Below, piece by piece: positions 1-64,000 of a stretch of 64,000 bases of DNA (position 1 is its first letter; each line of letters begins with the position of its first letter). Both the position numbers and the translations under genes were made by a program. This DNA is from Streptomyces abyssomicinicus (lineage in GTDB: Bacteria > Actinomycetota > Actinomycetes > Streptomycetales > Streptomycetaceae). The stretch covers positions 409,125 to 473,124 of the forward strand of contig NZ_BBZI01000006.1 in NCBI RefSeq assembly GCF_008974245.1. The letters run 5' to 3'. The notes beneath the pieces were generated by a model that was given only the letters and a program-made list of their open reading frames with translations, ran no database searches and was not told where the DNA came from.

Positions 1-512
1 CTTCCGATCTTCTCGGCGGGCTGCCGCTGTCCGGACCGGTCGACGCACGAGGGCCGGTCGACGAGGGTGTCGCGCGGTATGGACACCACGCTGGCCGCGG
101 TGCGGCCCTTGTGGACGTGGACCAGCATCGCCGTGTCCGCGCGGGCCCCGCCGTCCGCCGCGCCGCCGCCGAGCCGCTTGTTGCTGCCGCCGGAGCGGCT
201 GTCGGAGCCGAGCACGAGGATGTCCTGCGACCCGTTGTCGGTGTCGGCGGGGCGCGCGGAGCCGAGGACGCGGTCGATGTCGATGCTCTCGATGTTGCCG
301 TTGAGCTGCGTGTACACGTAGCCGAGTCCCGCGCCGCCGAGCGCCACGACGGCGGCGGCGCTCCAGGCGGCGGCGCGCAGCGCCCGCTGCCGGGGGGTGC
401 GGGGCCTGCGGCGGCGGCCCTTGCCCCCGCCGCGTGTTTTCGCGCGCCCGGTGCCGGGCCTGCCGGGGTTCTCCTCCGGTATGCCGGGCGGCGGCGTGCT
501 CTCGGCTGACAT
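1..512 (-). CDS. LytR-CpsA-Psr (LCP) family protein, N-terminal part
   Basis: Partial gene: the ATG is at 512 and the reading frame runs off the left edge. The visible 170 residues show a Pro/Gly- and Arg-rich cytoplasmic tail, one membrane anchor (about residues 46-66, AAWSAAAVVALGGAGLGYVY) and the start of the LCP catalytic domain. Landmarks are ILVLGSDSR, a following ADTAMLVHVH and SIPRDT; the Arg and Asp residues of these motifs bind the polyprenyl-pyrophosphate substrate in the family. LCP enzymes attach teichoic-acid-like or other glycopolymers to peptidoglycan outside the membrane. The gene is transcribed away from rho. The last bases at the window edge may be sequencing adapter (see findings), so the final two or three codons are doubtful. 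Confidence 0.85.
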   Translation of the reverse strand, partial: MSAESTPPPGIPEENPGRPGTGRAKTRGGGKGRRRRPRTPRQRALRAAAWSAAAVVALGGAGLGYVYTQLNGNIESIDIDRVLGSARPADTDNGSQDILVLGSDSRSGGSNKRLGGGAADGGARADTAMLVHVHKGRTAASVVSIPRDTLVDRPSCVDRSGQRQPAEKIG

Positions 513-834
513 CTGGATCCTCTGGGCCTCTCGGTTGGACGGTGTACCCGTGCCGGGCGAAGCCGAAAGATTCGCACACGGGGGGTGTGCGCTCCGTGCC
601 CGGACGACCACCGGCCCACCCGCCGCGCGGCCGCGCGCACCGCCTCCCACCTGCGCGTTCCCGCACCGGATCGCGATCACCGGCGGCGCGCCCGCTGTGG
701 GGAAGCTCTCGCGCCGCCCCTGCGGTCCCGGGGGTGGGAAACCGCGCCGGGCTCGTGCCCGCGCACGGCGAAGGGCCGCCCCGCGCGATGCGCGGGGCGG
801 CCCTTCGACCGCCGGTGGTGTGCCGGCGCCGTCC
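513..834. other. LCP upstream region and rho 3' flank
   Basis: No gene seen. It holds the upstream region of the LCP gene, which must be transcribed leftwards, and the strong hairpin at 770-806 behind rho. I could not identify a convincing -35/-10 pair. Confidence 0.5.
770..806 (-). terminator. Perfect 17-bp hairpin downstream of rho
   Basis: A 17-nt arm starting GAAGGGCCGCC (770-786) pairs perfectly with 790-806 around a 3-nt loop. It begins 29 bp after the rho stop. There is no U-tract, as is common for Streptomyces terminator hairpins. It probably ends rho transcription and insulates the downstream LCP gene. Confidence 0.75.
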
Positions 835-2913
835 TCAGTCGCCGCTGGGGTTCGGCGTGTTCTTCTGGATCATCATCAGGAACTCGGCGTTCGACTTCGA
901 CTGCTTCATCTTGTCGAGGAGCAGCTCGATGGCCTGCTGCTGGTCCAGGGCGTGCAGCACGCGCCGCAGCTTCCAGACGATCGCCAGCTCCTCGGCGCCC
1001 AGCAGGATCTCTTCCTTACGGGTGCCGGAGGCGTCGACGTCGACGGCCGGGAAGATGCGCTTGTCGGCGAGCTTCCGGTCGAGCTTGAGCTCCATGTTGC
1101 CGGTGCCCTTGAACTCCTCGAAGATCACCTCGTCCATGCGGGACCCGGTGTCCACCAGCGCGGTGGCGAGGATGGTCAGCGAACCGCCGTCCTCGATGTT
1201 GCGCGCGGCGCCGAAGAAGCGCTTGGGCGGGTACAGCGCCGTGGAGTCGACACCACCGGACAGGATGCGCCCGGAGGCCGGGGCGGCCAGGTTGTAGGCG
1301 CGGCCCAGTCGGGTGATCGAGTCCAGCAGGACGACCACGTCGTGGCCCAGCTCGACCAGGCGCTTGGCGCGCTCGATGGCGAGCTCGGCGACGGTCGTGT
1401 GGTCCTCGGCCGGGCGGTCGAAGGTCGAGGAGATGACCTCGCCCTTGACCGACCGCTGCATGTCGGTGACCTCTTCCGGACGCTCGTCGACCAGGACGAC
1501 CATCAGGTGGCACTCGGGGTTGTTGCGGGTGATCGCGTTGGCGACCGCCTGCATGATCATGGTCTTACCGGTCTTCGGCGGGGCCACGATCAGACCGCGC
1601 TGGCCCTTGCCGATCGGCGACACGAGGTCGATGATCCGCGTGGTCAGCACGCCCGGGTCGGTCTCCAGGCGGAGCCGGTCCTGCGGGTAGAGCGGCGTCA
1701 GCTTGTTGAACTCCGGTCGGCCGCGGCCGTGTTCGGGCGCCATGCCGTTGACGGAGTCCAGGCGGACCAGCGCGTTGAACTTCTCGCGGCGCTCGCCGTC
1801 CTTCGGCTGACGGACCGCGCCGGTGACGTGGTCGCCCTTGCGCAGGCCGTTCTTGCGGACCTGGGCGAGGGAGACGTACACGTCGTTCGGGCCCGGCAGG
1901 TAGCCGGAGGTCCGGATGAACGCGTAGTTGTCGAGGATGTCGAGGATGCCCGCGACGGGGATCAGCACGTCGTCGTCGGCGACCTGCGGCTCGGCGATCT
2001 CGTCGCGGCCACGGCGGCCACGGCGGTCGCGGTAGCGGCCCCGGCGGCCACGGCGGCCGCCCTCGAAGTCGTCGTCGTCCTGCTGCTGCTGACGGTCGCG
2101 GTCACGGCCCTGGGCGCCGCCGCCCTGCTGGTTCTGCCGGCCGCCCTGGCCGCCGCCCTGCTGGTCGTCGCCCTTGCGGCGGTCGCCGCGGTCACCGCGG
2201 TCGCCGCGCTCACGGTCACCGCGGTTGCGGTTGCGGTCCCGGTCGCGCGTGCGGCCCGAACGGCCCTCGGCGTCGGCGGAGTCGCCCCGCTCGCCCTGCG
2301 TCCGGTCGCCGGTGTCCTGCTTGGTTTCGGTCTTCACGTCGTTCTTGTCACCGCGCGCGTCGCTCTTGGCACTGTCACTTCTGCCACGGTCGCCCTTGTC
2401 GGCGGCCGGAGCCTCGGCCTTGGCCTCGGCGGTGACGGTCTCGGGGCTGCCCGCCTCGGCGGTGGCGCGGCGACGGCGGCGCTCGGCCGGCTGCTCGTCG
2501 CTCTTCGGCTCCTGCTCGGCCTCGGTCTTCGCGGCCTCGGCCTTGGGCGAGGGCTGGCCGGGGATCTGCGCCTTCTCGGCGGCCGACTCCTCACCCGTAC
2601 GGGTGCGCGACGTGGTGCGGCGCTTGGGCTTCGCCTCGCTGTCGGTACCGGACGCGGCCGCCTTGGCGGGGGCGCCCCCGGAGGCCTGGGCCTCCTTGAT
2701 GACCTCGATCAGCTGGCTCTTGCGCATCCGCGCCGTGCCCCTGATGCCGAGGCCGGAGGCGACCTGCTGCAGTTCGGCCAGCACCATGCCCTCGAGGCCG
2801 GTACCGCGACGCCGCCGCGAGCCGGCACCGCTGGCAGGCGTGGAGGCGTCCGTGGCGGGCGCGGCAGCGGTCTCGTCGACACGTGCGCCCATCAGATCGG
2901 TGGTGTCGCTCAC
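835..2913 (-). CDS. rho: Transcription termination factor Rho
   Basis: 692-aa hexameric RNA helicase/translocase that ends transcription at Rho-dependent sites. The N-terminal Rho_N segment ([18 protein letters not shown], about residues 44-61) is followed by a long low-complexity Arg/Asp/Gly/Gln-rich insertion (about 90-290) typical of high-GC actinobacterial Rho. Next come the cold-shock-like RNA-binding domain ([20 protein letters not shown]) and the ATPase core. Walker A is APPKTGKT, Walker B is [16 protein letters not shown], and the secondary channel region includes [20 protein letters not shown]. The frame is open upstream, but GTG at 2913 is chosen because AGGGAAGGAC lies just before it and homologues start with this SDTTDLMG peptide. 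It is monocistronic between two intergenic gaps. Confidence 0.96.
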
Positions 2914-3385
2914 GAAGGGTCCTTCCCTGGAGCGGGCGTCGGCCTGTCTGGCTCGGCGACCGGTTGTGCTGTCCGGAATCGGTCCTGATCGAATGGACCG
3001 GTCCGGGGCGGTGGTCCGCAACAGCGGCGGAGGAAAACAACTGGTGATTGGTGGCGCTCCCCGCGACGGCGACGACGAAATTCGTGTCACGTGGCTCGGG
3101 CGCACCGGTTCCGGAGCGTGCCCTGGGAGCTGCTCAGTATTCGCGTACGGGTTGCTGCCCGCGTACTACGTACCGTACGAAACACAGTGCGGCTTGGGAG
3201 ACTCCCGGAAGAATGTCTGTCCCGGACGGGGACGTGAAGCACCTCGCCACGCTCGGGTGGTCGGGTGCGGACTTGACATTAACACTACCGGATCCCACAA
3301 ACATTCCCCCTCTCCACATCCGGCAATCGCCTGAATGCGCGCTCGTACACATCCCCGGTCACTGCTTATCCGGGAACACGGCCGT
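2914..3385. other. Intergenic region upstream of rho
   Basis: 472 bp between rho and the thrB stop. It must contain the rho promoter and leader. Base composition is unusually A/T-rich for this genome around 3130-3370. A TTGACA on the plus strand (3275-3280) points toward the thrB 3' end and has no good -10, so it is not called. The open frames here have no coding bias. Confidence 0.5.
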
Positions 3386-4309
3386 TCATGCGGCGGCCGC
3401 CAGCGGCAGCACGCTCGCGCCCGACAGATCCAGGCCCAGCCGGTTCGCGGCCCAGCCCTCGCCCGCCGACATCTCCACCTTCTGGGCCGTTTCCTCGCTG
3501 GCCAGCGCCAGTACGGTGGGGCCCGCGCCGGAGATCACGGCGGGAATTCCGTCGGCGCGCAGCCGCTCCACCAGGGCGGCGCTCTCCGGCATGGCCGGGG
3601 CGCGGTATTCCTGGTGGAGGCGGTCCTCGGTGGCCGGCATCAGCAGCTCGGGGCGCCTGGTGAGGGCCTCGACGAGCAGCGCGGCACGGCCGGCGTTGGC
3701 GGCCGCGTCGACATGCGGGACGTTGCGCGGGAGCAGACCCCGCGCGGTCTCGGTCAGTACCGGCTTTCCGGGAACGAAAACCACCGGAACGATGGAATCC
3801 GAAGGCTCGCTGCGGACGGCGCGGCCGACGCCGCCCTCCATCCACGCAAGGGTGAATCCGCCGAGCAGGCAGGCGGCGACGTTGTCGGGGTGGCCCTCGA
3901 TCTCGGTGGCGAGTTCCAGCAGCGCGTCGTCGTCGAGACGGTGCTCGCCGCCTATGGTCACCGCGCGGGCGGCGACGATTCCGGCGCAGATCGCGGCGGA
4001 GGAGGAACCGAGGCCACGGCCGTGCGGAATGCGGTTGGCGCAGACGATTTCCAGCCCGCGGGGCTGCCCGCCGAGCGCGTCGAACGCGGCGCGCATCGAG
4101 CGCACCAGCAGGTGCTTCTCGTCGCGCGGCAGGTTGTCGCTGCCCTCGCCGGCGATGTCGATGTGCAGTCCGGAATCGGCCACCCGGACGACAACGTCGT
4201 CATAGAGCCCCAGCGAAAGACCCAGGGCGTCGAACCCCGGTCCGAGATTTGCGCTGGTTGCGGGCACGCGCACGCGGACGGCGGCGGCTCGGAAGGCGGG
4301 ACCGGCCAT
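3386..4309 (-). CDS. thrB: Homoserine kinase
   Basis: 307-aa GHMP-family kinase that phosphorylates L-homoserine with ATP, the step before threonine synthase. The N-terminal strand VRVRVPATSANLGPGFDALG is the family signature, and the nucleotide-binding loop GRGLGSSSAA follows. The ATG at 4309 is preferred over the upstream in-frame codon because homologues begin MAGPAF and AAGGAGA lies upstream. It follows thrC in the same direction, but 389 bp and a strong hairpin separate them, so thrB probably has its own promoter. Confidence 0.95.
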   Translation of the reverse strand: MAGPAFRAAAVRVRVPATSANLGPGFDALGLSLGLYDDVVVRVADSGLHIDIAGEGSDNLPRDEKHLLVRSMRAAFDALGGQPRGLEIVCANRIPHGRGLGSSSAAICAGIVAARAVTIGGEHRLDDDALLELATEIEGHPDNVAACLLGGFTLAWMEGGVGRAVRSEPSDSIVPVVFVPGKPVLTETARGLLPRNVPHVDAAANAGRAALLVEALTRRPELLMPATEDRLHQEYRAPAMPESAALVERLRADGIPAVISGAGPTVLALASEETAQKVEMSAGEGWAANRLGLDLSGASVLPLAAAA

Positions 4310-4698
4310 CGCTGGATGACTCTCCTTGACTGCAGGACGCTGGAAGACGCGGGACTTCGCGGGACGCGAACGCGTCGGAACCGAGCACGGCATATGCGGC
4401 GGGCTGGTTCAGTACAGACTATCGAAGGATGCTTCCCCGGCGACATAGGGCGCACAGGAGGCGCACGGTGCGTGTCGATTCACGCCAACTCCCCGCCGGG
4501 GCGGGGACGGGACGAGCGACGGGCCGGGCGGCGGCGCCGACGGGGCGGCACCGGCGGCGGGGCGGCACCGGACGAACCGCCTGGCGGGCACCGGACCGGC
4601 GGCGGTGCGGGCACCGGCCGCCCCGGTACAGGCGCGGGGCGGGGGAACGTCGTGCGACGCTCCCCCGCCCCGTGCCCACCGTTTCCGGGCCGGGTGCC
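4310..4698. other. thrC-thrB intergenic region
   Basis: 389 bp containing the thrC terminator hairpin (4635-4672) and, nearer thrB, a less GC-rich stretch around 4400-4450 with a TAGTCT on the minus strand that could be a thrB -10; no matching -35 is visible. No coding frame is convincing. Confidence 0.45.
4635..4672 (-). terminator. Hairpin terminator after thrC
   Basis: 18-nt arms (CGGGGCGGGGGAACGTCG and its partner at 4655-4672) with one mismatch and a 2-nt loop, starting 27 bp beyond the thrC stop on the minus strand. No U-tract. Confidence 0.7.
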
Positions 4699-5766
4699 TC
4701 AGACGAGGCCGAGCCGCTCCGCCGCCGCGGCGGCGTCCACCGGCACGACCTCCGGGCGGGTCGGCGCGCCCATGACCGCCCAGTCGGGGTCCTTGAGCCC
4801 GTTGCCGGTCACGGTGCACACGATCCGCTGGCCCGGGTCGACCAGGCCGGCCTCGGTCGCCTTCAGCAGACCGGCCACCGACGCCGCCGACGCCGGCTCG
4901 ACGAAGACGCCCTCCTGCGAGGCCAACAGCCGGTACGCCCGCAGGATTTCACGGTCCGTCACCTCGTCGATCAGGCCGCCCGAGTCGTCCCGCGCCGCCT
5001 CGGCGTACTCCCAGGACGCGGGGTTGCCGATCCGGATCGCCGTGGCGATGGTCTGCGGGTCCTTGACGACCTCGCCGCGCACCAGCGGCGCGCTGCCGGA
5101 CGCCTGGAAGCCCCACATCCGCGGCTTGCGCGTGGCGAGCCCGTCCGCGGCGTACTCCCGGTAGCCCTTCCAGTACGCGGTGATGTTGCCCGCGTTGCCC
5201 ACCGGCAGCACGTGCACGTCGGGGGCGTCGCCCAGCATGTCCACGATCTCGAAGGCAGCGGTCTTCTGCCCCTCGATCCGCACCGGGTTCACCGAATTGA
5301 CCAGCGCCACCGGGTAGTTGTCGGACAGCGACCGCGCCAGCGTGAGGCAGTCGTCGAAGTTGCCGTCGACCTGGAGGATCTTCGCGCCGTGGACCAGCGC
5401 CTGGCCCATCTTGCCGAGCGCGATCTTCCCCTGCGGCACCAGCACCGCGCACACCATGCCGGCGCGCACCGCGTAGGCGGCGGCCGAGGCCGACGTGTTG
5501 CCGGTGGACGCGCAGATGACCGCCTTCGCGCCTTCCTCCTTGGCCCGCGTGATCGCCATCGTCATCCCGCGGTCCTTGAACGAACCCGTCGGGTTCGCAC
5601 CCTCGACCTTGAGGTGTACCTCGCAACCGGTGCGCTCGGAGAGCACCTGCGCGGGCACGAGCGGCGTACCGCCCTCGCGGAGCGTCACGACCTCCGTCGT
5701 GTCGGAGACCGGAAGCCGGTCCCGGTACTCCTCGATGATTCCGCGCCACTGGTGAGTCTGAGTCAT
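4699..5766 (-). CDS. thrC: Threonine synthase
   Basis: 355-aa PLP enzyme that converts O-phospho-L-homoserine to threonine. The PLP lysine sits in [10 protein letters not shown] (K64), and the cofactor-phosphate/serine-rich helix [13 protein letters not shown] follows. Length fits the actinobacterial short type. The ATG at 5766 starts 8 bp after the hom stop, so hom and thrC form an operon. A terminator hairpin lies 27 bp downstream. Confidence 0.95.
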
Positions 5767-5774
5767 GACTCCGC

Positions 5775-7064
5775 CTACTCTCCTTCGACCCGCATGATGC
5801 TGGCGACGCCCCGGACGGTGTCCAGGCCGCGCAGCGCCTCGACGACCCCGCTGAGCGAGGCGTCGGACGCACGATGGGTGACGACGACGAGGGAGGCCTC
5901 GCCGTCCTTTCCCTGCTGACGCACGGTGTCGATCGACACTCCGTGCTCGGCAAAAACAGTGGCCACCTGGGCGAGCACGCCCGGCTTGTCGGCGACGTCC
6001 AGGCTGATGTGGTACCGCGTGACCACCTCGCCCATCGGCGACACCGGAAGCGCCGCGTACGCGGAGTCACCGGGACCGGTGGCCCCGGCCAGCCGGTTGC
6101 GGCAGACCGCGACCAGGTCGCCCAGCACGGCCGAGGCGGTGGGCGAACCACCCGCGCCCGGCCCGTAGAACATCAGCTGCCCGGCCGCCTCGGACTCCAC
6201 GAACACCGCGTTGTACGCGCCGCGCACCGAGGCGAGCGGGTGGGTGAGCGGGATCATCGCGGGGTGCACCCGCGCGGTGACCGAGCCGCCGTCCGCCGCC
6301 CGCTCGCAGATGGCGAGCAGCTTGATGGTGCAGCCCATCTCCTTGGCGGAGGCGAAGTCCGCGGCGGTCACCTCGGTCATGCCCTCGCGGTACACGTCGT
6401 CGAGGAGGACCCGGGAGTGGAAGGCGATGCCGGACAGGATCGCGGCCTTGGCCGCGGCGTCGAAGCCCTCGACGTCGGCCGTCGGGTCCGCCTCGGCGTA
6501 CCCCAGCGCGGTCGCCTCGTCCAGCGCCTCCTGGTAGCCGGCGCCCGTGGTGTCCATCTTGTCGAGGATGAAGTTCGTCGTGCCGTTGACGATGCCCAGC
6601 ACTCGGTTGACCTTGTCGCCGGCCATCGACTCGCGCAGCGGCCGGATCAGCGGGATGGCACCCGCCACCGCCGCCTCGTAGTACAGGTCCCGGCCCTGCT
6701 CCTCGGCCGCCGCGTGCAGCGCCGCGCCGTCCTGCGCGATGAGCGCCTTGTTCGCGGACACCACGGAGGCGCCGTGCTGGAACGCGGTGGTGATCAGCGT
6801 CCGGGCCGGCTCGATCCCGCCGATCACCTCGACGACGACGTCGATGTCCCCCCGTTTGACCAGGGCGGTCGCGTCGGTGGTGACCAACGAGGGGTCGATC
6901 CCGGCCCGGACCCTGTCCGGACGGCGGACGGCGACACCGGCCAGCTCCACCGGCGCGCCGATCCGCGCGGCGAGGTCGGCCGCGTGCGTCGTCATGATGC
7001 GCGCCACCTCTGAGCCGACCACTCCACAGCCCAGCAGCGCCACCTTCAGCGGACGCGTACGCAT
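5775..7064 (-). CDS. hom: Homoserine dehydrogenase
   Basis: 429-aa NAD(P)-dependent enzyme that reduces aspartate semialdehyde to homoserine at the threonine/methionine branch point. The Rossmann motif GCGVVG is at residues 12-17. The catalytic domain follows, with [11 protein letters not shown] near the substrate site. A C-terminal ACT domain (from about [20 protein letters not shown]) is the usual site of threonine feedback inhibition. Two adjacent ATGs exist (7067 and 7064). The second is chosen because the GAGGT ribosome-binding site then has a 6-nt spacer rather than 3. It is followed 8 bp later by thrC; lysA lies 156 bp upstream. Confidence 0.95.
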
Positions 7065-7220
7065 CATCCGACCTCGTTTCCTCATACCGGTCAACGGTTG
7101 TCCAGTCTCAGGCACCGGACGGAAAAATCTTCCATTCGTCCGGATCCTGAGACCCAGGTTTCCGGGATCTTCCCGGGTTTCCAGCGGCTTTTCCGCCGGA
7201 CGTCCTCACTTCACCCGACG

Positions 7221-8612
7221 TCACCCGACGTCGAGACGGAGCAGGTCCTCCTCCGTCTCACGGCGGACGATCACCCGGGTGTCACCGTTCCTGACGGCGA
7301 GCACCGGCGGGCGCAGCACGTGGTTGTAGTTGCTCGCCATGGAGCGGCAGTAGGCGCCGGTGGCGGGCACCGCGATCAGGTCACCGGGCGCGAGGTCGGC
7401 CGGCAGGAACGCGTCCCTGACCACGATGTCACCACTCTCGCAGTGCTTGCCGACCACGCGGGCGAGCATCGGCTCGGCGTCGCTGGTCCGCGAGACGAGG
7501 GCGACGGAGTACTCGGCGTCGTAGAGCGCGGTGCGGATGTTGTCCGACATCCCGCCGTCCACCGACACGTACGTCCGCAGCCCGTCGAGCGGCTTCAACG
7601 TCCCCACCTCGTACAGCGTGAAGGCGGTGGGCCCGACGATCGCCCGTCCCGGCTCCACGGAGATCCGCGGCACGGCCAGCCCGGCGCCCTCGCACTCGCG
7701 GGCGACGATCTCGCCGAGCGACTTGGCGATCTCGTGCGGCCCCTGCGGGTCGTCGTCGCTCGTGTAGGCGATGCCCAGGCCGCCGCCCAGGTCGATCTCG
7801 GGCAGCTCGACCCCGTGCTCGTCGCGGATCTCGGCCAGCAGCCCGACGACCCGCCGCGCGGCGACCTCGAACCCGGCCATGTCGAAGATCTGCGACCCGA
7901 TGTGGCTGTGGATGCCGGCCAGCTCCAGCCCGTCCAGCTTCAGCGCCCGGCGCACCGCCTCGGCGGCCTGCCCGCCGGCCAGCGGGATGCCGAACTTCTG
8001 GTCCTCGTGCGCGGTGGCGATGAACTCGTGGGTGTGAGCCTCGACGCCGACGGTGACGCGGATCAGCACCTTCTGCCGCACCCCGTGCGACTGGGCGACG
8101 TGGGCGACCCGCACGATCTCCTGGAACGAGTCGAGCACGATGTGCCCGACCCCGACGGTCACCGCCCGCTCGATCTCGGCGAGCGACTTGTTGTTGCCGT
8201 GGAACGCGATCCGCCCGGCGGGCATCCCGGCGGCCAGCGCGGTCGCCAGCTCGCCGGAGGAGCAGACGTCGAGGTTCAGCCCTTCCTCGTGCAGCCACCG
8301 CACCACGGCCTTCGACAGGAACGCCTTGCCGGCGTAGTACACGTCGGCGCCCTCGCCGAACGCCTCCCGCCAGGCGCGGGCGCGCGCCCGGAAGTCGTCC
8401 TCGTCCATCACGTAGGCCGGGGTGCCGTGCTCCCGGGCGATCTCCCGGACGTCGACCCCGCCCACGCGGACGGCGCCGTCCTCGTCACGCGTCACCGAGC
8501 CCGCCCAGACCTTGGGGTCGAGGGCGTTGAGGTCGGTGGGCGGGGCGGTGTAGTGGCCCTCGGTGAGGACGTCGGCGTGACGGGGCCCTGCGGGGTGTGC
8601 GGAACGGCTCAT
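7221..8612 (-). CDS. lysA: Diaminopimelate decarboxylase
   Basis: 463-aa fold-III PLP enzyme that makes L-lysine from meso-diaminopimelate. The PLP lysine is in VYYAGKAFLSK. Further signatures are DVCSSGELATAL, HIGSQI, the glycine loop LGGGLGIAY, SVEPGRA and the active-site cysteine region KHCESGD. The ATG at 8612 is chosen where homologues begin (MSRSAHPAGP); the frame is open further upstream but overlaps the nrtL tail. nrtL ends 52 bp before it, so nrtL-lysA are probably co-transcribed. Short direct repeats of the 8-mer cacccgac lie around the stop codon. Confidence 0.95.
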   Translation of the reverse strand: MSRSAHPAGPRHADVLTEGHYTAPPTDLNALDPKVWAGSVTRDEDGAVRVGGVDVREIAREHGTPAYVMDEDDFRARARAWREAFGEGADVYYAGKAFLSKAVVRWLHEEGLNLDVCSSGELATALAAGMPAGRIAFHGNNKSLAEIERAVTVGVGHIVLDSFQEIVRVAHVAQSHGVRQKVLIRVTVGVEAHTHEFIATAHEDQKFGIPLAGGQAAEAVRRALKLDGLELAGIHSHIGSQIFDMAGFEVAARRVVGLLAEIRDEHGVELPEIDLGGGLGIAYTSDDDPQGPHEIAKSLGEIVARECEGAGLAVPRISVEPGRAIVGPTAFTLYEVGTLKPLDGLRTYVSVDGGMSDNIRTALYDAEYSVALVSRTSDAEPMLARVVGKHCESGDIVVRDAFLPADLAPGDLIAVPATGAYCRSMASNYNHVLRPPVLAVRNGDTRVIVRRETEEDLLRLDVG

Positions 8613-8664
8613 GTCTGCGTCTCTGCGTCTCTCTTCGGCTCCGGCCGGCTTCTGTCTCGCCTGG

Positions 8665-9852
8665 TCAGAGATGTTCGGGTGCGTCGATGCCGAGCAGGTC
8701 GAGGCCACCGGCCAGCACCGTCCCGGCGGCTTCGGCGAGCGCGAGCCGGGCACGGTGGGCGGCCGAGGGTTTCTCCTCCCCCGTCGGCAGCACCGGGGCG
8801 TACGTCAGGAACTCCAGCGTGGCGTCGGCGACCGTCACCAGGTGCCGGGCCAGCCGGTCCGGGGCGTGGTCCCGGGCGGCCCGCGCGAGGACGCGGGGGT
8901 GGTCGGCGAGGGCGCGGAGGAGGGGGGCGGCGGGGGCGGTACGCGCCGCGGCCACCGCGTCGGTGCCTGCGTTGCCGTCTGCCTCGGTGTGTACGGGGGC
9001 GTCCGTGTGGCGGTTCACGGCGGCGTCCGTGGGGCTACTCACGGGGCGGTTCACGGGGGCGTCCGTGGCGCTGCTCAGGGGGCCGTCCGTGGGGCCGGGC
9101 TCGGCGGTGAAGCCGAGCTGCGCGGCGTTGCGCGCGGTGGCGCGGGTACGGGCGTGCGCGTACCGGACACGGAACAGGGGGTTGCCCTCCCGCTGCACCA
9201 GGTGCTCGCCGCCAAGGCTCGGTCGATCGTGCGGCGCGGGGTGCAGCAGCGCCCAGCGGGCGGCGGCGGGGCCGAGGGGGGCGGGGTCGCCGGGGGCGGG
9301 GACGGGGCGGATGTCGACGGGGGCGGGGCGCGGGGTGCGGGCCGCGTGGGCGGCGGGCGCCGCGGGCTCCTCGTGTGCGGCAGGCGCCGCGTGCTCCACG
9401 TGCGCCCGGCCGCCCTGGGCCTCGATCAGCCGGGCCGTGACCTCGGCGACGACCTCGGCGCGGATCTCGCGGGGAACGCGCAGGGTGACCGTCCGGCCGG
9501 CGAGCCCGTCCCCGTGGCCGTAGCGCGGGCCCTGGGCAACGATCCGGCGGACCTGCGCCACGTCGGCGTCCCCAGCCAGGCTGATGTTGAGGAACCCGGG
9601 CCCGGTGACGGCGACGTCGCGCACGCCACTCGCCCGCAGCAGGCGGGTGCGCAGCACCTCCGCCACCTCCGCGGCGGGGCGCCCCGCGGGCCGCGCCAGC
9701 CGCAGCGCGACGTTGGTCGCGTAGTCCCCGCAGCCCCCGGGGCCGGGCGGGGCGACCTTGACGGTCTCGGGCACGGCCACCGTCAGCTCGCCCTCGTCCA
9801 CGGCGGAACGCACCGCGTGAAGCACGGTGTGCGAGAGCTCGACGGGGGTCAC
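8665..9852 (-). CDS. nrtL: ArgS-related anticodon-binding protein NrtL
   Basis: 395 aa. It keeps only the N-terminal additional domain and the C-terminal DALR anticodon-binding helices of arginyl-tRNA synthetase (VADATLEFLTYAPVLPTGEEKPSAAHRARLALAEAAGTV); there is no class I catalytic core with KMSKS. Known in Streptomyces immediately upstream of lysA; function unproven. Residues about 255-300 are an irregular low-complexity insertion with recurring TDAPVNR/TDAAVNR units, absent from the ArgS fold. The GTG start lies 7 nt after a TAATCT hexamer with no ribosome-binding site, suggesting a leaderless mRNA. Confidence 0.85.
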   Translation of the reverse strand: MTPVELSHTVLHAVRSAVDEGELTVAVPETVKVAPPGPGGCGDYATNVALRLARPAGRPAAEVAEVLRTRLLRASGVRDVAVTGPGFLNISLAGDADVAQVRRIVAQGPRYGHGDGLAGRTVTLRVPREIRAEVVAEVTARLIEAQGGRAHVEHAAPAAHEEPAAPAAHAARTPRPAPVDIRPVPAPGDPAPLGPAAARWALLHPAPHDRPSLGGEHLVQREGNPLFRVRYAHARTRATARNAAQLGFTAEPGPTDGPLSSATDAPVNRPVSSPTDAAVNRHTDAPVHTEADGNAGTDAVAAARTAPAAPLLRALADHPRVLARAARDHAPDRLARHLVTVADATLEFLTYAPVLPTGEEKPSAAHRARLALAEAAGTVLAGGLDLLGIDAPEHL

Positions 9853-9866
9853 GTGGACCAGATTAG
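9853..9866 (-). promoter_or_regulatory. Candidate -10 for leaderless nrtL-lysA transcript
   Basis: On the minus strand TAATCT (9865-9860) is followed by GGTCCAC and then the GTG start. The spacing puts transcription initiation at the start codon. A TCGACC further upstream is a weak -35 with a 19-nt spacer. Confidence 0.4.
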
Positions 9867-9949
9867 GGGAGCCGGGGCGGGGTAGGTCGACCTGATTCAG
9901 CGGGGTCCCGCCATCCGGACAACCCGTGTCCCCTTTGGGTGTGCACGTC

Positions 9950-10354
9950 TCAGTTTCCGCCGCTTGACGAAGCCCGCCGCGCCCTCTCCATCAACCCCCG
10001 CACCACCCCGACGAGTTCGGCCGGCTCGAACGGCTTCGCCACGAACGCGTCGACCCCGACGTCCAGCCCCGCCTCCACCTCGGGACGGCTGCACGCGCTC
10101 ACGATGGCGAGAGGCAGATCACGCGTCCCGGGATCCGACCTCAGCCGCGCCGCCGTCCCGAGCCCGTCGAGCCGCGGCATCACGACGTCCAGCGTGACGA
10201 CGTCCGGGCGCACCTGATGGATCACTTCAAGACACTCGGCACCATCGGCCGCGGTCACCACCTCGAACCCTTCCAGCTCGAGATTGACCCTGATCAGCTG
10301 CCGGATCACCTCGCTGTCGTCGACGACAAGGATCCGGCCGGAAGCGCCCGCCAC
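9950..10354 (-). CDS. Stand-alone response regulator (receiver domain only)
   Basis: 134-aa CheY-like receiver without an output domain. Landmarks are the acidic pair RILVVDDSEVI, the phosphoacceptor Asp in VTLDVVMPRLDG, the conserved Ser/Thr in AIVSA and the Lys in VAKPFEP. No histidine kinase is adjacent, so the partner is unknown. The frame is open upstream, but GTG at 10354 matches the start of receiver folds of this type. It lies 6 nt after TACTCT with no ribosome-binding site, suggesting leaderless expression. The divergent neighbour is tRNA-Arg. Confidence 0.85.
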   Translation of the reverse strand: MAGASGRILVVDDSEVIRQLIRVNLELEGFEVVTAADGAECLEVIHQVRPDVVTLDVVMPRLDGLGTAARLRSDPGTRDLPLAIVSACSRPEVEAGLDVGVDAFVAKPFEPAELVGVVRGLMERARRASSSGGN

Positions 10355-10537
10355 AACTAGAGAGTAGGCACGGGGTGCAGCCCCCGTCCCGGTTTTCCGC
10401 ACTTCCGCCCGTACCGGACAGGACACGGAGTGCCTCCACCCACCACCAGGCGCCCTGTCGAAACCCGTTCACGACCACCCGCGATCAGCTGGTAGTGTTC
10501 TACCCGTCACCGCAACGAACGCGAACGCGGACGACAC

Positions 10538-10609
10538 GCCCCCGTAGCTCAGGGGATAGAGCAACGGCCTCCGGAGCCGTGTGCGCAGGTTCGAATCCTG
10601 CCGGGGGCA
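10538..10609 (+). tRNA. tRNA-Arg (anticodon CCG)
   Basis: Cloverleaf folds cleanly. The acceptor is GCCCCCG/CGGGGGC, the anticodon stem ACGGC/GCCGT carries loop CTCCGGA (anticodon CCG), and the T-arm is GCAGG-TTCGAAT-CCTGC. The 3' CCA is not encoded. The 3' half is the integration site of the element that follows. Confidence 0.97.
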
Positions 10610-10610
10610 C
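10568..10610 (+). repeat. Left att site (attL) in the tRNA-Arg 3' end
   Basis: 43 bp from the anticodon loop to just past the tRNA end. It is repeated at 22624-22666 with a single difference (G at 10593, A at 22649, in the T-loop), and in decayed form at 28026-28066. Confidence 0.92.
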
Positions 10611-10628
10611 CTTGTATGAGGTGCCAGG

Positions 10629-10667
10629 AAGCCCCGCCACCAGCGAAAACGCTGAGGCGGGGCTTTT
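10629..10667 (+). terminator. Terminator after tRNA-Arg
   Basis: Nested hairpin: outer arms AAGCCCCGCC/GGCGGGGCTT, inner arms CAGCG/CGCTG with an AAAA loop, followed by TT. Canonical intrinsic terminator 19 bp after the tRNA; inside the left end of the element. Confidence 0.85.
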
Positions 10668-10885
10668 GCGTGCGTCCGGTGCGAGTGCAGCCGTGTGCCG
10701 CCGGAAGTGGCCCTGCGACAGGGTCTGTGGACTATTCGTGGACAGGGCCGGTCAGCGTTTCCGCAGGTCAACTGCTGAATTTCCGACGGCCCGTGGCCGA
10801 GCACGAAGCGCAGCGAGCCCCCCGGGGCCACCGGGGGGCTGATGTGGGTGAGGGTCTGCGGGTGTCCCAGGGCACACCGCGGACC

Positions 10886-12262
10886 TCAGTCGTACTCGCT
10901 GAGCAGCCTCTCGATCCGGCTGTTCGCCACCTCCTGGCGCCCGTCGAGGCACTTCGCGTACCGGCCCAGCAGCACCTCCACGGAGTTGCCCGCCCGTTCC
11001 GCCACCTCGGTCGGGTCGACGCCGGCGTTGAGCCAGGTCGAGAGCGCGGAGTGGCGGAGGTCGTACGGTCGGGCCGCCAGCGGTGAGGCGGCCGCAGCCG
11101 GGGGCAGCGCCAGGAGGCGGGCCTCCTGCCAGACGCGGTAGTACGTCGACGAGGGCACGACCGACCCCTTCTCCGTGAAGAACAGCCGCCCGTCCGCAGC
11201 CGTGCCGAACGTCTCCAGGTGCTCCCGGAACTCCGCCACCAACTGCGGCGGCAGCGGCACCCGGCGCACCTCCTCGACCGGCCGGTTCTTCAGGCCGCGG
11301 TCGTCGTGCGTCTCCCCCGAGTCGGTCCACTGCCTCCCCGCCGTGGGTCGGGTGCGGTGCAGGGTGGCACTCCCCCACCCCTGAGCCGGGAGCACCAGGT
11401 CGCTCTCCGAGAGCCCCACCGCCTCGGCCGGACGCAGGCCGCCGTAGTACATCGCGGCGAAGAACCCGACCAGGCGCCGGCCCCGAGCCCGGCGGTACCC
11501 CCCGACGTACGACACTGCGGCCAGCAGATTCCGCGCCTGCACCGGGTTGGCGACCACCCGGGGATCCACCTCCCCGGACACCTTCGGCTTCTGCCACCGC
11601 ACGGCCGTCACCGGGTTCTCCTGGAACTCACCCAGATCGACGGCGTAGTTGATCGCGTTGACGAAGGTCCGCCGCTTCCGTCGCACGGTCTCGGCCGCAG
11701 CGGCCCTCCCGTCCAGCTTGAGCTTCAGCGAGTCAAGGACTGCCCGCGCGGTGGCGGGCTCCGCCAGCTCGGCGAGTGGGCGGGATGCCTTGGCAACCCA
11801 GCGCAGGACGTTGAGCACGTCGTCGGGAACGTCGTCCCGGGCATCGGGCCCGGGCAGCACGAAGGCCCAATTGCGCAGGGCCCGCCGGATCTCCGTGTCC
11901 GTCGGCCGCCCTGGCCGCTCGGTGAGGAAGCCGAGGGTGACCGAGGCCAACGCCTCGTTGATCGCGTCCCTGGTGTTCGGGGCGGCGTGTGGCCACTTCA
12001 TCGCCAGGTACCGCAAGGCGAACTCGTACCAGGTGAGCGACGGCTTCTTCTCGTCCATCGAGGCCGGGAGGCCGCTCTCCGTGTCGAACTCCTCGCCCTC
12101 CCGCGTGGCCCACAGCAGCTTGGTCCGGAAACTCTCCGCGAGGCCCTTCGTGCGGAACTGCTCGGAGAAGACCTTCCCCGCCACGCGCCAGCGGACGTCG
12201 TACGAGCTCTTCTGGGTCGCGCGCTTGCGGATGCCCCAGACCTTCACGTCCAGCGACTTCAT
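10886..12262 (-). CDS. Tyrosine recombinase (AICE integrase)
   Basis: 458-aa site-specific integrase acting on the tRNA-Arg att site. It has an N-terminal arm-binding/SAM-like region and a C-terminal catalytic domain. Residues are box I Arg277 (MYYGGLRPAEAV), the PYDLRHSALSTWL motif (Arg403-His404) and the nucleophile Tyr435 in LLGRYAKCLDG. Tyr replaces the first box II His and Asn426 replaces the later His/Trp; both are tolerated in actinobacterial relatives. The ATG at 12262 overlaps the xis stop (ATGA). The frame is open far upstream through rep, but that part is a shadow. The 3' end lies 276 bp from the att core, the usual place. A degenerate paralogue is at 29.1-29.45 kb. Confidence 0.95.
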   Translation of the reverse strand: MKSLDVKVWGIRKRATQKSSYDVRWRVAGKVFSEQFRTKGLAESFRTKLLWATREGEEFDTESGLPASMDEKKPSLTWYEFALRYLAMKWPHAAPNTRDAINEALASVTLGFLTERPGRPTDTEIRRALRNWAFVLPGPDARDDVPDDVLNVLRWVAKASRPLAELAEPATARAVLDSLKLKLDGRAAAAETVRRKRRTFVNAINYAVDLGEFQENPVTAVRWQKPKVSGEVDPRVVANPVQARNLLAAVSYVGGYRRARGRRLVGFFAAMYYGGLRPAEAVGLSESDLVLPAQGWGSATLHRTRPTAGRQWTDSGETHDDRGLKNRPVEEVRRVPLPPQLVAEFREHLETFGTAADGRLFFTEKGSVVPSSTYYRVWQEARLLALPPAAAASPLAARPYDLRHSALSTWLNAGVDPTEVAERAGNSVEVLLGRYAKCLDGRQEVANSRIERLLSEYD

Positions 12263-12447
12263 GCCGACTCCAGTTGCCGCAGCCAGGTCATGAAGTCGCT
12301 CCGCCACACCCGCAGCTCGCCGTTGGGCAGCTTGAAGGCGGCCGGGCCGTTGCCGAGCTCGCGCCAGCGGTAGAACGTCCGCCGCGAGATTCCTCCCAGT
12401 TCGGCGAGGACCTGCGGGACGGTCATCAGCTCGTCTTTCACGGTCAC
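12259..12447 (-). CDS. Excisionase (MerR-like HTH, Xis)
   Basis: 62-aa winged-helix protein of the BldC/MerR-like excisionase type: MTVPQVLAELGGISRRTFYRW followed by the wing LPNGELRVWRSDFMTWL. It directs Int toward excision. It is locked between neighbours: its GTG at 12447 overlaps the rep stop (GTGA) and its stop overlaps the int ATG (ATGA), so rep-xis-int are translationally coupled. GTG at 12441 is an alternative start with better ribosome-binding-site spacing. Confidence 0.88.
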   Translation of the reverse strand: MTVKDELMTVPQVLAELGGISRRTFYRWRELGNGPAAFKLPNGELRVWRSDFMTWLRQLESA

Positions 12448-13814
12448 GCTCCCTTCTGGGACGACGCGGCGAGTTCTTCGCGGGCGGTGCGTCGGTTGAG
12501 GGCGATGCCACGGGCGATGGTGGCGGCGAGGACGGATTCGCCGGGGCTGTGGCCGTGGCCGGCGTAGCGCCAGTCGGCGAGGACGAGGGTGGTGTCGGGG
12601 TCGCGGTCCTCGAGGCCGAGGGCGGCGTGTTCCTGGGCGGAGCGGTAGTCGGCGCGGGCCTGGCGGAGGACGCCGAGGGTGGTGGAGTAGCGGCGGGACT
12701 TGGAGCTGAAGTGGCCGCGGAAGCCGAGCATGTGGGCCCAGGCCCACAGACGGCGGTCGGGGTAGAGGGGGTCGAGGGTCTTGCAGGCTGTGATGAGGCG
12801 GCGGGCGTGGGGCGGGACCTGGTGGCGGTCGAGCTCGCCGAGTTCGCCGATGCGGCGGTCCAGGGTGCCGGTGGTCTCGGCGGCCTTGGTGGCGTACTTG
12901 GCGATGTAGGAGGCGACGGCCTGCTCGGTGACGTCGTCGGTGTCGTCGCCGAAGGCGTGGATGGAGCGGACGTCGAGCTGGGCGCCCCACTGGAAGTGGC
13001 GCTCGGGCCGGTCGGCGGCGGGCGGGAGGGTGACGGTCGTGTAGGGGTGGGCCGCTGCGGCCTTGATCGCGGCGGTGAGGAGTTCGGTCGTGGCCCAGGC
13101 CGGAGGTCGGCTTCCTGGTCCTGCGGGGCCGTCGAGCCGGACCACGGCGTGAAAGTGGACGGCTCCGCGTTTCTGGAACTCGGCGACCTTGGCGTAGGAC
13201 AGCCGCAGGTACTCGGGGAGTTCGCGGCGGGTGATGCCTGCGGCGAGGGCGAGTTCGCGGCGCAGGCGGTTGGTGAAGCGGTGCCAGAGTTGGCCGGCCA
13301 GGTTGTTGAAGAGGACGGCACCCTCGTAGTCGTAGCGGTCCGGGTGGAGCGGCGTGCCCAGGGCCGGGTCGGTTTCGGTGTGCTGAGTGCCGCAGCGGCA
13401 GCGTCCGGAGGCGGGCCGGTTGTGGACCGGGCCGAAGGACGGTGCGGTGAGGGTGAGGAAGACCCGAGGTCCTTCGCGGACGGTGGCCGGGATGGCGCGG
13501 CGGTCATCTCCGGCGAGGCCGGCGCGGATGAGGTGGAAGGTGTCGCCCGCGTAGGTCCAGGCGCAGGAGGGGCAGCGGGAGGCCCTCCGGTTGCCGCATG
13601 CGATCCGCAGACGCCCGCCCGGCTCGGCGTCGGTCGAGTAGCGGTGCAGGGTGTCGCCGCTCGTCTTGTCCTGGGTGGCGGTCCAGCCGGACAGGTGGAT
13701 CGGGTTCGCGCAGCCTCCGGTGCGGTGGACCTGGTCGCGCCAGCGGTCGAAGCCGTCGGCCGATGCCACGCGGAGCAGGTCGCCGAGGGTGAGGGTGTCG
13801 AGGTCGCTAGGCAC
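12444..13814 (-). CDS. Rolling-circle replication initiator (RepSA-type)
   Basis: 456 aa, the length of pSAM2 RepSA. It carries a Cys cluster (ASRCPSCAWTYAG), an HxH metal motif (AVHFHAVVRLDG) and the nicking-tyrosine motif YIAKYATKAAE, as in actinobacterial RCR initiators. It nicks the double-strand origin of the excised circle. GTG at 13814 is chosen because AGGAG lies 7 nt upstream; the frame extends further but without signal. The preceding small gene overlaps it by 8 bp. Confidence 0.93.
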   Translation of the reverse strand: MPSDLDTLTLGDLLRVASADGFDRWRDQVHRTGGCANPIHLSGWTATQDKTSGDTLHRYSTDAEPGGRLRIACGNRRASRCPSCAWTYAGDTFHLIRAGLAGDDRRAIPATVREGPRVFLTLTAPSFGPVHNRPASGRCRCGTQHTETDPALGTPLHPDRYDYEGAVLFNNLAGQLWHRFTNRLRRELALAAGITRRELPEYLRLSYAKVAEFQKRGAVHFHAVVRLDGPAGPGSRPPAWATTELLTAAIKAAAAHPYTTVTLPPAADRPERHFQWGAQLDVRSIHAFGDDTDDVTEQAVASYIAKYATKAAETTGTLDRRIGELGELDRHQVPPHARRLITACKTLDPLYPDRRLWAWAHMLGFRGHFSSKSRRYSTTLGVLRQARADYRSAQEHAALGLEDRDPDTTLVLADWRYAGHGHSPGESVLAATIARGIALNRRTAREELAASSQKGA

Positions 13815-13995
13815 GGACCGTCTCCTGTCGCTTCGAAGTGACAGGGGTGCGTCCGGCTCCGCGGCAGGCAAGGCAGGGCACTGCCTTGGTACGCAGGAGT
13901 CCGCGGCGATCCCGGCCTGCGACGGTGACGGCCACGGCGGCGAATCCGTCACATGCTCGGCAGATGCGCCACGCCGGGTGGGACGAGTACGTCAT
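13807..13995 (-). CDS. Small Cys-motif protein upstream of rep
   Basis: 62 aa with two paired-cysteine motifs (CRACDG and CLACRGAG), probably a zinc ribbon resembling DnaJ-type CxxCxG knuckles. It overlaps the rep start by 8 bp and is co-transcribed. Small proteins in this slot are common in integrative elements; the role is not known. The ATG at 13995 has GGAAGGAC upstream. Confidence 0.65.
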   Translation of the reverse strand: MTYSSHPAWRICRACDGFAAVAVTVAGRDRRGLLRTKAVPCLACRGAGRTPVTSKRQETVRA

Positions 13996-14085
13996 GCTTG
14001 GTGGTCCTTCCGGATCTCTCGGTTAGGTAAGGGACGGCTCCCGGACGGCTGCTTCTTGGCGGTTGCGTGCCGCCCGGGGGCCGGG

Positions 14086-14289
14086 TTACTGCCCGGGGTG
14101 GAAGTCCTGGGCGTGGTCCTGCAGCCACTCGGCGATCTCGTCGGCCTCTTGTTGGTTCGCGGCGCGGAAGATGGCGGCCTCGCCGCATGAAATGGCTTCG
14201 GAGTGTCGGCCTTCTCGGGCTGCTCGGGCAGCCCGCTCGAGCAGGCGTTGCAGGTGTGGACGCATGGTGTTGCTGCCTCTCTTGTTCAT
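14086..14289 (-). CDS. Small hypothetical AICE protein
   Basis: 67 aa, helical and charged (LLERAARAAREGRHSEAISCGEAA), ending EWLQDHAQDFHPGQ. The ATG at 14289 overlaps the stop of the DUF2637 gene (ATGA). An internal ATG at 14265 has a better Shine-Dalgarno (GAGAGG) and could be the true start. Function unknown; position fits the spread/regulatory cassette of the element. Confidence 0.6.
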   Translation of the reverse strand: MNKRGSNTMRPHLQRLLERAARAAREGRHSEAISCGEAAIFRAANQQEADEIAEWLQDHAQDFHPGQ

Positions 14290-14936
14290 CCGAGTTGGGT
14301 GGCGATGGCCTCGGCGAGCGGCGCGGGGACGCCGAGCCGGGCGCGGAGGGTGTTGAGGTCGATCCGGTGGCCGGTGCGGGTGTGGTGCTCCTCGGCCAAG
14401 CGGCGGGCGTGTGCCACGAGTGCGGGCGGCACATCTGGAACGGCAACCGGCGGCGGTGCGGCTGGAGCCGTTGCTGTCGGCAGGGGCTCCAGTACCGGTG
14501 CTTCTGCAGGGACCTCCAGGACCGGCTCTGGTTCGTCGGTCTCCGCGCTCACTTCGCCGCCGGGTTCGGCGTGCTCGTGGTGGTGGCCGTGGGCGAGGAG
14601 GGTGCCGCCGAGGAAGGCGAGTGCCGGCCATCCGGCGACCCCGAGCCGCAGCCAGGTGGGCGGGTCGTCCAGGTTGAGGAGTCCGGCGGTGGCGATGTTG
14701 GCGCCGAGGGAGGCGGCCAGGGCGGTGAGGAACCAGAACCACACCAGCCGCGAGGAGCCCCCGGTTCGCAGGCGTCGCCAGGCCGCGACCATCAGCAGGT
14801 CGACGGAGACCGGGTAGGCCCACGCCTTCCAGTCGTCTTGTCCGGCCGCGGCAGCGAGGTCGTGGAGGTGGGCGAAGGACAGCGCACCGGCGATGAGGGC
14901 CTGGACCAGGACGGCGTCGAGGCGGATCCGGGACAC
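14286..14936 (-). CDS. DUF2637-type membrane protein (Spd-like)
   Basis: 216 aa. The N-terminal half has four hydrophobic segments (about residues 8-28, 40-52, 66-88 and 96-116), and there is a His-rich HGHHHEHAE stretch. A Pro/Glu/Ala linker follows, then a C-terminal helical domain (AHARRLAEEHHTRTGHRIDLNTLRARLGV) that looks like a HTH. DUF2637 proteins sit next to tra in Streptomyces plasmids and AICEs and are thought to help spread of the element through the mycelium. GTG at 14936 has AAGGAGA upstream. Confidence 0.78.
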   Translation of the reverse strand: MSRIRLDAVLVQALIAGALSFAHLHDLAAAAGQDDWKAWAYPVSVDLLMVAAWRRLRTGGSSRLVWFWFLTALAASLGANIATAGLLNLDDPPTWLRLGVAGWPALAFLGGTLLAHGHHHEHAEPGGEVSAETDEPEPVLEVPAEAPVLEPLPTATAPAAPPPVAVPDVPPALVAHARRLAEEHHTRTGHRIDLNTLRARLGVPAPLAEAIATQLG

Positions 14937-15023
14937 GAGGTCGTCTCCTTCGGTTTAAGGCATGCGTCGGGTAGGGACCTGGCGCACGAGGGCGGTTGCG
15001 CCGACCGGGAGGGGTGAAGAGAG

Positions 15024-16379
15024 TCAGGCCGTGCTGGAGGCCGCGGCCTTGGCCAGCGGCCCGCGCTGCGGGGCGACGACGTCGAACGTCGGCCGGAAGA
15101 GCGCGAGTTCCGGGATCTGTGGTGTGCGGTGGGCGTGCTTGTTGCAGACGTCGACCGCGTGCCTGAGTGAAATGTGGGGGGCGCGGATGCGGGCCCAGCC
15201 GCCGGAGGAGTCACCGGCGACGGCGAGGCCGGGTATGCGGGTGCTGATCTGGGTGGCGGCCTGGACGGCGTCGGCGGAGATGTCCTCGAAGGCCATCTTG
15301 GCGGAGGCTTCGTCGTTGACGCGGTGGGCGGTGCGGCCGGTGAGCTGGGCGCGGAGCATGGTGATGCCCTTGCCGAGTTCGGAGCCGAAGCGCTGCCCGC
15401 ACACCTCCAGGTAGATGCCGGCCGCACGGCCGAGCTGGGCGAGACGGACCAGGGCGGTGACGATCCGGTCCCGCCGCTTCTCCTCCTCCTTGCTCGCGAA
15501 CAGGGCGAGCTCGGCGACCTCGTCCACCAGGACCACCACCGGCGTGGGGCGCCGGTCGGCGGGCAGGTCCCAGATATCGGCGGCGATCTCCGCGTCCGGC
15601 ACACTCGCCGCAACCCGCTGCTCGGCCCGGATCACCTGATAGACGGCCTCCATCCGCCGGATCAGCGCGTCCAGCAGCTCGGCCGCGTCGTCCGGGTTGT
15701 CCGCCAAAGCCGAGAACCGGCGCGCGAGGGGGAACAGCTCGACGCCCTGCTTGCAATCGATCCCCACCAACGCCACATCCTGCGCTGCCAGTTCCGCGAC
15801 CAGATGACGCTGGTAGACGGACTTCCCCGACTTCGTCGCCCCGATCGTCAGCGCGTGCGGGACCGTCCGGTAGTCCCGGAAGTGCACAGCCCCGTCCTCC
15901 CGCAGAGCTACCGGCACCCGCATCGGCTCACGCCGCACCCGCGGCAGGTACACCCGCTTCAGGACGTCGTAGGCGGTCATCCGCAGCTCGACGACCCCGG
16001 CCCGCACCTCCCGCGACGTCACCCCGTACATCCCGAAGCCGTGACGCAGCCGGTCCGCCGCCTGCGCGAACTGCGGTGCGTCCTGCCCGGGGCAGAGCCG
16101 CACCCGCAGCACCAGCCCCGTCCGCGTCACCCGCGTCCGCAGAACCTTCGGCACCCGCGGCCGGGGCGCCGACCGCTTCTGCAGCCTGGCGAGGGCTACC
16201 CGCCAGCGGGAGGGAGGGACGGAGAGCCCGCAGCCCTCCATCACCCCCGCATAGCGGTGAGCTACCCGCGTCATGGCGACCAAGGCACCGAAAGTCAGCC
16301 AGTACCAGGCCGGGCGCCGCCACCGCAGAACCCCCGCGCCGACGGCCACGACCAGGACCACGAGCCCGAGCTCCCGCAT
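15024..16379 (-). CDS. FtsK/SpoIIIE-like DNA translocase (TraSA/TraB type)
   Basis: 451-aa membrane-anchored ATPase that by itself pumps double-stranded DNA between hyphae in Streptomyces conjugation. Two N-terminal hydrophobic segments (residues 3-18 and 25-37) are followed by the motor domain, with Walker A GATKSGKS (180-187) and Walker B VVVLVDE (281-287). The ATG at 16379 is chosen because GGAAG is upstream and it starts 1 bp after the stop of the SCO3933-type gene; the frame's earlier codon lacks a signal. Confidence 0.93.
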   Translation of the reverse strand: MRELGLVVLVVAVGAGVLRWRRPAWYWLTFGALVAMTRVAHRYAGVMEGCGLSVPPSRWRVALARLQKRSAPRPRVPKVLRTRVTRTGLVLRVRLCPGQDAPQFAQAADRLRHGFGMYGVTSREVRAGVVELRMTAYDVLKRVYLPRVRREPMRVPVALREDGAVHFRDYRTVPHALTIGATKSGKSVYQRHLVAELAAQDVALVGIDCKQGVELFPLARRFSALADNPDDAAELLDALIRRMEAVYQVIRAEQRVAASVPDAEIAADIWDLPADRRPTPVVVLVDEVAELALFASKEEEKRRDRIVTALVRLAQLGRAAGIYLEVCGQRFGSELGKGITMLRAQLTGRTAHRVNDEASAKMAFEDISADAVQAATQISTRIPGLAVAGDSSGGWARIRAPHISLRHAVDVCNKHAHRTPQIPELALFRPTFDVVAPQRGPLAKAAASSTA

Positions 16380-16380
16380 G

Positions 16381-16740
16381 TCACGCGGCTTCCGGCCTCG
16401 GCACCGCACCACCGGCCACCAGCGACGTCACCGCCACCGCCCGAAAAGCGATCCCGTGCCGCTGCCGACCGTTGAACTCCGACTCCCACGGCCGCGCCAC
16501 CAACTGCGTCAGCGCCACCGGGGTCCCCATCACCAGGTCACCGGAGATCCCCGTCTCGGGGACCGCCACGGTCAGGATCTCCACCTCGCCGAACGCCGCG
16601 AACATCACGTCCACGGTCATCAGCTTCACACCGTCGGCGTCGACGGCGATCTCACCGGTCCGCCGGTCACGGAGCTTGATCTCAGGAGCTTTGGCGACCA
16701 TCACGGTCGCCGCGGACGTGTCGACAGGGATCTGGCGCAT
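16381..16740 (-). CDS. SCO3933-family regulatory protein
   Basis: 119 aa starting MRQIPVDTSAATVMVAK, the characteristic opening of this AICE family. A beta-rich fold follows, with RDRRTGEIAVDADGVKLMTV and ARPWESEFNGRQRHGIAFRA. It always precedes tra in such elements; it may be involved in transfer or copy control, but no biochemical role is known to me. It is the first gene of the leftward operon driven from the operator region at 16.8 kb. Confidence 0.85.
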   Translation of the reverse strand: MRQIPVDTSAATVMVAKAPEIKLRDRRTGEIAVDADGVKLMTVDVMFAAFGEVEILTVAVPETGISGDLVMGTPVALTQLVARPWESEFNGRQRHGIAFRAVAVTSLVAGGAVPRPEAA

Positions 16741-16783
16741 GGGCGCACTCCTCCACTGATGAGCGATGCCACCCTACCGGCAG

Positions 16784-16925
16784 CATCTCTAGAGATGTTT
16801 CTAGTGAAGCGGCGTCGACTCCACCTGTCAATCAGCTCTCTAGAGATGTTGGCGAAGGCGTGGCGGGGGAACCGATCAACATCGGTTGCCATGTGTGCGG
16901 CAGCTGCCCGTAAGGTGTCTAGAGA
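16784..16925. promoter_or_regulatory. GntR operator cluster in the divergent tra/gntR promoter
   Basis: Three sites share the core TCTAGAGA. CATCTCTAGAGATG (16784-16797) is a perfect palindrome, TCTCTAGAGA (16837-16846) is a second, and a half-preserved copy sits at 16918-16925 just before the gntR ribosome-binding site. A minus-strand TTGACA (16831-16826) with a 17-nt spacer to TTCACT lies between the first two, so repressor there would block the leftward rep/tra operon. A separate ACCGAT-N4-ATCGGT dyad is at 16871-16886. Confidence 0.75.
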
Positions 16926-16941
16926 AGCGAAGGAGCATTCG

Positions 16942-17700
16942 ATGACCAACGAGCGGGCTGACCGCCGGCCCAAGTACCAGCGCATCGCGGATGAACTGAA
17001 GGAGGACATCCGCGCTGGTCAGTACGTTCCTGGTGATCGACTCCCCGGCGAGAACGACATCATGGCCACCTACGACGTGGCCCGGATGACCGCCCGCCAG
17101 GCGCTCGGCGTCCTGCAGAGCGAGGGCATCGCCGAGGCCCGCAAGGGCGCCGGCGTATTCGTCCGCAGCTTTCACCCGATCCGGCGCCGCGGCATCCAGC
17201 GACTGTCCGAGCGGCAGTGGGGATCAGGCAAGTCGATCTGGTCCACGGAGACCGAGAACCGCGACCTCACCGTCGACCAGCTGGAGGTCACCGAGGAAGA
17301 AGCCGCGGAGGACATCGCCCTCGCCTTGGACGTAGAGCCCGGCTCGCCGGTCTGCGTTCGCAGCCGTCGCTTCGTCCTGGACGGCAAGCCCGTCCTCCTG
17401 GCCCGCTCCTACCTTCCCGCGACCATCGTCGCCGGCTCCGCCATCACCCAGGAGGACACCGGCCCCGGCGGCACCTACGCCCGCCTGGCCGAACTCGGCC
17501 ACAAGCCGGTCCACTTCCGCGAAGAGCTCCGGTCCCGGATGCCCCTGGCCGCAGAGGCCGAGCGCCTCAACCTCTCCATGGGCACCCCGGTCATCCTCAT
17601 CACCCGTACCGCGTTCGCCGAGGAAGGCCACCCCGTCGAGTTCAACCGCATGACCCTCGACTCCGCGGCCTACATCCTTGAGTACGACTTCGACGCCTGA
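16942..17700 (+). CDS. GntR-family transcriptional regulator (KorSA-like)
   Basis: 252 aa. The N-terminal winged helix (KYQRIADELKEDIRAGQYVP through MTARQALGVLQSEGIAEARKG) is followed by a UTRA ligand-binding domain in HutC/FarR style (VRSRRFVLDGKPVLLARSYL). In pSAM2 the equivalent KorSA represses transfer and replication genes. The ATG at 16942 has AAGGAG 7 nt upstream and the third operator copy overlaps its leader, suggesting autoregulation. It is divergent from the transfer operon. Confidence 0.9.
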   Translation: MTNERADRRPKYQRIADELKEDIRAGQYVPGDRLPGENDIMATYDVARMTARQALGVLQSEGIAEARKGAGVFVRSFHPIRRRGIQRLSERQWGSGKSIWSTETENRDLTVDQLEVTEEEAAEDIALALDVEPGSPVCVRSRRFVLDGKPVLLARSYLPATIVAGSAITQEDTGPGGTYARLAELGHKPVHFREELRSRMPLAAEAERLNLSMGTPVILITRTAFAEEGHPVEFNRMTLDSAAYILEYDFDA

Positions 17701-17736
17701 ACTGTGCGAAGCGGTAGGAGAAGAGGCGGCGCAAGG

Positions 17737-18189
17737 TCAATTGCTGGGGCGCCAGCGGAACCAGTAATCAAGGCCTTCGACCCGGTAGCGGTCGTTGTCG
17801 TCGAACCGCATCTCGCCTACAAGCCGCCTAGCTCCGCTGGGCTCCCGGCGCCAGGACGCCAGGGCCTCGTCCAACTCGTCGTAACGGGCGTCCATGCCAC
17901 CGCTGCCCGGGTGCGTCTCCGGCCCCGTCAGCCCAGCCTCGTAGCGCGCGTTCCATTCGACAAATAGCGCCCATTGCTCGCGCTCCAACGCCGCCACGGC
18001 GTCACTTGCCGGCCAGACAACGTACTCGCCAGGTTCGTCGGTACGGTCGTAACTGCAGGCCTGGAAGTAGTGGGGCTCGCTCTCCACATCGGCGAGTCCG
18101 AAGCGTGGCCCGTCGTACCACTCCAACTCGACGTGCACGCGCTCGAACCCGTCGGCTATCAACCGTGCTTCGTCCCAGCTGTCAGTCAC
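17737..18189 (-). CDS. Hypothetical protein (AICE cargo)
   Basis: 150 aa, acidic and rich in aromatic residues (ELEWYDGPRFGL, DYWFRWRPSN). It has no transmembrane segment and no motif I recognise. GTG at 18189. It faces gntR tail-to-tail and sits between the regulatory genes and the HD/HSP90 cargo, so it is probably an accessory gene. Confidence 0.7.
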   Translation of the reverse strand: MTDSWDEARLIADGFERVHVELEWYDGPRFGLADVESEPHYFQACSYDRTDEPGEYVVWPASDAVAALEREQWALFVEWNARYEAGLTGPETHPGSGGMDARYDELDEALASWRREPSGARRLVGEMRFDDNDRYRVEGLDYWFRWRPSN

Positions 18190-18395
18190 CCACGCAGACT
18201 ACTGGGGACCGCCCCCTGCAGGGTCTGTCGAAGCGGGGACAGACTTTCCCTACTCCATCAAGGCGGCTCGCTCCGCTCCCCGCGCGGCCCGGCCGCCGTC
18301 CGGGCCTGCGCTCCTGTCTCCGCCCCGCTCCAGCCCGGCCGACGCCCGCACCGTTGCCCGAACGTCCCGGCATTGCGTGGACTCGATCTCCGCGC

Positions 18396-21161
18396 TCACT
18401 CGTGGAGATCCGGACGCTTAAAGAGATGGGCCGCCGCCATGAGCGGCCTGTCTTGGAACCTGCCCACCTCCACACGCCTTACCCGAGAACGTCTGAAGCA
18501 CCTGTACGTGTCATCACGGTTGACACCCCAAGCTTCCTCTACCGCCACACCAAACATATGGGTGAGCGCTTGGCGCGATCCGAACTTCTCGTTCGTTGGC
18601 CAATTGAAAGTCGTCGCACCACCCGAGACATAGAAATAGCGACTCATGGCGAACGATAGGACATTTTCATTGGGATCTGCCACAAAATCTTCCATACCGA
18701 GTTCGATTCGGAACGCGTATGGATCAACGACCAAGAATTCTGATCTAGTAGCTAGCCATTTCACGAGTTCGGAATAATCAATCCATCCCGTTTTGGTGCG
18801 CCAACAGGGAAGGTGTCGAGCGTCTCTATCGAGGGTCCACGACATTTCTGCAAATGCCACAGCCCAACCATCTTCACTCCTAATTGGAACGTCTGCGATC
18901 CTTGCCATTTCCACATCGATCCATTCAGCCATAGATGAAGTGCTGGCGATGGGTACAGCGAATTCCCGAGCGGCCCCATGTGGCCTACCAAGCAGAATTC
19001 CAGCCACGTTCTGCATACTCGTCCCCGTATGGGCGGGACCTGCTGTGACTATTGATGCCGTGGGATACACGTAGTCGAATTCCAACATCTGGGGGTCGCA
19101 TATTGTAATTCTGCCAGCAGGCCTTCCAAGCGCATCATGAACAACCCGGAGACGATCTCCTACGTGAACCGCGATCTCTTCAGCAAATTCCACCCCATCC
19201 CAGAAGTCGTCATCGTCTTCCTCGTCGCGCATTGGGGGGGTGGGCTGCTCCTCATCGTCCAGTCCATTCTCAGGAAGGGCGAGCATTCGACGCATCAACT
19301 TGACTCCGTCCATCGATATCCACTCCTGAGCAGAAATCGTGCACGCTACCTGCCGAATCCCAATGCCATCACTTGACCAAATATCAACCTCAGAAGCTGG
19401 CATCAAGTACCGCAGCAAAATACTAAGGGTATTCCATTCTTCGACTTTCCAAGACATCCTGTCAATCTTCGCCCGCAGGAACACCGGATCTTCCTCGGTG
19501 GAAGGCGAGCCGCAGAGGCCAGCATCCAAGCGGACCTTGATGGTCGTTCCGGGCTCCTCAAGCTGTTCATCACCCGAGGCCCTGCGAAGAATCGGTCGAT
19601 GCTCTACCCCGTCACTGAATTCAAGTATCCATGTATCTGCTGGCCCTGCAGAAACAGGACGTGACGTGACTTGAACACTGCGCCCCATCATGAAGACAGA
19701 GAAGAATCCAATACCGAACCGTCCTGAGGGTTCAAATCTGCTCGCTAGAAGACCGGGGTTCTCGCGCACCACATCTGAACTCAGCCAAGACGTATTACCG
19801 AAGTCGAGCAACTTACCACCCAAGATAGCGGGCGTCATCCCTATTCCATTGTCATTGCATGCCAGCCACTTTTCACCTTCCCTATCCTCAAGCCATACAG
19901 TAACTCTTCCGGCAAAAGGCCGGCCGCCACGATAGTCGGCCAGCGCTTCTCGCGCTTTTACGGCATCACACGCGTTCGTAACTATTTCTCTTAGACCGAC
20001 GAGCCAATTCTCTCCGTAGAGCTCACTCCCACCAAGGCGCCTCACCAGTCCAGCCACGTCATCAACTTTGATTTTTGCCTCGACGGGCTCCCAATCACGG
20101 CATGGCGCTACGACGCTGAAAGCCCTCGGTGATTCGACATTGGCAACGCCTCTCGCAGAGAGTGTCGCGCGCCCATTGTCGGCAAGAATGCTGTCAGTGT
20201 TGCGCAGTTCCTCGTCAACCATCGCCAACGTTTCGTAGGCGAGCCACCAGGCTGACATTTCTTGCGAGGAGAATCCATCTGGCGCCGTAAAAACAAGTCG
20301 CCCATTTTTCAGGTAGGGGCGCTGTATCCGGGTCTGAAATAGCCAATGATCACTGGAAAGTGGGGGTAGATCTCGTACAGCCGAAAGCATGCTAGGTGCT
20401 CGCGTTGAGTCGAGATGCGCTGCGTCAGCTGTCCGGAGAAGAGAAGCTAGAACGAGTGTGTCGACGCGCCAATCGATCGGAGCGAAGCCAGGAGCCCCAA
20501 CTGGTGTAGAAAGCCTCTTTGTTATTTCGTCTGAATTCCAGTGATGGCTCGCGGCCACCAGGCCGATAAGTCGACCGTAGGCTTGTCTAATTTCAGGGTC
20601 CGTGATGAGATATTCCGTACTCCTGCCCATGGACGCCCAAGATGCCAACGGGAGATCTTCTGCAATTTCTGCATGCAGCAAGCGCAACAGTTGCTTATCA
20701 GCCTTGAGTGCGAGTTCTTCTGGCGGTGACGCTAGTTCCAAAGGGTGCGGAGGCCGGCCTAGCTGTCTTCTAATTTCGCTGGCCAGCGCATCAGGCCACT
20801 CCCGGCGATCCCGGAGACTTTTTCCTGATAGTTGGTGGGCGGCTCTGCTCATTGCCAGATCGTGGACCAGTATCGCGCCGCCCAAAACGTAGGCTTCCGC
20901 AGGGTTCAGAGCATGTTCTGGCCCAGCAATGTGATTCGCTATCTCCCATAGAGAGAAGCAATGGCTTATGTCATGCTGCGTAAATTCCGGCATGTCGCCA
21001 GCGATCTCATTCGCAAGCACTCCAGCCCTTTCCTCCATGTCAAGAAAAGCTCTTCTTAGCCTATCTCGCGCTTGGGAGTCGCCGGTGAAGACATCTCGAC
21101 CGAAGGCGCTGCGCCAAAGTGCTGGGCGTGCGGAATCTTCAGGTTGCATCATGCTCTTCAT
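18396..21161 (-). CDS. HD-domain / HSP90-like (GHKL) ATPase fusion, conflict-system type
   Basis: 921 aa. The N-terminal HD phosphohydrolase-like domain shows QHDISHCFSLWE (H63-D64, H67), LVHDLAM (H100-D101), SHHW (about 206) and RTADAAHLD (D246). A complete GHKL ATPase starts near residue 385: N-box REIVTNACDAVKA (E392, N396), G1 CNDNGIGM (D437), G2 SGRFGIGFFS (480-489). The C-terminal 400 residues resemble the HSP90 middle region but contain an acidic tract (DEEDDDDFWDG) and no known domain. HD plus HSP90-like fusions are predicted bacterial conflict/immunity proteins. The gene is markedly less GC-rich than the core. It lies 88 bp downstream of the 3-TM gene in the same direction. Confidence 0.82.
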   Translation of the reverse strand: MKSMMQPEDSARPALWRSAFGRDVFTGDSQARDRLRRAFLDMEERAGVLANEIAGDMPEFTQHDISHCFSLWEIANHIAGPEHALNPAEAYVLGGAILVHDLAMSRAAHQLSGKSLRDRREWPDALASEIRRQLGRPPHPLELASPPEELALKADKQLLRLLHAEIAEDLPLASWASMGRSTEYLITDPEIRQAYGRLIGLVAASHHWNSDEITKRLSTPVGAPGFAPIDWRVDTLVLASLLRTADAAHLDSTRAPSMLSAVRDLPPLSSDHWLFQTRIQRPYLKNGRLVFTAPDGFSSQEMSAWWLAYETLAMVDEELRNTDSILADNGRATLSARGVANVESPRAFSVVAPCRDWEPVEAKIKVDDVAGLVRRLGGSELYGENWLVGLREIVTNACDAVKAREALADYRGGRPFAGRVTVWLEDREGEKWLACNDNGIGMTPAILGGKLLDFGNTSWLSSDVVRENPGLLASRFEPSGRFGIGFFSVFMMGRSVQVTSRPVSAGPADTWILEFSDGVEHRPILRRASGDEQLEEPGTTIKVRLDAGLCGSPSTEEDPVFLRAKIDRMSWKVEEWNTLSILLRYLMPASEVDIWSSDGIGIRQVACTISAQEWISMDGVKLMRRMLALPENGLDDEEQPTPPMRDEEDDDDFWDGVEFAEEIAVHVGDRLRVVHDALGRPAGRITICDPQMLEFDYVYPTASIVTAGPAHTGTSMQNVAGILLGRPHGAAREFAVPIASTSSMAEWIDVEMARIADVPIRSEDGWAVAFAEMSWTLDRDARHLPCWRTKTGWIDYSELVKWLATRSEFLVVDPYAFRIELGMEDFVADPNENVLSFAMSRYFYVSGGATTFNWPTNEKFGSRQALTHMFGVAVEEAWGVNRDDTYRCFRRSRVRRVEVGRFQDRPLMAAAHLFKRPDLHE

Positions 21162-21249
21162 GCTGACTACAGCCCACCAATCTATTCCAGACTTCGGACA
21201 AAATGCTGCTGGCCGCGTAGGGCGAGAACCTGCGTATCGACGATGCTGA

Positions 21250-21732
21250 TCATTTCATCGCCGGGATAACGAATATCCCGGCAAGTAGCCACATCATGAC
21301 CACTGAAGTCAGAATGAACAGGAGGATGTAGGTCTCGTACCATCGGAAGAAATTCTTCGCCTGTGGGCGTTCGCGGAATCCTTGACGCACCATTTCGTCG
21401 GTGATGTCGCATTCCTCGTTGCGATAGTCAAGCCAAGTCAACGAACCCACAATTACCAGCACTGCAGTATAAGCTGCCACTACGGTCGCCAAAATCAGCA
21501 ATCCGATAACGCCACCGCGAGCCACGTCGGGTGATATTTCCCACTTACGGTACCCTACGAACAAGGCGAGGGTCGCAGCAACAATCGCCGTTGCGAGGGT
21601 CTGGTAGATCCCTAGGAAGCGATACGTGTTTTCGTTTACCGCGTGAATCTGCTGGAGAATGTACCGATATCGCTCTAGCGCGAAATCGTGTCGCGTTTCA
21701 TCGTCTGTTCGACTACCCGCATCCGATGCCAT
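21250..21732 (-). CDS. Three-TM protein paired with the HD/HSP90 ATPase
   Basis: 160 aa. A cytoplasmic helix (ALERYRYILQQIHAVNENTY) is followed by hydrophobic spans at about residues 38-60, 73-98 and 132-156. The layout recalls SLATT-like membrane effectors, which pair with nucleotide-sensing proteins in bacterial immunity; that is inference. The frame is open further upstream, but ATG at 21732 has GAGGTGGGG before it and upstream sequence is structured noncoding DNA. Composition is A/T-rich like its neighbour, so the two probably arrived together. Confidence 0.75.
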   Translation of the reverse strand: MASDAGSRTDDETRHDFALERYRYILQQIHAVNENTYRFLGIYQTLATAIVAATLALFVGYRKWEISPDVARGGVIGLLILATVVAAYTAVLVIVGSLTWLDYRNEECDITDEMVRQGFRERPQAKNFFRWYETYILLFILTSVVMMWLLAGIFVIPAMK

Positions 21733-22623
21733 ATGCGCCCCACCTCGATCACTCTTGCCGAGCACTATAATCTGATCGCTTGGTGGCGGTCCCAGCCTTG
21801 GCAACACTTCCGACATCGGCGGCGTCTGATCGTCTGTCTGGTGGGGCTCCGCCCCAGACCCCGGCCCTCCCTCTGAGGGGGGTGGCCGCAAGCTTGCGGT
21901 GTTGTTCTGGTGGGTCGCGGGCAGGGTCCCTCGCCGGCCGGTCACCCTGCGGGCGTACCCGGAACCTCCGAGGGGCGCCAAGGCCAAGCGCAAGCGTCAC
22001 GATGTGAGCCTTGGCACCCCTCGGAGAACCCGGGTGCGGCGGAGCTGCCCGACGGACGAGGGACCCCACCCGCTCAGGCCCCAAGTCTGCCTGCGGCAGG
22101 CCGGCCTGGCTTCCCGTGGCGTACTGCATCTGGGTCCGCACGCCGCTGTGCTTTCGTCCGCGGCGCTTGCGCCTCCCCGCGCCGCCCTGGGCGCTGGAAC
22201 CATTCCAGCGCCTGACCGGGGGCCGGACCGAAGGGGGGAAGGGCGAGGTGACGCTGCCAGAGCAAGGCGCTCATCGGCAGCTCGCGGTGCGCCAAGCATC
22301 AGGGGCCGTGGTCCCCGTACGGGGTGCAGCAGAGGAAGAAGAAGGAAGCCGAAGCGAAGCTGCGGAAGCTCCGGAAGAAGCGGTGACGGAGCCCACCGGC
22401 TGACGAGGCTGACATCCACGAGTGACATCAACGAGCCCAGCCGTGGGCAGCATCGTGCGGTCGGCGGTGGCCCGGCCAGGTCCGCGGATTTGCTCCCCGG
22501 TCGGTCGGTCCGGATGATCTCCTAAAGCGGTGCTCACTTGGCTGTGGACCATCTGTGGACGGAGAGACGCGGGAGTATGTCAGTCAGGCACCTGACCTGC
22601 GCGGAAGCCGCGAGATCCCACGC
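21733..22623. other. Dyad-rich noncoding zone at the right end of the AICE
   Basis: About 890 bp with several open frames but no consistent codon bias or ribosome-binding sites. It is packed with dyads: GGGGC-TCC-GCCCC (21843), the 14-bp palindrome CCGCAAGCTTGCGG (21886-21899), a long imperfect inverted repeat (21924-22066) and GGCGCTGGAA-N3-TTCCAGCGCC (22190-22212). Near 22324-22386 one frame reads VQQRKKKEAEAKLRKLRKKR-stop but has no start signal. Plausible roles are the transfer locus (clt/oriT) or a single-strand origin. Confidence 0.6.
21924..22066. repeat. Long imperfect inverted repeat
   Basis: 28-nt arms at 21957-21984 and 22008-22035 match at 24 positions. Outer arms GGGTCCCTCG (21924-21933) and CGAGGGACCC (22057-22066) are perfect and almost symmetrically placed. 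Together they make a 143-bp cruciform-capable structure. Confidence 0.8.
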
Positions 22624-22666
22624 CCTCCGGAGCCGTGTGCGCAGGTTCAAATCCTGCCGGGGGCAC
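22624..22666 (+). repeat. Right att site (attR)
   Basis: 43-bp copy of the tRNA-Arg 3' half, identical to 10568-10610 except A for G in the T-loop. Marks the right boundary of the intact element. There is no tRNA 5' half here. Confidence 0.92.
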
Positions 22667-22720
22667 TCGCCCAGGATCAGCGAAAAACAGTGCTGACCAG
22701 GGCGGATGCCGACATGAGAG

Positions 22721-22754
22721 AGCGGGCCCCAGTCTCACTGGGTCCCGCTCTTTG
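22721..22754 (+). terminator. Hairpin with T-rich tail after attR
   Basis: AGCGGGCCCCAG/CTGGGTCCCGCT with one mismatch, 5-nt loop, followed by CTTTG. A near copy of this hairpin sits at the left edge of the IS (23731-23751). Confidence 0.6.
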
Positions 22755-22870
22755 TCGTTGATTCGCGCTGATCGCGATAGACCTGCGATAGGAAAGCCTG
22801 CGCAGGGATGGGTCCCAGGCAGTAGAAAAATGAGGGCACGGCCCGCCTACTCCAGCGATACTTCAGGACC

Positions 22871-23653
22871 ATGTCATCACTTGAAGATCGCGTGAGGAAG
22901 TGGTTGTCGGACCAGGGCTACCCACTGGAGATGCGCGTTGCTCGCATCGTGGGAGCGGCCGGGGCCGGTTGGGACCATGGACGGGTCTACACGGATCCAG
23001 TCACGGATAAGACACGCGAGATCGACCTCTTCGGCTACTTCGACGGGCCCCGACAGGAGCTGTCCGTCCACGTGGTCTTCGAGTGCAAGCACTCGCGCGA
23101 CAAGCCCTGGGTCTTGTTCGGCACGGATCGGCCCGGCCTGACACCCACAGGACTGGCCCGGTCAACCCCAGCGACTCCGCTGGTCAAGAAGGCGTTAGCC
23201 AGGACACTCAGAGGGCGGCGCATGTTGTCGCCAGTCACTGACATGACCATGTTTCGGGCGCCGGATGGGATCACGGGGTTCAACCTTGCTCGCGCGCACA
23301 CGGACAACCAGGACGCCGCATTTCACGCTGTGCGAGGAGTCTCCGCAGCCGCTGAGGAAACCGCACGAGACATCGGAAGTCACGGACACGCAGTCCTCTA
23401 TCTCCCCGTTGTCGTCATCGACACGCCGCTAATCAGGTGCTTTCTTCCCGCAGAAGAAGAAGACGTGCAGCTCGAGCAGGTGGAGCGAGGGGTACTGCTA
23501 ACGTCCTCAAGACCGGGTTCGTACACGTTCATTCACGTGGTAACAGTCGAAGCACTCCCCTCCTTCATGAGCCAAGTTGCAGTTGAGAGTGCAGACTTGC
23601 GGACGCTGTTGCAGCCTCACCTCAAGTACATTCGAGATCTTCCCGACAAATAG
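22871..23653 (+). CDS. Putative PD-(D/E)XK nuclease-fold protein
   Basis: 260 aa. The N-terminal 80 residues match a restriction-endonuclease fold: Glu20 in a helix, Asp52 in REIDLFGYF, and the E-x-K pair in VVFECKHSR (Glu71, Lys73), in the right order and spacing. The rest (81-260) is unassigned. It lies just outside attR in a decaying accessory segment. A defence or mobile-DNA nuclease role is possible. The ATG at 22871 has AGGA nearby. Confidence 0.65.
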   Translation: MSSLEDRVRKWLSDQGYPLEMRVARIVGAAGAGWDHGRVYTDPVTDKTREIDLFGYFDGPRQELSVHVVFECKHSRDKPWVLFGTDRPGLTPTGLARSTPATPLVKKALARTLRGRRMLSPVTDMTMFRAPDGITGFNLARAHTDNQDAAFHAVRGVSAAAEETARDIGSHGHAVLYLPVVVIDTPLIRCFLPAEEEDVQLEQVERGVLLTSSRPGSYTFIHVVTVEALPSFMSQVAVESADLRTLLQPHLKYIRDLPDK

Positions 23654-23730
23654 CGTGGGGAGGTTGCCCCCGTCTCCGGATCACACGATTCGCTGGCATC
23701 TGGGCCACGTACGTCGATCACAAGACAGCG

Positions 23731-23751
23731 GGACCCGATCTCACTGGGTCC
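23731..23751 (+). other. Terminator-like hairpin cut by the IS
   Basis: GGACCC-N9-GGGTCC directly abuts the left IS end. Compared with the intact relative at 22721-22749 it lacks the closing CGCT, as if the insertion or a later deletion removed it. Confidence 0.5.
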
Positions 23752-23791
23752 TGAGCTTGCTCCGCTTTGACGGACACGGTGGTTGTGTCGG

Positions 23792-24667
23792 TCAGGCCGT
23801 GAGGGCGGTTTCGTAGTCGGTGGGGCTGCGATAGCCCAGGCTGCTGTGCAGGCGGCGGACGTTGTACCAGCCTTCGACGTACTCGAAGATCGCAGCACGG
23901 GCGGCGGTCCTGCTGGACCACACGTGGCCGTCGGCCGGGACGAGCTCGCGCTTGAGGGTAGCGAAGAAGGACTCCGCGAGAGCGTTGTCCCAGCAGACTC
24001 CGGTCCGGCCGACGGACAGGCGTATGCCCAACCGGTCGGCTGCGGCCCCGAGTTCCCGGCTGGTGTACTGGCAGCCCCTGTCCGAGTGAAAAACGACTCC
24101 TGGCCTGGGCTTTCGCGTCTGGAAAGCGGCGGTGAGGGCCTCGGTAACCCGGGAGGTCCGCAGGTGGTCGGCGGTAGCCCAGCCGACCACCTTGCGGGAG
24201 GCGATGTCGATGACGGTGGCCAGGTAGAGCCAGCCCTCGGCGGTCGCGATGTAGGTGATGTCACCGCACCAGCGGGTGTTCAACCTGGTGGAAGGTGCGA
24301 AGTCACGGTCCAGGAGATCAGGCCGGTGGCCGGCCCGGAGGTCGGGGACGGTGGTGCGGACGCGTGGCCTGCGGCAGCGGCCGGTGAGGCCGGCCTCACG
24401 CATGAGCCGGGCGACCCGGCGCCGTCCGCATAACGTGCCCGCCTGCCGCAGGGCGGCGTGGACGCGCGGAGCACCGTAGGCGCCGCGGGAGCCGGCATGG
24501 ACGAGGCCGATCCGTTCGATGAGTTCGGCGTCCTGGCTGCGGCGCGAGGGAGGGGTGGCGGAGCGGCGGGCGTAGTAGGCGGCTCGGGAGACCATGAGCA
24601 GTTCACAGGCTCGTTTGACACTGTGACCTGCGTGCTTCTCCGCCTCGATGAACGGGTGCACGTTCAC
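23792..24667 (-). CDS. IS3-family transposase OrfB (DDE integrase core)
   Basis: 291 aa. An HTH_21-type segment (ELIERIGLVHAGSRGAYGAPR) is followed by the rve catalytic core: first Asp in RWCGDITYI, second Asp in VVFHSDRGCQYTS, Glu in NALAESFFATLKREL. All three acidic residues are present and the frame is intact. GTG at 24667 overlaps the OrfA stop (GTGA) and is preceded by AAGGAG, so it can be translated by coupling as well as by frameshifting. Confidence 0.93.
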   Translation of the reverse strand: MNVHPFIEAEKHAGHSVKRACELLMVSRAAYYARRSATPPSRRSQDAELIERIGLVHAGSRGAYGAPRVHAALRQAGTLCGRRRVARLMREAGLTGRCRRPRVRTTVPDLRAGHRPDLLDRDFAPSTRLNTRWCGDITYIATAEGWLYLATVIDIASRKVVGWATADHLRTSRVTEALTAAFQTRKPRPGVVFHSDRGCQYTSRELGAAADRLGIRLSVGRTGVCWDNALAESFFATLKRELVPADGHVWSSRTAARAAIFEYVEGWYNVRRLHSSLGYRSPTDYETALTA

Positions 24668-24972
24668 CGGGTCTCCTTCGCGAAGAAAGCCGTGGCGCGC
24701 TTGAGGACCTCGACGTCCTCGCGCAGTCGGCGGTTCTCCCGCCGCAGCAGGGCCAGCTCGTCCCGTTCGACGCTGGTCAGGCCGTCCTTCTCACCGTCGT
24801 CGACCTGGGCCTGGCTGACCCAAAGTCGTACCGCGGTCTCGGTCAGGTCAAAGTCCCGGGCGACCTGACCGATCGTGCGGTCACCGCGTCGGCACAGCTC
24901 GACGATCTCGGCCTTGAACTCGGGTGTGAACGAGCGGCGAGGGCGTGGCTTCTTCTTCCCCATGCTCTCCAT
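24664..24972 (-). CDS. IS3-family transposase OrfA (HTH)
   Basis: 102 aa. It has a KKKPRPRRSFTPEFKAEIVELC start, an HTH (RTIGQVARDFDLTETAVRLWV) and a leucine-zipper-like coiled coil (ELALLRRENRRLREDVEVLK). It binds the IS ends. The ATG at 24972 is preferred to 24981 because GGAAGG would otherwise touch the start codon. Confidence 0.9.
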   Translation of the reverse strand: MESMGKKKPRPRRSFTPEFKAEIVELCRRGDRTIGQVARDFDLTETAVRLWVSQAQVDDGEKDGLTSVERDELALLRRENRRLREDVEVLKRATAFFAKETR

Positions 24973-25073
24973 GGTGGACATCCTTCCGGGGGCTCAACCC
25001 CTGATCTCGGATGTCCGTCAAACCGAAGCAAGCCCACCGGGCCAAGCGTCGAGCAAGGGCACGCTCGATCGCC

Positions 25074-27323
25074 CTACCCATCATGATCCTGGAGATGCTT
25101 GGCGATCAATTGCTTGCGCCCAGGCTCATGGAAGGGCTCAAGAAGACGCTGAGCCTCTCTTAGAGCAGACCGCCCGCGCTCCTTTTCCCCACGCGTGACC
25201 AACGCCAGCCCGATGGCAGCCATGATCATCCCCTCTCCGTGACTATCTCCCGCTTCACGAGACAGCTCCAGGGCAGATTGATAATGCTCAAGGGCCGACT
25301 TAAGGTTAGCCGCCAAAGAAAATGCGTTTCCAAGATTGAGGAAACACATCGCTTCCCCCTGACGATCCCTTACATCTCGAAAGGCCGCAATCGCTGCGCC
25401 CAGGTAATTTGCCCCTTCTTGAAGGAGGGCGGGGTTGAGCTCCCGCGTCGCCCGCTGCATTATCGCCGTTCCGAGCTGAGCCAGCGTTGAAGCTTCCGCT
25501 TTCCTGGCACCCTTTCGAGCATGGATTGCAAGGGCTTGCCGTAGCACTTTCTCGGCCTCTTGAAATTTGCCCGATTCACGAAGGGCGATCCCCGCATTAG
25601 TGAGGCCGAAACCTTCACTTTCGCCACGCCCCCCGCCGAGCCTCATGGCCCTTTCCAAGGGTTCCATGCCGGCCTCAACACCAACAAAATCCCTCAATGC
25701 ACCGCTTAGGTTAATGAGCGCCTTCGCCTCGGCGTCACGATCACCCAGAGAGCGCGCAGTAGCTACCGACTTATTAAACCATCGCACCGCATCCCGGTGT
25801 TTCCTCATAGAGGTGTACGTAATACCGAGATTATTGTAAGCACCAGCGAGGCGTGATCGGTCTTCGCTTCTTTTCGCAGCCTCTATCCCGATAGAAAGAA
25901 CAGACAGAGAGGAAGAAAAGTCAGCTACATTAATCAAGTACGGCACAACCGATGCAGACAAGTCTGCACTCTTGTCGAATGCTTCCAACTCTGCAGCAAC
26001 CTCGGCACTGGCGACCAAGTTTGACGCCTCGGTAGCGAGCCACTCCATGGCAGCAGAACGGTCTGAAAATCCATAAGGCGACTGATTCCGCGGGTGCCCA
26101 TTGGTCCATTCAGCCGCAAGCTCAGCCCGATCTGAAAGGTAGGATACGGCTCTCACCTGAGCAGCGTCGCGCAACTCCTTACTGTCTATCCTCTGGGCCT
26201 GTTCAGTCGCATAGAGTCGGACCAGATCATGCATCCTCCACCTGCCCGGGCCATGACCCGCCTCGACCAGGTGACAGTTAAGGAGATGCCGGAGGGCGCG
26301 CCTGGCCTTCAGCTCCTGGTTGTCGAGCAAGCGAGCTGTTACCTCTACCGAAATATCAGTACCTGGAGCAAGCGCGAGCGACCTAAATGCAGCTGCATGG
26401 AACTCATTCAGTCGAACATAGGATCGCTCGAAGGCCGCACGAACGGCAACATTTTCGTGTTCCAGGCCCTCCAGTCGCTGCTCTTCCTGAGTAAGCTCAC
26501 CCACCAATTCGGCTACGCTCAATTCCGGGTCAGACGCCAAAATAGCGCCGACGACACTTAGCGCCAAAGGCAAGTGGCCGCAGAGTTTCGCCAGGCTAAG
26601 CCCGCTCGCCAGGGGAAGCTCTCTTCTCGCTTTTACCTTGATCAGGCTTACCGCATCTTCGGGGGAGAGCACATCGAGTCGAACATTAATCGCCCCAGGG
26701 ATCAGAGGTGCGATTGCATTGCGGGACGTTACGATTACTCTATGAATGTGCGAGTCGGGGATGAGCGAAAGAACTTGCTCCGGATCACGAGCATTATCCA
26801 AAAGGATCAAAACGGGTAGCTTTGCGCCCGCCCGCTTCTCCAGCTCGGCATGGAACTGTGGCCCGACATTCTCAGGCATGGGATCTATTGCATCGACCCC
26901 CAGCGCTTTGAGTAGCGGTGAATATACCTGGTGCGGGTACACAGAAAGATCGGATAGCGCTTCATAACCACGAAGGTCAACGGATACGGCACCACCGGGG
27001 AAGCGATTCTGATCCACAGCTAAACGAGCAGCCCGGGTCGCAAGCTCAGTCTTCCCAATGCCGCCGAGCCCTGATAGCACTAGGACACTGCTGACGCTGA
27101 CACCCTCGCCTTGCGGCTGAAGGTGAGCAAAAATGCGTTCGATTTCTCCGTCGCGTCCTACGAAATCGCCGCGCATGCGCCCCGTTTGACTTAGGGGGAT
27201 AACCGTTGGTGGAACAGCAGGGTTACCGATTTCATTAACGTAAAGGTCACGCCCCGCTTGGTAGATTCGCGACTGCCCCGAGGCTTGCGCGTCAAGTGAC
27301 ACATACCTTTCGGAATCACTCAT
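25074..27323 (-). CDS. NB-ARC (STAND/NLR-like) ATPase with TPR repeats and N-terminal amyloid-like motif
   Basis: 749 aa. A short N-terminal motif QSRIYQAGRDLYV (about 17-29) is followed by the NB-ARC module: VGRDGEIERI (55-64), P-loop GLGGIGKTEL (85-94), Walker B PVLILLDNA (170-178), VIVTSRN (197-203), GHLPLAL (249-255) and MHD (364-366). The C-terminal half is about six TPRs (AYNNLGITYTSMRKH, AMCFLNLGNAFSLAANLKS). Such proteins are switchable immune sensors. Its ATG overlaps the stop of the upstream small gene (ATGA), and both carry the same YQAGRD motif. The gene is less GC-rich than the core. Only about 40 bp separate its stop from the right IS end. Confidence 0.88.
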   Translation of the reverse strand: MSDSERYVSLDAQASGQSRIYQAGRDLYVNEIGNPAVPPTVIPLSQTGRMRGDFVGRDGEIERIFAHLQPQGEGVSVSSVLVLSGLGGIGKTELATRAARLAVDQNRFPGGAVSVDLRGYEALSDLSVYPHQVYSPLLKALGVDAIDPMPENVGPQFHAELEKRAGAKLPVLILLDNARDPEQVLSLIPDSHIHRVIVTSRNAIAPLIPGAINVRLDVLSPEDAVSLIKVKARRELPLASGLSLAKLCGHLPLALSVVGAILASDPELSVAELVGELTQEEQRLEGLEHENVAVRAAFERSYVRLNEFHAAAFRSLALAPGTDISVEVTARLLDNQELKARRALRHLLNCHLVEAGHGPGRWRMHDLVRLYATEQAQRIDSKELRDAAQVRAVSYLSDRAELAAEWTNGHPRNQSPYGFSDRSAAMEWLATEASNLVASAEVAAELEAFDKSADLSASVVPYLINVADFSSSLSVLSIGIEAAKRSEDRSRLAGAYNNLGITYTSMRKHRDAVRWFNKSVATARSLGDRDAEAKALINLSGALRDFVGVEAGMEPLERAMRLGGGRGESEGFGLTNAGIALRESGKFQEAEKVLRQALAIHARKGARKAEASTLAQLGTAIMQRATRELNPALLQEGANYLGAAIAAFRDVRDRQGEAMCFLNLGNAFSLAANLKSALEHYQSALELSREAGDSHGEGMIMAAIGLALVTRGEKERGRSALREAQRLLEPFHEPGRKQLIAKHLQDHDG

Positions 27324-27733
27324 GATTCTTTAATGTGCTGGTCACGGCCAGCCTGGTAAACACGCCCATTTCCCGTCGCATTAGCGTGCATCTGAACGAC
27401 GCTATCGCTCGATTTATCGTGCGGCGCCAGTTCGTCCAACAGCGCGCGCAACTCCTCTGCAATGCTCGGATCAGCAAGTAGCAACCGCCGGACCCTGCCT
27501 TGCCATTCCGCTCGAAGCTCGGTCTCTGTCTGCGAGTCCTCGCCGCTCTGGGCCACCAACAGGTCCTCGCGCGTCTGATTGAGCTCACCGGCTACGCTGT
27601 CGGCCCTCTCTGGGGACACCCGCCGCCAGACAGCTACGACTCCATCACGTGTGCGCTGCCAGGCATCCGTGGCCATGAGCGTGACAATCGTTGTACCAGC
27701 GGTGCCCGCAAGGGCAGCTATCTGTGGATCCAT
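27320..27733 (-). CDS. Small putative effector (Bell-like) with C-terminal YQAGRD motif
   Basis: 137 aa. An N-terminal hydrophobic helix (IAALAGTAGTTIVTLMATDAW) is followed by a helical, charged domain (LRAEWQGRVRRLLLADPSIA) and a Ser/Asp linker. It ends NGRVYQAGRDQHIKES. The terminal motif is nearly the same as the N-terminus of the downstream NB-ARC protein. Small helical membrane-active domains with a C-terminal amyloid motif, next to an NLR bearing the same motif at its N-terminus, have been described in bacteria as Bell/BASS pairs. I infer this role here. ATG at 27733; translationally coupled to the NLR gene. Confidence 0.72.
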   Translation of the reverse strand: MDPQIAALAGTAGTTIVTLMATDAWQRTRDGVVAVWRRVSPERADSVAGELNQTREDLLVAQSGEDSQTETELRAEWQGRVRRLLLADPSIAEELRALLDELAPHDKSSDSVVQMHANATGNGRVYQAGRDQHIKES

Positions 27734-28352
27734 CAAGGCCCCAACCTCTCAGGTGGCTCTACAGTCCCTCGACCGGAAGACCAAAAGTTACCGGTGGCGG
27801 GAGACGTCTCGCCAGCTGCCGGCGTCTCGACGCATCCTGGCAGATGGACCGCTGATCGAGACCCGCAGACTCGGTGAGCGTACGGACTCTTGCCCGCGGC
27901 CGATGGTTCGTGTCCGCTCCGGTGGCGAGGCTTGCGCAAGGTATGCGATAGAGATCGCCACTAGCCAGCTGCCCCGGAGAAGAACCAGCAGGTCAGTTGC
28001 TGTTTAACCCGGGACTTGGGCATGCCCTTCGGAGCCGTGTGCGCAGGTACGAATTCTGCCGGGGCAATTCGCAAGGATTGCAAAGCGACCCCATGATCAG
28101 TGGAGACGCCGGGCGCGGGCCCGGGTCTTGTTGCATGTGCAGGGTGTGCTGCGCTCAGCAGGCGTATGTCCTGCGGACCTCCGGGACAAGTTCGGGCCCG
28201 TTTCGGCTGGTGACGCCATGCCTCTGGCATGCCTTGCCGCTCTTCATTCTCACGTGCGGGTCTTGGATGATGTCCCCCGGGGGGTGAGCGAGCACTCGGT
28301 CCGAGGACCGTAGCGCGGTGCTGCATCACCGCCCACGGATGGAACGGAACGA
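27734..28352. other. Degraded intergenic region with third att remnant
   Basis: 619 bp with no credible gene. Contains the att-like remnant at 28026-28066. Other frames lack coding bias; probably debris from an older element. Confidence 0.55.
28026..28066 (+). repeat. Decayed third att copy
   Basis: Matches the tRNA-Arg att over about 41 bp with three substitutions and a one-base deletion in the G-run, keeping an uninterrupted CGGAGCCGTGTGCGCAGGT. Marks an older integration at the same tRNA. Confidence 0.85.
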
Positions 28353-29009
28353 GTGGATGACCTGGGGGATCTCGTGGATGTGAACACGCTGGCCGTCGCC
28401 CTCATCAGCGCCGGCGGGGTACTAGGTGGAGCCCTTGGCGGAGCAGTGCTCAGTCAGCGCGCCGTCCGGGCGCAAGTCGCGGAACAGAACCGGCGTGCCG
28501 ACCGTGAACGAGAGGAAGGACGCGCCGAGCAGGCACTCCAGGCCAAGCGGGACCTCTATGCCCATCTGAACACAGCAGCCCGTGCTTACCGAGTCGCTGC
28601 CAGAGATGCTGTCGAAGCCGCAGCACGCGGGGAAAGAGTCGACCCGGGGCTCCTCGATGGTGCCAAGGAAGCCTGGGCCGAGCAGTACTCCCAAGCACAG
28701 ATGGCGCTGACCAACGATGTCCTGCAGATTGCCTCGGCTCTCAACAGGTCGCTCGGAGTCGGTTACTCGGCCGTGAAACAGCTGCCGAGCAGTCCGCAGA
28801 CCGACAAGGCGTACCAGCGGGCCAGGACATGGTTCAGTGGCCCTCTGTCCGATGGCGTGTACCTGCTGCGCGTCGTGCTGCGGCATGACCTCGGCGTCGA
28901 GGTCGATCCCCACTTCGAACAGACCCGGATACAGATGGTCGCTGCACTCGACAGCGCACGCGCCAGCCTCGCGGACGCACTCGCCGCAGAGCGACGCCAG
29001 ACGGTCTGA
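28353..29009 (+). CDS. Hypothetical membrane-anchored coiled-coil protein
   Basis: 218 aa. One N-terminal membrane span (about 12-34, LAVALISAGGVLGGALGG) is followed by a charged helix (VAEQNRRADREREEGRAEQA) and a soluble helical domain. Similar overall plan to the 40562-41158 protein. GTG at 28353 is uncertain; GTG at 28380, preceded by GGGGGAT, is an alternative. Function unknown; accessory cargo between an att remnant and an integrase pseudogene. Confidence 0.65.
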   Translation: MDDLGDLVDVNTLAVALISAGGVLGGALGGAVLSQRAVRAQVAEQNRRADREREEGRAEQALQAKRDLYAHLNTAARAYRVAARDAVEAAARGERVDPGLLDGAKEAWAEQYSQAQMALTNDVLQIASALNRSLGVGYSAVKQLPSSPQTDKAYQRARTWFSGPLSDGVYLLRVVLRHDLGVEVDPHFEQTRIQMVAALDSARASLADALAAERRQTV

Positions 29010-29089
29010 AGGCGTATCCGGGTCATCGAAGCGGGTAGGGCAGTTCGCCAAATGGGACAAGATCCCTGGGCAGCACGACAGACACGGTC

Positions 29090-29450
29090 ACCTGGCCCTA
29101 CGGGTATGCGCGGGGCAAGTCTCGATGCGTCGGCTCGCCACCTCCTGACGGCCTTCGAGGCGCTTCGGTATCGGATCAGTACGCCCTCCGCGCTGTTGCC
29201 GACGCGCTCGGCAAATCCAAGGCGTCCACACCTGCGTTGAACACACGTCGAGAGCGTGGAATGTCGGAGGTCGTACGGCCGCCGGAAAAGAGGTGAGGCA
29301 ACAACGGCCAACGGAAGCGCGAGATCTCGGCATCCTGCCAAGCTCGGTAGCGGGTGGAGGAGCACGCCGTTCTCCCGCTCGCGCTGAAGAACAGGCGTCC
29401 GTCGTCGTACGAAGAGTTTCGATGTGCTCCCGGATGATGCTCACGCGTTG
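29090..29450 (-). pseudogene. Remnant of an AICE tyrosine recombinase
   Basis: The C-terminal third of an integrase is spread over three frames. REHIETL, then DDGRLFFSASGRTACSSTRYR, then YDLRHSTLSTCVQRR, AERVGNSAEGVLIRY and finally RLEGRQEVASRRIE align in order with residues about 345-452 of the intact integrase at 10886-12262. Several frameshifts and no N-terminus. It sits about 1 kb inside the third att remnant with the same orientation as the live integrase, so it is a fossil of an earlier element. Confidence 0.85.
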
Positions 29451-29486
29451 GGGCGAGATCGGAACCGCTGGCCTGCGGCGGAGGAG

Positions 29487-29888
29487 TTACTCGCTCGGTC
29501 GCTTGCCGTAGTAAGGGCTGACGGTTGGGGCCAGTTTGCGTTGGATCGTTCGGAGTAGCTGGAGCGTCTCGGCGTCGTCGCGGCCCGTGGTTGTTGGCCA
29601 TTCGACGCCTGAGCCGACGAGGTCGCTGACGAAGACGATCTCGGTGGCCAGAAGTGTCCGTGCCCAGTCCGCCGCGGTGAGCGGGGTGTTGTCGCCGAGA
29701 GCCTGGCGTAGCCTTCGGCACTGGTCGAGCAGGTCCTGCGTGCCGGTGAAGCCCATGCCGACGGCGAGTTGGGGGCTGCAGTGCGCAGGGCCGCCCCACT
29801 CGGCGAGCGCGCGGGTCAGGAGCGCCACCTCGGGCTCGGACAACAGCTCGCCGGGCCTCACCGGTCCCGCCATGCCTTGTGATGCCAC
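29487..29888 (-). CDS. Hypothetical protein
   Basis: 133 aa, soluble, with normal Streptomyces codon use. Recurrent Leu-rich helices (EPEVALLTRALAEWGG, DLLDQCRRLRQALGD) and a C-terminus ending PYYGKRPSE. No domain recognised. GTG at 29888 is selected because AAGGAGG lies upstream; ATG at 29873 is the alternative. First gene with core-like composition right of the island. Confidence 0.7.
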   Translation of the reverse strand: MASQGMAGPVRPGELLSEPEVALLTRALAEWGGPAHCSPQLAVGMGFTGTQDLLDQCRRLRQALGDNTPLTAADWARTLLATEIVFVSDLVGSGVEWPTTTGRDDAETLQLLRTIQRKLAPTVSPYYGKRPSE

Positions 29889-30204
29889 GGGCTCGCCTCC
29901 TTCTGTGCGTCCGCCGGCGTGCCGGGGGCGTGCGTCCGGTACCCGGCAGCGGCCTGTACCGGAGCTCTCGGGTGGTCACGGTACTTCCCGTGTCCGCGTC
30001 GGCTGGGAGGCGGAGACGGGCGCCCGGAGAGGGAGGCGGGCAGGGGGTTGGCGCTGTCGGTGTCGCCATGGGCTTGTTGCGTGGTGTGCAACTTGTGAGC
30101 GAACTCTTTGCTGCCAGCGCAAGTGTGCCTACCGTCACACCACGGCGAGGGCAGGGGCGCCCCGCCGGACAGCGGACGACGACGTTCACGCAGGGAGAGC
30201 AACC
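29889..30204. other. Promoter region of the catabolic cluster
   Basis: 316 bp between divergent genes. Contains the TTGC-N7-GCAA site at 30077-30091 and the SDR ribosome-binding site (GGGAGAG). No gene seen. Confidence 0.5.
30077..30091. promoter_or_regulatory. Candidate IclR operator upstream of the first SDR
   Basis: TTGC-GTGGTGT-GCAA, the same TTGC-N7-GCAA dyad found twice in the iclR/transporter promoter. It lies 114 bp before the SDR start. Confidence 0.5.
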
Positions 30205-30981
30205 ATGGTGGCAGACCAGCAGCAGCGCGAGCCGGGCGGCCTGGGCCCGAAGGGCGGCGGGGCTCCGGCCGAGCAGCACGCGGTCGTCATCGGCGCCTCG
30301 AGCGGCATGGGTTCCGCGATCGTGGACACGCTGCGCGCGCAGGGGGTCAAGACGCTGGCCCTGGACCTGCCGTCGGCCTCGTGGAACGACGAGGTGGCGG
30401 GCATGACGGGCGCGGTGGACGTCACGGACGTGGCGTCGGTGGAGTCGGCGCTGAAGGGCGCCGAGGAGGCGTTCGGGTCGGTCGAGATCGTCGTGAACTG
30501 TGCGGGGATTCTCGGGCCGGTGGCCCCGACCGTGGAGACGTCGCAGGAGACGTTCGAGCGGATCGTGGACCTCAATCTGGGGGGCGCCTTCACGGTGACG
30601 CGGGCGGCGCTGGAGCTGATGCTGCCGCGCGGCTACGGGCGGATCGTGCACATCGCCTCGGTGGCCGGCAAGGAGGGCAACCCGCAGATGGCGGCCTACT
30701 CCGCCTCGAAGGCGGGCGTGATCGGGATGGTCAAGGCCGTCGGCAAGGAGTACGCCCCCTCCGGGGTGACGGTGAACGCCGTCGCTCCCGCGTCCGTGGA
30801 GACGCCCCTGATCCAGGGCATGACGCCGGAACGCCAGGAGATCCAGAAGTCCCTGATCCCGATGCACCGCTTCGGCACCGTCCAGGAGATCGCGCACCTG
30901 GTCGCCTACATCGTCTCGCCCCAGGCCTCGTTCACGACCGGGTTCGTGTACGACGCCTCGGGCGGCCGGGCGGACTACTGA
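30205..30981 (+). CDS. SDR-family NAD(P)-dependent oxidoreductase
   Basis: 258 aa. The cofactor motif GASSGMG is at residues 30-36, then NCAG, a catalytic Ser region (IVHIASVAG) and Tyr-Lys in YSASKAG; a classical FabG-like dehydrogenase of a hydroxy compound. The first 25 residues are a Gln/Gly/Pro-rich extension. The ATG at 30205 has GGGAGAG before it. It is first of a likely two-gene unit with the MHS transporter 62 bp downstream. Confidence 0.88.
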   Translation: MVADQQQREPGGLGPKGGGAPAEQHAVVIGASSGMGSAIVDTLRAQGVKTLALDLPSASWNDEVAGMTGAVDVTDVASVESALKGAEEAFGSVEIVVNCAGILGPVAPTVETSQETFERIVDLNLGGAFTVTRAALELMLPRGYGRIVHIASVAGKEGNPQMAAYSASKAGVIGMVKAVGKEYAPSGVTVNAVAPASVETPLIQGMTPERQEIQKSLIPMHRFGTVQEIAHLVAYIVSPQASFTTGFVYDASGGRADY

Positions 30982-31043
30982 CGCGGACCACCGACATCGA
31001 GGGTGCGACGGCGCACACCTCCCGACGAACAGGACGACGCACC

Positions 31044-32450
31044 ATGTCAACGACGACCACGTCATCCGTCTCCGCCGCGGGCGGGACCGGGGTGCCGCTG
31101 GAGCCCGGCGCGGCCTCCGCCCCCGGCGAGGGCACCCCCGGCAAGGACGGCCCCGGCAAGGGCGGCCCCAGTCAGGGCAAGAAGGCCTCCGCCGCCGGTT
31201 TCGTGGGCTCCGCGCTGGAGTACTACGACATGTACATCTACGCCTCGGCCTCGGCCCTGGTGTTCAGTCAGGTGTTCTTCCCGGACGCCGGGGCGATGGG
31301 CCTGCTGCTGAGCCTGGGCTCCTACGGCGTGGCGTACGTGGCCCGCCCGCTGGGCGGGTTCCTGGCCGGCCACATCGGTGACCGGTTCGGGCGCCGTGAC
31401 ATCATGATCATCACACTGATCACGATGGGCGTGGCGACGTTCCTCATCGGCTGCCTTCCCTCGTACGCCACGATCGGCATGTGGGCGCCGGCCGTGTTGA
31501 TCACGCTGCGCCTGTTCCAGGGCCTGTCGGTGGGCGGTGAGGCCTCCGGCTCGGCGTCCCTGACGCTGGAGCACGCCCCGGAGGGACGCCGCGGCCTGTA
31601 CTGCTCGTGGATGATCAACGGCATCTGGGTGGGCTACATCCTGGCCACCCTGGCGTTCATCGGGGTGGCGGCGCTTCCCGAGGAGCAGATGTTGTCCTGG
31701 GGCTGGCGGGTGCCGTTCTGGGCCTCCGCGGTCATCGTGATCGTGGGCGTGGTCATCCGCCGCGCCCTGGAGGACCCGGAGGCGTTCCGGGAGCAGAAGG
31801 AGCAGGGCAAGGTCGCCAAGGCGCCCATCGGTCTGGTCTTCAAGCACCAGCCCGCGGACGTGGTGCGCGTGGTGTTCTCGGCCTTCCTGATCGTCATCAG
31901 CTCGGTGGTGCCGGTGTGGGGCCTGACGTACGCGACGCACGTGGTGGGCGTGTCCTCCTCGACGATGCTGTGGGCGGTCGTGTTCGGGTACGCCACGGCC
32001 CTGGTGACGCAGCCGCTGTTCGCCGCGCTGAGCGACCGGGTGGGCCGCCGCCCGGTGCTGATCGGCGGCAACCTGTTCGGCGCGGTGGCCGTCTGGCAGT
32101 TCTTCTGGGCCGTCGGGAACGCGGACGTGCCGATGATCTACCTGGGCTTCTTCCTCTGCATCACGCTCGGGTTCGCCGCGACGAACGCCGTGTACCCGGC
32201 CTTCTTCAGCGAGATGTTCAACGTCCGCTTCCGTGTCAGCGGCATGGCCGTGGGCCTGCAGCTCGGCATGATCCTGACCGGGTTCTCCCCGACGATCATC
32301 CAGTCCGTCTCCTCCGCCACCGGCGACTCCTGGTGGCCGGCGGCCGCCTTCACCTCGCTGGCCTGTGTGATCTCCGCGATCGCGGTGGCCACGGCCCGTG
32401 AGACCCACAAGGTGCCGCTGGCACAGCTGGGTCGCCGGATCGACGACTGA
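31044..32450 (+). CDS. MFS transporter, metabolite:H+ symporter (MHS) family
   Basis: 468 aa with 12 predicted spans after a Gly/Pro-rich cytoplasmic tail of about 45 residues. Signatures are GSALEYYDMYIYASASALVF at span 1, the loop 2-3 motif GHIGDRFGRRD and LRLFQGLSVGGEASGSASL. The MHS family takes up small carboxylates such as shikimate, citrate, tricarballylate, alpha-ketoglutarate or protocatechuate by proton symport. Follows the first SDR gene in the same direction. Substrate cannot be read from sequence. Confidence 0.87.
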   Translation: MSTTTTSSVSAAGGTGVPLEPGAASAPGEGTPGKDGPGKGGPSQGKKASAAGFVGSALEYYDMYIYASASALVFSQVFFPDAGAMGLLLSLGSYGVAYVARPLGGFLAGHIGDRFGRRDIMIITLITMGVATFLIGCLPSYATIGMWAPAVLITLRLFQGLSVGGEASGSASLTLEHAPEGRRGLYCSWMINGIWVGYILATLAFIGVAALPEEQMLSWGWRVPFWASAVIVIVGVVIRRALEDPEAFREQKEQGKVAKAPIGLVFKHQPADVVRVVFSAFLIVISSVVPVWGLTYATHVVGVSSSTMLWAVVFGYATALVTQPLFAALSDRVGRRPVLIGGNLFGAVAVWQFFWAVGNADVPMIYLGFFLCITLGFAATNAVYPAFFSEMFNVRFRVSGMAVGLQLGMILTGFSPTIIQSVSSATGDSWWPAAAFTSLACVISAIAVATARETHKVPLAQLGRRIDD

Positions 32451-32583
32451 CGAGGAGTCCCGCAGGGACGAAGGACGAAGCGCGAGAGGCGGGGTGGGCG
32501 CCCGCAGGACGGGGCGCCGCACCCCGCCTCGGCGCGCCCGGCCCCGCCTCAACGTGCGGCCGCCTCAACGTGCGGCCGCCCCC

Positions 32584-33345
32584 TCACCGCCCCCGGCCCT
32601 GGTCGACGAGGTATCGGTCGGCGACGGCGACGAGGGCCTCGCCGAAGCGGGCGGCGTCGGCGCGGCCGCACCGCATGACGGGCAGGGCGATGCTGAGGGC
32701 GGCGTGCTGTCCCTCGTGGCTGCCGAGGCTGACGGCGAACGCGGCCACGCCGACCTCGCTCTCCTCGAAGTTGGAGGCGATGCGGTGCTTGCGCACCTTG
32801 TCCAGGGCTTCCCGCAGGTGGTCCATGTCGGCCCCCAGGGGGCGTCGGCGGCGCCCGCTGGAGGCCACCTGGTAGCGGGCCTGGACGTCGTCGTCGGAGA
32901 GGCCGGCGAGCATCGCCTTGCCGGCCGAGGTGACGTGCGCGGAGAGGCGCACGCCGGTGCGCAGGCCGAACCGGATGACGTGGTCGGTGGCCTCGATGCC
33001 GTCGACGTGGTGGATCTCGGTGCCGACCAGGGTGGCGAGGTGGACGGTCTCGTTGACCGCCTCGAAGAGCTGCTCCAGGTAGGGGCGCACCTGGTCGCGC
33101 AGGGTGGGGGCGGCGGCCGCGGCGGGGCGGGCCATCTCCGGGCCGGGGAGGTAGCGGCGGCGCTCGCCCTGCCGGGCGAACCCGTCGCCGACCATCGTGG
33201 CCAGCAGCCGCTGGGCGGTGGACGGGTTGACGTCGAGGGCGGCGGCGGCCTCCGTGACGCTCAACGAGCCTGCCGAGCCCAGCAGTTTGACGAGGACGAG
33301 CACGCGGTGCGCCGCCTCCACGCGAAATCCTTCATTGCGCTCCAT
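32584..33345 (-). CDS. IclR-family transcriptional regulator
   Basis: 253 aa. The N-terminal winged HTH (GSLSVTEAAAALDVNPSTAQRLLATMVGDGF) is followed by the C-terminal effector domain (VRPYLEQLFEAVNETVHLATLVG, with the SAHVTSAGKAMLAGL segment). IclR proteins usually control catabolism of aromatic or small carboxylic acids. It is divergent from the second transporter, and a TTGC-N7-GCAA site overlaps its own start codon, implying autoregulation. Tail-to-tail with the first transporter. Confidence 0.9.
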   Translation of the reverse strand: MERNEGFRVEAAHRVLVLVKLLGSAGSLSVTEAAAALDVNPSTAQRLLATMVGDGFARQGERRRYLPGPEMARPAAAAAPTLRDQVRPYLEQLFEAVNETVHLATLVGTEIHHVDGIEATDHVIRFGLRTGVRLSAHVTSAGKAMLAGLSDDDVQARYQVASSGRRRRPLGADMDHLREALDKVRKHRIASNFEESEVGVAAFAVSLGSHEGQHAALSIALPVMRCGRADAARFGEALVAVADRYLVDQGRGR

Positions 33346-33379
33346 GCAACAAACCTATCTTTCATTGCACTGTTCGCAA
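33335..33379. promoter_or_regulatory. Tandem TTGC-N7-GCAA operators at the iclR/MHS promoter
   Basis: Sites at 33335-33349 (TTGC-GCTCCAT-GCAA) and 33365-33379 (TTGC-ACTGTTC-GCAA), exactly 30 bp apart, each preceded by TTCA. The first covers the iclR ATG. A third is at 30077-30091. Confidence 0.6.
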
Positions 33380-33483
33380 GTAGGTGACTACGGTCACACG
33401 AGCCCGGGAGCGGGGAGGCCACACGGACGTGGCTGTCCGGACCGCACCGCGCTCGCTCCGTGTCGAGACGAAGGGGTTTCGGG

Positions 33484-35022
33484 ATGAGCACCATCCAGCA
33501 GCAGGCCCACCAGCGGTCCCCCGGCAGCCGCCGCGGGCGCACACCCGCGCCGCCGCAGGCGCGCAGGGCCGTGGCCAGCGGGACCTTCGGGTCCGCGCTG
33601 GAGTGGTTCGACTTCGCCGTCTACGGCGCCATGGCCGCCACCGTCTTCCCGGCCCTGTTCTTCACCGGGATGGGTGAGGCGGCCGGCCTGCTGGCCTCGT
33701 TCGCCACGTTCGGCGTCGGTTTCTTCGCCCGCCCGCTGGGCGGCATCGTCTTCGGCCACCTGGGGGACAAGGTCGGGCGCCGCAGGATCCTGCTGGTCAC
33801 CTTCGTCTCGATGGGGCTGGCCTCCCTGGTGATCGGGCTGCTGCCGTCGGTCTCGCAGATCGGGGTGGCCGCGCCGGTCCTGCTGGTGGCGATGCGCTTC
33901 GTCCAGGGGTTCGCCCTCGGCGGGGAGGCCACCGGGGCCCAGTTGATGACCATGGAGCACGCGCCGGGGGACCGGCGCGCGTTCTACGGGGCCCTGATGG
34001 CGATGGGCTCGCCGATCAGCCAGGTCGCCGCCAATCTGGCGCTGACGCTCCTGTCGGCGACGCTGAGCGAGCAGGCGTTCATGTCCTGGGGCTGGCGCGT
34101 CCCATTCCTGGCGAGCATCCTGCTGGTCGCCGTCGGCGTCTACATCCGGTTCAAGGTGGAGGAGACCCCGGTCTTCCGGGAGGACGTGGCGGAAGCCGCG
34201 GCCGCGACCAGCACGCCGGCCGAGGTGCTGCGCGGCCACGGCGCCACGATCGTGCGCCTGATCCTGGCGTTCTCCCCGATCGTCATCACGTTCTACGTGG
34301 TGAGCGTGTACGGCCTGAGCTACCTGACGGGCATCGGCTTCTCCCGCAGCCAGACGTTCACCATCGTGACGATCGCCAACCTGTGCTCGGTCGTGGCGAT
34401 CTGGTGCGGTGGCCGCGCGGCGGACCGCTTCGGGCGGCGCCGGGTCCTGATGACGGGCTCGGCCGGCACCCTCGTGGCCGCCGTGGTGTTCTTCCCCGTG
34501 GTCGGCACCGGCAGCTTCCCGGCGGCCCTGCTGATGGTCTCCTTCGCCCTGGTGTGCGCGCAGTTCGGCAACGCCGGGCAGGGCGCCCTGTTCGCCGAGG
34601 CCTTCCCGACCCGCATGCGCTACACCGGCTCGGCCCTTGCCCTGACGGGCACCAACCTCCTGTTCGCGGCCCCGGCGCCGTTCCTCGCCTCGTGGCTGCT
34701 GGACGTCTCGGGCGGCTCCACGCTCGGCATCACGGTCTTCTGGGCCGTGACGATCGTCGTCGCGCTGCTCGTGATGGCCCGCATGGGCGACTACCGCACG
34801 CTCGAGGGCGAGCGCCACCACTTCGACGGCCGCCGTGACGCGGACCTCGCCGACGGACGTGACCCGGACCGCGCCGACGACGGGGGCGCCGACCCGGCCG
34901 GCGACCACGCCGACGACCGAGCTGACGACCGAGCCGACGACCGGGCCGAGCAGGCCACCCCCACCAGCAACGCCCTGTCCGCGGCCCCGCGGCAGGCGGA
35001 CCACACCGTCGGAGGTGTCTGA
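33484..35022 (+). CDS. MFS transporter, MHS family, with acidic C-terminal tail
   Basis: 512 aa, 12 spans. The motifs FGSALEWFDFAVYGAMAATVF, GHLGDKVGRRR and MRFVQGFALGGEATGAQ are the MHS signature and parallel the transporter at 31044. The last 65 residues are a cytoplasmic Asp/Arg/Ala tract with repeated ADDR units, absent from the sister protein. The ATG at 33484 has AAGGGG upstream. It starts the operon MHS-SDR-FAD-FAD-FAD, with the next gene 1 bp downstream. Confidence 0.88.
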   Translation: MSTIQQQAHQRSPGSRRGRTPAPPQARRAVASGTFGSALEWFDFAVYGAMAATVFPALFFTGMGEAAGLLASFATFGVGFFARPLGGIVFGHLGDKVGRRRILLVTFVSMGLASLVIGLLPSVSQIGVAAPVLLVAMRFVQGFALGGEATGAQLMTMEHAPGDRRAFYGALMAMGSPISQVAANLALTLLSATLSEQAFMSWGWRVPFLASILLVAVGVYIRFKVEETPVFREDVAEAAAATSTPAEVLRGHGATIVRLILAFSPIVITFYVVSVYGLSYLTGIGFSRSQTFTIVTIANLCSVVAIWCGGRAADRFGRRRVLMTGSAGTLVAAVVFFPVVGTGSFPAALLMVSFALVCAQFGNAGQGALFAEAFPTRMRYTGSALALTGTNLLFAAPAPFLASWLLDVSGGSTLGITVFWAVTIVVALLVMARMGDYRTLEGERHHFDGRRDADLADGRDPDRADDGGADPAGDHADDRADDRADDRAEQATPTSNALSAAPRQADHTVGGV

Positions 35023-35023
35023 C

Positions 35024-35860
35024 ATGACCACCACCCCTGCCCAGCCCGCACCCGCGCGGAGCCCGCAGGCCTCGCCGGCCTCCCCTTCCGGGCGCTCGGC
35101 GATCGTGACCGGCGGCGCCGGCGGCATCGGCTCCGTGATCTCGGCCCGGCTGGCGCGCTCCGGCTACCGCGTGGTCGTCGCGGACGTCGACGGCGCCCGT
35201 GCCGAGGCCACCGCGAAGGGTCTGCCCGGCGAGGGCCACCTCGGCTTCGGCGGCGACCTGACGTCGTCGGCCGTGAACGCGGACCTCGCGGCGGCGGCCT
35301 CGGCTCTGGCCCCGCTCGGAGCCGTCGTGAACGCCGTCGGCATCTCCCCGAAGCGTGAGGGCCGCAAGATCGAGCTGGCCGACATCGACGACGACCTGTT
35401 CCACCAGGTCATGGCGGTCAACGTGGCCGCGCCGTTCTTCCTGGTGCGCGAGGCCGCCCCCCTGATGCCCGACGACGGCAGCGCGAGCATCGTGAACCTG
35501 CTGTCGATCGCGGGGCGCACGGGGACCGGCGGCCCGGCGGGCGCCCCGTACCCGCCGTTCCTGCCGTCGGCGATGGTCTACGGGGCCTCGAAGGCCGCGC
35601 TGGCGAACCTGACGATCAGTCTGGCGCACGAGCTGGCCGGGCGGCGCATCCGGGTCAACGGGGTCGCCCCGGGGTTCGTGGGGACGCCGATGATGGGCCA
35701 GGTCCCGCCGACCGGCCCGATCGTGGACCAGGTCCCGGCCCACCGGTACGCGCGCCCGGAGGAGGTGGCGGCGGCCGTGGAGTTCCTGCTGTCCCCGCAG
35801 GCGTCCTACATCACCGGCACCAGCATCGACGTCGACGGTGGCTGGGCCCCCCGCGCCTGA
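35024..35860 (+). CDS. SDR-family oxidoreductase
   Basis: 278 aa. GGAGGIG nucleotide motif (about residues 30-36), NAVG in place of NNAG, catalytic Tyr-Lys in YGASKAAL and the C-terminal ITGTSIDVDGGW. The ATG lies 1 bp after the transporter stop with GGAGG inside the end of the transporter gene, so the two are coupled. Probably oxidises a ring or chain hydroxyl of the imported compound; substrate unknown. Confidence 0.88.
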   Translation: MTTTPAQPAPARSPQASPASPSGRSAIVTGGAGGIGSVISARLARSGYRVVVADVDGARAEATAKGLPGEGHLGFGGDLTSSAVNADLAAAASALAPLGAVVNAVGISPKREGRKIELADIDDDLFHQVMAVNVAAPFFLVREAAPLMPDDGSASIVNLLSIAGRTGTGGPAGAPYPPFLPSAMVYGASKAALANLTISLAHELAGRRIRVNGVAPGFVGTPMMGQVPPTGPIVDQVPAHRYARPEEVAAAVEFLLSPQASYITGTSIDVDGGWAPRA

Positions 35861-36003
35861 CCCCGCCACGGTCCGCCCCCGCCCCGGCCCCGGGCCCGGG
35901 CGGCCGCGCCACGACTCCGCGGCACGACCTCGCGCCACAACCCCGCGCCACGACCCCGTGCACCCACCTCGTGCACCGGCCTCGACCAGGAGAGCGACGC
36001 ACC

Positions 36004-37419
36004 ATGAAGCACCGCAGTGAGCACGACCTGGTGGTCCTGGGCTCCGGCATCGCCGGGCAGACCACCGCGACCACGGCCGCCGAGGCAGGGCTGGACGTCC
36101 TGCTGGTCGAGAAGCAGCCCTCGCTGGGCGGCTCCTCGGCGATGAGCGGCGGCTGGTTCGCCTTCTCCGGCACCCCGGAACAGGCCGAGGGGGGCGTCGA
36201 GGACTCCGAGGACCTGTTCCGGCACGACCTGCTGGAGGGCGGCGGGCACCTGAACGACCCGGCCCTGGTGGACGCCTACCTGGCCCACCAGCACGCGGCC
36301 CACCGGTTCCTGAAGGACCACGGGGTGCGCTTCCGCGAGGTGGCGATCAGCTCCGGGATGTCGGCCGCTCGCGGGCACAACAGCGAGATCAAGGACGTCC
36401 TGGCGACCCTGCACGCGGCGTTCGCCGCGGCGGGCGGCAGCACGCTGACGGACACGGCCGCGCGGCGTCTGCTGACCGACGACGGCGGACGGGTCGTGGG
36501 CGTGCTGGCGGAGGGCCCGGACGGGCCGGTGGAGCTGTACGGCCGCCGGGGCGTCGTGCTGGCCACGGGCGGGTTCAGCCGCGGCACCGAGATGCTGAAG
36601 GTCTTCGCGCCGGAGCAGCTGGCGGCCATCCCGTACGGCGGGCGCGGCAACACCGGTGACGGCCTGCGCATGGCCTGGCGCCTGGGCGCGGGGATGGCGG
36701 ACATGTCGTTCGTGGCGGCGACCTACGGCTCCCACCCCGAGACGGGTGAGGAGTTCCACGAGCTGCTGACCGCCTACTACATGGGCGCGATCGTCGTGAA
36801 CACGGCCGGGAGGCGGTTCGTGGACGAGTCGATCGACTACAAGTCGCTGGGCCGGGCCGTCCTGGGCCAGCCCGACGGACTCGGCGTCCAGGTGTTCGAC
36901 TCCCGGGTGCGCGCGCAGTCCCACCGTGGCATCCCCCTGAAGGACATGGACGCCCTGGAGGAGCTGGGGCACCTGCACGAGGCCGACACCCTGGAGGAGG
37001 TCGCCCGCCTGGCCGGCGTCGCCCCCGGGGAACTGGTCGCCACGGTCGAGCGGTACAACGCCGCCGTGGCCGGGACGGCCGCGGACGAGCAGGGGCGCAC
37101 CGGCCTGTGCAACGGCGTGGGCGAGCTGACGCCGATCGACGCCCCGCCGTACTACGCCTACCCGGCCAAGGCCCTGATGACGACGACCTACTGCGGGGTG
37201 ACCGTCACCCCGGACGCGCGGGTCACCACCGTCGACGGCGAGCCGATCGGCGGCCTGTACGCCGTCGGGGAGGTCGTGGGCGGCTTCCACGGGGCCACCT
37301 ACATCACCGGCACGTCCCTGGGCAAGGGCGCGGTGTTCGGGCACATGCTCGGCGCCGCCCTCGCCGGGACCGAGCCGCAGCACGGGAACAGCAGCGAGCA
37401 GGAGGAGGTCGCGGCATGA
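36004..37419 (+). CDS. FAD-dependent oxidoreductase (fumarate reductase/succinate dehydrogenase flavoprotein-like) 1
   Basis: 471 aa. FAD dinucleotide motif GSGIAGQTTA (about residues 13-22), LVEKQPSLGGSS, the second FAD strand GVVLATGG and the C-terminal IGGLYAVGEVVGGFHG. The family includes fumarate/urocanate reductases, tricarballylate dehydrogenase TcuA and 3-ketosteroid delta-1-dehydrogenase. There is no signal peptide or haem-binding site, so it is a soluble desaturase/reductase. Ends in an ATGA overlap with the next flavoprotein, so translation is coupled. Confidence 0.85.
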   Translation: MKHRSEHDLVVLGSGIAGQTTATTAAEAGLDVLLVEKQPSLGGSSAMSGGWFAFSGTPEQAEGGVEDSEDLFRHDLLEGGGHLNDPALVDAYLAHQHAAHRFLKDHGVRFREVAISSGMSAARGHNSEIKDVLATLHAAFAAAGGSTLTDTAARRLLTDDGGRVVGVLAEGPDGPVELYGRRGVVLATGGFSRGTEMLKVFAPEQLAAIPYGGRGNTGDGLRMAWRLGAGMADMSFVAATYGSHPETGEEFHELLTAYYMGAIVVNTAGRRFVDESIDYKSLGRAVLGQPDGLGVQVFDSRVRAQSHRGIPLKDMDALEELGHLHEADTLEEVARLAGVAPGELVATVERYNAAVAGTAADEQGRTGLCNGVGELTPIDAPPYYAYPAKALMTTTYCGVTVTPDARVTTVDGEPIGGLYAVGEVVGGFHGATYITGTSLGKGAVFGHMLGAALAGTEPQHGNSSEQEEVAA

Positions 37420-38834
37420 GCGCCGTGCGCACGGAGGGCTTCGACGTCGTCGTGGTGGGGTCCGGCATCGCCGGTTCCTCGGCCGCGGTGGCGGCCACGC
37501 GGCGGGGCGCCCGGGTGGCGCTCCTGGAGAAGCAGGACACGTTCGGCGGGTCCACCGCCCTGTCGGCCGGCATGTTCTGGACGGCGCCCGACCTGGACGC
37601 CTACCGGCGCCGGGTCCCCCTCGGGGACGAGTCCCTGGGCCGCGCCGTCGTCGAGGACTACGCCGAGTGCCTGGAGGAGCTGCACGCCACCGGCGAGCGG
37701 GTCTCCGACACGCCGAAGACGGACATCATGACGTTCGGCATCGGCTATTCCACGGACATTCTCGCGATCCTGGCCTGGTGCCGGGCCCAGGTGGAGGCGG
37801 GCGGCGGGGTGTGCCGCACCGGCACGGCGGCGCTGCGGGTCCTGCTGGACGACGACGGCGCGGTCACGGGTCTGCTGGCCCGCACCGCACAGGGCGGCCG
37901 GGTGCGGTACGAGGCCCCGGCGGTGGTGCTGGCGGGCGGCGGCTTCCAGGGGGCGCGCGACGAGCTGACCCGTGCGATGGGGCCGAACGCCGACCGGCTG
38001 CTGCTGCGCTCCAACCCGGGCAGCGTCGGCGACGGCCTGCGCCTGGCCCGGCAGGCCGGGGCCGGCGGCACCACCGCGATGAGCACGTTCTACGGACACC
38101 TCATCGGGTCCCCCGTGAACCGCTTCGAGCCGCAGGACTTCCTGCCGAACTCGCAGTACTACTCCGACCACGCCGTCCTGGTGAACATGGAGGGCCGCCG
38201 GTTCGTCGACGAGACCCTGGGCGACGAGATCCTCAACCAGGCCCTCCTGCACCAGCCGCAGGCGGGCGGCGTGCTGGTCTTCGACGACCACGTGCGCACC
38301 ACCGTCGGCACCGACGAGCCCTTCCCCGGGCTCGGCGCCGTGGACCGCTACCAGGTCGCCGTCGACAACGGGGCCCTGCACGCGCGGGCCGACACCCTGG
38401 AGGACCTGGTCGCGCGGACGGCCGCCTGGGGGATCGACCCGGCCGTCCTGGGGCGGACCCTCCAGGACTACGTGGCGGCCGCATCCGCCGGCGGCGGGTT
38501 CGCGGGCGGGCACCCGGTGTCCTCCCGGGCCCGTGCCCCGCGGACCGGCCCGTTCCACGCGCTGAAGGTGCAGCCCAGCATCACCTTCACCTTCGGCGGC
38601 GTGCGCGTCGACGACCAGGCCCGGGTCCTGGACCCCGACGGCCGCCCCGTGCCCGGCCTGCACGCCGCCGGGGCGGACATCGGCGGGCTGTCCAACCTCG
38701 GGTACGCGGGCGGCCTCGCCCCTGCCTACATCACCGGACGGCGGGCCGGGCGCAGCGCCGCCCGGGTCGCGGGCGCCGCCCGGGCCACGGGCGCCGAGCC
38801 CCGTCCACCGGCCGGCGTGACCGCCGGCGTCTGA
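37416..38834 (+). CDS. FAD-dependent oxidoreductase (fumarate reductase-like) 2
   Basis: 472 aa. GSGIAGSSAAVAA motif near residue 16, EKQDTFGGSTALSAG, AVVLAGGGFQG and C-terminal VPGLHAAGADIGGLSNLG. Paralogous to the preceding gene but divergent in the middle. The ATG overlaps the previous stop by 4 bp. Tandem divergent paralogues suggest two successive oxidations, or one oxidation of different stereoisomers; inference only. Confidence 0.85.
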   Translation: MSAVRTEGFDVVVVGSGIAGSSAAVAATRRGARVALLEKQDTFGGSTALSAGMFWTAPDLDAYRRRVPLGDESLGRAVVEDYAECLEELHATGERVSDTPKTDIMTFGIGYSTDILAILAWCRAQVEAGGGVCRTGTAALRVLLDDDGAVTGLLARTAQGGRVRYEAPAVVLAGGGFQGARDELTRAMGPNADRLLLRSNPGSVGDGLRLARQAGAGGTTAMSTFYGHLIGSPVNRFEPQDFLPNSQYYSDHAVLVNMEGRRFVDETLGDEILNQALLHQPQAGGVLVFDDHVRTTVGTDEPFPGLGAVDRYQVAVDNGALHARADTLEDLVARTAAWGIDPAVLGRTLQDYVAAASAGGGFAGGHPVSSRARAPRTGPFHALKVQPSITFTFGGVRVDDQARVLDPDGRPVPGLHAAGADIGGLSNLGYAGGLAPAYITGRRAGRSAARVAGAARATGAEPRPPAGVTAGV

Positions 38835-38862
38835 GCCACGGAACCTGACGAGGAGAAGAATC

Positions 38863-40410
38863 ATGGTCCACACCGCAGACGTCCTGATCGTGGGAGCCGG
38901 CGGTTCCGGCATGGCGGCCGCGATCTCGGCGGCGAGCAGCGGGGCGTCGGTCGTCGTGCTGGAGAAGTGCCCGGACGTGGGTGGCTCCACCGCGCTGTCC
39001 GTGGGGTCGTTCACCGCGGCGAACACGAGTTACCAGTTCCGGGCGCGGGTCAACGACAGCATCGACCTGTTCGTCGAGGACATGAAGACGGCCAACGGCC
39101 CGTTCGAGGCGCGGGAGAACCAGTCGTTGCGGCGGATCCTGGCCGAGAACGCCGGGCCGACGGTGGAGTGGCTGTCGTCGCTGGGGGTGCAGTTCCTGGG
39201 CCCGACGCCGGAGCCGCCGTACGAGAAGCCGCGCATGCACAACGTGCTGCCGAACTCGCGGGCCTACCGTGACGCGCTGCTGCGGGAGTGCCGGCGGCTG
39301 GGTGTGGAGATCCGCACGTCGATGCCGGTGGACGAGCTGCTGCGGAACGCCGACGGGGAGATCGTCGGTGCGGCGGCGAACGGCACGCGCTTCTTCGGGC
39401 GCCGGGGCGTCGTCCTGACCACCGGCGACTACTCCGCCTCCACGGAGCTGAAGGCGAAGCACGTGGGCGAGGACGCGGCGCGGATCCCGCCGGTGAACCC
39501 GGCGAACACCGGCGACGGGTTCCACCTGGGCGAGGAGGCCGGCGGGTTCACCCTGCAGATGGACCGCCTCTACGAGGGCCTGCGGTTCGCGCCGTCGAAG
39601 CGGCCGGACCTGATCAAGATGCTGCCGGCGGTCCCCGCGCTGAACCGGGTGATGCGCTTCGTGGTGGAGCGGCTGCCGAAGAACCTGCTGGCGTACGTGA
39701 TCCGGGGCGCGCTGACCAGCTGGATCGGTCCGAACGTCACCATATACCGGGCGGGGGCGATCCTCGTGGACGACGCGGGGCGCCGCCTGGCGAACGAGGA
39801 CACCGACTCGGCGATGGCGCGGGCGGTGGCCGCCACGGGCGGCAACACCGGGTTCATGGTGTTCGACGAGCGGATCGCGCGGAAGTTCTCCGCGTGGCCG
39901 AACCCGGTCTCCACGTTCCCCGGCGTCGCGTACGCGTACGTGCAGGACTACAAGCGGTTCAGGCCGGACGTGTACCACCGTGCCGACACCCTGGAGGAGC
40001 TGGCGGGCAGGATCGGCGTCGACCCGGCCACCCTGCGTGCCACGGTGGACCGGTGGAACCGGAGCGTGCGGGACGGCAGGGACGAGGACCACGGCCGCCA
40101 ACACCTGGGTGAGGGCGTCACGCAGGGCCCGTTCTACGCGCTGGGCCCCATGAACGCCTACGTCACGCTCGCCGACGGCGGCCTCGGCGTCGACGACGAG
40201 CTGCGCGTGATACGCGAGGACGGCACGCCGGTGCCCGGCCTGTGGGCCGCCGGGTCCACCGGCCAGGGCGGCCTCCAGCTGCTCAACCACGGCCTGCACA
40301 TCGGCTGGGCGATGGTGTCCGGCCGCATCGTCGGCCGGAACGTCGCGGCCGCCCCGCTCCGCACGGACCTGAGCGTCGCCTCCACGGAGCGCCGGCCGGC
40401 GGACGCCTGA
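38863..40410 (+). CDS. FAD-dependent oxidoreductase (fumarate reductase/ketosteroid dehydrogenase-like) 3
   Basis: 515 aa. GAGGSGMAAAISAASSG motif, EKCPDVGGSTALSVGS, GVVLTTGDYSAS, and C-terminal VPGLWAAGSTGQGGLQLLNH. The middle cap domain is larger than in the two upstream paralogues and resembles the delta-1-dehydrogenase/desaturase branch. GAGGAGAAG precedes the ATG, 28 bp after gene 2. Last gene of the operon, followed by a 14-bp perfect terminator stem. Confidence 0.85.
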   Translation: MVHTADVLIVGAGGSGMAAAISAASSGASVVVLEKCPDVGGSTALSVGSFTAANTSYQFRARVNDSIDLFVEDMKTANGPFEARENQSLRRILAENAGPTVEWLSSLGVQFLGPTPEPPYEKPRMHNVLPNSRAYRDALLRECRRLGVEIRTSMPVDELLRNADGEIVGAAANGTRFFGRRGVVLTTGDYSASTELKAKHVGEDAARIPPVNPANTGDGFHLGEEAGGFTLQMDRLYEGLRFAPSKRPDLIKMLPAVPALNRVMRFVVERLPKNLLAYVIRGALTSWIGPNVTIYRAGAILVDDAGRRLANEDTDSAMARAVAATGGNTGFMVFDERIARKFSAWPNPVSTFPGVAYAYVQDYKRFRPDVYHRADTLEELAGRIGVDPATLRATVDRWNRSVRDGRDEDHGRQHLGEGVTQGPFYALGPMNAYVTLADGGLGVDDELRVIREDGTPVPGLWAAGSTGQGGLQLLNHGLHIGWAMVSGRIVGRNVAAAPLRTDLSVASTERRPADA

Positions 40411-40457
40411 CCTGACCGTCTCCCGGTACCAATGCCGTGACCAATGCCGGTACCGGC

Positions 40458-40497
40458 ACGACGCCGCACCTGCCCGTGGTGGAAGGTGCGGCGTCGT
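40458..40497 (+). terminator. Hairpin terminator after the catabolic operon
   Basis: Perfect 14-bp stem starting ACGACGCCGCACCT (40458-40471), pairing with 40484-40497; 12-nt loop, no U-tract. Confidence 0.7.
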
Positions 40498-40561
40498 CGG
40501 TGTCGGGGACGGCGAGGCCCCGCGAGTCCCGTTCGGCGGGAGAACCCGCCCCCGGCAGCGG

Positions 40562-41158
40562 CTACCGGTCGAGGGCCAGCTCGGTGGAGAGCCCCGGAAT
40601 GTGTGACCTGGCGTCTGCGATGAAGCCGTAGATCAACCTCCGGGACTCGTCTCGTGCCCGATCCAACTCGGCCCGCGACGCCGCCCGGTCGATGCCGTCG
40701 GCCGCCTTGAGTGCCTCACGTCCGAGGGAGGCCAACTCGGGCGAGTCGGTCAGAAGTTCGGCGCGGAACATCGCCTCCATGGCCGCAGCCCTCAAACGCT
40801 GGGCTTCCCTGCGCAGTTCATGGATCTCGGTCTCGCTCGCCACGCGTCCGTCATGGCCCCTGTCCGCGAACCAGTGATCCATCTGCCCGCGGCGGTAGTT
40901 GGCCAGGGCACCGCCGAACGCGCAGTAGGCGTCTATCCGTTCCTGCCTGAGCTTCTCGTTCCGAGCGGTCTCCTCCGCGCGTCGCAGGGTGTTGCGCTGG
41001 AACAGGTGAGTCGCTCCCGCGCCGAGGAGCGTGCCCAGCACTGCGATGAGGCTTGCGGCGATGACGACCATGCCGCCAGCGAACCACATGGCACCGGCCG
41101 CGGGCACAGGTTCGATCAGGTAGAAGGAACAGCCGCCGCCGACGCCCCCGGCGACCAC
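40562..41158 (-). CDS. Hypothetical membrane protein with coiled coil
   Basis: 198 aa. One or two N-terminal hydrophobic segments (MWFAGGMVVIAASLIAVLG) are followed by a long charged helix (LRRAEETARNEKLRQERIDAY) and a helical C-terminal domain. GTG at 41158; ATG at 41089 just before the membrane span is an alternative. The plan resembles the 28353 protein. No function assignable. Confidence 0.65.
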   Translation of the reverse strand: MVAGGVGGGCSFYLIEPVPAAGAMWFAGGMVVIAASLIAVLGTLLGAGATHLFQRNTLRRAEETARNEKLRQERIDAYCAFGGALANYRRGQMDHWFADRGHDGRVASETEIHELRREAQRLRAAAMEAMFRAELLTDSPELASLGREALKAADGIDRAASRAELDRARDESRRLIYGFIADARSHIPGLSTELALDR

Positions 41159-41244
41159 GTCGGCCGAGGCGCTCCGTCACTCCGGGCTCCGGGCGCCTTG
41201 GCCAGGGGTGCAGGAAAGGCGTTCCGCATGCGCGCGGGTCGCGT

Positions 41245-41637
41245 TCAGCCGCCCGCGAGGGCGACGAGCTTGATGAAGACCAGGTCCGGGCCGGTGGTGA
41301 GGTCCACGACGTCGTCGAGGTGGTCCACCTGGCGGTCGCCGGCCAGGACGAAGAACCCGTTGGCCAGGAAGGCGCGTTCGGCAATCTCGGCCTGGCGCCG
41401 CCAGTCGATGCGGCGGGGTTCGCGGAGGCGGTGCCCGTCGCGGTCCGTCTCGGCGTCGTCGGGGCGGACGAGGCCGGTGAAGCGGTCACTGGGGCGGGCG
41501 TTGTGGCGGGTGACCTCCTCGCGGATCCGGAGGGTGATCAGCTCGCGGACCGTCATCCGCTCCGGCAGGCCGGTGACCTGCCATGCGGTGACCGGTCTGC
41601 CGGTCGCGGTCTCGTCCCGGAACGTCACGGTGGCCAT
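41245..41637 (-). CDS. Hypothetical protein downstream of DUF4132 gene
   Basis: 130 aa beginning MATVTFRDETATGRPVTAW, with an Arg/Asp-rich middle and a hydrophobic C-terminus (LVFIKLVALAGG). Its ATG shares one base with the stop of the DUF4132 frame (TGATG), so the two are coupled and probably act together. No recognised domain. Confidence 0.7.
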   Translation of the reverse strand: MATVTFRDETATGRPVTAWQVTGLPERMTVRELITLRIREEVTRHNARPSDRFTGLVRPDDAETDRDGHRLREPRRIDWRRQAEIAERAFLANGFFVLAGDRQVDHLDDVVDLTTGPDLVFIKLVALAGG

Positions 41638-43966
41638 CAGGCGCCTCGCTCGATCTGCGTGAGGATGGACCGGTCGGTGATGCCGGCGTCGGCGGCGAGC
41701 AGGAACGCCTTGCTGAGGATGAGGGACAGCCGGTCGTCCTCGAAGGGGAGGAAGAGCTGGGCGCTGCTCCTGGCCGCGGGGCGGCCCGCCGGGACGATGC
41801 AGAGGTAGCTGTCGTCCGGTTCCATGAGGATGTTGGCGGAGCCTATGTGGATCTTGTAGGTGCGCAGGTCGCCCCGGACGACGAGGAAGCGGCCCGCGAG
41901 GGTGCACCGGTCGGCGATCTTCAGGCGGGGCAGGATGCGTTGCAGGGCGTCGCGGCGGGCCTCGGCGCTCTCGGTCAGTTCGGCGAAGCCGGCCCGTTCC
42001 CAGTAGGTGCGCCCGGGTCCCCCGTCGGTCCAGTCGGGGTCGGCGGCGATCGAGGTCACGCCGACGAAGAGGTCCACGTCGCGCATCGCCTCGCTGAGGA
42101 GCAGTGGCGGAACGTCGGCGAGCGGCGCCTCACGCCAGGTGCCGTCCACCCGGTGGTGGAAGCGGATCTGGTCGGTCGAGGCGAGTTCGTCGTCGTCCGA
42201 CCAGTCGGCCCACGTGTGGAAGAAGCGGACCCGCCACTCCCCCGCCGCGAGGGTCCGCTCGGCGTGGGCGTCGTCGCCGCCGTCCCAGGGGCCGAGCAGG
42301 TCGCTCTTCCATCCCCGGGCCCGGAACAGGGCGAACATCCGGCGGTAGTGGACGAGGTGCGCGGCGAAGCGGTTGGAGTAGACGCGGGTCTGCTCCTCGG
42401 CCGGGGTGAGGCGGTAGACCTCGCGGAACGCCTGCTTGAACGGTTGCCGGACGCGCCGCTCGGTGAGGAGGTCCCGCCAGGCCCGCACGCTGCCGGGGTC
42501 GGAGCGGAGCGGGTGCCACAGCCGTACGCGGGCGTCGTCGGCGACGTCGAGGGCGTCCAGGGCGCCCAGTGCGCCCAGTGCGCCCAGGGTGTCGGAGACC
42601 TCGGAGGCGTCGGAGGCGTCGGAGGCGTCGGGCTCGTCCGCCTCGGGGAGTACGGCTCGCCACTCGCCGGGGCGACCTCGATCTCCCAGATCAGCCTGCG
42701 GACGAGGGTCCGGGCGAGCGGGTGTCCGACGAGCTCGTCGCGCCACCAGCGGTAGGGGTGGGTGGCGTCGACGGTGAAACCGCCCTCCAGCGCGCGGGTG
42801 AGCGTCGCGAGGTGGGCGTTCACGCGCTTCACCAGGTCGCGCAGTTCCTTGAGCAGGGCGGGGTGCTCGCGGCGCACCGCGGCGGGGACGCTGCGGAGCG
42901 GGCGGCCGTCCTTCTCCCAGGTCAGCGTGGCGGTCTCGGCGACCGTGACGACGGCCTCGTGATCACCGGCCGTCCGGCGCAGGACGCCGCCCACGGTGGA
43001 GCCGCCGACGGTGACGGCCTCGAAGTCGAGCCTCGGCAGCCGCAGTGCCACTTCGGTGCGTTCGGCCAGGGCCGCGTCCACCTTCTTGAGCATCTTGTCG
43101 AGCTGCTTGGGCACCCCGGCGTGCCGCACGGACCGGCGCACCGTGCGGATCGCCGTCGCCAGCTCGGGCGTCGGGAAGTCCTGCGCGGCGCGGACCATCT
43201 CGTACAGGAGGGCCTGGGAGGGAAGTGTCTTCGCCGCCGCCGTCGGGGCGAGGGCGACGCCGGGCAGCAGGCGGTCGAACAGCTCCGGCAGCCACGGCTC
43301 GTCACGGAGCAGTGCCACCCTCAGGGCGCGTCCGAGCGCGGTGATCTCCCGGTCCGTGAACGCCTTGTCCGCCTGGTAGGGGATCTCGCCCGTGGCGATC
43401 GCGTCGGTGCGGTCGGCCGCCGATTCCAGCGCACGGCGGGTGAACGCCACGTAGGCGGGGGTGCCGGCCAGCCTGCGCCACGTGTCCGGGGGTGGTGGGG
43501 TGAACCTGCCATCCCGATCGGCGCGGGACAGCAGTGTCTGCTCGGCGCGGGACAGGCCGGCGACCACGGCCATCTCGTCGGCGACGATGGGCCCCACGTC
43601 GCGGGAGAGGCGCCGTACGGCCGCGCGCAGTGTCACCTGGCCAGCGATCCGGGCGACCGCGAGCAGGGCGTGAGGTTGGGGCACGGTTTCCTTCCTCAGT
43701 GAGAACTCGACCAGCTTGCGCGCTTGTTCGGTCACGTCGGGCAGCGGGCCCGTGCAGTGCTCCAGCGCGTTCAGGCCCAGGGTGAGATCGGCCCAGCCGT
43801 GTGTCTCGCACTTCTCGAGGAGCGCTTCGAACACCCGGCGGCACGCGTCGGGCGTGGAGGACGGCCGTCGCTCCCCCACCGCGGTCTGGTCGTCCGCGGT
43901 GAAGCCGGGGTCGGTCAGCGAGTGGGGCAGCCGGGCTTCGGGATCCGCCGAGTCGTCGTACAGCAT
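41637..43966 (-). pseudogene. DUF4132-domain protein gene interrupted by a frameshift
   Basis: The N-terminal part (from ATG 43966, helical-repeat-like) reads in one frame to VRRLIWEIEVAPASGE near 42670. The C-terminal DUF4132 domain (GEWRAVLPEADEP, then VRLWHPLRSDPGSVRAWRDL, RQPFKQAFREVYRLTPAEE) continues in the next frame. One extra G in the run GCCCCGGCGAG at about 42668-42675 would restore a single ORF of roughly 776 codons. Just after the junction are two 9-bp microsatellites (three DAS and three LGA units). Either a recent mutation or an assembly error; codon bias is intact on both sides. Confidence 0.8.
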
Positions 43967-44025
43967 GGCGGGATGCTGACAGGAGGCACTGACAGTCCGA
44001 CGGGCAGACCTCGCTGTCTTCGCGA

Positions 44026-44505
44026 TCAGATGTCGACCTCCGCAAGCAGCGTTTTGCCCGGTCCTCCGTCCGTGCGCGGTACCACCGCCCAGCGGCTCGC
44101 CAGCGCGGAGACCAGGCGGAGGCCGCGGCCGGACTCCGCGTCCCGCTCGGCCGGCAACGAGGGCGACGTCAGCGGCATGCGGTCACCCCGGGTGTCCGTC
44201 ACTTCCACGCGCACGAGCCCCGCGGACCGGTCGAGCCACAGGCATAGCCTGAAGTCGCGGCCGGGTACGAGGCCGTGCGTCACCGCGTTCGCGGCGAGCT
44301 CGGCGACGATCAGGGTCACTGTGGTGTTCAGGTCGGACTCGTAAGGGTGGCCCCAGGCGTCGAGCCGCTGGGAGGCGAGTCGACGGGCCAGGCGGGCGCC
44401 GCGGGGTGTCGAGGTGAACGTCATGCGGAGCTCCCGGACGGGCGGCGCCAGTCGGCGGGCGCACGGCCCGCAGGTCTCCCCGGATGGGTGCGTTTCTGTC
44501 GTCAT
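44026..44505 (-). CDS. ATP-binding protein, RsbW-like anti-sigma kinase fold
   Basis: 159-aa HATPase_c_2 domain. N-box LIVAELAANAVTHG, later DTRGDRMP and the glycine loop ESGRGLRLVSALA. It is divergent from an XRE/DUF397 pair, the usual three-gene cassette related to abaA/whiJ-type developmental loci of Streptomyces. The ATG at 44505 is used because the region upstream is intergenic. A paralogue is at 63546-63962. Confidence 0.85.
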   Translation of the reverse strand: MTTETHPSGETCGPCARRLAPPVRELRMTFTSTPRGARLARRLASQRLDAWGHPYESDLNTTVTLIVAELAANAVTHGLVPGRDFRLCLWLDRSAGLVRVEVTDTRGDRMPLTSPSLPAERDAESGRGLRLVSALASRWAVVPRTDGGPGKTLLAEVDI

Positions 44506-44629
44506 GGCCCCTGAGCGTGGTCCGGCGTGCGTACCGTGACCAGCGTCGACACCCATACACAGCGTCACTGTGCCACCGCGTGGGGTGGCCTGTCGGGGTG
44601 CTGGTGGGCCGGAGGACGGGGAGAACACG

Positions 44630-45475
44630 ATGACGCAGGTCCCGGAGCAGGCCGTTGCACGCCGGAGCGAGGATCCAGCCGACGAGCTGCTGCGGTCGTT
44701 CGGGAGGCAGGTCAAGATCCTGCGGGAGCGGGCCGGCCATACCCAGGCCGCGCTGGGGCAGCTCCTCGGCTACAGCGAGGCGCAGATCGCGGCGATCGAG
44801 CAGGGGCGGCGGATTGCCCGACCCGACATGATCGGCAAGTTGGATCAACTACTCGACGCCGGCGGCATGTTGCTGGCGATGAAGCGGCCGGTGGCGTTGA
44901 CGCGGTACCCCGCCTTCTTCCGTGACGCGGCGCGGATCGAGGAAGAGGCCGTTGAGTTCCACGCCTATGCGGTGCTCGCGATCCCAGGGCTTCTGCAGAC
45001 GGAGGGGTACGCGCGGACCATGTTCACCGTTCGCCGTCCTCGCCGCAGCGAAGCCGAGATCGAGCAGATGGTCACCGCGCGCATGGCACGGCACAAGATG
45101 TTCGAGCGACTGCCGGCACCGACGCTCAGCTTCTTGATCGAGGAGTCCGTGCTGCAGAGGCCTTACGGTGGCGTCGGCGTGCTTCGTGAACAACTGGAGC
45201 ACCTTCGGATCGTGGGCGAGAACCCCAACGTGGAGATCCAGATCATGCTCACTCGGAGCGAGGATCACGCCGGCGCGGACGGCCCCTTCACCTTGATGAC
45301 GCCGGCTGGCGGAGAGCAGGTCGCCTACGCCGAGAGCCAAGGCAGCGGCCAGGTGCTCACCGATCGCGAAGCCGTACGCATGATGGCGGTTCGGTATGGA
45401 ATCCTGCGAGCCCAGGCGCTGTCGCCTGTCCAATCGCTGTGCCACATCGAGAAGTTGCTGCAAGGAGAGCCATGA
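44630..45475 (+). CDS. XRE-family regulator with DUF5753 (Scr1/WhiJ type)
   Basis: 281 aa. An N-terminal HTH_31 (GRQVKILRERAGHTQAALGQLLGYSEAQIAAIEQG) is followed by DUF5753 (FHAYAVLAIPGLLQTEGYAR, RPYGGVGVLREQLEHL, GEQVAYAESQGSGQVL). These proteins pair with DUF397 partners in control of development or antibiotic production, in a relationship resembling toxin-antitoxin pairs. The ATG at 44630 has GGGGAG. The stop overlaps the DUF397 start (ATGA). Confidence 0.92.
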   Translation: MTQVPEQAVARRSEDPADELLRSFGRQVKILRERAGHTQAALGQLLGYSEAQIAAIEQGRRIARPDMIGKLDQLLDAGGMLLAMKRPVALTRYPAFFRDAARIEEEAVEFHAYAVLAIPGLLQTEGYARTMFTVRRPRRSEAEIEQMVTARMARHKMFERLPAPTLSFLIEESVLQRPYGGVGVLREQLEHLRIVGENPNVEIQIMLTRSEDHAGADGPFTLMTPAGGEQVAYAESQGSGQVLTDREAVRMMAVRYGILRAQALSPVQSLCHIEKLLQGEP

Positions 45476-45672
45476 ACACCGAGCAGTCCCGCGTCCAGTC
45501 CATCACGTACTTCAAGAGCAGCTACAGCGGCGGCGAGGGCGGCGAGTGTGTTGAGGTCGCCCCCACTCCAGCCATCGTCCACATCCGCGACTCCAAGGCT
45601 CCGGCCCGCGGCACGCTCACCGTGCGGCCCTGCGCGTGGTCCGCCTTCCTCGGCCTGGCACGCCAGGACTGA
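45472..45672 (+). CDS. DUF397 protein
   Basis: 66 aa with the family hallmarks YFKSSYSGGEGGECVEVA, VHIRDSK and the C-terminal WSAFLGLA. Small partner of the preceding XRE regulator; ATGA coupling. A perfect hairpin follows. Confidence 0.92.
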   Translation: MNTEQSRVQSITYFKSSYSGGEGGECVEVAPTPAIVHIRDSKAPARGTLTVRPCAWSAFLGLARQD

Positions 45673-45740
45673 CCGGAGGGACGAGACTCGCCGGTCAACC
45701 GCGACAGTCAGGGGTCGGGACCGGCCTGCTCGGGCACAGA

Positions 45741-45779
45741 ACTGTGGGCCGAGATCCAAAGAGGATCTCGGCCCACAGT
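45741..45779. terminator. Bidirectional 17-bp perfect hairpin
   Basis: ACTGTGGGCCGAGATCC (45741-45757) pairs with 45763-45779; loop AAAGA. Lies between the DUF397 gene and the convergent initiator tRNA, and can serve both. Confidence 0.8.
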
Positions 45780-45781
45780 GT

Positions 45782-45858
45782 TGGTAGCGGGGACAGGATT
45801 TGAACCTGCGACCTCTGGGTTATGAGCCCAGCGAGCTACCGAGCTGCTCCACCCCGCG
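45782..45858 (-). tRNA. Initiator tRNA-Met (CAT)
   Basis: 77 nt including encoded CCA. The acceptor starts CGCGGGG with the unpaired first base typical of initiator tRNAs. The anticodon stem has three G:C pairs (GGG-CTCATAA-CCC). T-arm GCAGG-TTCAAAT-CCTGT. Confidence 0.96.
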
Positions 45859-46266
45859 TCGTTGTGTCTTGACCGTACGGCATGGGCAGGGGAAATAGCG
45901 AATCGGTTGCGTCGGCTTGCGGTGTCGAGGTGTGTGGAGCAGGGGCAGCTCGGGGCCCAGGGGGCGGGCCTTGGGGGGCTGGGGCACCGGGGCACGGGTT
46001 TCCGAGTTCTGGGGCGTCGGGACGCTCCAAGATCAAAGAACCGGGGGAAAGAAACGCCTGCCAAGCCCCTCCCTGCCTCCCCGGTCACGGCTGGGCGGGG
46101 CAGGGCTCGGCGCTCACACGGCTGAGTGAATATGCCGCAGATCGGCCGGGGTTGGGTGGTTCGTGGGCTTACGCTCGGCGCAGACAACAGGCGACATGAG
46201 ACGACCCCCGCCGGGACGGACATCCCGGACGAGGGTCTGACCACCGAGGAAGGCAAGAACTTCCTG
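45859..46266. other. Region between tRNA-fMet and HTH gene
   Basis: About 400 bp. The HTH frame stays open back to GTG 46126, so the start there is uncertain. A 14-codon ORF (ATG 46196, RRPPPGRTSRTRV) overlaps in another frame. A TACGCT near 46170 could be a -10. Nothing else seen. Confidence 0.4.
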
Positions 46267-47298
46267 ATGGGTGCAATGCATCTTACCGACCGTGCTCGTG
46301 ACGCCGCCCGTTGTGGCGGCGTGGTCCACGAGGCTCACCGCCACACCACGCACTTCACGGTCGTGGGAAATCACTTGGCGCAGCACGATGATCTGTCGCT
46401 CACGGCGATCGGGCTGGCCGTGTACGTCCAGTCACTGCCGTCCGGGACACCCATCAGCATCAAGACCTTGGTCAGCCGCCGGTGCGAGGGCGCGGTGCGG
46501 ATCGCGGCAGCTCTGCGGGAGTTGGAGGCGCACGGCTACCTGCGGCGGGAGAAGGTTCGCATCGCGGGTGGGCGGATCGTCACGCGAACCGTGTACTGCA
46601 ACAAGCCGGAGGCCGCTGCCCGTCGTGATGTCGGTGCGGCCGGGCGTCACGTGCCAGAGGGTGGCCGGCCCTACGAAGTGGTGAGGGAAGCGGTGTGCGG
46701 GGTCGAGGTGGCGTCCTCGTGTGCGACGTCCTTCGGGACCGGTTCTGTCGTGTCACAGCCGGTTGTTGAGCAGCAGCCGGAGTCCGCCCAGGAGCCGGTG
46801 GCGAAGGCCGTGTCGGCGCCACCGCGGCACGGGCACAGAAAGCGCAAGCCGTTGCCGCCCGTGCCGCAACCGCTGCTGGCGCGACCGGAATTGGCCGAGC
46901 GGGCCGTCGAGTTGCTCACGGGGCTGCGGAGGTACGTGTCCGAGCTGAGGTTCACCGCGTGCGAGGTCGAGCACCTCACGCCCGGAGTGGTGGCCTGGCT
47001 GGAGCGTGAGGTCACCTCCGGGGAGATCCGCCGGGCCCTGTTCACGGGACTGCCGGAAGGTGGGCCACGGTGGCCTGCGGCGTTCGTCGCGTACCGGCTG
47101 CGCGTGGACCTGCCGGCGCCGCCACCGCTGCGTCCGTCCGCTGCCGCGGCCCTGGAGCCGACGCCGGAGCGGTATCCGCTGCGGAACTGCGAGGAGTGCG
47201 ACCGCGGCTATCGCGGGGCCGATCCCCAGCGGTGCCGGGACTGCGCCGACGCCGGCGCGGGGCTGGTGGCCGTCGCATGGGGACGGCCGCTTCCGTAG
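46267..47298 (+). CDS. Helix-turn-helix domain protein
   Basis: About 343 aa. The N-terminal winged HTH (DLSLTAIGLAVYVQSLPSGTPISIKTLVSRR, then AALRELEAHGYLRREKVR) resembles replication/partition-type HTH proteins of actinomycetes. A Pro-rich linker and a C-terminal domain follow, ending in a zinc-ribbon-like CEECDRGYRGADPQRCRDC. Common next to tRNA genes in Streptomyces, function unknown. The start is uncertain: ATG 46267 (MGAMHL) is taken; GTG 46126 or ATG 46276 are possible. Confidence 0.75.
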   Translation: MGAMHLTDRARDAARCGGVVHEAHRHTTHFTVVGNHLAQHDDLSLTAIGLAVYVQSLPSGTPISIKTLVSRRCEGAVRIAAALRELEAHGYLRREKVRIAGGRIVTRTVYCNKPEAAARRDVGAAGRHVPEGGRPYEVVREAVCGVEVASSCATSFGTGSVVSQPVVEQQPESAQEPVAKAVSAPPRHGHRKRKPLPPVPQPLLARPELAERAVELLTGLRRYVSELRFTACEVEHLTPGVVAWLEREVTSGEIRRALFTGLPEGGPRWPAAFVAYRLRVDLPAPPPLRPSAAAALEPTPERYPLRNCEECDRGYRGADPQRCRDCADAGAGLVAVAWGRPLP

Positions 47299-47392
47299 CG
47301 GGGCCTCGGTCCGTGCCCGGTGTCCGGCATCCGGTGGCTGGCGCCGGATACGTGCGGTGCCTGACGTCCGGCACCGGGCACGGACCGGGTTC

Positions 47393-49249
47393 TCACGGCC
47401 GCGCGGGCACCGGGACGCCAACTTCCGTCCCGTTCTCGGCCGCCTGGATCGCCGCTTCCGGGCGCTGGCCGGGGATGTGGTCGTCCACCACCGGCTTGCC
47501 CATGGCGGTGGCGATGTGTTCCTGGAGCACCTCGCGCCGGGCCTCGAAGAAGGCCTCGAAGTCGTCGGCCCGCATCAGCGCCGGGTCCGCGAGGTGGGTG
47601 CGGATGCGCTGCTCGACGCCCTCGGGGCTGGTCGCGGCCGCCTTGGCGAGCCGCTGGAGATATTCGGACGGGGCGTTGCCGCCGATGATCCGGTTGGTGC
47701 GGGCCGTCAGCGGGGTCTTGTTGATGACGGAGTTGCACACGGAGCGCTCGTGGCCGTTCTTCTGGCACCACGCCTGCGGGAAGATGTGGTGGATGTCCAT
47801 CGCCTCGTCGAAGTAGACGCTGACCTCCGCCTTCTCCCCCGTGCGCCAGTCCACGGCGCCTGCCTTGAGCAGGAGCGCGTAGATGCCCTTGTACGCGGCG
47901 CTCTGGCGGGTCCGCAGGGTCAGGAGGCGGCTCGCGGCGAACTGCGCCTGGGTCACCGTGCGGGGTTCGGTGGTGGAGCCGCGGATCCAGTCGACGACAT
48001 CGGGGAGGTCGAGGTTGAAGCGGGTCTCGGTGGTGCCGCCGTACAGCTCGCCGAAGACACCGCACCAGTACCAGCGGGCCAGCTTCTCCTGGGCGCCCGC
48101 GGACTCCGCGTCCTTGTCGGCGAGGGCGAAGATCGCGGCCAGCGGGATGAGCTGCGTGCCGTACGGGAGGAAGCGCGTGTCGAAGACGAACTGCTGGCGC
48201 AGGAACTTCGCGGTGGCCTTGAAGCCGGCGACGACGTCCGGCGCGTACCGCCGGTAGTCCTCCAGGCTCAGCGCGAGCATGTCCTTGCGCTTGCAGCCGA
48301 TGCGGGGCAGGCGTTCCTCCTCGGTGCCCGCTTCCTCCTCGCGACGCCGGCGCTCGGCGGTGGCCAGAAGGGTGACCGCCTGGAGGAAGTCGGTGTTGGA
48401 GACCTCCTTGAGGATGGTGTACTCAGGCGCCTCCCAGGCCGAGCGGCACTCCTCCCAGTGACGCCGGAGGTCGAACTCGTCGGCGGCGTACGTCGCCGTC
48501 AGGAGCTCGAAGACGGTGAGGGTGACTCCGCCGGTGTTGACCTTCTCGAAGACCTGGCACACGGCCTGGCGCGGGGTGCCCTTGCCGAGTTCGATGACCG
48601 GGAAGTGGTAGAGGTCGAACGAACGGATGAAGCCGTCCCGGAAGCCGTACCAGAGTTCCATGGCGTCCTGTGCGAAGCCCCAGTGGCGGGCGAACCCGTC
48701 GCCCCAGGAGTTGTCGAAGAGGCTGCCCAGCGGGAAGACACGGTGCTGGTACTCCAGCTCCCGGGTGGAGTGGTCCTGCAGGACCTCCCCGCGGAAGTTG
48801 ACGACCTGGCGGGAGGGCGGGACGAAGCGGATCGCCTCCTCGCGGTCCTCGTTCTCGTCGAGCGCCTTGACCATGTCGACGTAGAACCAGCCGGACACCC
48901 GGCGCTTGCGCTCGTCCTGGGTGGCCACGGGACGGTCCATGGCGAGTGACTGGAACAACGAGGTGAGCCGCTGCTGCCCGTCGAGGACCAGCGACTCGGG
49001 CTGCACGTGCTCGCCCGGGGTCGCCCCTTCGATGGGCCGGTACTTGAACCGGACGTCGCCGCCGCCCTCGAGCAGCATCACCGTGCCGATGGGGTAGTTG
49101 AGGGACACCGAGGCCAGCAGACTCGCGATGTTGGGCCACGGCCAGACCCAGCCGCGCTGGAACTCCGGTAGCTGGATCTTCCCCGCCGCCACCTGTTGGA
49201 GCAGGTCCCGCAGGGGTCGTTTGTCGATGCTGAACGTCTCGGTCGCCAC
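47393..49249 (-). CDS. DUF262/DUF1524 protein (GmrSD-like modification-dependent nuclease)
   Basis: 618 aa. The N-terminal DUF262 ParB-like NTPase/nuclease domain shows IQLPEFQRGWVWP (25-37) and LVLDGQQRLTSLF (87-99). The C-terminal DUF1524 His-Me finger is MDIHHIFPQAW with a downstream NKTPLTARTNRIIGG. This is the single-chain arrangement of GmrS and GmrD, which cleave phage DNA carrying modified cytosines; BrxU and SspE are relatives. GTG at 49249 has GGAGG 5-9 nt upstream; the frame's further extension is a shadow. Stand-alone, no methylase partner adjacent. Confidence 0.88.
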   Translation of the reverse strand: MATETFSIDKRPLRDLLQQVAAGKIQLPEFQRGWVWPWPNIASLLASVSLNYPIGTVMLLEGGGDVRFKYRPIEGATPGEHVQPESLVLDGQQRLTSLFQSLAMDRPVATQDERKRRVSGWFYVDMVKALDENEDREEAIRFVPPSRQVVNFRGEVLQDHSTRELEYQHRVFPLGSLFDNSWGDGFARHWGFAQDAMELWYGFRDGFIRSFDLYHFPVIELGKGTPRQAVCQVFEKVNTGGVTLTVFELLTATYAADEFDLRRHWEECRSAWEAPEYTILKEVSNTDFLQAVTLLATAERRRREEEAGTEEERLPRIGCKRKDMLALSLEDYRRYAPDVVAGFKATAKFLRQQFVFDTRFLPYGTQLIPLAAIFALADKDAESAGAQEKLARWYWCGVFGELYGGTTETRFNLDLPDVVDWIRGSTTEPRTVTQAQFAASRLLTLRTRQSAAYKGIYALLLKAGAVDWRTGEKAEVSVYFDEAMDIHHIFPQAWCQKNGHERSVCNSVINKTPLTARTNRIIGGNAPSEYLQRLAKAAATSPEGVEQRIRTHLADPALMRADDFEAFFEARREVLQEHIATAMGKPVVDDHIPGQRPEAAIQAAENGTEVGVPVPARP

Positions 49250-49615
49250 ATTTCCTCCTTGTGCGGAACAACGTCCGTGGTGGCGACCGGTCACCCGGCC
49301 GGGGCGACCGGGAGCGTACGGGTCCCGCCCGGCGCCGCCTGCCCGCTCCGCGCGCTGCGTGCGGCGCACCGCGCGGCTTCGGTCGCGCCCGGCGGGACGA
49401 GGGCGCCACAACGCTTGCCCCTGGCGGGTATCACCGACGGCACGGACGATGCCCGCAATGCGGGGCCGCGCGGAGTTCGCGGACGTCGCCCGGTTCCGGA
49501 CAGGTGCTCCCGTCTTTCCCGGAGGCGCCCGGGAGATCGTCGTGCTCATGATCGAGTTTTAGACTGCTGTCCTGGCGGGTGCGGGCGGGCAGGCAGGCAG
49601 GGGAGGAACGGGTCG

Positions 49616-51334
49616 ATGAGCCGTGTGACGGAGGTGTTCCAGCCGCTGCAGGCGGATGATCCGGCCGTGGTGGCCGGGTTCCGGATGGCCGCCCGGCTCG
49701 GGGCGGGCGGCATGGGCGTGGTGTACCTGTCGCACACGCAGGGCGGACGGCCGGTGGCGGTCAAGGTCGTGCGGCCGGAGCTGGCGGACGACCCGGACTT
49801 CAGGCGGCGGTTCGGCCGCGAGATCAAGGCGGCCCGGCGCGTCCGCGGTGCGTACACGGCGGAGTTGATCGACGGGGACGCGGACGGCACGCCGCCCTGG
49901 CTGGCCACGCTGTACGTGCCCGGGCCGTCCCTGACGGAGGCGGTCGCCCGGCGCGGGCCGCTGCCGGTGCCGGCGCTGCTGTGCCTGATGGCGGGGGTGG
50001 CCGAGGCCCTTCAGGCCATCCACGGGGCAGGCATCGTGCACCGGGACCTGAAGCCGTCGAACGTGCTGCTGGCCGCCGACGGGCCCCGGGTGATCGACTT
50101 CGGCATCGCGCTGGCGGCCGACGCGACGGCGTACACGGCCACGGGCGGGACCATCGGCACGCCCTCCTTCATGGCGCCGGAGCAGGCGACCGGCGACGAC
50201 GTCACGGCGGCGACCGATGTCTTCGCGCTCGCGCAGACGGCGGCGTTCGCCGCGCTGGGCAAGCCGCTGTACGGGGAGGGCTCGGCGCTCAACGTGCTCT
50301 ACCGGATCGTGCACTCCGAGCCCGACCTGTCCCTGCTGCCCGAGCCGCTGCGGCCGTTGCTGGCCCGGTGCCTGGCCTCCGATCCGGCGGAGCGACCCAC
50401 CCCGGCGGAGGTCGTGGAGTGGTGCCGGCAGCGGCTGGAGGCGGACGCCGACGCGGGCGGGGCTCCGGCCGTATGGCGGGAGATCAACGGGCCGGCCGTC
50501 GCGGTGCCGGATCCGGTGACGGAACCTGTGGCGGCCCCGGTGACGGCGCCGGAGGCGACGCTCATAGCGCCGCAGCCCCTGATCAGCTACCCGCAGCCGC
50601 CGGACGGACGGCCTGCGATGACGCCGGAGGAGCGGAAGGCCCACAGACGGCGCAGGGCGCTGATCTCGGCCGTCGGAGTGGCGGGGTCCGCGCTGCTGGT
50701 GACGGCCCTGACCTGGAAGATCATGAACACCGAGGGCTTCGGCCGCCTGAACGCGGCGGACTCCACGGCGTCCACCGCGGACCCGACCGCACGGGCGTCG
50801 GGGTCGGCGTCGGGGTCCTCGTCCGGCACGGACAGCACGGACAGCGCCGACGACGCGGACGACGCGGCCGGCACCGACGACGCGGCTGCCCTGGGCACCG
50901 GCAACGGTACGTCCGGGGGCTCCCGGACCTCCCCGACGTCGCCCGCGAAGCCCGTCGCCACCCCGTACCCCTTGTTCTGGGTGGACGCGGAGAACTCGGC
51001 GAACCTGGAGGACCCGCAGGAGCAGCTGACGAACGGCAAGGGCGAGATCCGCTTCGGCTGCGCGTCGGCCGGCTGTGAGCTGAAGAGCGACACGGCCGTA
51101 TTCCTCCAGATGGCAGGCGCCCCCGGCACCGGCTCACTGGACACGTGCCGGTTCATGCTCTCCGGCGCGAAGTCACACACCCTCCTACTGGCCGGGGCGG
51201 CGAACGGGACGGAAATCTGCGTCAAGGACGCGTCCGGGAACATCGGGCTGCTGGTGATCCAGACGAAGTCGACCGCGATGCCGAAACTCGCCTTCCTCAA
51301 GGGCGAAATGACCGTCTGGCGGGACGCCGCCTAG
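49616..51334 (+). CDS. Serine/threonine protein kinase, membrane-anchored
   Basis: 572 aa. The cytoplasmic Hanks-type kinase domain (about 20-275) has LGAGGMGVVY, VAVKVV (catalytic Lys), HRDLKPSNVLL, DFGIA and FMAPEQA. A Pro-rich juxtamembrane stretch, one membrane span (ALISAVGVAGSALLVTALTW), a Ser/Asp/Thr linker and an extracellular domain with four Cys residues (about 480-572) follow. The outer domain is not PASTA, so the signal is unknown. The ATG at 49616 has GGGGAGGAA upstream. Confidence 0.92.
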   Translation: MSRVTEVFQPLQADDPAVVAGFRMAARLGAGGMGVVYLSHTQGGRPVAVKVVRPELADDPDFRRRFGREIKAARRVRGAYTAELIDGDADGTPPWLATLYVPGPSLTEAVARRGPLPVPALLCLMAGVAEALQAIHGAGIVHRDLKPSNVLLAADGPRVIDFGIALAADATAYTATGGTIGTPSFMAPEQATGDDVTAATDVFALAQTAAFAALGKPLYGEGSALNVLYRIVHSEPDLSLLPEPLRPLLARCLASDPAERPTPAEVVEWCRQRLEADADAGGAPAVWREINGPAVAVPDPVTEPVAAPVTAPEATLIAPQPLISYPQPPDGRPAMTPEERKAHRRRRALISAVGVAGSALLVTALTWKIMNTEGFGRLNAADSTASTADPTARASGSASGSSSGTDSTDSADDADDAAGTDDAAALGTGNGTSGGSRTSPTSPAKPVATPYPLFWVDAENSANLEDPQEQLTNGKGEIRFGCASAGCELKSDTAVFLQMAGAPGTGSLDTCRFMLSGAKSHTLLLAGAANGTEICVKDASGNIGLLVIQTKSTAMPKLAFLKGEMTVWRDAA

Positions 51335-51365
51335 CCAACTTCCCCGCCCACGGCGTCAGATGGCG

Positions 51366-52364
51366 TCAGCTCGGGGGCACGGCCGCCAGGAAGTGACGCC
51401 AGGAGGCCGCTCCGGCCCTCTCCAGCGGGCGCCGGAGGGTCTGTCGGAGAGGGTGAGGTGATTGCATGATCGCCTCGTTGCGCGCCGCCAGGCGGTCCAG
51501 TTCGGCCGGCAGGGGAAGGCGGTCGCTCTTCGTCCCGTTGCAGGCCGCGTGAGCCGGAGCGAGGTTCCACAGCGCGTCGAGGTCCGGGCCGCACCAGGCG
51601 CCGACGCTTCGGTAGCGCTGCATCAACGCGAACGGGAAGACATGGTCGACCGCTATGGGCTCGTCCGGGCCGATGACCTCGCCGCAGATCTGGCAACGAC
51701 CGTGCTGGAAACCGATCGTGGCCTCGACCAGACCGGTCACGGAGCGGCGGCGGAGTTTGTCCGTGAGCTTGAGCGTCTCCAGGTCGTGGGCCATCCCTTC
51801 CTCGACCAGGCTCCGTCCCACTCCTGACGCGAAGGAGGTTTCGACGATGCTCCAGCGCGCGCCCAGTTCGGCCGACAGGAGGGCGGCCTGTTCCGAGCGC
51901 GCCAGGCGCAGCAGGTGGCTGCTCAGGCGCACCGTGCGATGCCGGCCGGTGCCGAGCAGTTCATAGAAGGTGTGGGGGACCGTGTCGCTGCCCCGCAGGT
52001 TGTGGAACTTGCGCATCACCATCGCGGGCATCGATCGTTCCGCCGCGGCCACCAGCTTCTCGGTTGGTCTGCCCGCGGCCAGGGTCGCGGCGCTCTCCTG
52101 CTCGGCCACCGTGAGGAAGTCCCGCTCGCCCAGGTGGGTGGCGTGCGGCGCCTGGGGCGCCTCGGCCAGGTGTCGTGCCATGGCGATGCCGTACGCCGCC
52201 GCGAGGTCCTTGAGGGGCACCGCGTCCCGTCCCTGCCGGGCGGCGTCCAGCAGGGCATCACCCAGGGCGAACTTGTACGTACGGGAGTTGGCCCCCATCA
52301 ACACCGCCAGGCGCCACGAGGCGCGGGGAGAGGTGTCCCCGGCGTAGAACTCCTGGGCGCTCAC
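51366..52364 (-). CDS. HNH endonuclease domain protein
   Basis: 332 aa. The long helical N-terminal region is unassigned. The C-terminal HNH module is CQICGEVIGPDEPIAVDHVFPF followed by WNLAPAHAACNGTKSDRLP. A zinc pair (CQIC, and Cys in AACN) and catalytic His are present. GTG at 52364 overlaps the stop of the upstream methyltransferase (GTGA), so the two are translationally coupled. Role unclear: DNA repair, defence, or RNA-related. Confidence 0.87.
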   Translation of the reverse strand: MSAQEFYAGDTSPRASWRLAVLMGANSRTYKFALGDALLDAARQGRDAVPLKDLAAAYGIAMARHLAEAPQAPHATHLGERDFLTVAEQESAATLAAGRPTEKLVAAAERSMPAMVMRKFHNLRGSDTVPHTFYELLGTGRHRTVRLSSHLLRLARSEQAALLSAELGARWSIVETSFASGVGRSLVEEGMAHDLETLKLTDKLRRRSVTGLVEATIGFQHGRCQICGEVIGPDEPIAVDHVFPFALMQRYRSVGAWCGPDLDALWNLAPAHAACNGTKSDRLPLPAELDRLAARNEAIMQSPHPLRQTLRRPLERAGAASWRHFLAAVPPS

Positions 52365-53014
52365 TGCGCCTCCCGGCGCAGGACGACGCTCTGCCACCAG
52401 ATGGCATCCCTGCCCAGGCTGTCCGTGTCGTTCTCGGCCACCCTCACGATGTGCAGCCCCGCCGTCTCCCCGAGGCTCACGACCTCTTCGGCCGGCACGT
52501 CGTACATCACCCGGTCGGTCGGGGGCTCGCCTCGGCGCAGGGAGATCACGAGGATGCCCGACGGTGCCAGGAGTCCGGCCAGCCGTCCCATCGCCGGGCT
52601 GCGGTCGGCCGGTGCCAGGTGCATCCATACGGCCGACAGCAGGATGAGGTCCAACGGGCCCGAGAGGGAGCGCAGTTCGGGCAGGGAGCCCTCGGTCCAG
52701 GAGACGGAGGGGATCGGGTGCAACCGCTGTGCCACCTGGCGCAGTTCTGGCACCGGCTCCACCGCCAGGACGTCGTACCCGCGCCGGGCGAGTGCCGCGG
52801 CGTCCCTGCCGGTGCCCGCCCCGATGTCGGCCGCTCTGGCCGGAGGGGGCGGCAACAGGTCCAGGACGTCGCCGTGTACGGCCTCGAAGGACACGCTCTC
52901 GTATCTCTCGGCCAGCGACCCTGCGTGGTGCGCGTAGTAGGGCTGCACCCCCGCCGTGAGCTCGCCCGGCCGATCGGCCGTGTCCTGGTCGGGGCTCTCT
53001 CCGCTCATGACCAT
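52361..53014 (-). CDS. Class I SAM-dependent methyltransferase
   Basis: 217 aa with a Rossmann methyltransferase core: motif I AADIGAGTGRDAAAL, acidic loop AVEPVPELRQ, motif IV LILLSAVWMHL. No (N/D)PPY DNA-methylase motif, so more like small-molecule or tRNA-type enzymes. Coupled to the HNH gene downstream. Two nearby ATGs (53014, 53008) are possible starts. Confidence 0.85.
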   Translation of the reverse strand: MVMSGESPDQDTADRPGELTAGVQPYYAHHAGSLAERYESVSFEAVHGDVLDLLPPPPARAADIGAGTGRDAAALARRGYDVLAVEPVPELRQVAQRLHPIPSVSWTEGSLPELRSLSGPLDLILLSAVWMHLAPADRSPAMGRLAGLLAPSGILVISLRRGEPPTDRVMYDVPAEEVVSLGETAGLHIVRVAENDTDSLGRDAIWWQSVVLRREAQ

Positions 53015-53060
53015 GCCGACACGCTACGGGAGCCGTACGACAGGCGGTGAGGGCGGCGTC

Positions 53061-54530
53061 TCAGCCGTGACCGTTGCGCGTCGGCGGGTGTGCGGGCTTG
53101 CCGGTCCCGGCGTTGTCGGCCGCGTGCTGGGGGCGGCCCGGGGCCGTGTCACTGGGTGCGGCGTCCTTCTGCCGGCCCATCCCCCGGTGCGCGGGGGCCG
53201 CTCGGCCGGACGGCTCTGGGTCGGTCGAGGCGGGGACGGTGCGGGAGTCGGTGCGGGGGGCCGCGGTGCGACGGTCGTCGGGTGCCGGGGTGTCCGCCGT
53301 GCCGGAGGGCCGGTCGGCGGGGGCGGCGGCGGTCGAGGTGGGGTCGTCGCGGGTTGGGTCGGTGCCCGGGGCGACGGCGACGGTGGCGCCCAGGGCCACG
53401 GAGAGCGCCGCCAGGACGGTGCTCACGGCCAGGCGGCGGCTGTGCCGGGGGGCCGGCCGTGGGGAGGTCCGGGTCACCGCCGTGCCCTTCGCGCGGAGGG
53501 TCCCGTGCGGGTCGCGATCGCGACCTGTGGGCCGGGACGTCGCGGAGCGGCTCGGGTGCGGTGTCACCGGGGGCGAGGGGGCCGGACGCGGAGCGCCCGC
53601 GGGGGTGCCCGGGGTTCCCGGGGTTCCCGGGGCGGCCAGGGACCCCGGGGCGGCGTGGGTCTCCGCAGCGGCGTGGGTCTCCAGGGCGTCGAGTACCGTC
53701 GCGCACCGCGCGGCGTCCGGGCGGGCCCCGGGGTCCTGGTCGGTCATGGCCCGGAGCAGGGAGGCCAGGTCCGGGGACAGCCCGGCGGGGACCACGGGCG
53801 GGCGGTGGACGCGGGCGATCGCCGCCTCCAGGAAGGCGCCCTCGTACTCCGGTTCGCCCTTCAGGCACTCCAGCAGGACCAGGCCGAGCGCGTAGACGTC
53901 CGCGGCCGGTCCGATGCGCTTCCCCTCGACCTGCTCGGGCGCCAGGTAGGCGGCGGTGCCCGTCAGCACGTCGGACGCCGTGTGGCGGGTGGCGTCGACC
54001 AGGCGTGCGATGCCGAAGTCGGCCAGGTGCGGGGCGCCCGCCGGGTCGAGCAGGACGTTCGACGGCTTGACGTCCCGGTGCACGATGCCGGCCTGGTGGA
54101 CGTGGGCGAGGGCCTGCGCGAGGGCCGCGCCGAGGTCGGCCACGCGTCGCTCGGGCAGCGGTCCGTCCGACAGGAGGCCGCGCAGGGTGGGGCCGTCGAC
54201 CAGTTGCATGACGAGGAACGGGCGCTCGTCGTGCTGTCCGACGTCGTAGACGGTGACCAGGCCGGGGTCGTGGAGCCGGGCGAGGAGGAGGGCCTCCGTC
54301 GAGAGGCTGTCCTCGGTCTGCGCGTCGGCGCCGGGGCCGGGCCGGAAGACCTTGACGGCCACGGGCCGCCGAAGCCGCGTGTCGACCCCTTCGTAGACGT
54401 CGGCCATGCCGCCCGAGCCGATCTTCGCGCCCAGGCGGTAGCGGTCGGCCAGGAGCTCGACGGACCACGGATCCGCCGGCACCGGTGCCGGCGGATCCGT
54501 GGGCATGGCTGCTGAGCGGCAGGCCGTCAT
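53061..54530 (-). CDS. Serine/threonine protein kinase, membrane-anchored
   Basis: 489 aa. The kinase domain (about 25-280) has GSGGMADVYEG, VAVKVF, HRDVKPSNVLL, DFGIARL and YLAPEQVEG. A Pro/Ala/Arg-rich linker, one membrane span (LAVSTVLAALSVALGATVAV) and a short disordered Pro/Thr/Asp outer tail with no folded sensor follow. The ATG at 54530 is chosen because GGAG lies 6 nt upstream; ATG 54506 has no ribosome-binding site. Different from the 49616 kinase in outer part. Confidence 0.9.
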   Translation of the reverse strand: MTACRSAAMPTDPPAPVPADPWSVELLADRYRLGAKIGSGGMADVYEGVDTRLRRPVAVKVFRPGPGADAQTEDSLSTEALLLARLHDPGLVTVYDVGQHDERPFLVMQLVDGPTLRGLLSDGPLPERRVADLGAALAQALAHVHQAGIVHRDVKPSNVLLDPAGAPHLADFGIARLVDATRHTASDVLTGTAAYLAPEQVEGKRIGPAADVYALGLVLLECLKGEPEYEGAFLEAAIARVHRPPVVPAGLSPDLASLLRAMTDQDPGARPDAARCATVLDALETHAAAETHAAPGSLAAPGTPGTPGTPAGAPRPAPSPPVTPHPSRSATSRPTGRDRDPHGTLRAKGTAVTRTSPRPAPRHSRRLAVSTVLAALSVALGATVAVAPGTDPTRDDPTSTAAAPADRPSGTADTPAPDDRRTAAPRTDSRTVPASTDPEPSGRAAPAHRGMGRQKDAAPSDTAPGRPQHAADNAGTGKPAHPPTRNGHG

Positions 54531-54685
54531 CTGGGTCTCCGTTGCTGTCACCGCGTAGTGGACTCGGCCGTGCGTGGAAGAGGCCGTGGCGATGCGGGTA
54601 CCCCGAGGCCGTGTCGGATATCCGGACGAAGTCGCCGACGGGCCCGGGACCGGGGCGCGCCCGGCCGGAGCGTAGGGTTCGGGCC

Positions 54686-54910
54686 ATGGTGACCGCGACC
54701 GTCCGTGAGTGGCGCGACGAGGAAGGGTGGGGCGTACTCGACTCCCCCGAGACCCCCGGCGGCTGCTGGGGCCACTACTCACACATCCGGATGAAGGGCT
54801 TCCGCACGCTGTCCCCCGGGCAGCTCGTCGAGCTGCGGTGGGAGGCTCCCGGGTTCCGGCAGGACGGGTACGCCTACCGGGCGCTGGAGATCACGCCTCG
54901 GGACGACTGA
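54686..54910 (+). CDS. Cold-shock-domain-like small protein
   Basis: 74 aa. VREWRDEEGWGVLDSPETPG imitates the CSD RNP1 strand (WFNxxKGFGFI), with YSHIRMKGFRTLSPGQLVEL as the second half. Probably a nucleic-acid-binding OB fold. Divergent from the kinase gene. Confidence 0.75.
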   Translation: MVTATVREWRDEEGWGVLDSPETPGGCWGHYSHIRMKGFRTLSPGQLVELRWEAPGFRQDGYAYRALEITPRDD

Positions 54911-54990
54911 CGCCCGGTCACGGTGTCGGGGGGCGTCGCGGAGCCGAGGATTTCGGCCCCCTCCCGTGCGCGCCCGGGTACGGTGCGGGG

Positions 54991-55197
54991 ATGTCGATCG
55001 ATGCCGCGCCGACCTGCCCGCAGTGCGGGGCCGTGTTGCGGGCCGGTTCCATGGCGCTCTGCCACCGCGCGGAGGACGACCGCCGCGTGTGCCGTATGGC
55101 CTGGGGGTGCTCCGGCGGGCACGTGTGGTGGAAGTGGGCGGACCGCCCCGCCGCGCCGCTGGAACCCTGCCCCTACCCCGACCTGGGACCGGACTGA
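54991..55197 (+). CDS. Small Cys-rich hypothetical protein
   Basis: 68 aa. CPQCG near the N-terminus, then C-x8-C and CSGGHVWWKW, likely one zinc site. No ribosome-binding site other than GGGG just before ATG. Strong Streptomyces codon bias supports coding. Function unknown. Confidence 0.65.
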   Translation: MSIDAAPTCPQCGAVLRAGSMALCHRAEDDRRVCRMAWGCSGGHVWWKWADRPAAPLEPCPYPDLGPD

Positions 55198-55231
55198 GTT
55201 CCGGCGTCGCCGCGACGGGTTGCGCGGCCGG

Positions 55232-55654
55232 CTAGTCGGAGGTGACCCCCCAGTAGCCGATCGCGACGGGCACGCCGTCGCGGAAGAGCACCGTGCAGTT
55301 CCCCTGGCCCCGGGCGGGGAACGCCAGGCGGCCGGAACCGAGGGCCGCCGCCCACTCCTCGTGGGTGGGCCGGCCGCCGGGGGCCCAGGTCCGCACCTCG
55401 GCGTCGGTCAACGGCCGGAGGAACGGGCCGTCGTGCGGATCCGTGGCCTCGAGCACGAGGGGGAAGTCCAGCACCGTGCGGGTGCCTCCGGTCAGGACGC
55501 GGTCGATCCACTCCGGCTCGCGCCACAGCTCCGCGACGGACCGCCCCGCGAAGCCGCGGTCGTCCCTCGCCAGTTCCTCGTCCTGGGCCTGCCGGAAGGC
55601 CGCCGCCAGGTCGGGCCGGTACGGACCCGTGTGGGTCCAACCCTCGCCACCCAT
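55232..55654 (-). CDS. Hypothetical protein
   Basis: 140 aa, soluble, acidic. RPDLAAAFRQAQDEELARDD and AELWREPEWIDRVLTGGTRTVLDFPLV are notable; C-terminus VPVAIGYWGVTSD. Resembles small Streptomyces proteins annotated as hypothetical. No motif. Upstream of its ATG lies a run of degenerate CTCGCC repeats. Confidence 0.65.
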   Translation of the reverse strand: MGGEGWTHTGPYRPDLAAAFRQAQDEELARDDRGFAGRSVAELWREPEWIDRVLTGGTRTVLDFPLVLEATDPHDGPFLRPLTDAEVRTWAPGGRPTHEEWAAALGSGRLAFPARGQGNCTVLFRDGVPVAIGYWGVTSD

Positions 55655-55755
55655 CCCTCGCCACCCGTCCCTCGCCGCCCGCTTCTCGCCGCCCGCCTCT
55701 CGCCCGCCGCCCCTCTCGTTCGCGGCCCTGTGCCGGAGCCTGCGGGGCCTTCACC

Positions 55756-56595
55756 TCACCGCCGCTGCGCCGTCTCCCAGTCGTGGTGCGCGATGACGAC
55801 GCGGTCCCAGAGGGCGGCCCGCGCGGGGGCGTCGACGTCGGTCAGGTCCAGATGGAAGACGCCGGTCAGGACGTCGTACCAGTCGTCGGCGGAGTCGATG
55901 GTCCGCTCCTCCGTGCCCCCGGCGTCGACCCTGCGCAGCACGCGGCCGCGCAGGACGTCCGCGCCCTTGGCGTCGCGGAGGTAGGCGGCGAGCACCCGGA
56001 CGAAGCCGGACTCGGCGGACGTCGACAGCCGGACGTGCTCGGCGGCGAAGGAGGACAGTTCCACCGGGCCGGGCGCGAAGTCCATCGCCGTGAACGCGCC
56101 GCGGGGGTCGTGGGTGAAGCGCCAGCCGCCGGGCTCGGCCGTCGACCGTGCCATGCCGTAGGTGAACGGGCCCTGGGTGTAGGTGCCTTCGCGCAGCGGG
56201 AGCGGCTCGTGGATCGCACCCGCGAGCCCGGTGTCGACCAGCCACCGCTCGCCGTCGAGGGGCACGGTGAGCGCGAGGTGGTCGCCGGAGGCGCCCGCGG
56301 GGGCCTCCGGGGTGCCCTGCACGCCGGCCCGGTGCAGGGTGACGTCGTAGCCGAGGGCGGTCAGCAGGGCGGCGAAGGCCCCGTTGAGGTGGAAGCAGTA
56401 ACCGCCCCGCCCGCGCAGGATCCGGGCCACGGACTCGGCGGCGCCGATGCCCGTCGGCCGTCCCAGGTGGATGTCGAGGGTCTCGTAGGGGACCCGCTCC
56501 GCCTGCGCCCGGTGCAGTGCCCGCAGCGCCTCCAGGGTCGGGGCCGCCGGCCGCGCGACCCCCAGCACGGCCAGATATCCGTCGACGTCGATCAT
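55756..56595 (-). CDS. Arylamine N-acetyltransferase
   Basis: 279 aa. The catalytic triad is visible: Cys67 in RGGYCFHLNGAF, His106 in DHLALTV, Asp121 in VDTGLAG. It transfers acetyl from acetyl-CoA to arylamines, hydrazines or related amines. The ATG at 56595 has GGAGGGGGAGC. Divergent from the merR-akr operon, with 156 bp between. Confidence 0.93.
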   Translation of the reverse strand: MIDVDGYLAVLGVARPAAPTLEALRALHRAQAERVPYETLDIHLGRPTGIGAAESVARILRGRGGYCFHLNGAFAALLTALGYDVTLHRAGVQGTPEAPAGASGDHLALTVPLDGERWLVDTGLAGAIHEPLPLREGTYTQGPFTYGMARSTAEPGGWRFTHDPRGAFTAMDFAPGPVELSSFAAEHVRLSTSAESGFVRVLAAYLRDAKGADVLRGRVLRRVDAGGTEERTIDSADDWYDVLTGVFHLDLTDVDAPARAALWDRVVIAHHDWETAQRR

Positions 56596-56713
56596 GCTCC
56601 CCCTCCGCACCGCCGTTCGAAATTGTTCGAACGGATGATCAGCATAGTGGCCGGGACCGACCGTCCACGTCGTCCATGGGTGAATGCGGCGCGCCCGTGA
56701 ACGCCGGTTGTGC

Positions 56714-56744
56714 TTGCCTGGAGTGCACTCCAAGTCTCTAGCGT
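56714..56744 (+). promoter_or_regulatory. MerR-type promoter with 19-bp spacer and palindromic operator
   Basis: TTGCCT (56714-56719) and TAGCGT (56739-56744) are separated by exactly 19 bp, the over-long spacer used by MerR activators. The spacer holds the perfect palindrome TGGAGTGCACTCCA (56719-56732). The -10 ends 7 nt before the merR ATG, so the mRNA is predicted to be leaderless or nearly so. Confidence 0.8.
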
Positions 56745-56751
56745 GGAGGTC

Positions 56752-57195
56752 ATGACGGTGACCGAGGCAGCCGCGGCGACCGAAGTGGACGACTGCGCGT
56801 CCGGGACGGCGGTCCGGCCGCGGCCGGACGGGCAGGACAACTACACCATCGGCGAGGTCGTGGCGCTGACGGGCCTGAGCGCCCACACGCTGCGGTGGTA
56901 CGAGCGGATCGGGCTGATGTCCCGGGTGGACCGCTCGCACAACGGGCAGCGCCGGTACGACAACGACGATCTCCGCTGGCTGGAGTTCGTCGGCAGGCTG
57001 CGGCTGACCGGGATGCCGGTGGCCGACATGGTGCGGTACGCGGAGCTGCTGCGCGAGGGCGACCACACGTTCGCCGCCCGGCAGGAGCTGCTGGTCCGGC
57101 ACCGGGAGGACGTGCGGCGGCACATCGCCGATCTCCAGGCGACGCTCGCGGTCCTCGACTTCAAGATCGAACTCTACGGAGGTGCGGCGCGGTGA
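56752..57195 (+). CDS. MerR-family transcriptional regulator
   Basis: 147 aa. An unusual 30-residue N-terminal extension precedes the MerR HTH (YTIGEVVALTGLSAHTLRWYERIGLM). The dimerisation helix follows (REDVRRHIADLQATLAVLDFKIELY). No metal-binding cysteines in the C-terminus, fitting AdhR/NmlR-like regulators of aldehyde or redox stress. Its stop overlaps the aldo/keto reductase GTG, so it is the first gene of its own target operon. Confidence 0.9.
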   Translation: MTVTEAAAATEVDDCASGTAVRPRPDGQDNYTIGEVVALTGLSAHTLRWYERIGLMSRVDRSHNGQRRYDNDDLRWLEFVGRLRLTGMPVADMVRYAELLREGDHTFAARQELLVRHREDVRRHIADLQATLAVLDFKIELYGGAAR

Positions 57196-58214
57196 CGATC
57201 GACAGGACACCCCTCGACACGGTACGGCTCGGCGGCGCGGACGGCCCGGAGATCGGCGTGCAGGGGCTCGGGTGCATGGGCATGAGCTTCGCCTACGGGC
57301 CGACCGACGCCGACGAGGCGCGGGCCACCCTGGAGCGGGCGCTGGAGCTGGGCGTGACGCTGTACGACACGGCCGACATGTACGGGCTGGGGGAGAACGA
57401 GAAGTTCATCGCGCCGTTCGTCGCCTCGCACCGCGACGAGATCACCGTGGCGACGAAGTTCGCGATCCAGCTGGACCCGCAACGGCCGGAGTTGCGCGCG
57501 ATCCGCAACGACCGGCCGTACATCCGCCAGGCCGTCGAGGGCAGTCTGCGGCGGCTCGGCGTCGAGGTGATCGACCTCTACTACATGCACCGGCGTGACC
57601 CCGCCGTCCCCATCGAGGAGACGGTCGGCGCGATGGCGGAGCTGGTGGAGGAGGGCAAGGTCAAGCAGCTCGGGCTGAGCGAGGTGACCGGTCCCGAGCT
57701 GCGGGCGGCGCACGCGGTGCACCCGATCGCGGCGCTGCAGTCGGAGTGGTCGGTGTTCAGCCGTGACGTGGAGCGGACGGCGGTGCCGACGGCGGCGGAG
57801 CTGGGGGTGACGTTCGTGCCGTACTCGCCGCTGGGCCGGGGCTTCCTCACCGGCGCGGTCACGTCGGCGGGTGAACTGTCGGCCGACGACTTCCGGCGTT
57901 CGCTCCCCCGCTTCACCGAGAGGAACGCGGCGCTGAACGCGGAACTGCTGGCGCCGATGCGGCAGATCGCCGAGGAGCGCTCGCTCGCGCTGGGGCAGGT
58001 GGCGCTGGCCTGGGTGCACACGCAGGCCGAGGTGCACGGGGTCGCGGTCGTACCGATCCCCGGCACCCGCAGGCCCGAGCGGGTGGAGGAGAACACGGCG
58101 GCCGCGGCGGTCCGGCTCACGGCGGAGGAGCTGAAGCAGCTGGAACCGCTCGCGGAGCGGGTCTCGGGCGAACGCTACCCGGACATGAGCGGGTCGTCGG
58201 CGGGACGCGAGTGA
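57192..58214 (+). CDS. Aldo/keto reductase
   Basis: 340-aa TIM-barrel NADPH-dependent reductase. The catalytic tetrad is DTADMYG (Asp, Tyr), VATKF (Lys), YYMHRRD (His). C-terminal cofactor region VVPIPGTRRPERVEEN. Matches the AKR13-like group commonly controlled by a neighbouring MerR protein. GTG at 57192 overlaps the merR stop (GTGA), with GGAGG 9 nt upstream. Confidence 0.93.
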   Translation: MTIDRTPLDTVRLGGADGPEIGVQGLGCMGMSFAYGPTDADEARATLERALELGVTLYDTADMYGLGENEKFIAPFVASHRDEITVATKFAIQLDPQRPELRAIRNDRPYIRQAVEGSLRRLGVEVIDLYYMHRRDPAVPIEETVGAMAELVEEGKVKQLGLSEVTGPELRAAHAVHPIAALQSEWSVFSRDVERTAVPTAAELGVTFVPYSPLGRGFLTGAVTSAGELSADDFRRSLPRFTERNAALNAELLAPMRQIAEERSLALGQVALAWVHTQAEVHGVAVVPIPGTRRPERVEENTAAAAVRLTAEELKQLEPLAERVSGERYPDMSGSSAGRE

Positions 58215-58220
58215 CCGAAG

Positions 58221-58246
58221 CGGGCCCGGGGTCCTCCCCGGGCCCG
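58221..58246 (+). terminator. Hairpin after the merR-akr operon
   Basis: CGGGCCCGGGG / CCCCGGGCCCG with TCCT loop, starting 6 bp after the stop codon. Perfect 11-bp stem. Confidence 0.8.
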
Positions 58247-58284
58247 CGGGGCGGGTGAGCGGGCCCCGGCACGGCGCCCCGTGA

Positions 58285-58377
58285 GACGGCCGCGCGATCA
58301 CCCGCGCGGCCGTCACGGGCCGATGGCCCCGCGAGCCGATGGCCCCGCGCGGCCGTCGCGGGGCCATCGGCTCGCGG
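58285..58377. repeat. Two further strong hairpins with repeated GATGGCCCCGCG
   Basis: A 12-bp stem GACGGCCGCGCG (58285-58296 with 58303-58314) is followed by a perfect 21-bp stem (58329-58349 with 58357-58377; 7-nt loop). The 12-mer GATGGCCCCGCG occurs twice, so alternative pairings are possible. Lies between convergent genes. Confidence 0.75.
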
Positions 58378-58419
58378 AGCGCCCGTGCGTCACCCGGCGC
58401 CGCCCTCGTCCGCGGCGCC

Positions 58420-59364
58420 TCACCGGCCGGCCGCGCCCCCGACCGGCACCTGATCCGACACGGCGCGCCCGCCGTCCTGCTGCCGCAGGCAGACCTCGAC
58501 GTGGCCGCCGACGATGCGGGTGTCGAAGGCGGGCTGCGGGGCGGTCGCGGGGCCGCGGACGTTCCAGCCGTCGGAGAGGCGGAAGACACTGCCGTGCCAG
58601 GGGCACTCGACGCAGCCGTCGGCGACGGTGCCCTCGGAGAGCGGGCCCGCGAGGTGGCTGCACCGGTCGGCCAGCGCGTGCACCGTGCCGCCCGTCTCCC
58701 GGACCACCAGCACCGGGACGTCGTCCACCATGCGCCGCACCGGCCGGCCGACGGGGAAGTCGGCCACCGGGCCGACGCGGTGCCAGCCCTCGGTGACGAG
58801 GTGCGGGACCTCTTCCGCGTGGTTGGCGCCGGAGGCCTGGTGGTAGGCCAGGTGGCCGCCCAGCATGCCGCCGAGACCGACGGCCGTCAGGCCGAGGAAG
58901 CCGAGTACGCGGCCCGCCGTGGCGCCGTCCTCCTTGACGCGGCTGGCGAAGGAGGCGGCGTACAGGCCGACGGCCACGACGTTGGCCACGGCGTGGACCA
59001 GGCCGACGCGCTGCTGCTGGCGGTGCAGGTCCGCCCAGTCCACGGCGCCGGACAGGGCGGAGGGGGCGGCCGCGGCCAGGCCCACGCCGATCAGCAGGCG
59101 CGCCTCACGGGAACGGCCGGGGCACATGTCGAGCACCGCGGCGGAGAGCCAGGTGCCGACCGGGATCTGCACCAGCGCCGGGTGCAGCGGGTGGCCGATC
59201 GACCTGCCGTGCAGGACGTCCCGGCCGCTTCCGAGCGGCAGGGCGCGGACCCGCTCGCGGATGGTCTCGATCAGGGCGTCCGCCGCCGGCTCACGCTCCA
59301 GACGGTCCAGCAGCCTCAGGGTTCGGTTCTGCCGCAGTCGGCGGCGACGGGGGGTCGTGGTCAT
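58420..59364 (-). CDS. DUF2231 membrane / Rieske [2Fe-2S] protein
   Basis: 314 aa. The N-terminal DUF2231 part has four hydrophobic segments (IGHPLHPALVQIPVGTWLSA, LIGVGLAAAAPSALSGAVDW, and two more). The C-terminal Rieske domain has cluster ligands CSHLAGPL and CPWHGSVF. Probably a membrane electron-transfer protein. The ATG at 59364 (MTTTPRRRR) is preferred; ATG 59412 is possible. Convergent with the akr gene across the hairpin cluster. Confidence 0.85.
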   Translation of the reverse strand: MTTTPRRRRLRQNRTLRLLDRLEREPAADALIETIRERVRALPLGSGRDVLHGRSIGHPLHPALVQIPVGTWLSAAVLDMCPGRSREARLLIGVGLAAAAPSALSGAVDWADLHRQQQRVGLVHAVANVVAVGLYAASFASRVKEDGATAGRVLGFLGLTAVGLGGMLGGHLAYHQASGANHAEEVPHLVTEGWHRVGPVADFPVGRPVRRMVDDVPVLVVRETGGTVHALADRCSHLAGPLSEGTVADGCVECPWHGSVFRLSDGWNVRGPATAPQPAFDTRIVGGHVEVCLRQQDGGRAVSDQVPVGGAAGR

Positions 59365-59454
59365 GGCCGCCGGGTCCCCGCCGGGACCCGCGGCAAACGA
59401 GCCGGGTGCCATCGGCCGCCCGTACCCCGCGAAGGTCCCGCGGACGCCCGGGTC

Positions 59455-60243
59455 CTACCGCGCGGCCTCGATCAGCGCGGCGAACGAGTCCAGCACGCGC
59501 AGCAGCCCGAAGGTGTAGGCGTGGTCCGGGTCGAGGGCGCTGCCGTGCGTCTCGCCCGCGGCCGTGCCGACACGTGAGGCGAGGGGGTAGGCGGCGGGGT
59601 CGAGGACCCGGGCGAGCAGGGGGGCGTTGGCCTCCCACCACTCCTGGTCGTCCATGCCGGCGTCGCCCCGGGCGGCGCGCGCGTCGGCGGCGGTGCGGGC
59701 GTTCGCCTGGACGAAGGTGAGGAGGTGGGTCAGGCAGTCGTCCATGGTGACGTCGTCGAGCCCAAGCCCGTCGAAGGCCGAGAGCTCGTGCTCGTACTTG
59801 GCCATCTGCCCCGGTCCGAGCGGCGGCCGGACGGTGGAGACGGTGGCGGCCCAGGGGTGGCGGGCGAAGAGCGCGCGGTTGTCGTCGGCGACCGCGGTGG
59901 CCCTGTCCCGCCAGGGACGTCCGGCGGTGCCGGTGCGCGGCATCCGGGCGTAGGCGGCGTCCAGCATCAGGTCGAGCAGCTCGGCCTTGCCGGGGACGTA
60001 GGTGTAGAGGGTCATCGGAACCACACCGAGGTCACCGGCGACCCGGCGCATGGTGAGCGCCTCCAGACCCTCGGCGTCGGCGATGCGGGTCGCCATGTCC
60101 AGCACGGCGTCGACGCTCAGGGCCCGGCGAGGACCCCGGCGGGTGGTGGCGGGCGCTTCGGCCCCCGGGTCCCGGAGGGCGTCGCGCCACAGCAGGCGCA
60201 GGGTGCTGGCGGGGTCCCCCGCACTGGTTCGTTCGGTCGGCAC
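59455..60243 (-). CDS. TetR-family transcriptional regulator (TetR_C-type)
   Basis: 262 aa. The HTH is ALSVDAVLDMATRIADAEGLEALTMRRVAGDLGVVPMTLYTYV, after a 40-residue extension. The C-terminal ligand domain has the tetracycline-repressor-like plan (DDCLTHLLTFVQANARTA). GTG at 60243 has GAGG upstream. Divergent from a VOC-family gene with a pair of repeats between them. Confidence 0.87.
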   Translation of the reverse strand: MPTERTSAGDPASTLRLLWRDALRDPGAEAPATTRRGPRRALSVDAVLDMATRIADAEGLEALTMRRVAGDLGVVPMTLYTYVPGKAELLDLMLDAAYARMPRTGTAGRPWRDRATAVADDNRALFARHPWAATVSTVRPPLGPGQMAKYEHELSAFDGLGLDDVTMDDCLTHLLTFVQANARTAADARAARGDAGMDDQEWWEANAPLLARVLDPAAYPLASRVGTAAGETHGSALDPDHAYTFGLLRVLDSFAALIEAAR

Positions 60244-60270
60244 GTCCTCATCATCCCCGGCGAAATCCCT

Positions 60271-60296
60271 GTACGCCGTATAATGTACGTCGTATA
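60271..60296. promoter_or_regulatory. Tandem TACG-N-CGTA operators over a -10 box
   Basis: GTACGCCGTATA (60271-60282) and GTACGTCGTATA (60285-60296) are 12-mers differing by one base, 14 bp apart; each contains TACG-N-CGTA. The first overlaps a perfect rightward TATAAT (60279-60284). Likely TetR operator controlling both tetR and the VOC gene. Confidence 0.65.
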
Positions 60297-60401
60297 GAGT
60301 TGTTCGGCAGGCCCGACCAGGCCAACCAGGCGGGCGGGCGGGCAGCCCTCCGGCCGCACCGCTCACCGCCCACCGCTCACCGCTTCCACCCAGGAGGTCC
60401 C

Positions 60402-60791
60402 ATGAAGATCACCGCATGCGCCGTCTCCCTGAACGTCGAGGACGTTCCCGCCTCCAGCGCCTTCCTCAGGGACCACTTCGGCTTCCAGGAGGCGATGGCC
60501 GCCGACGGCTTCGCCTCACTCACCCGTGACGACGTCGGCGTGAACGTGGTGTTCCTGCGCCGCGGCCTGGAGACGCTGCCGGCGGACCAGCGCGACGACC
60601 ACGCGCAGGGCCTGATCCTCGCCTTCGAGGTGGACGACCTGGAGGGGGAACTGGCCCGCCTGGAGGGCGAGGGCGTGACCGTCACGATGCCGCTGACCGT
60701 GGAGGAGTGGGGCGAGCGCGCCTTCCAGGTCCGCGACCCGAACGGCGTGATCGTGCAGCTGGTCGACTGGAAGGGCGGCGCGCCGGCCTGA
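60402..60791 (+). CDS. VOC/glyoxalase superfamily protein
   Basis: 129 aa, two beta-alpha-beta-beta-beta modules: MKITACAVSLNVEDVPASSAF and VTMPLTVEEWGERAFQVRDPNGVIVQLVDW. The PNG-x-x-x-x-L/E metal-end motif is present but ends in Gln-Leu, so metal ligation may differ. Resistance or small-molecule metabolism is likely, under the divergent TetR. Strong AGGAGG before ATG 60402. Confidence 0.85.
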   Translation: MKITACAVSLNVEDVPASSAFLRDHFGFQEAMAADGFASLTRDDVGVNVVFLRRGLETLPADQRDDHAQGLILAFEVDDLEGELARLEGEGVTVTMPLTVEEWGERAFQVRDPNGVIVQLVDWKGGAPA

Positions 60792-60799
60792 ACCCTTCC

Positions 60800-60833
60800 C
60801 CGGGCCGCTTCACACCTCCGGGAAGCGGCCCGG
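60800..60833 (+). terminator. Hairpin after the VOC gene
   Basis: CCGGGCCGCTTC / GAAGCGGCCCGG perfect 12-bp stem, 10-nt loop, 8 bp after the stop codon. Confidence 0.8.
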
Positions 60834-60862
60834 CGGTGAGGTGACCCATAGGGCCCAGATCA

Positions 60863-60883
60863 CTTACTACGCCGGCTAGTAAG
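60863..60883. promoter_or_regulatory. Inverted repeat CTTACTA-N7-TAGTAAG
   Basis: Perfect 7-bp arms with a 7-nt GC spacer, in an otherwise GC-rich leader. Typical size and A/T content of a TetR- or MarR-type operator; regulator unknown. Confidence 0.45.
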
Positions 60884-61135
60884 GATGGTTGAGGGCCGGG
60901 ACCCGCCTCACCGGAGGCCACGGGGCGTTCCTCGCTGCCTTCACCTGCGCACTTCCGTTTCATACCGATTTGGCGCGTTGCGCACGATTGCACACGATTC
61001 AGGACCCCTTACGAAGAAGCTTCGTAGATCACACCTTTGTCACCCGGCCGGAGAACCGGTTACCAATGAACCCGTCGCCGGGCACCGTCCTGGTTCACCG
61101 GTGGCAGTCCCGATCTCCGAGCCAAAGGGTTCCGC

Positions 61136-61732
61136 ATGTTCCAGCGCGTCACGCTTCGCACCACCGGTACCTCCGCCCTCCGCACCCGCGCCGCGGTCAT
61201 CGCGGCCGGCCTCGGAGCTTCGGTGGTCCTGGGGGCCGGAGTCGCGACGGCGGCCGGCGCTCCCGAGGGGGCCGCCACTCAGGCGGTCACCGAGGCCAAG
61301 ACGGCCGCGAAGCCGAGCTGGGTCGACCCGGTCCAGCACTACAAGCTGTCCGCGAGCTTCGCCCAGAACGGCGGCATGTGGGCGTCCAAGCACTCCGGCC
61401 AGGACTTCGCCGTGCCGACCGGCACCAAGGTCTTCGCCGCCCACGAGGGCACCGTCGTCAAGGCCGGCAGCTGGGGCGCCGGTGACGGCCCCGCCTACGG
61501 CAACGCCGTCGTGATCAAGCACGGCAACGGCACCTACTCGCAGTACGCCCACCTCTCCAAGGTCCAGGTGAGCGTCGGCGAGAAGGTGAACACCGGCGAG
61601 CAGATCGCCCTGTCCGGCAACACCGGCAACTCCAGCGGTCCGCACCTGCACTTCGAGATCCGCACCACCGCCAACTACGGCTCGGCGATCGACCCGGCCC
61701 AGTTCCTCGCCTCCAAGGGCGTCAAGATCTGA
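61136..61732 (+). CDS. Secreted M23-family metallopeptidase
   Basis: 198 aa. A signal peptide (about 1-41; charged start, hydrophobic VIAAGLGASVVLGAGVATA, then AGA) is followed by a single LytM domain. Zinc ligands are HSGQDFAVPTGT (His, Asp) and PHLHFEI (His-x-His), with the catalytic His in SQYAHLSKV. It cuts peptidoglycan cross-links outside the cell. Start ATG 61136; monocistronic with a terminator 16 bp downstream. Confidence 0.94.
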   Translation: MFQRVTLRTTGTSALRTRAAVIAAGLGASVVLGAGVATAAGAPEGAATQAVTEAKTAAKPSWVDPVQHYKLSASFAQNGGMWASKHSGQDFAVPTGTKVFAAHEGTVVKAGSWGAGDGPAYGNAVVIKHGNGTYSQYAHLSKVQVSVGEKVNTGEQIALSGNTGNSSGPHLHFEIRTTANYGSAIDPAQFLASKGVKI

Positions 61733-61747
61733 GCACGGCAGGTGAAC

Positions 61748-61778
61748 GAGGCCCCCCGGCAGCACGCCGGGGGGCCTC
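61748..61778 (+). terminator. Terminator after the M23 gene
   Basis: GAGGCCCCCCGGC / GCCGGGGGGCCTC perfect 13-bp stem, loop AGCAC, followed by TT. Confidence 0.88.
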
Positions 61779-61883
61779 TTCCGCGTTCAGCCGTCCGGCG
61801 GAACCCGCCGCTCGTCGTCACGGTCGCATCTCACAGGGCAGGAGGGCCTGCCGGACGGCCCCGGCAGGCGCATACTGGCCTCA

Positions 61884-62105
61884 ATGACAAAGTCAGCAGC
61901 ACCTAAGCGCCATCTGCCGACCAGCCCCTTCAAGGCCCCGGTCGCGCCGCCCCTCAAACACTTCGCCGTGGGTGACCGGGTCACCCACGACCTGTACGGC
62001 CTCGGCCGGGTGATCGGCATCGAGGACGGGATCGCCGCCCTCGTGGACTTCGGCCCGTCGCAGGTGCGGGTCCTGAGCCCGTACGCCAAGATGAGCAAGC
62101 TCTAG
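61884..62105 (+). CDS. Conserved hypothetical protein (CarD/tudor-like fold)
   Basis: 73 aa. KHFAVGDRVTHDLYGLGRVIGIEDGIAALVDFG resembles the RNA-polymerase-interacting domain fold of CarD/TRCF. A short basic N-terminus precedes it. It may contact RNA polymerase or nucleic acid. Followed by a hairpin at 62161-62184. Confidence 0.8.
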   Translation: MTKSAAPKRHLPTSPFKAPVAPPLKHFAVGDRVTHDLYGLGRVIGIEDGIAALVDFGPSQVRVLSPYAKMSKL

Positions 62106-62160
62106 AGCTCCACGAGCGTCACCCCCACCCTCACCGCCGCTGTGCCCGGCCCATGGCACC

Positions 62161-62184
62161 CGGGCCCGCGGCTGTGCGGGCCCG
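62161..62184 (+). terminator. Hairpin after the CarD-like gene
   Basis: CGGGCCCGC-GGCTGT-GCGGGCCCG, perfect 9-bp stem between 62105 and the small ORF at 62206. Confidence 0.65.
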
Positions 62185-62205
62185 TCGACGAACGGGAGAT
62201 CCCCC

Positions 62206-62385
62206 ATCGAACTGTCCTCGCTGTTCTCCGCCCCCGACGGGGCGTCCCAGCAGCGCGCCGCCGTGTCCTCGCCCCCTCCGGCGACCCAGCCGTTCCAGGC
62301 CCCGGACTTCGGGGAGGACGACGACTTCTGGCCCGACGACGCGCAGCCCTTCGCCCCGGAGACCGGGACGGCCTCGCGGGGCTGA
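62206..62385 (+). CDS. Small acidic ORF with apparent ATC start
   Basis: 59 codons with almost every third position G or C, ending FQAPDFGEDDDFWPDDAQPF and then a short tail and TGA. There is no in-frame ATG, GTG or TTG before codon 20 (GTG 62263). GGGAG lies 7 nt before an ATC at 62206, in the position of a start codon. Either a rare ATC start, a base-call change from ATG, or initiation at the internal GTG. Acidic Asp/Phe/Trp-rich tail; function unknown. Confidence 0.5.
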   Translation: MELSSLFSAPDGASQQRAAVSSPPPATQPFQAPDFGEDDDFWPDDAQPFAPETGTASRG

Positions 62386-62388
62386 CGG

Positions 62389-62589
62389 TCAGGCGGCCGC
62401 CCTCGCCGCGAGGCCGAGGAACGCCGTCCAGACGGCGGGGGCGAGGGTGAGCGCGGGGCGGGCGGTGTCCTTGGAGTCCCGCACGTACACCGCGGCGCGA
62501 CCGAGGGCGACCTCGACGCACTCCCCGCCCTCGTTGCCGCTGTAACTGCTCCTGCGCCAGGACGGTTCGGCTGCCGTACCGTCGGTCAT
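62389..62589 (-). CDS. DUF397 protein
   Basis: 66 aa. SWRRSSYSGNEGGECVEVALG, VYVRDSK, WTAFLGLAARAA. Paralogue of the 45472 gene. The start overlaps the XRE stop (ATGA). Confidence 0.92.
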   Translation of the reverse strand: MTDGTAAEPSWRRSSYSGNEGGECVEVALGRAAVYVRDSKDTARPALTLAPAVWTAFLGLAARAAA

Positions 62590-63428
62590 CGGGCCCCCAT
62601 GATGTGCTCGATCAGCGTCAGCGACTCAGACGGCGTCAGCGCCTGGGCCCTGATCGTGCCGTAACGTGCCGCCAGGATACGGATTTCCTCGGGCTCCGTG
62701 AGCAGGCTGCCCCGGCTGTGGTTCTCCACGTAGGCCACCTGCGGTCCGCCCTTCGGCGTCAGAAGGACGAAGGAACCGCCCATGCCCGCGTGCTCGTAGC
62801 GCTCGGTGGGCATCACCTGCAGGGACACGTTGCGGAGCCGGGCCAGCTCGAGAAGCGTCCGCAGCTGCTCCTTGTGCACCACCGGTCCGCCCAGCGGGCG
62901 GCGGAGGGCACCTTCCTCGACGACGGCGGTGACCATCGGCGGCGGCCAGTGACGCAGGATCTCCTGCCGTGCGAGGCGTGAGGCCACACGTCGCTCGATG
63001 GTCTCCTGGTCGAGCAGGGGTGTGCGCATCTCGTAGAGCGCGCGAGCCCGGCCCTCCGTCTGGAGCAGCCCGGGCACATCGTTGTTGTTGTAGAAGTCGA
63101 TGGCGACCGCACTCGCCTCCAGCCGGGCGTAGTCGCGGAACCAGGCCGGGTGACGGACCCGGGACTTCGCCATCGCCCGCTCCACCTCGTCGGCGATCGC
63201 CCGCAGCAGCCCTCCCCCGCCGAGCAGTTCGTCGGCGGCGGCCAGGAACTCCCTCCGCGGGGTACGGCGTCCGCGTTCCAGGGAGGAGATCAGGTCCTCG
63301 CTGTAGCCGAGCCGGTCGCCGAGGTCGCGCTGGGTCAAGCCGGCCCGCTCCCGCAGAAGCTTGACCTGTCTGCCGACCGCACGGAACAGCTCCTCGTACG
63401 GCTCGGGTTCCTCCGCCTCGCACGCCAT
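62586..63428 (-). CDS. XRE-family regulator with DUF5753
   Basis: About 280 aa. HTH GRQVKLLRERAGLTQRDLGDRLGYSEDLISSLERG, then DUF5753 (IDFYNNNDVPGLLQTEGRAR, RPLGGPVVHKEQLRTLLELA, GPQVAYVENHSRGSLL). Same layout as 44630-45475. ATG at 63428 gives GGAAGG an 11-nt spacer; GTG at 63437 is the alternative. Part of the second ATP-binding/XRE/DUF397 cassette. Confidence 0.91.
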   Translation of the reverse strand: MACEAEEPEPYEELFRAVGRQVKLLRERAGLTQRDLGDRLGYSEDLISSLERGRRTPRREFLAAADELLGGGGLLRAIADEVERAMAKSRVRHPAWFRDYARLEASAVAIDFYNNNDVPGLLQTEGRARALYEMRTPLLDQETIERRVASRLARQEILRHWPPPMVTAVVEEGALRRPLGGPVVHKEQLRTLLELARLRNVSLQVMPTERYEHAGMGGSFVLLTPKGGPQVAYVENHSRGSLLTEPEEIRILAARYGTIRAQALTPSESLTLIEHIMGAR

Positions 63429-63545
63429 CGGCGCCACCGCCTTCCGCCCGACGAGCCGTACACATCACGTGCCGCATCCGCACGGGCCTGCCTGTACCGG
63501 CCGTCCTGCTCGCCAGAGTAGGCCGCGGCGGACACGCTGAGTCAC

Positions 63546-63962
63546 ATGGTTCACGCAACTCACACCGGCACACGGTGGGCACAACTGTTCAGCGGCACGC
63601 CTCGCGGGGCCCGCCTCGCACGGCTCCTGGCCGTCCGCCGGCTGGAGTTGTGGGGCGCGCCGCCGACGTCGGAAGCGAGCGGGACGGTGGCCCTGGTGGT
63701 CGCGGAACTCGCGGCCAATGCCGTCACGCACGGTTGCCTGCCGGGGAGGGGCTTCCGGCTGAGTCTCGAACTGCCGGACACCAGGTCGCTGTTCGTGGCG
63801 GTCGACGATCCGAGGGGTGAACGCGCCCCGGCGCCGCGGGGCCGCGGCGGTGAGGGCTCGGGGAACGGACTGCTGCTGGTCGGGACGCTCACCGTCGCCT
63901 GGGGGTGGCGGCCCCGGCCGCCGTCCGGCAAGACCGTGTGGGCGGTCTGCCGGCTGGAGTGA
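63546..63962 (+). CDS. ATP-binding protein, RsbW-like anti-sigma kinase fold
   Basis: 138 aa. N-box LVVAELAANAVTHG, DDPRGERAP and the glycine segment GSGNGLLLVGTL. Close paralogue of 44026-44505 (shared TPRGARLAR and AELAANAVTHG). Divergent from the XRE gene. ATG at 63546. Confidence 0.87.
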   Translation: MVHATHTGTRWAQLFSGTPRGARLARLLAVRRLELWGAPPTSEASGTVALVVAELAANAVTHGCLPGRGFRLSLELPDTRSLFVAVDDPRGERAPAPRGRGGEGSGNGLLLVGTLTVAWGWRPRPPSGKTVWAVCRLE

Positions 63963-64000
63963 CCACCCGCCGGACGGTGCGCCGATATTCGGCCACGGGT

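Follow-up and report, generated by a model that had tools for sequence, protein, structure and literature searches.

The window analysed here is a 64,000-nt stretch of the genome of Streptomyces abyssomicinicus, and it contains a pSAM2-type AICE bounded by attL and attR (Table 1). The GntR/UTRA regulator of the element is, from its position, presumably KorSA-like. Directly ahead of its gene the sequence TCTCTAGAGATGTT occurs at 16786-16799, 16837-16850 and 16916-16929 (two exact copies and one at 71%), and these repeats look like the operator of the gene. The large cargo gene and its small neighbour form a candidate defence module. Between this cargo and attR sits the palindrome that is the subject of the present analysis.

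Table 1. Features of the AICE and of its right end, in window positions.
Feature	Position	Strand	Remarks
attL core	10568-10610	+	inside tRNA-Arg(ccg) gene 10538-10611
Tyrosine integrase	10886-12262	-	domain matches under curated cut-offs
RepSA-type replication initiator	12444-13814	-	PF20199, E 1.9e-145
FtsK/TraB-type DNA translocase	15024-16412	-	
GntR/UTRA regulator	16960-17700	+	start approximate
AICE cargo: gene with HD-CE domain and HSP90/gyrase-like HATPase domain	18396-21161	-	
Small cargo gene	21250 to ~21732	-	hydrophobic stretches (by eye)
Conserved stretch	~21842-22106		whole in 12 Streptomyces plasmid records
Small GC hairpin GGGGCTCCGCCCC	21843-21855		3' of core in rep-sense reading; minus strand carries shared CGGAGCC motif
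Small hairpin CCCTC-N5-GAGGG	21865-21879		pairing judged by eye
14-bp perfect palindrome CCGCAAGCTTGCGG	21886-21899		conservation not evident by eye
Family A hairpin core (proposed sso)	21917-22073	-	better-folding strand is minus, the repSA sense
Inner hairpin	21954-22038		arms 21954-21984/22008-22038, 31 nt, 84% complementary, spacer 23 nt
Small GC dyad GCCTGCGGCAGGC	22089-22101		5' of core in rep-sense reading
attR core	22624-22666	+	43-bp copy of tRNA-Arg(ccg) 3' end; 42/43 identical to attL, one mismatch

Structure and conservation of the palindrome

The inverted-repeat arms, the 14-bp palindrome and the 10-bp perfect hairpin (22190-22212) described for 21733-22623 in the original prediction are all present, and the outer arms (21917-21944/22046-22073) are 28 nt long and 79% complementary. 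When 21905-22085 was folded, none of 200 shuffles was equally stable in any of three settings (z -6.4 for the plus strand and -8.0 for the minus strand with RNA parameters, and -5.5 for the plus strand with DNA parameters). A scan of 10601-22700 in 180-nt windows ranked the one at 21901 highest, with z -4.19 on the minus and -3.03 on the plus strand; since the runner-up reached only -2.35, the claim that no other region of the element has this structure holds. The extent of the predicted zone had to be narrowed: the palindrome is real, but the conserved part spans only ~21842-22106, the remainder of 21733-22623 forms no part of the conserved unit, and the hairpin at 22190-22212 falls outside it. 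Calling the zone noncoding also needs a qualification, in that the longest frame of the neighbouring minus-strand gene (21250-21993, TTG start) enters the hairpin, although by eye an ATG at ~21732 is the more likely start. Searched against Rfam 15 with E up to 1, the region 21000-23200 gave no match reaching a gathering score; the sub-threshold matches were to two animal microRNAs and to one plastid element at the att site, and in loci L300 and L303 Rfam recognized only a tRNA.

Within 22080-22640 there is a short frame ending near 22387 (...RCAKHQGPWSPYGVQQRKKKEAEAKLRKLRKKR) with high third-position G+C, which could be the remaining 3' part of a gene since lost. When translations of 22080-22640 were compared with the proteins of the other loci, the only match was to the window's own ORF; no counterpart was thus found here of the HTH regulator that many group-1 loci have after the element.

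A blastn search of 21733-22700 against 72,556 plasmid records returned 17 matches, 12 of them within ~21842-22106 and five in the att region. The first 28 bp of the conserved stretch are a short repeat common among Streptomyces genomes and were therefore removed from the core. The 157-bp core, the ends of which are those of the outer arms, was found in 30 of 392 Streptomyces genomes (E <= 1e-5), including the window's own genome, where family A has one full copy. From an alignment of 24 copies we obtained a hairpin of 43 pairs, and in 28 of these at least one sequence was changed on both sides with the pairing kept. By eye, other copies carry different GC dyads at the place of the 22089-22101 dyad. 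When 296 genomes of the class, from 114 genera, were searched with the covariance model R1, 16 genomes from five genera had copies; five of the positive genomes belong to the genus of the window and 11 to four genera of another family (f20). Family A is a covarying hairpin family of Streptomyces and one other actinobacterial family. None of the phage records searched for the element matched, and viral contigs gave one match, to a 19-base pattern. An exact pattern was found in 101 stretches of genome contigs, among those listed mostly in Streptomyces; as unrelated bacteria carry it too, no count was taken from it.

On several Streptomyces plasmids (L032, L033, L034, L100, L103, L266 and L267) family A copies or RepSA AICE genes adjoin Rhs/polymorphic-toxin genes. 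At some of these loci the element and an HTH gene are present without AICE genes, as if an AICE uses that place or was lost from it.

Strand preference was assessed in 74 copies of family A, representing 73 distinct sequences. Left out of this set were a second NZ_CP107959 copy at 40873, the near-identical plasmid L101, the genome copy L094, L073 (the twin of L072), L080 (the same place as L035), and the truncated or weak copies L086, L088, L091, L095:1563, L098, L099, L112 and the second of L245. Models A1 and R1 had been built on the plus strand ahead of the energy comparison. With RNA parameters the strand opposite to the modelled one, which is the rep-sense strand, was more stable in 73 of 74 copies, with one tie; DNA parameters gave 67 of 74, with six reversed and one tie. 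Measured against dinucleotide shuffles in 61 of the copies, z was lower on the better-folding strand in 55 (RNA) and 53 (DNA), and in the same 61, with RNA parameters, wobble pairs accounted for 10-13% of the pairing there, as opposed to 3-4% on the opposite strand. No such bias was displayed by the remaining structured windows of 20 AICE loci (57/121 at z < -2, 25/46 at z < -2.5 and 10/16 at z < -3), among which one copy of the family B hairpin described below had been left.

Hairpins of unrelated sequence in the corresponding position of other AICEs

A rep gene was found within 16 kb of family A in 23 loci, eight of them in f20. It lay on the matching strand in all 23, and the hairpin was 5' of it in 22; only a weak 135-bit fragment in L068 departed from this order. 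For the remaining 51 copies, arrays included, no rep was found in the stretch examined. RepSA was present in 55 of 61 Streptomyces genomes, the window's own included, so that most AICEs must be without family A. We fold-scanned twenty RepSA loci that had no R1 match, two of which came from the window's own genome. In nine of them the top window reached z <= -5 and folded more stably on the rep-sense strand, and a second hairpin of ~150 nt (family B) was common to these nine; it lay 0.3-1.6 kb beyond GntR in the eight where GntR was located. A third hairpin (family C) was found in L303, L311, L312 and L317, as well as in the three plasmids L262, L263 and L264. The three families showed no mutual same-strand similarity above chance (lowest E 0.11). 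The rep-sense strand was more stable in 13 of 13 copies of B and 8 of 8 copies of C, with both RNA and DNA parameters. Six of the twenty loci had no B or C place near RepSA; three of these (L301, L305 and L306) displayed other structures with z -3.5 to -3.8, and the other three (L302, L313 and L315) had none below -3. The window's own genome contains three AICEs, one each with A, B and C, and family B also occurs on pMR2 of Micromonospora rosaria, where rep is on the matching strand.

Among plasmids, the closest RepSA relative of the window (L265, CP075613, 73.8% identity) carries hairpin B and not A. Judged from this sequence, related AICE backbones seem to swap hairpins with one another.

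The original prediction had called for a comparison across related elements. In this comparison, A, B or C lies within 16 kb of 66 of the 101 near-full-length RepSA loci in the 61 genomes (A 4, B 29, C 34, one locus carrying both B and C), and all 69 hairpin-RepSA pairs within that distance share polarity and order, with the hairpin upstream of rep. One B and one C sequence served as queries in the survey. Pairing used five of the eight A places in the 61 genomes (three array-type copies in G023 and G025, with no RepSA nearby, and a weak partial match in G057 were not entered) together with 48 B and 53 C places, and left out reverse-strand echoes and short or weak fragments (24 B and 23 C). 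Seven of these 47 fragments lie within 16 kb of RepSA; six agree and one disagrees, which brings the agreement to 75 of 76 pairs. The disagreeing fragment (G024:C18:106727) matches over 128 bp at 72% identity and lies on the other strand; its contig carries an agreeing C copy too. RepSA was absent within 16 kb of 18 of the 48 B, 18 of the 53 C and one of the five A places. Conversely, 35 of the 101 RepSA loci had none of A, B and C; these may in part be cut by contig ends and in others hold further families. The counts should be interpreted with some caution since the copies of one family share ancestry and are not independent. Consequently, we place weight on the finding of three unrelated hairpins that all have one polarity, and on their persistence in more than one host family, rather than on the raw numbers.

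The flanks of the hairpins were compared as well. In 70 of 93 copies (A 54/74, B 12/12, C 4/7), the rep-sense strand carries the motif CGGAG[ACG]C in the 150 nt that lie 3' of the hairpin; on the 5' side one of the 93 has it, and among random 150-mers its frequency is 8.4%. In group-1 copies of A the motif lies inside a short GC hairpin common in Streptomyces at large. Mean promoter scores in the 150 nt 5' of the hairpin did not exceed those of shuffles (8.60/8.63 for A, 8.92/9.03 for B and 8.50/8.88 for C), and single 5' flanks scored at least 10 in 9% of A, 17% of B and 29% of C copies, the share among shuffles not having been computed. When the stem was searched for -35/-10 pairs on either strand, none of 74 A copies scored at least 10 and the mean was not above that of shuffles. 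As a positive control, eight of nine of the promoters downstream of array copies reached 10.

Arrays of family A on conjugative-type plasmids

Family A also occurs in several copies on plasmids. The circular plasmid NZ_CP108590 carries nine, eight in one orientation and one reversed near the array end; the eight same-strand copies end 197-207 nt ahead of annotated starts, among them those of genes for DUF3560, ParB_N, methyltransferase and ArdC proteins. A related array of ten copies, nine plus one reversed, is found on contig G653:C7. Both arrays are immediately preceded by a Replic_Relax ORF and an FtsK/HerA-like ATPase. NZ_CP107959 has three copies and carries T4SS genes and a MobA/VirD2-type relaxase; from the mobC/relaxase place on this plasmid, a leading-region position with the transferred strand as template is plausible. 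Downstream of the hairpin, NZ_CP108590 and the examined copies of L089-L097 have a canonical promoter and a common leader. Neither is present at the reversed end copies examined, which keep the structure inside or beside coding sequence; the NZ_CP107959 copies are followed by different sequence. The array copies have no RepSA nearby, and their better-folding strand is the template strand of the downstream genes.

The array operons of L037 and L105 (NZ_CP108590) share a common promoter and leader with a small hairpin, GGGGATGGCAGCCCC, which suggests that the ArdC, ParB_N, DUF3560 and methyltransferase genes are co-regulated.

A plain single-strand origin would not be required so many times over, and it is no explanation for arrays of nine or ten copies in which the end copy is reversed. 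One way to reconcile the two would be priming of second-strand synthesis across each operon. We tentatively suggest, at well below even odds, that family A is a portable single-strand-initiation cassette, serving as the single-strand origin in rolling-circle AICEs and as a set of priming sites in plasmid arrays. If so, each array copy would render the next promoter, with its anti-restriction or establishment operon, double-stranded first when single-stranded DNA enters the cell, and the array cassette would correspond to Frpo but do without the folded promoter.

The single-strand origin reading and its alternatives

In rolling-circle plasmids the displaced strand, as a general rule, has the sense of rep. 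We consider it probable, at roughly 60%, that the palindrome is the single-strand origin (sso, or minus origin) of the pSAM2-type AICE, from which second-strand synthesis is started on the displaced strand. RepSA would drive rolling-circle replication of the excised circle and the rep-sense strand would be displaced; on that strand 21917-22073 would fold into the long hairpin, with the small GC hairpins 3' of the core, and a host priming enzyme would use the folded structure to start the second strand. The active form would be single-stranded DNA, and the hairpin in that form would recruit a priming enzyme other than RNA polymerase. Since the stem holds no promoter-like hexamer pair above shuffles, a primase-type start is likelier than a folded RNA-polymerase promoter.

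The observed basis of this reading consists of the structure, its conservation and covariation, the strand, the polarity, the place relative to repSA and the two unrelated hairpins at the same place. What we found is a noncoding hairpin that is orientation-specific, with constant polarity to rep, on a carrier that replicates as a rolling circle through RepSA. R1 found nothing in pIJ101, the only known sso compared. To our knowledge, the known sso families are unrelated to one another. The definition of the sso and its priming routes are given in PMC4595007, where it is described as orientation-specific and, in most rolling-circle plasmids, upstream of the dso. Moreover, the sso (sti) of pIJ101 is treated, and RNA-polymerase-independent priming of pSN22 reported, in PMC4170104, and AICE replication and transfer are described in PMC3218068. 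We found no open-access paper on how the displaced strand of a RepSA AICE becomes double-stranded; the older pSAM2 literature may treat it.

The arrays could instead be primary and the AICE copy derived, as in a single-strand-activated element of the Frpo/ssi type, in which the adjoining region is made double-stranded first, or a folded promoter is formed, so that adjacent establishment (anti-restriction) operons are switched on early. The spacing of the eight NZ_CP108590 copies to their genes and the better-folding strand as template agree with this, and the array genes parallel the leading-region anti-defence genes that Frpo serves according to PMC11541004. We nevertheless hold it to be unlikely. 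Not one of 74 stems attains the score that eight of nine downstream promoters do, and in group-2 copies a canonical promoter follows the hairpin, which therefore does not have to act as one; that downstream promoter and the empty stem speak against array copies being Frpo promoters. The Replic_Relax ORF and ATPase ahead of the arrays do not fix the transferred strand, and the account of AICEs as movers of double-stranded DNA in PMC3218068 also counts against this reading. More doubtful still is a structured regulatory RNA made from the rep-sense strand, the DNA palindrome being merely its gene. Strong covariation and wobble pairs at the frequency of structured RNAs on the better-folding strand would fit such an RNA equally well, but the mean 5'-side promoter signal is no higher than in shuffles, even if some single copies reach 10, no Rfam family was matched, and the reversed array-end copies retain the fold in or beside coding sequence.

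Of the two functions originally proposed, a clt/oriT or a rolling-circle origin, the origin is the one favored by the strand preference, the place 5' of RepSA and the two unrelated families found there. A clt, as a double-stranded site bound by the Tra translocase, is very unlikely. The site does have noncoding inverted repeats on a Tra-type element, and the clt loci described in PMC3583192 have inverted repeats too, so that what follows is not proof; those loci, however, are found within or next to tra or kor genes and contain several short direct repeats. Here the direct repeats comprise eight families of only two copies each and no cluster of short ones. The hairpin is distant from tra, prefers a single strand, can be multi-copy, occurs on a plasmid with T4SS and relaxase genes, and has three unrelated sequences at one place. 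Slighter still are the chances of a boundary terminator or insulator that blocks outside transcription into the AICE operons. It would be well placed, near attR and, on the strand of tra, rep and int, upstream of all three, and the RNA of that strand folds best; but it is much longer and more conserved than a terminator requires, no T run follows it by eye, cargo and the opposite-strand GntR gene lie between it and tra, and array copies point away from the operon that follows them. Least credible of all is a dispersed, palindromic MITE-like repeat with no function for its carrier. Some plasmids do hold several copies in both orientations, yet the place and polarity in AICEs are constant, the window's own genome has one full copy, the pairs covary and the spacing to starts in NZ_CP108590 is fixed.

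In conclusion, unrelated hairpins at the same place and in the same orientation across AICEs suggest a general part of these elements that has been overlooked. RepSA AICEs are very common in Streptomyces, and the three hairpin families constitute a ready list of testable origins as well as a landmark for AICE limits. Different hairpin families are also a possible basis for the presence of several AICEs in one genome, such as that of the window. Through the arrays, conjugative plasmids and anti-restriction genes are tied to this signal as well.

Like the Streptomyces clt loci, the hairpin is a noncoding site that has inverted repeats and is carried by a Tra-type element, and it differs from them in having no repeated short motifs, in its distance from tra, in its strand bias and in a copy on a T4SS plasmid. 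Like Frpo/ssi promoters it is folded, is repeated upstream of anti-restriction and establishment genes, and folds better as template strand; in contrast to them it has no -35/-10 in the stem, is followed by a canonical promoter, and in most AICE copies is without such an operon. To the sso of pIJ101 (sti) and sso1 of ICEBs1 it corresponds in being noncoding, structured on one strand and of one polarity, upstream of rep on rolling-circle elements. Unlike these it is a much longer single hairpin, with a promoter-free stem and no match to pIJ101; here, three unrelated families occupy one place, and family A occurs in arrays as well.
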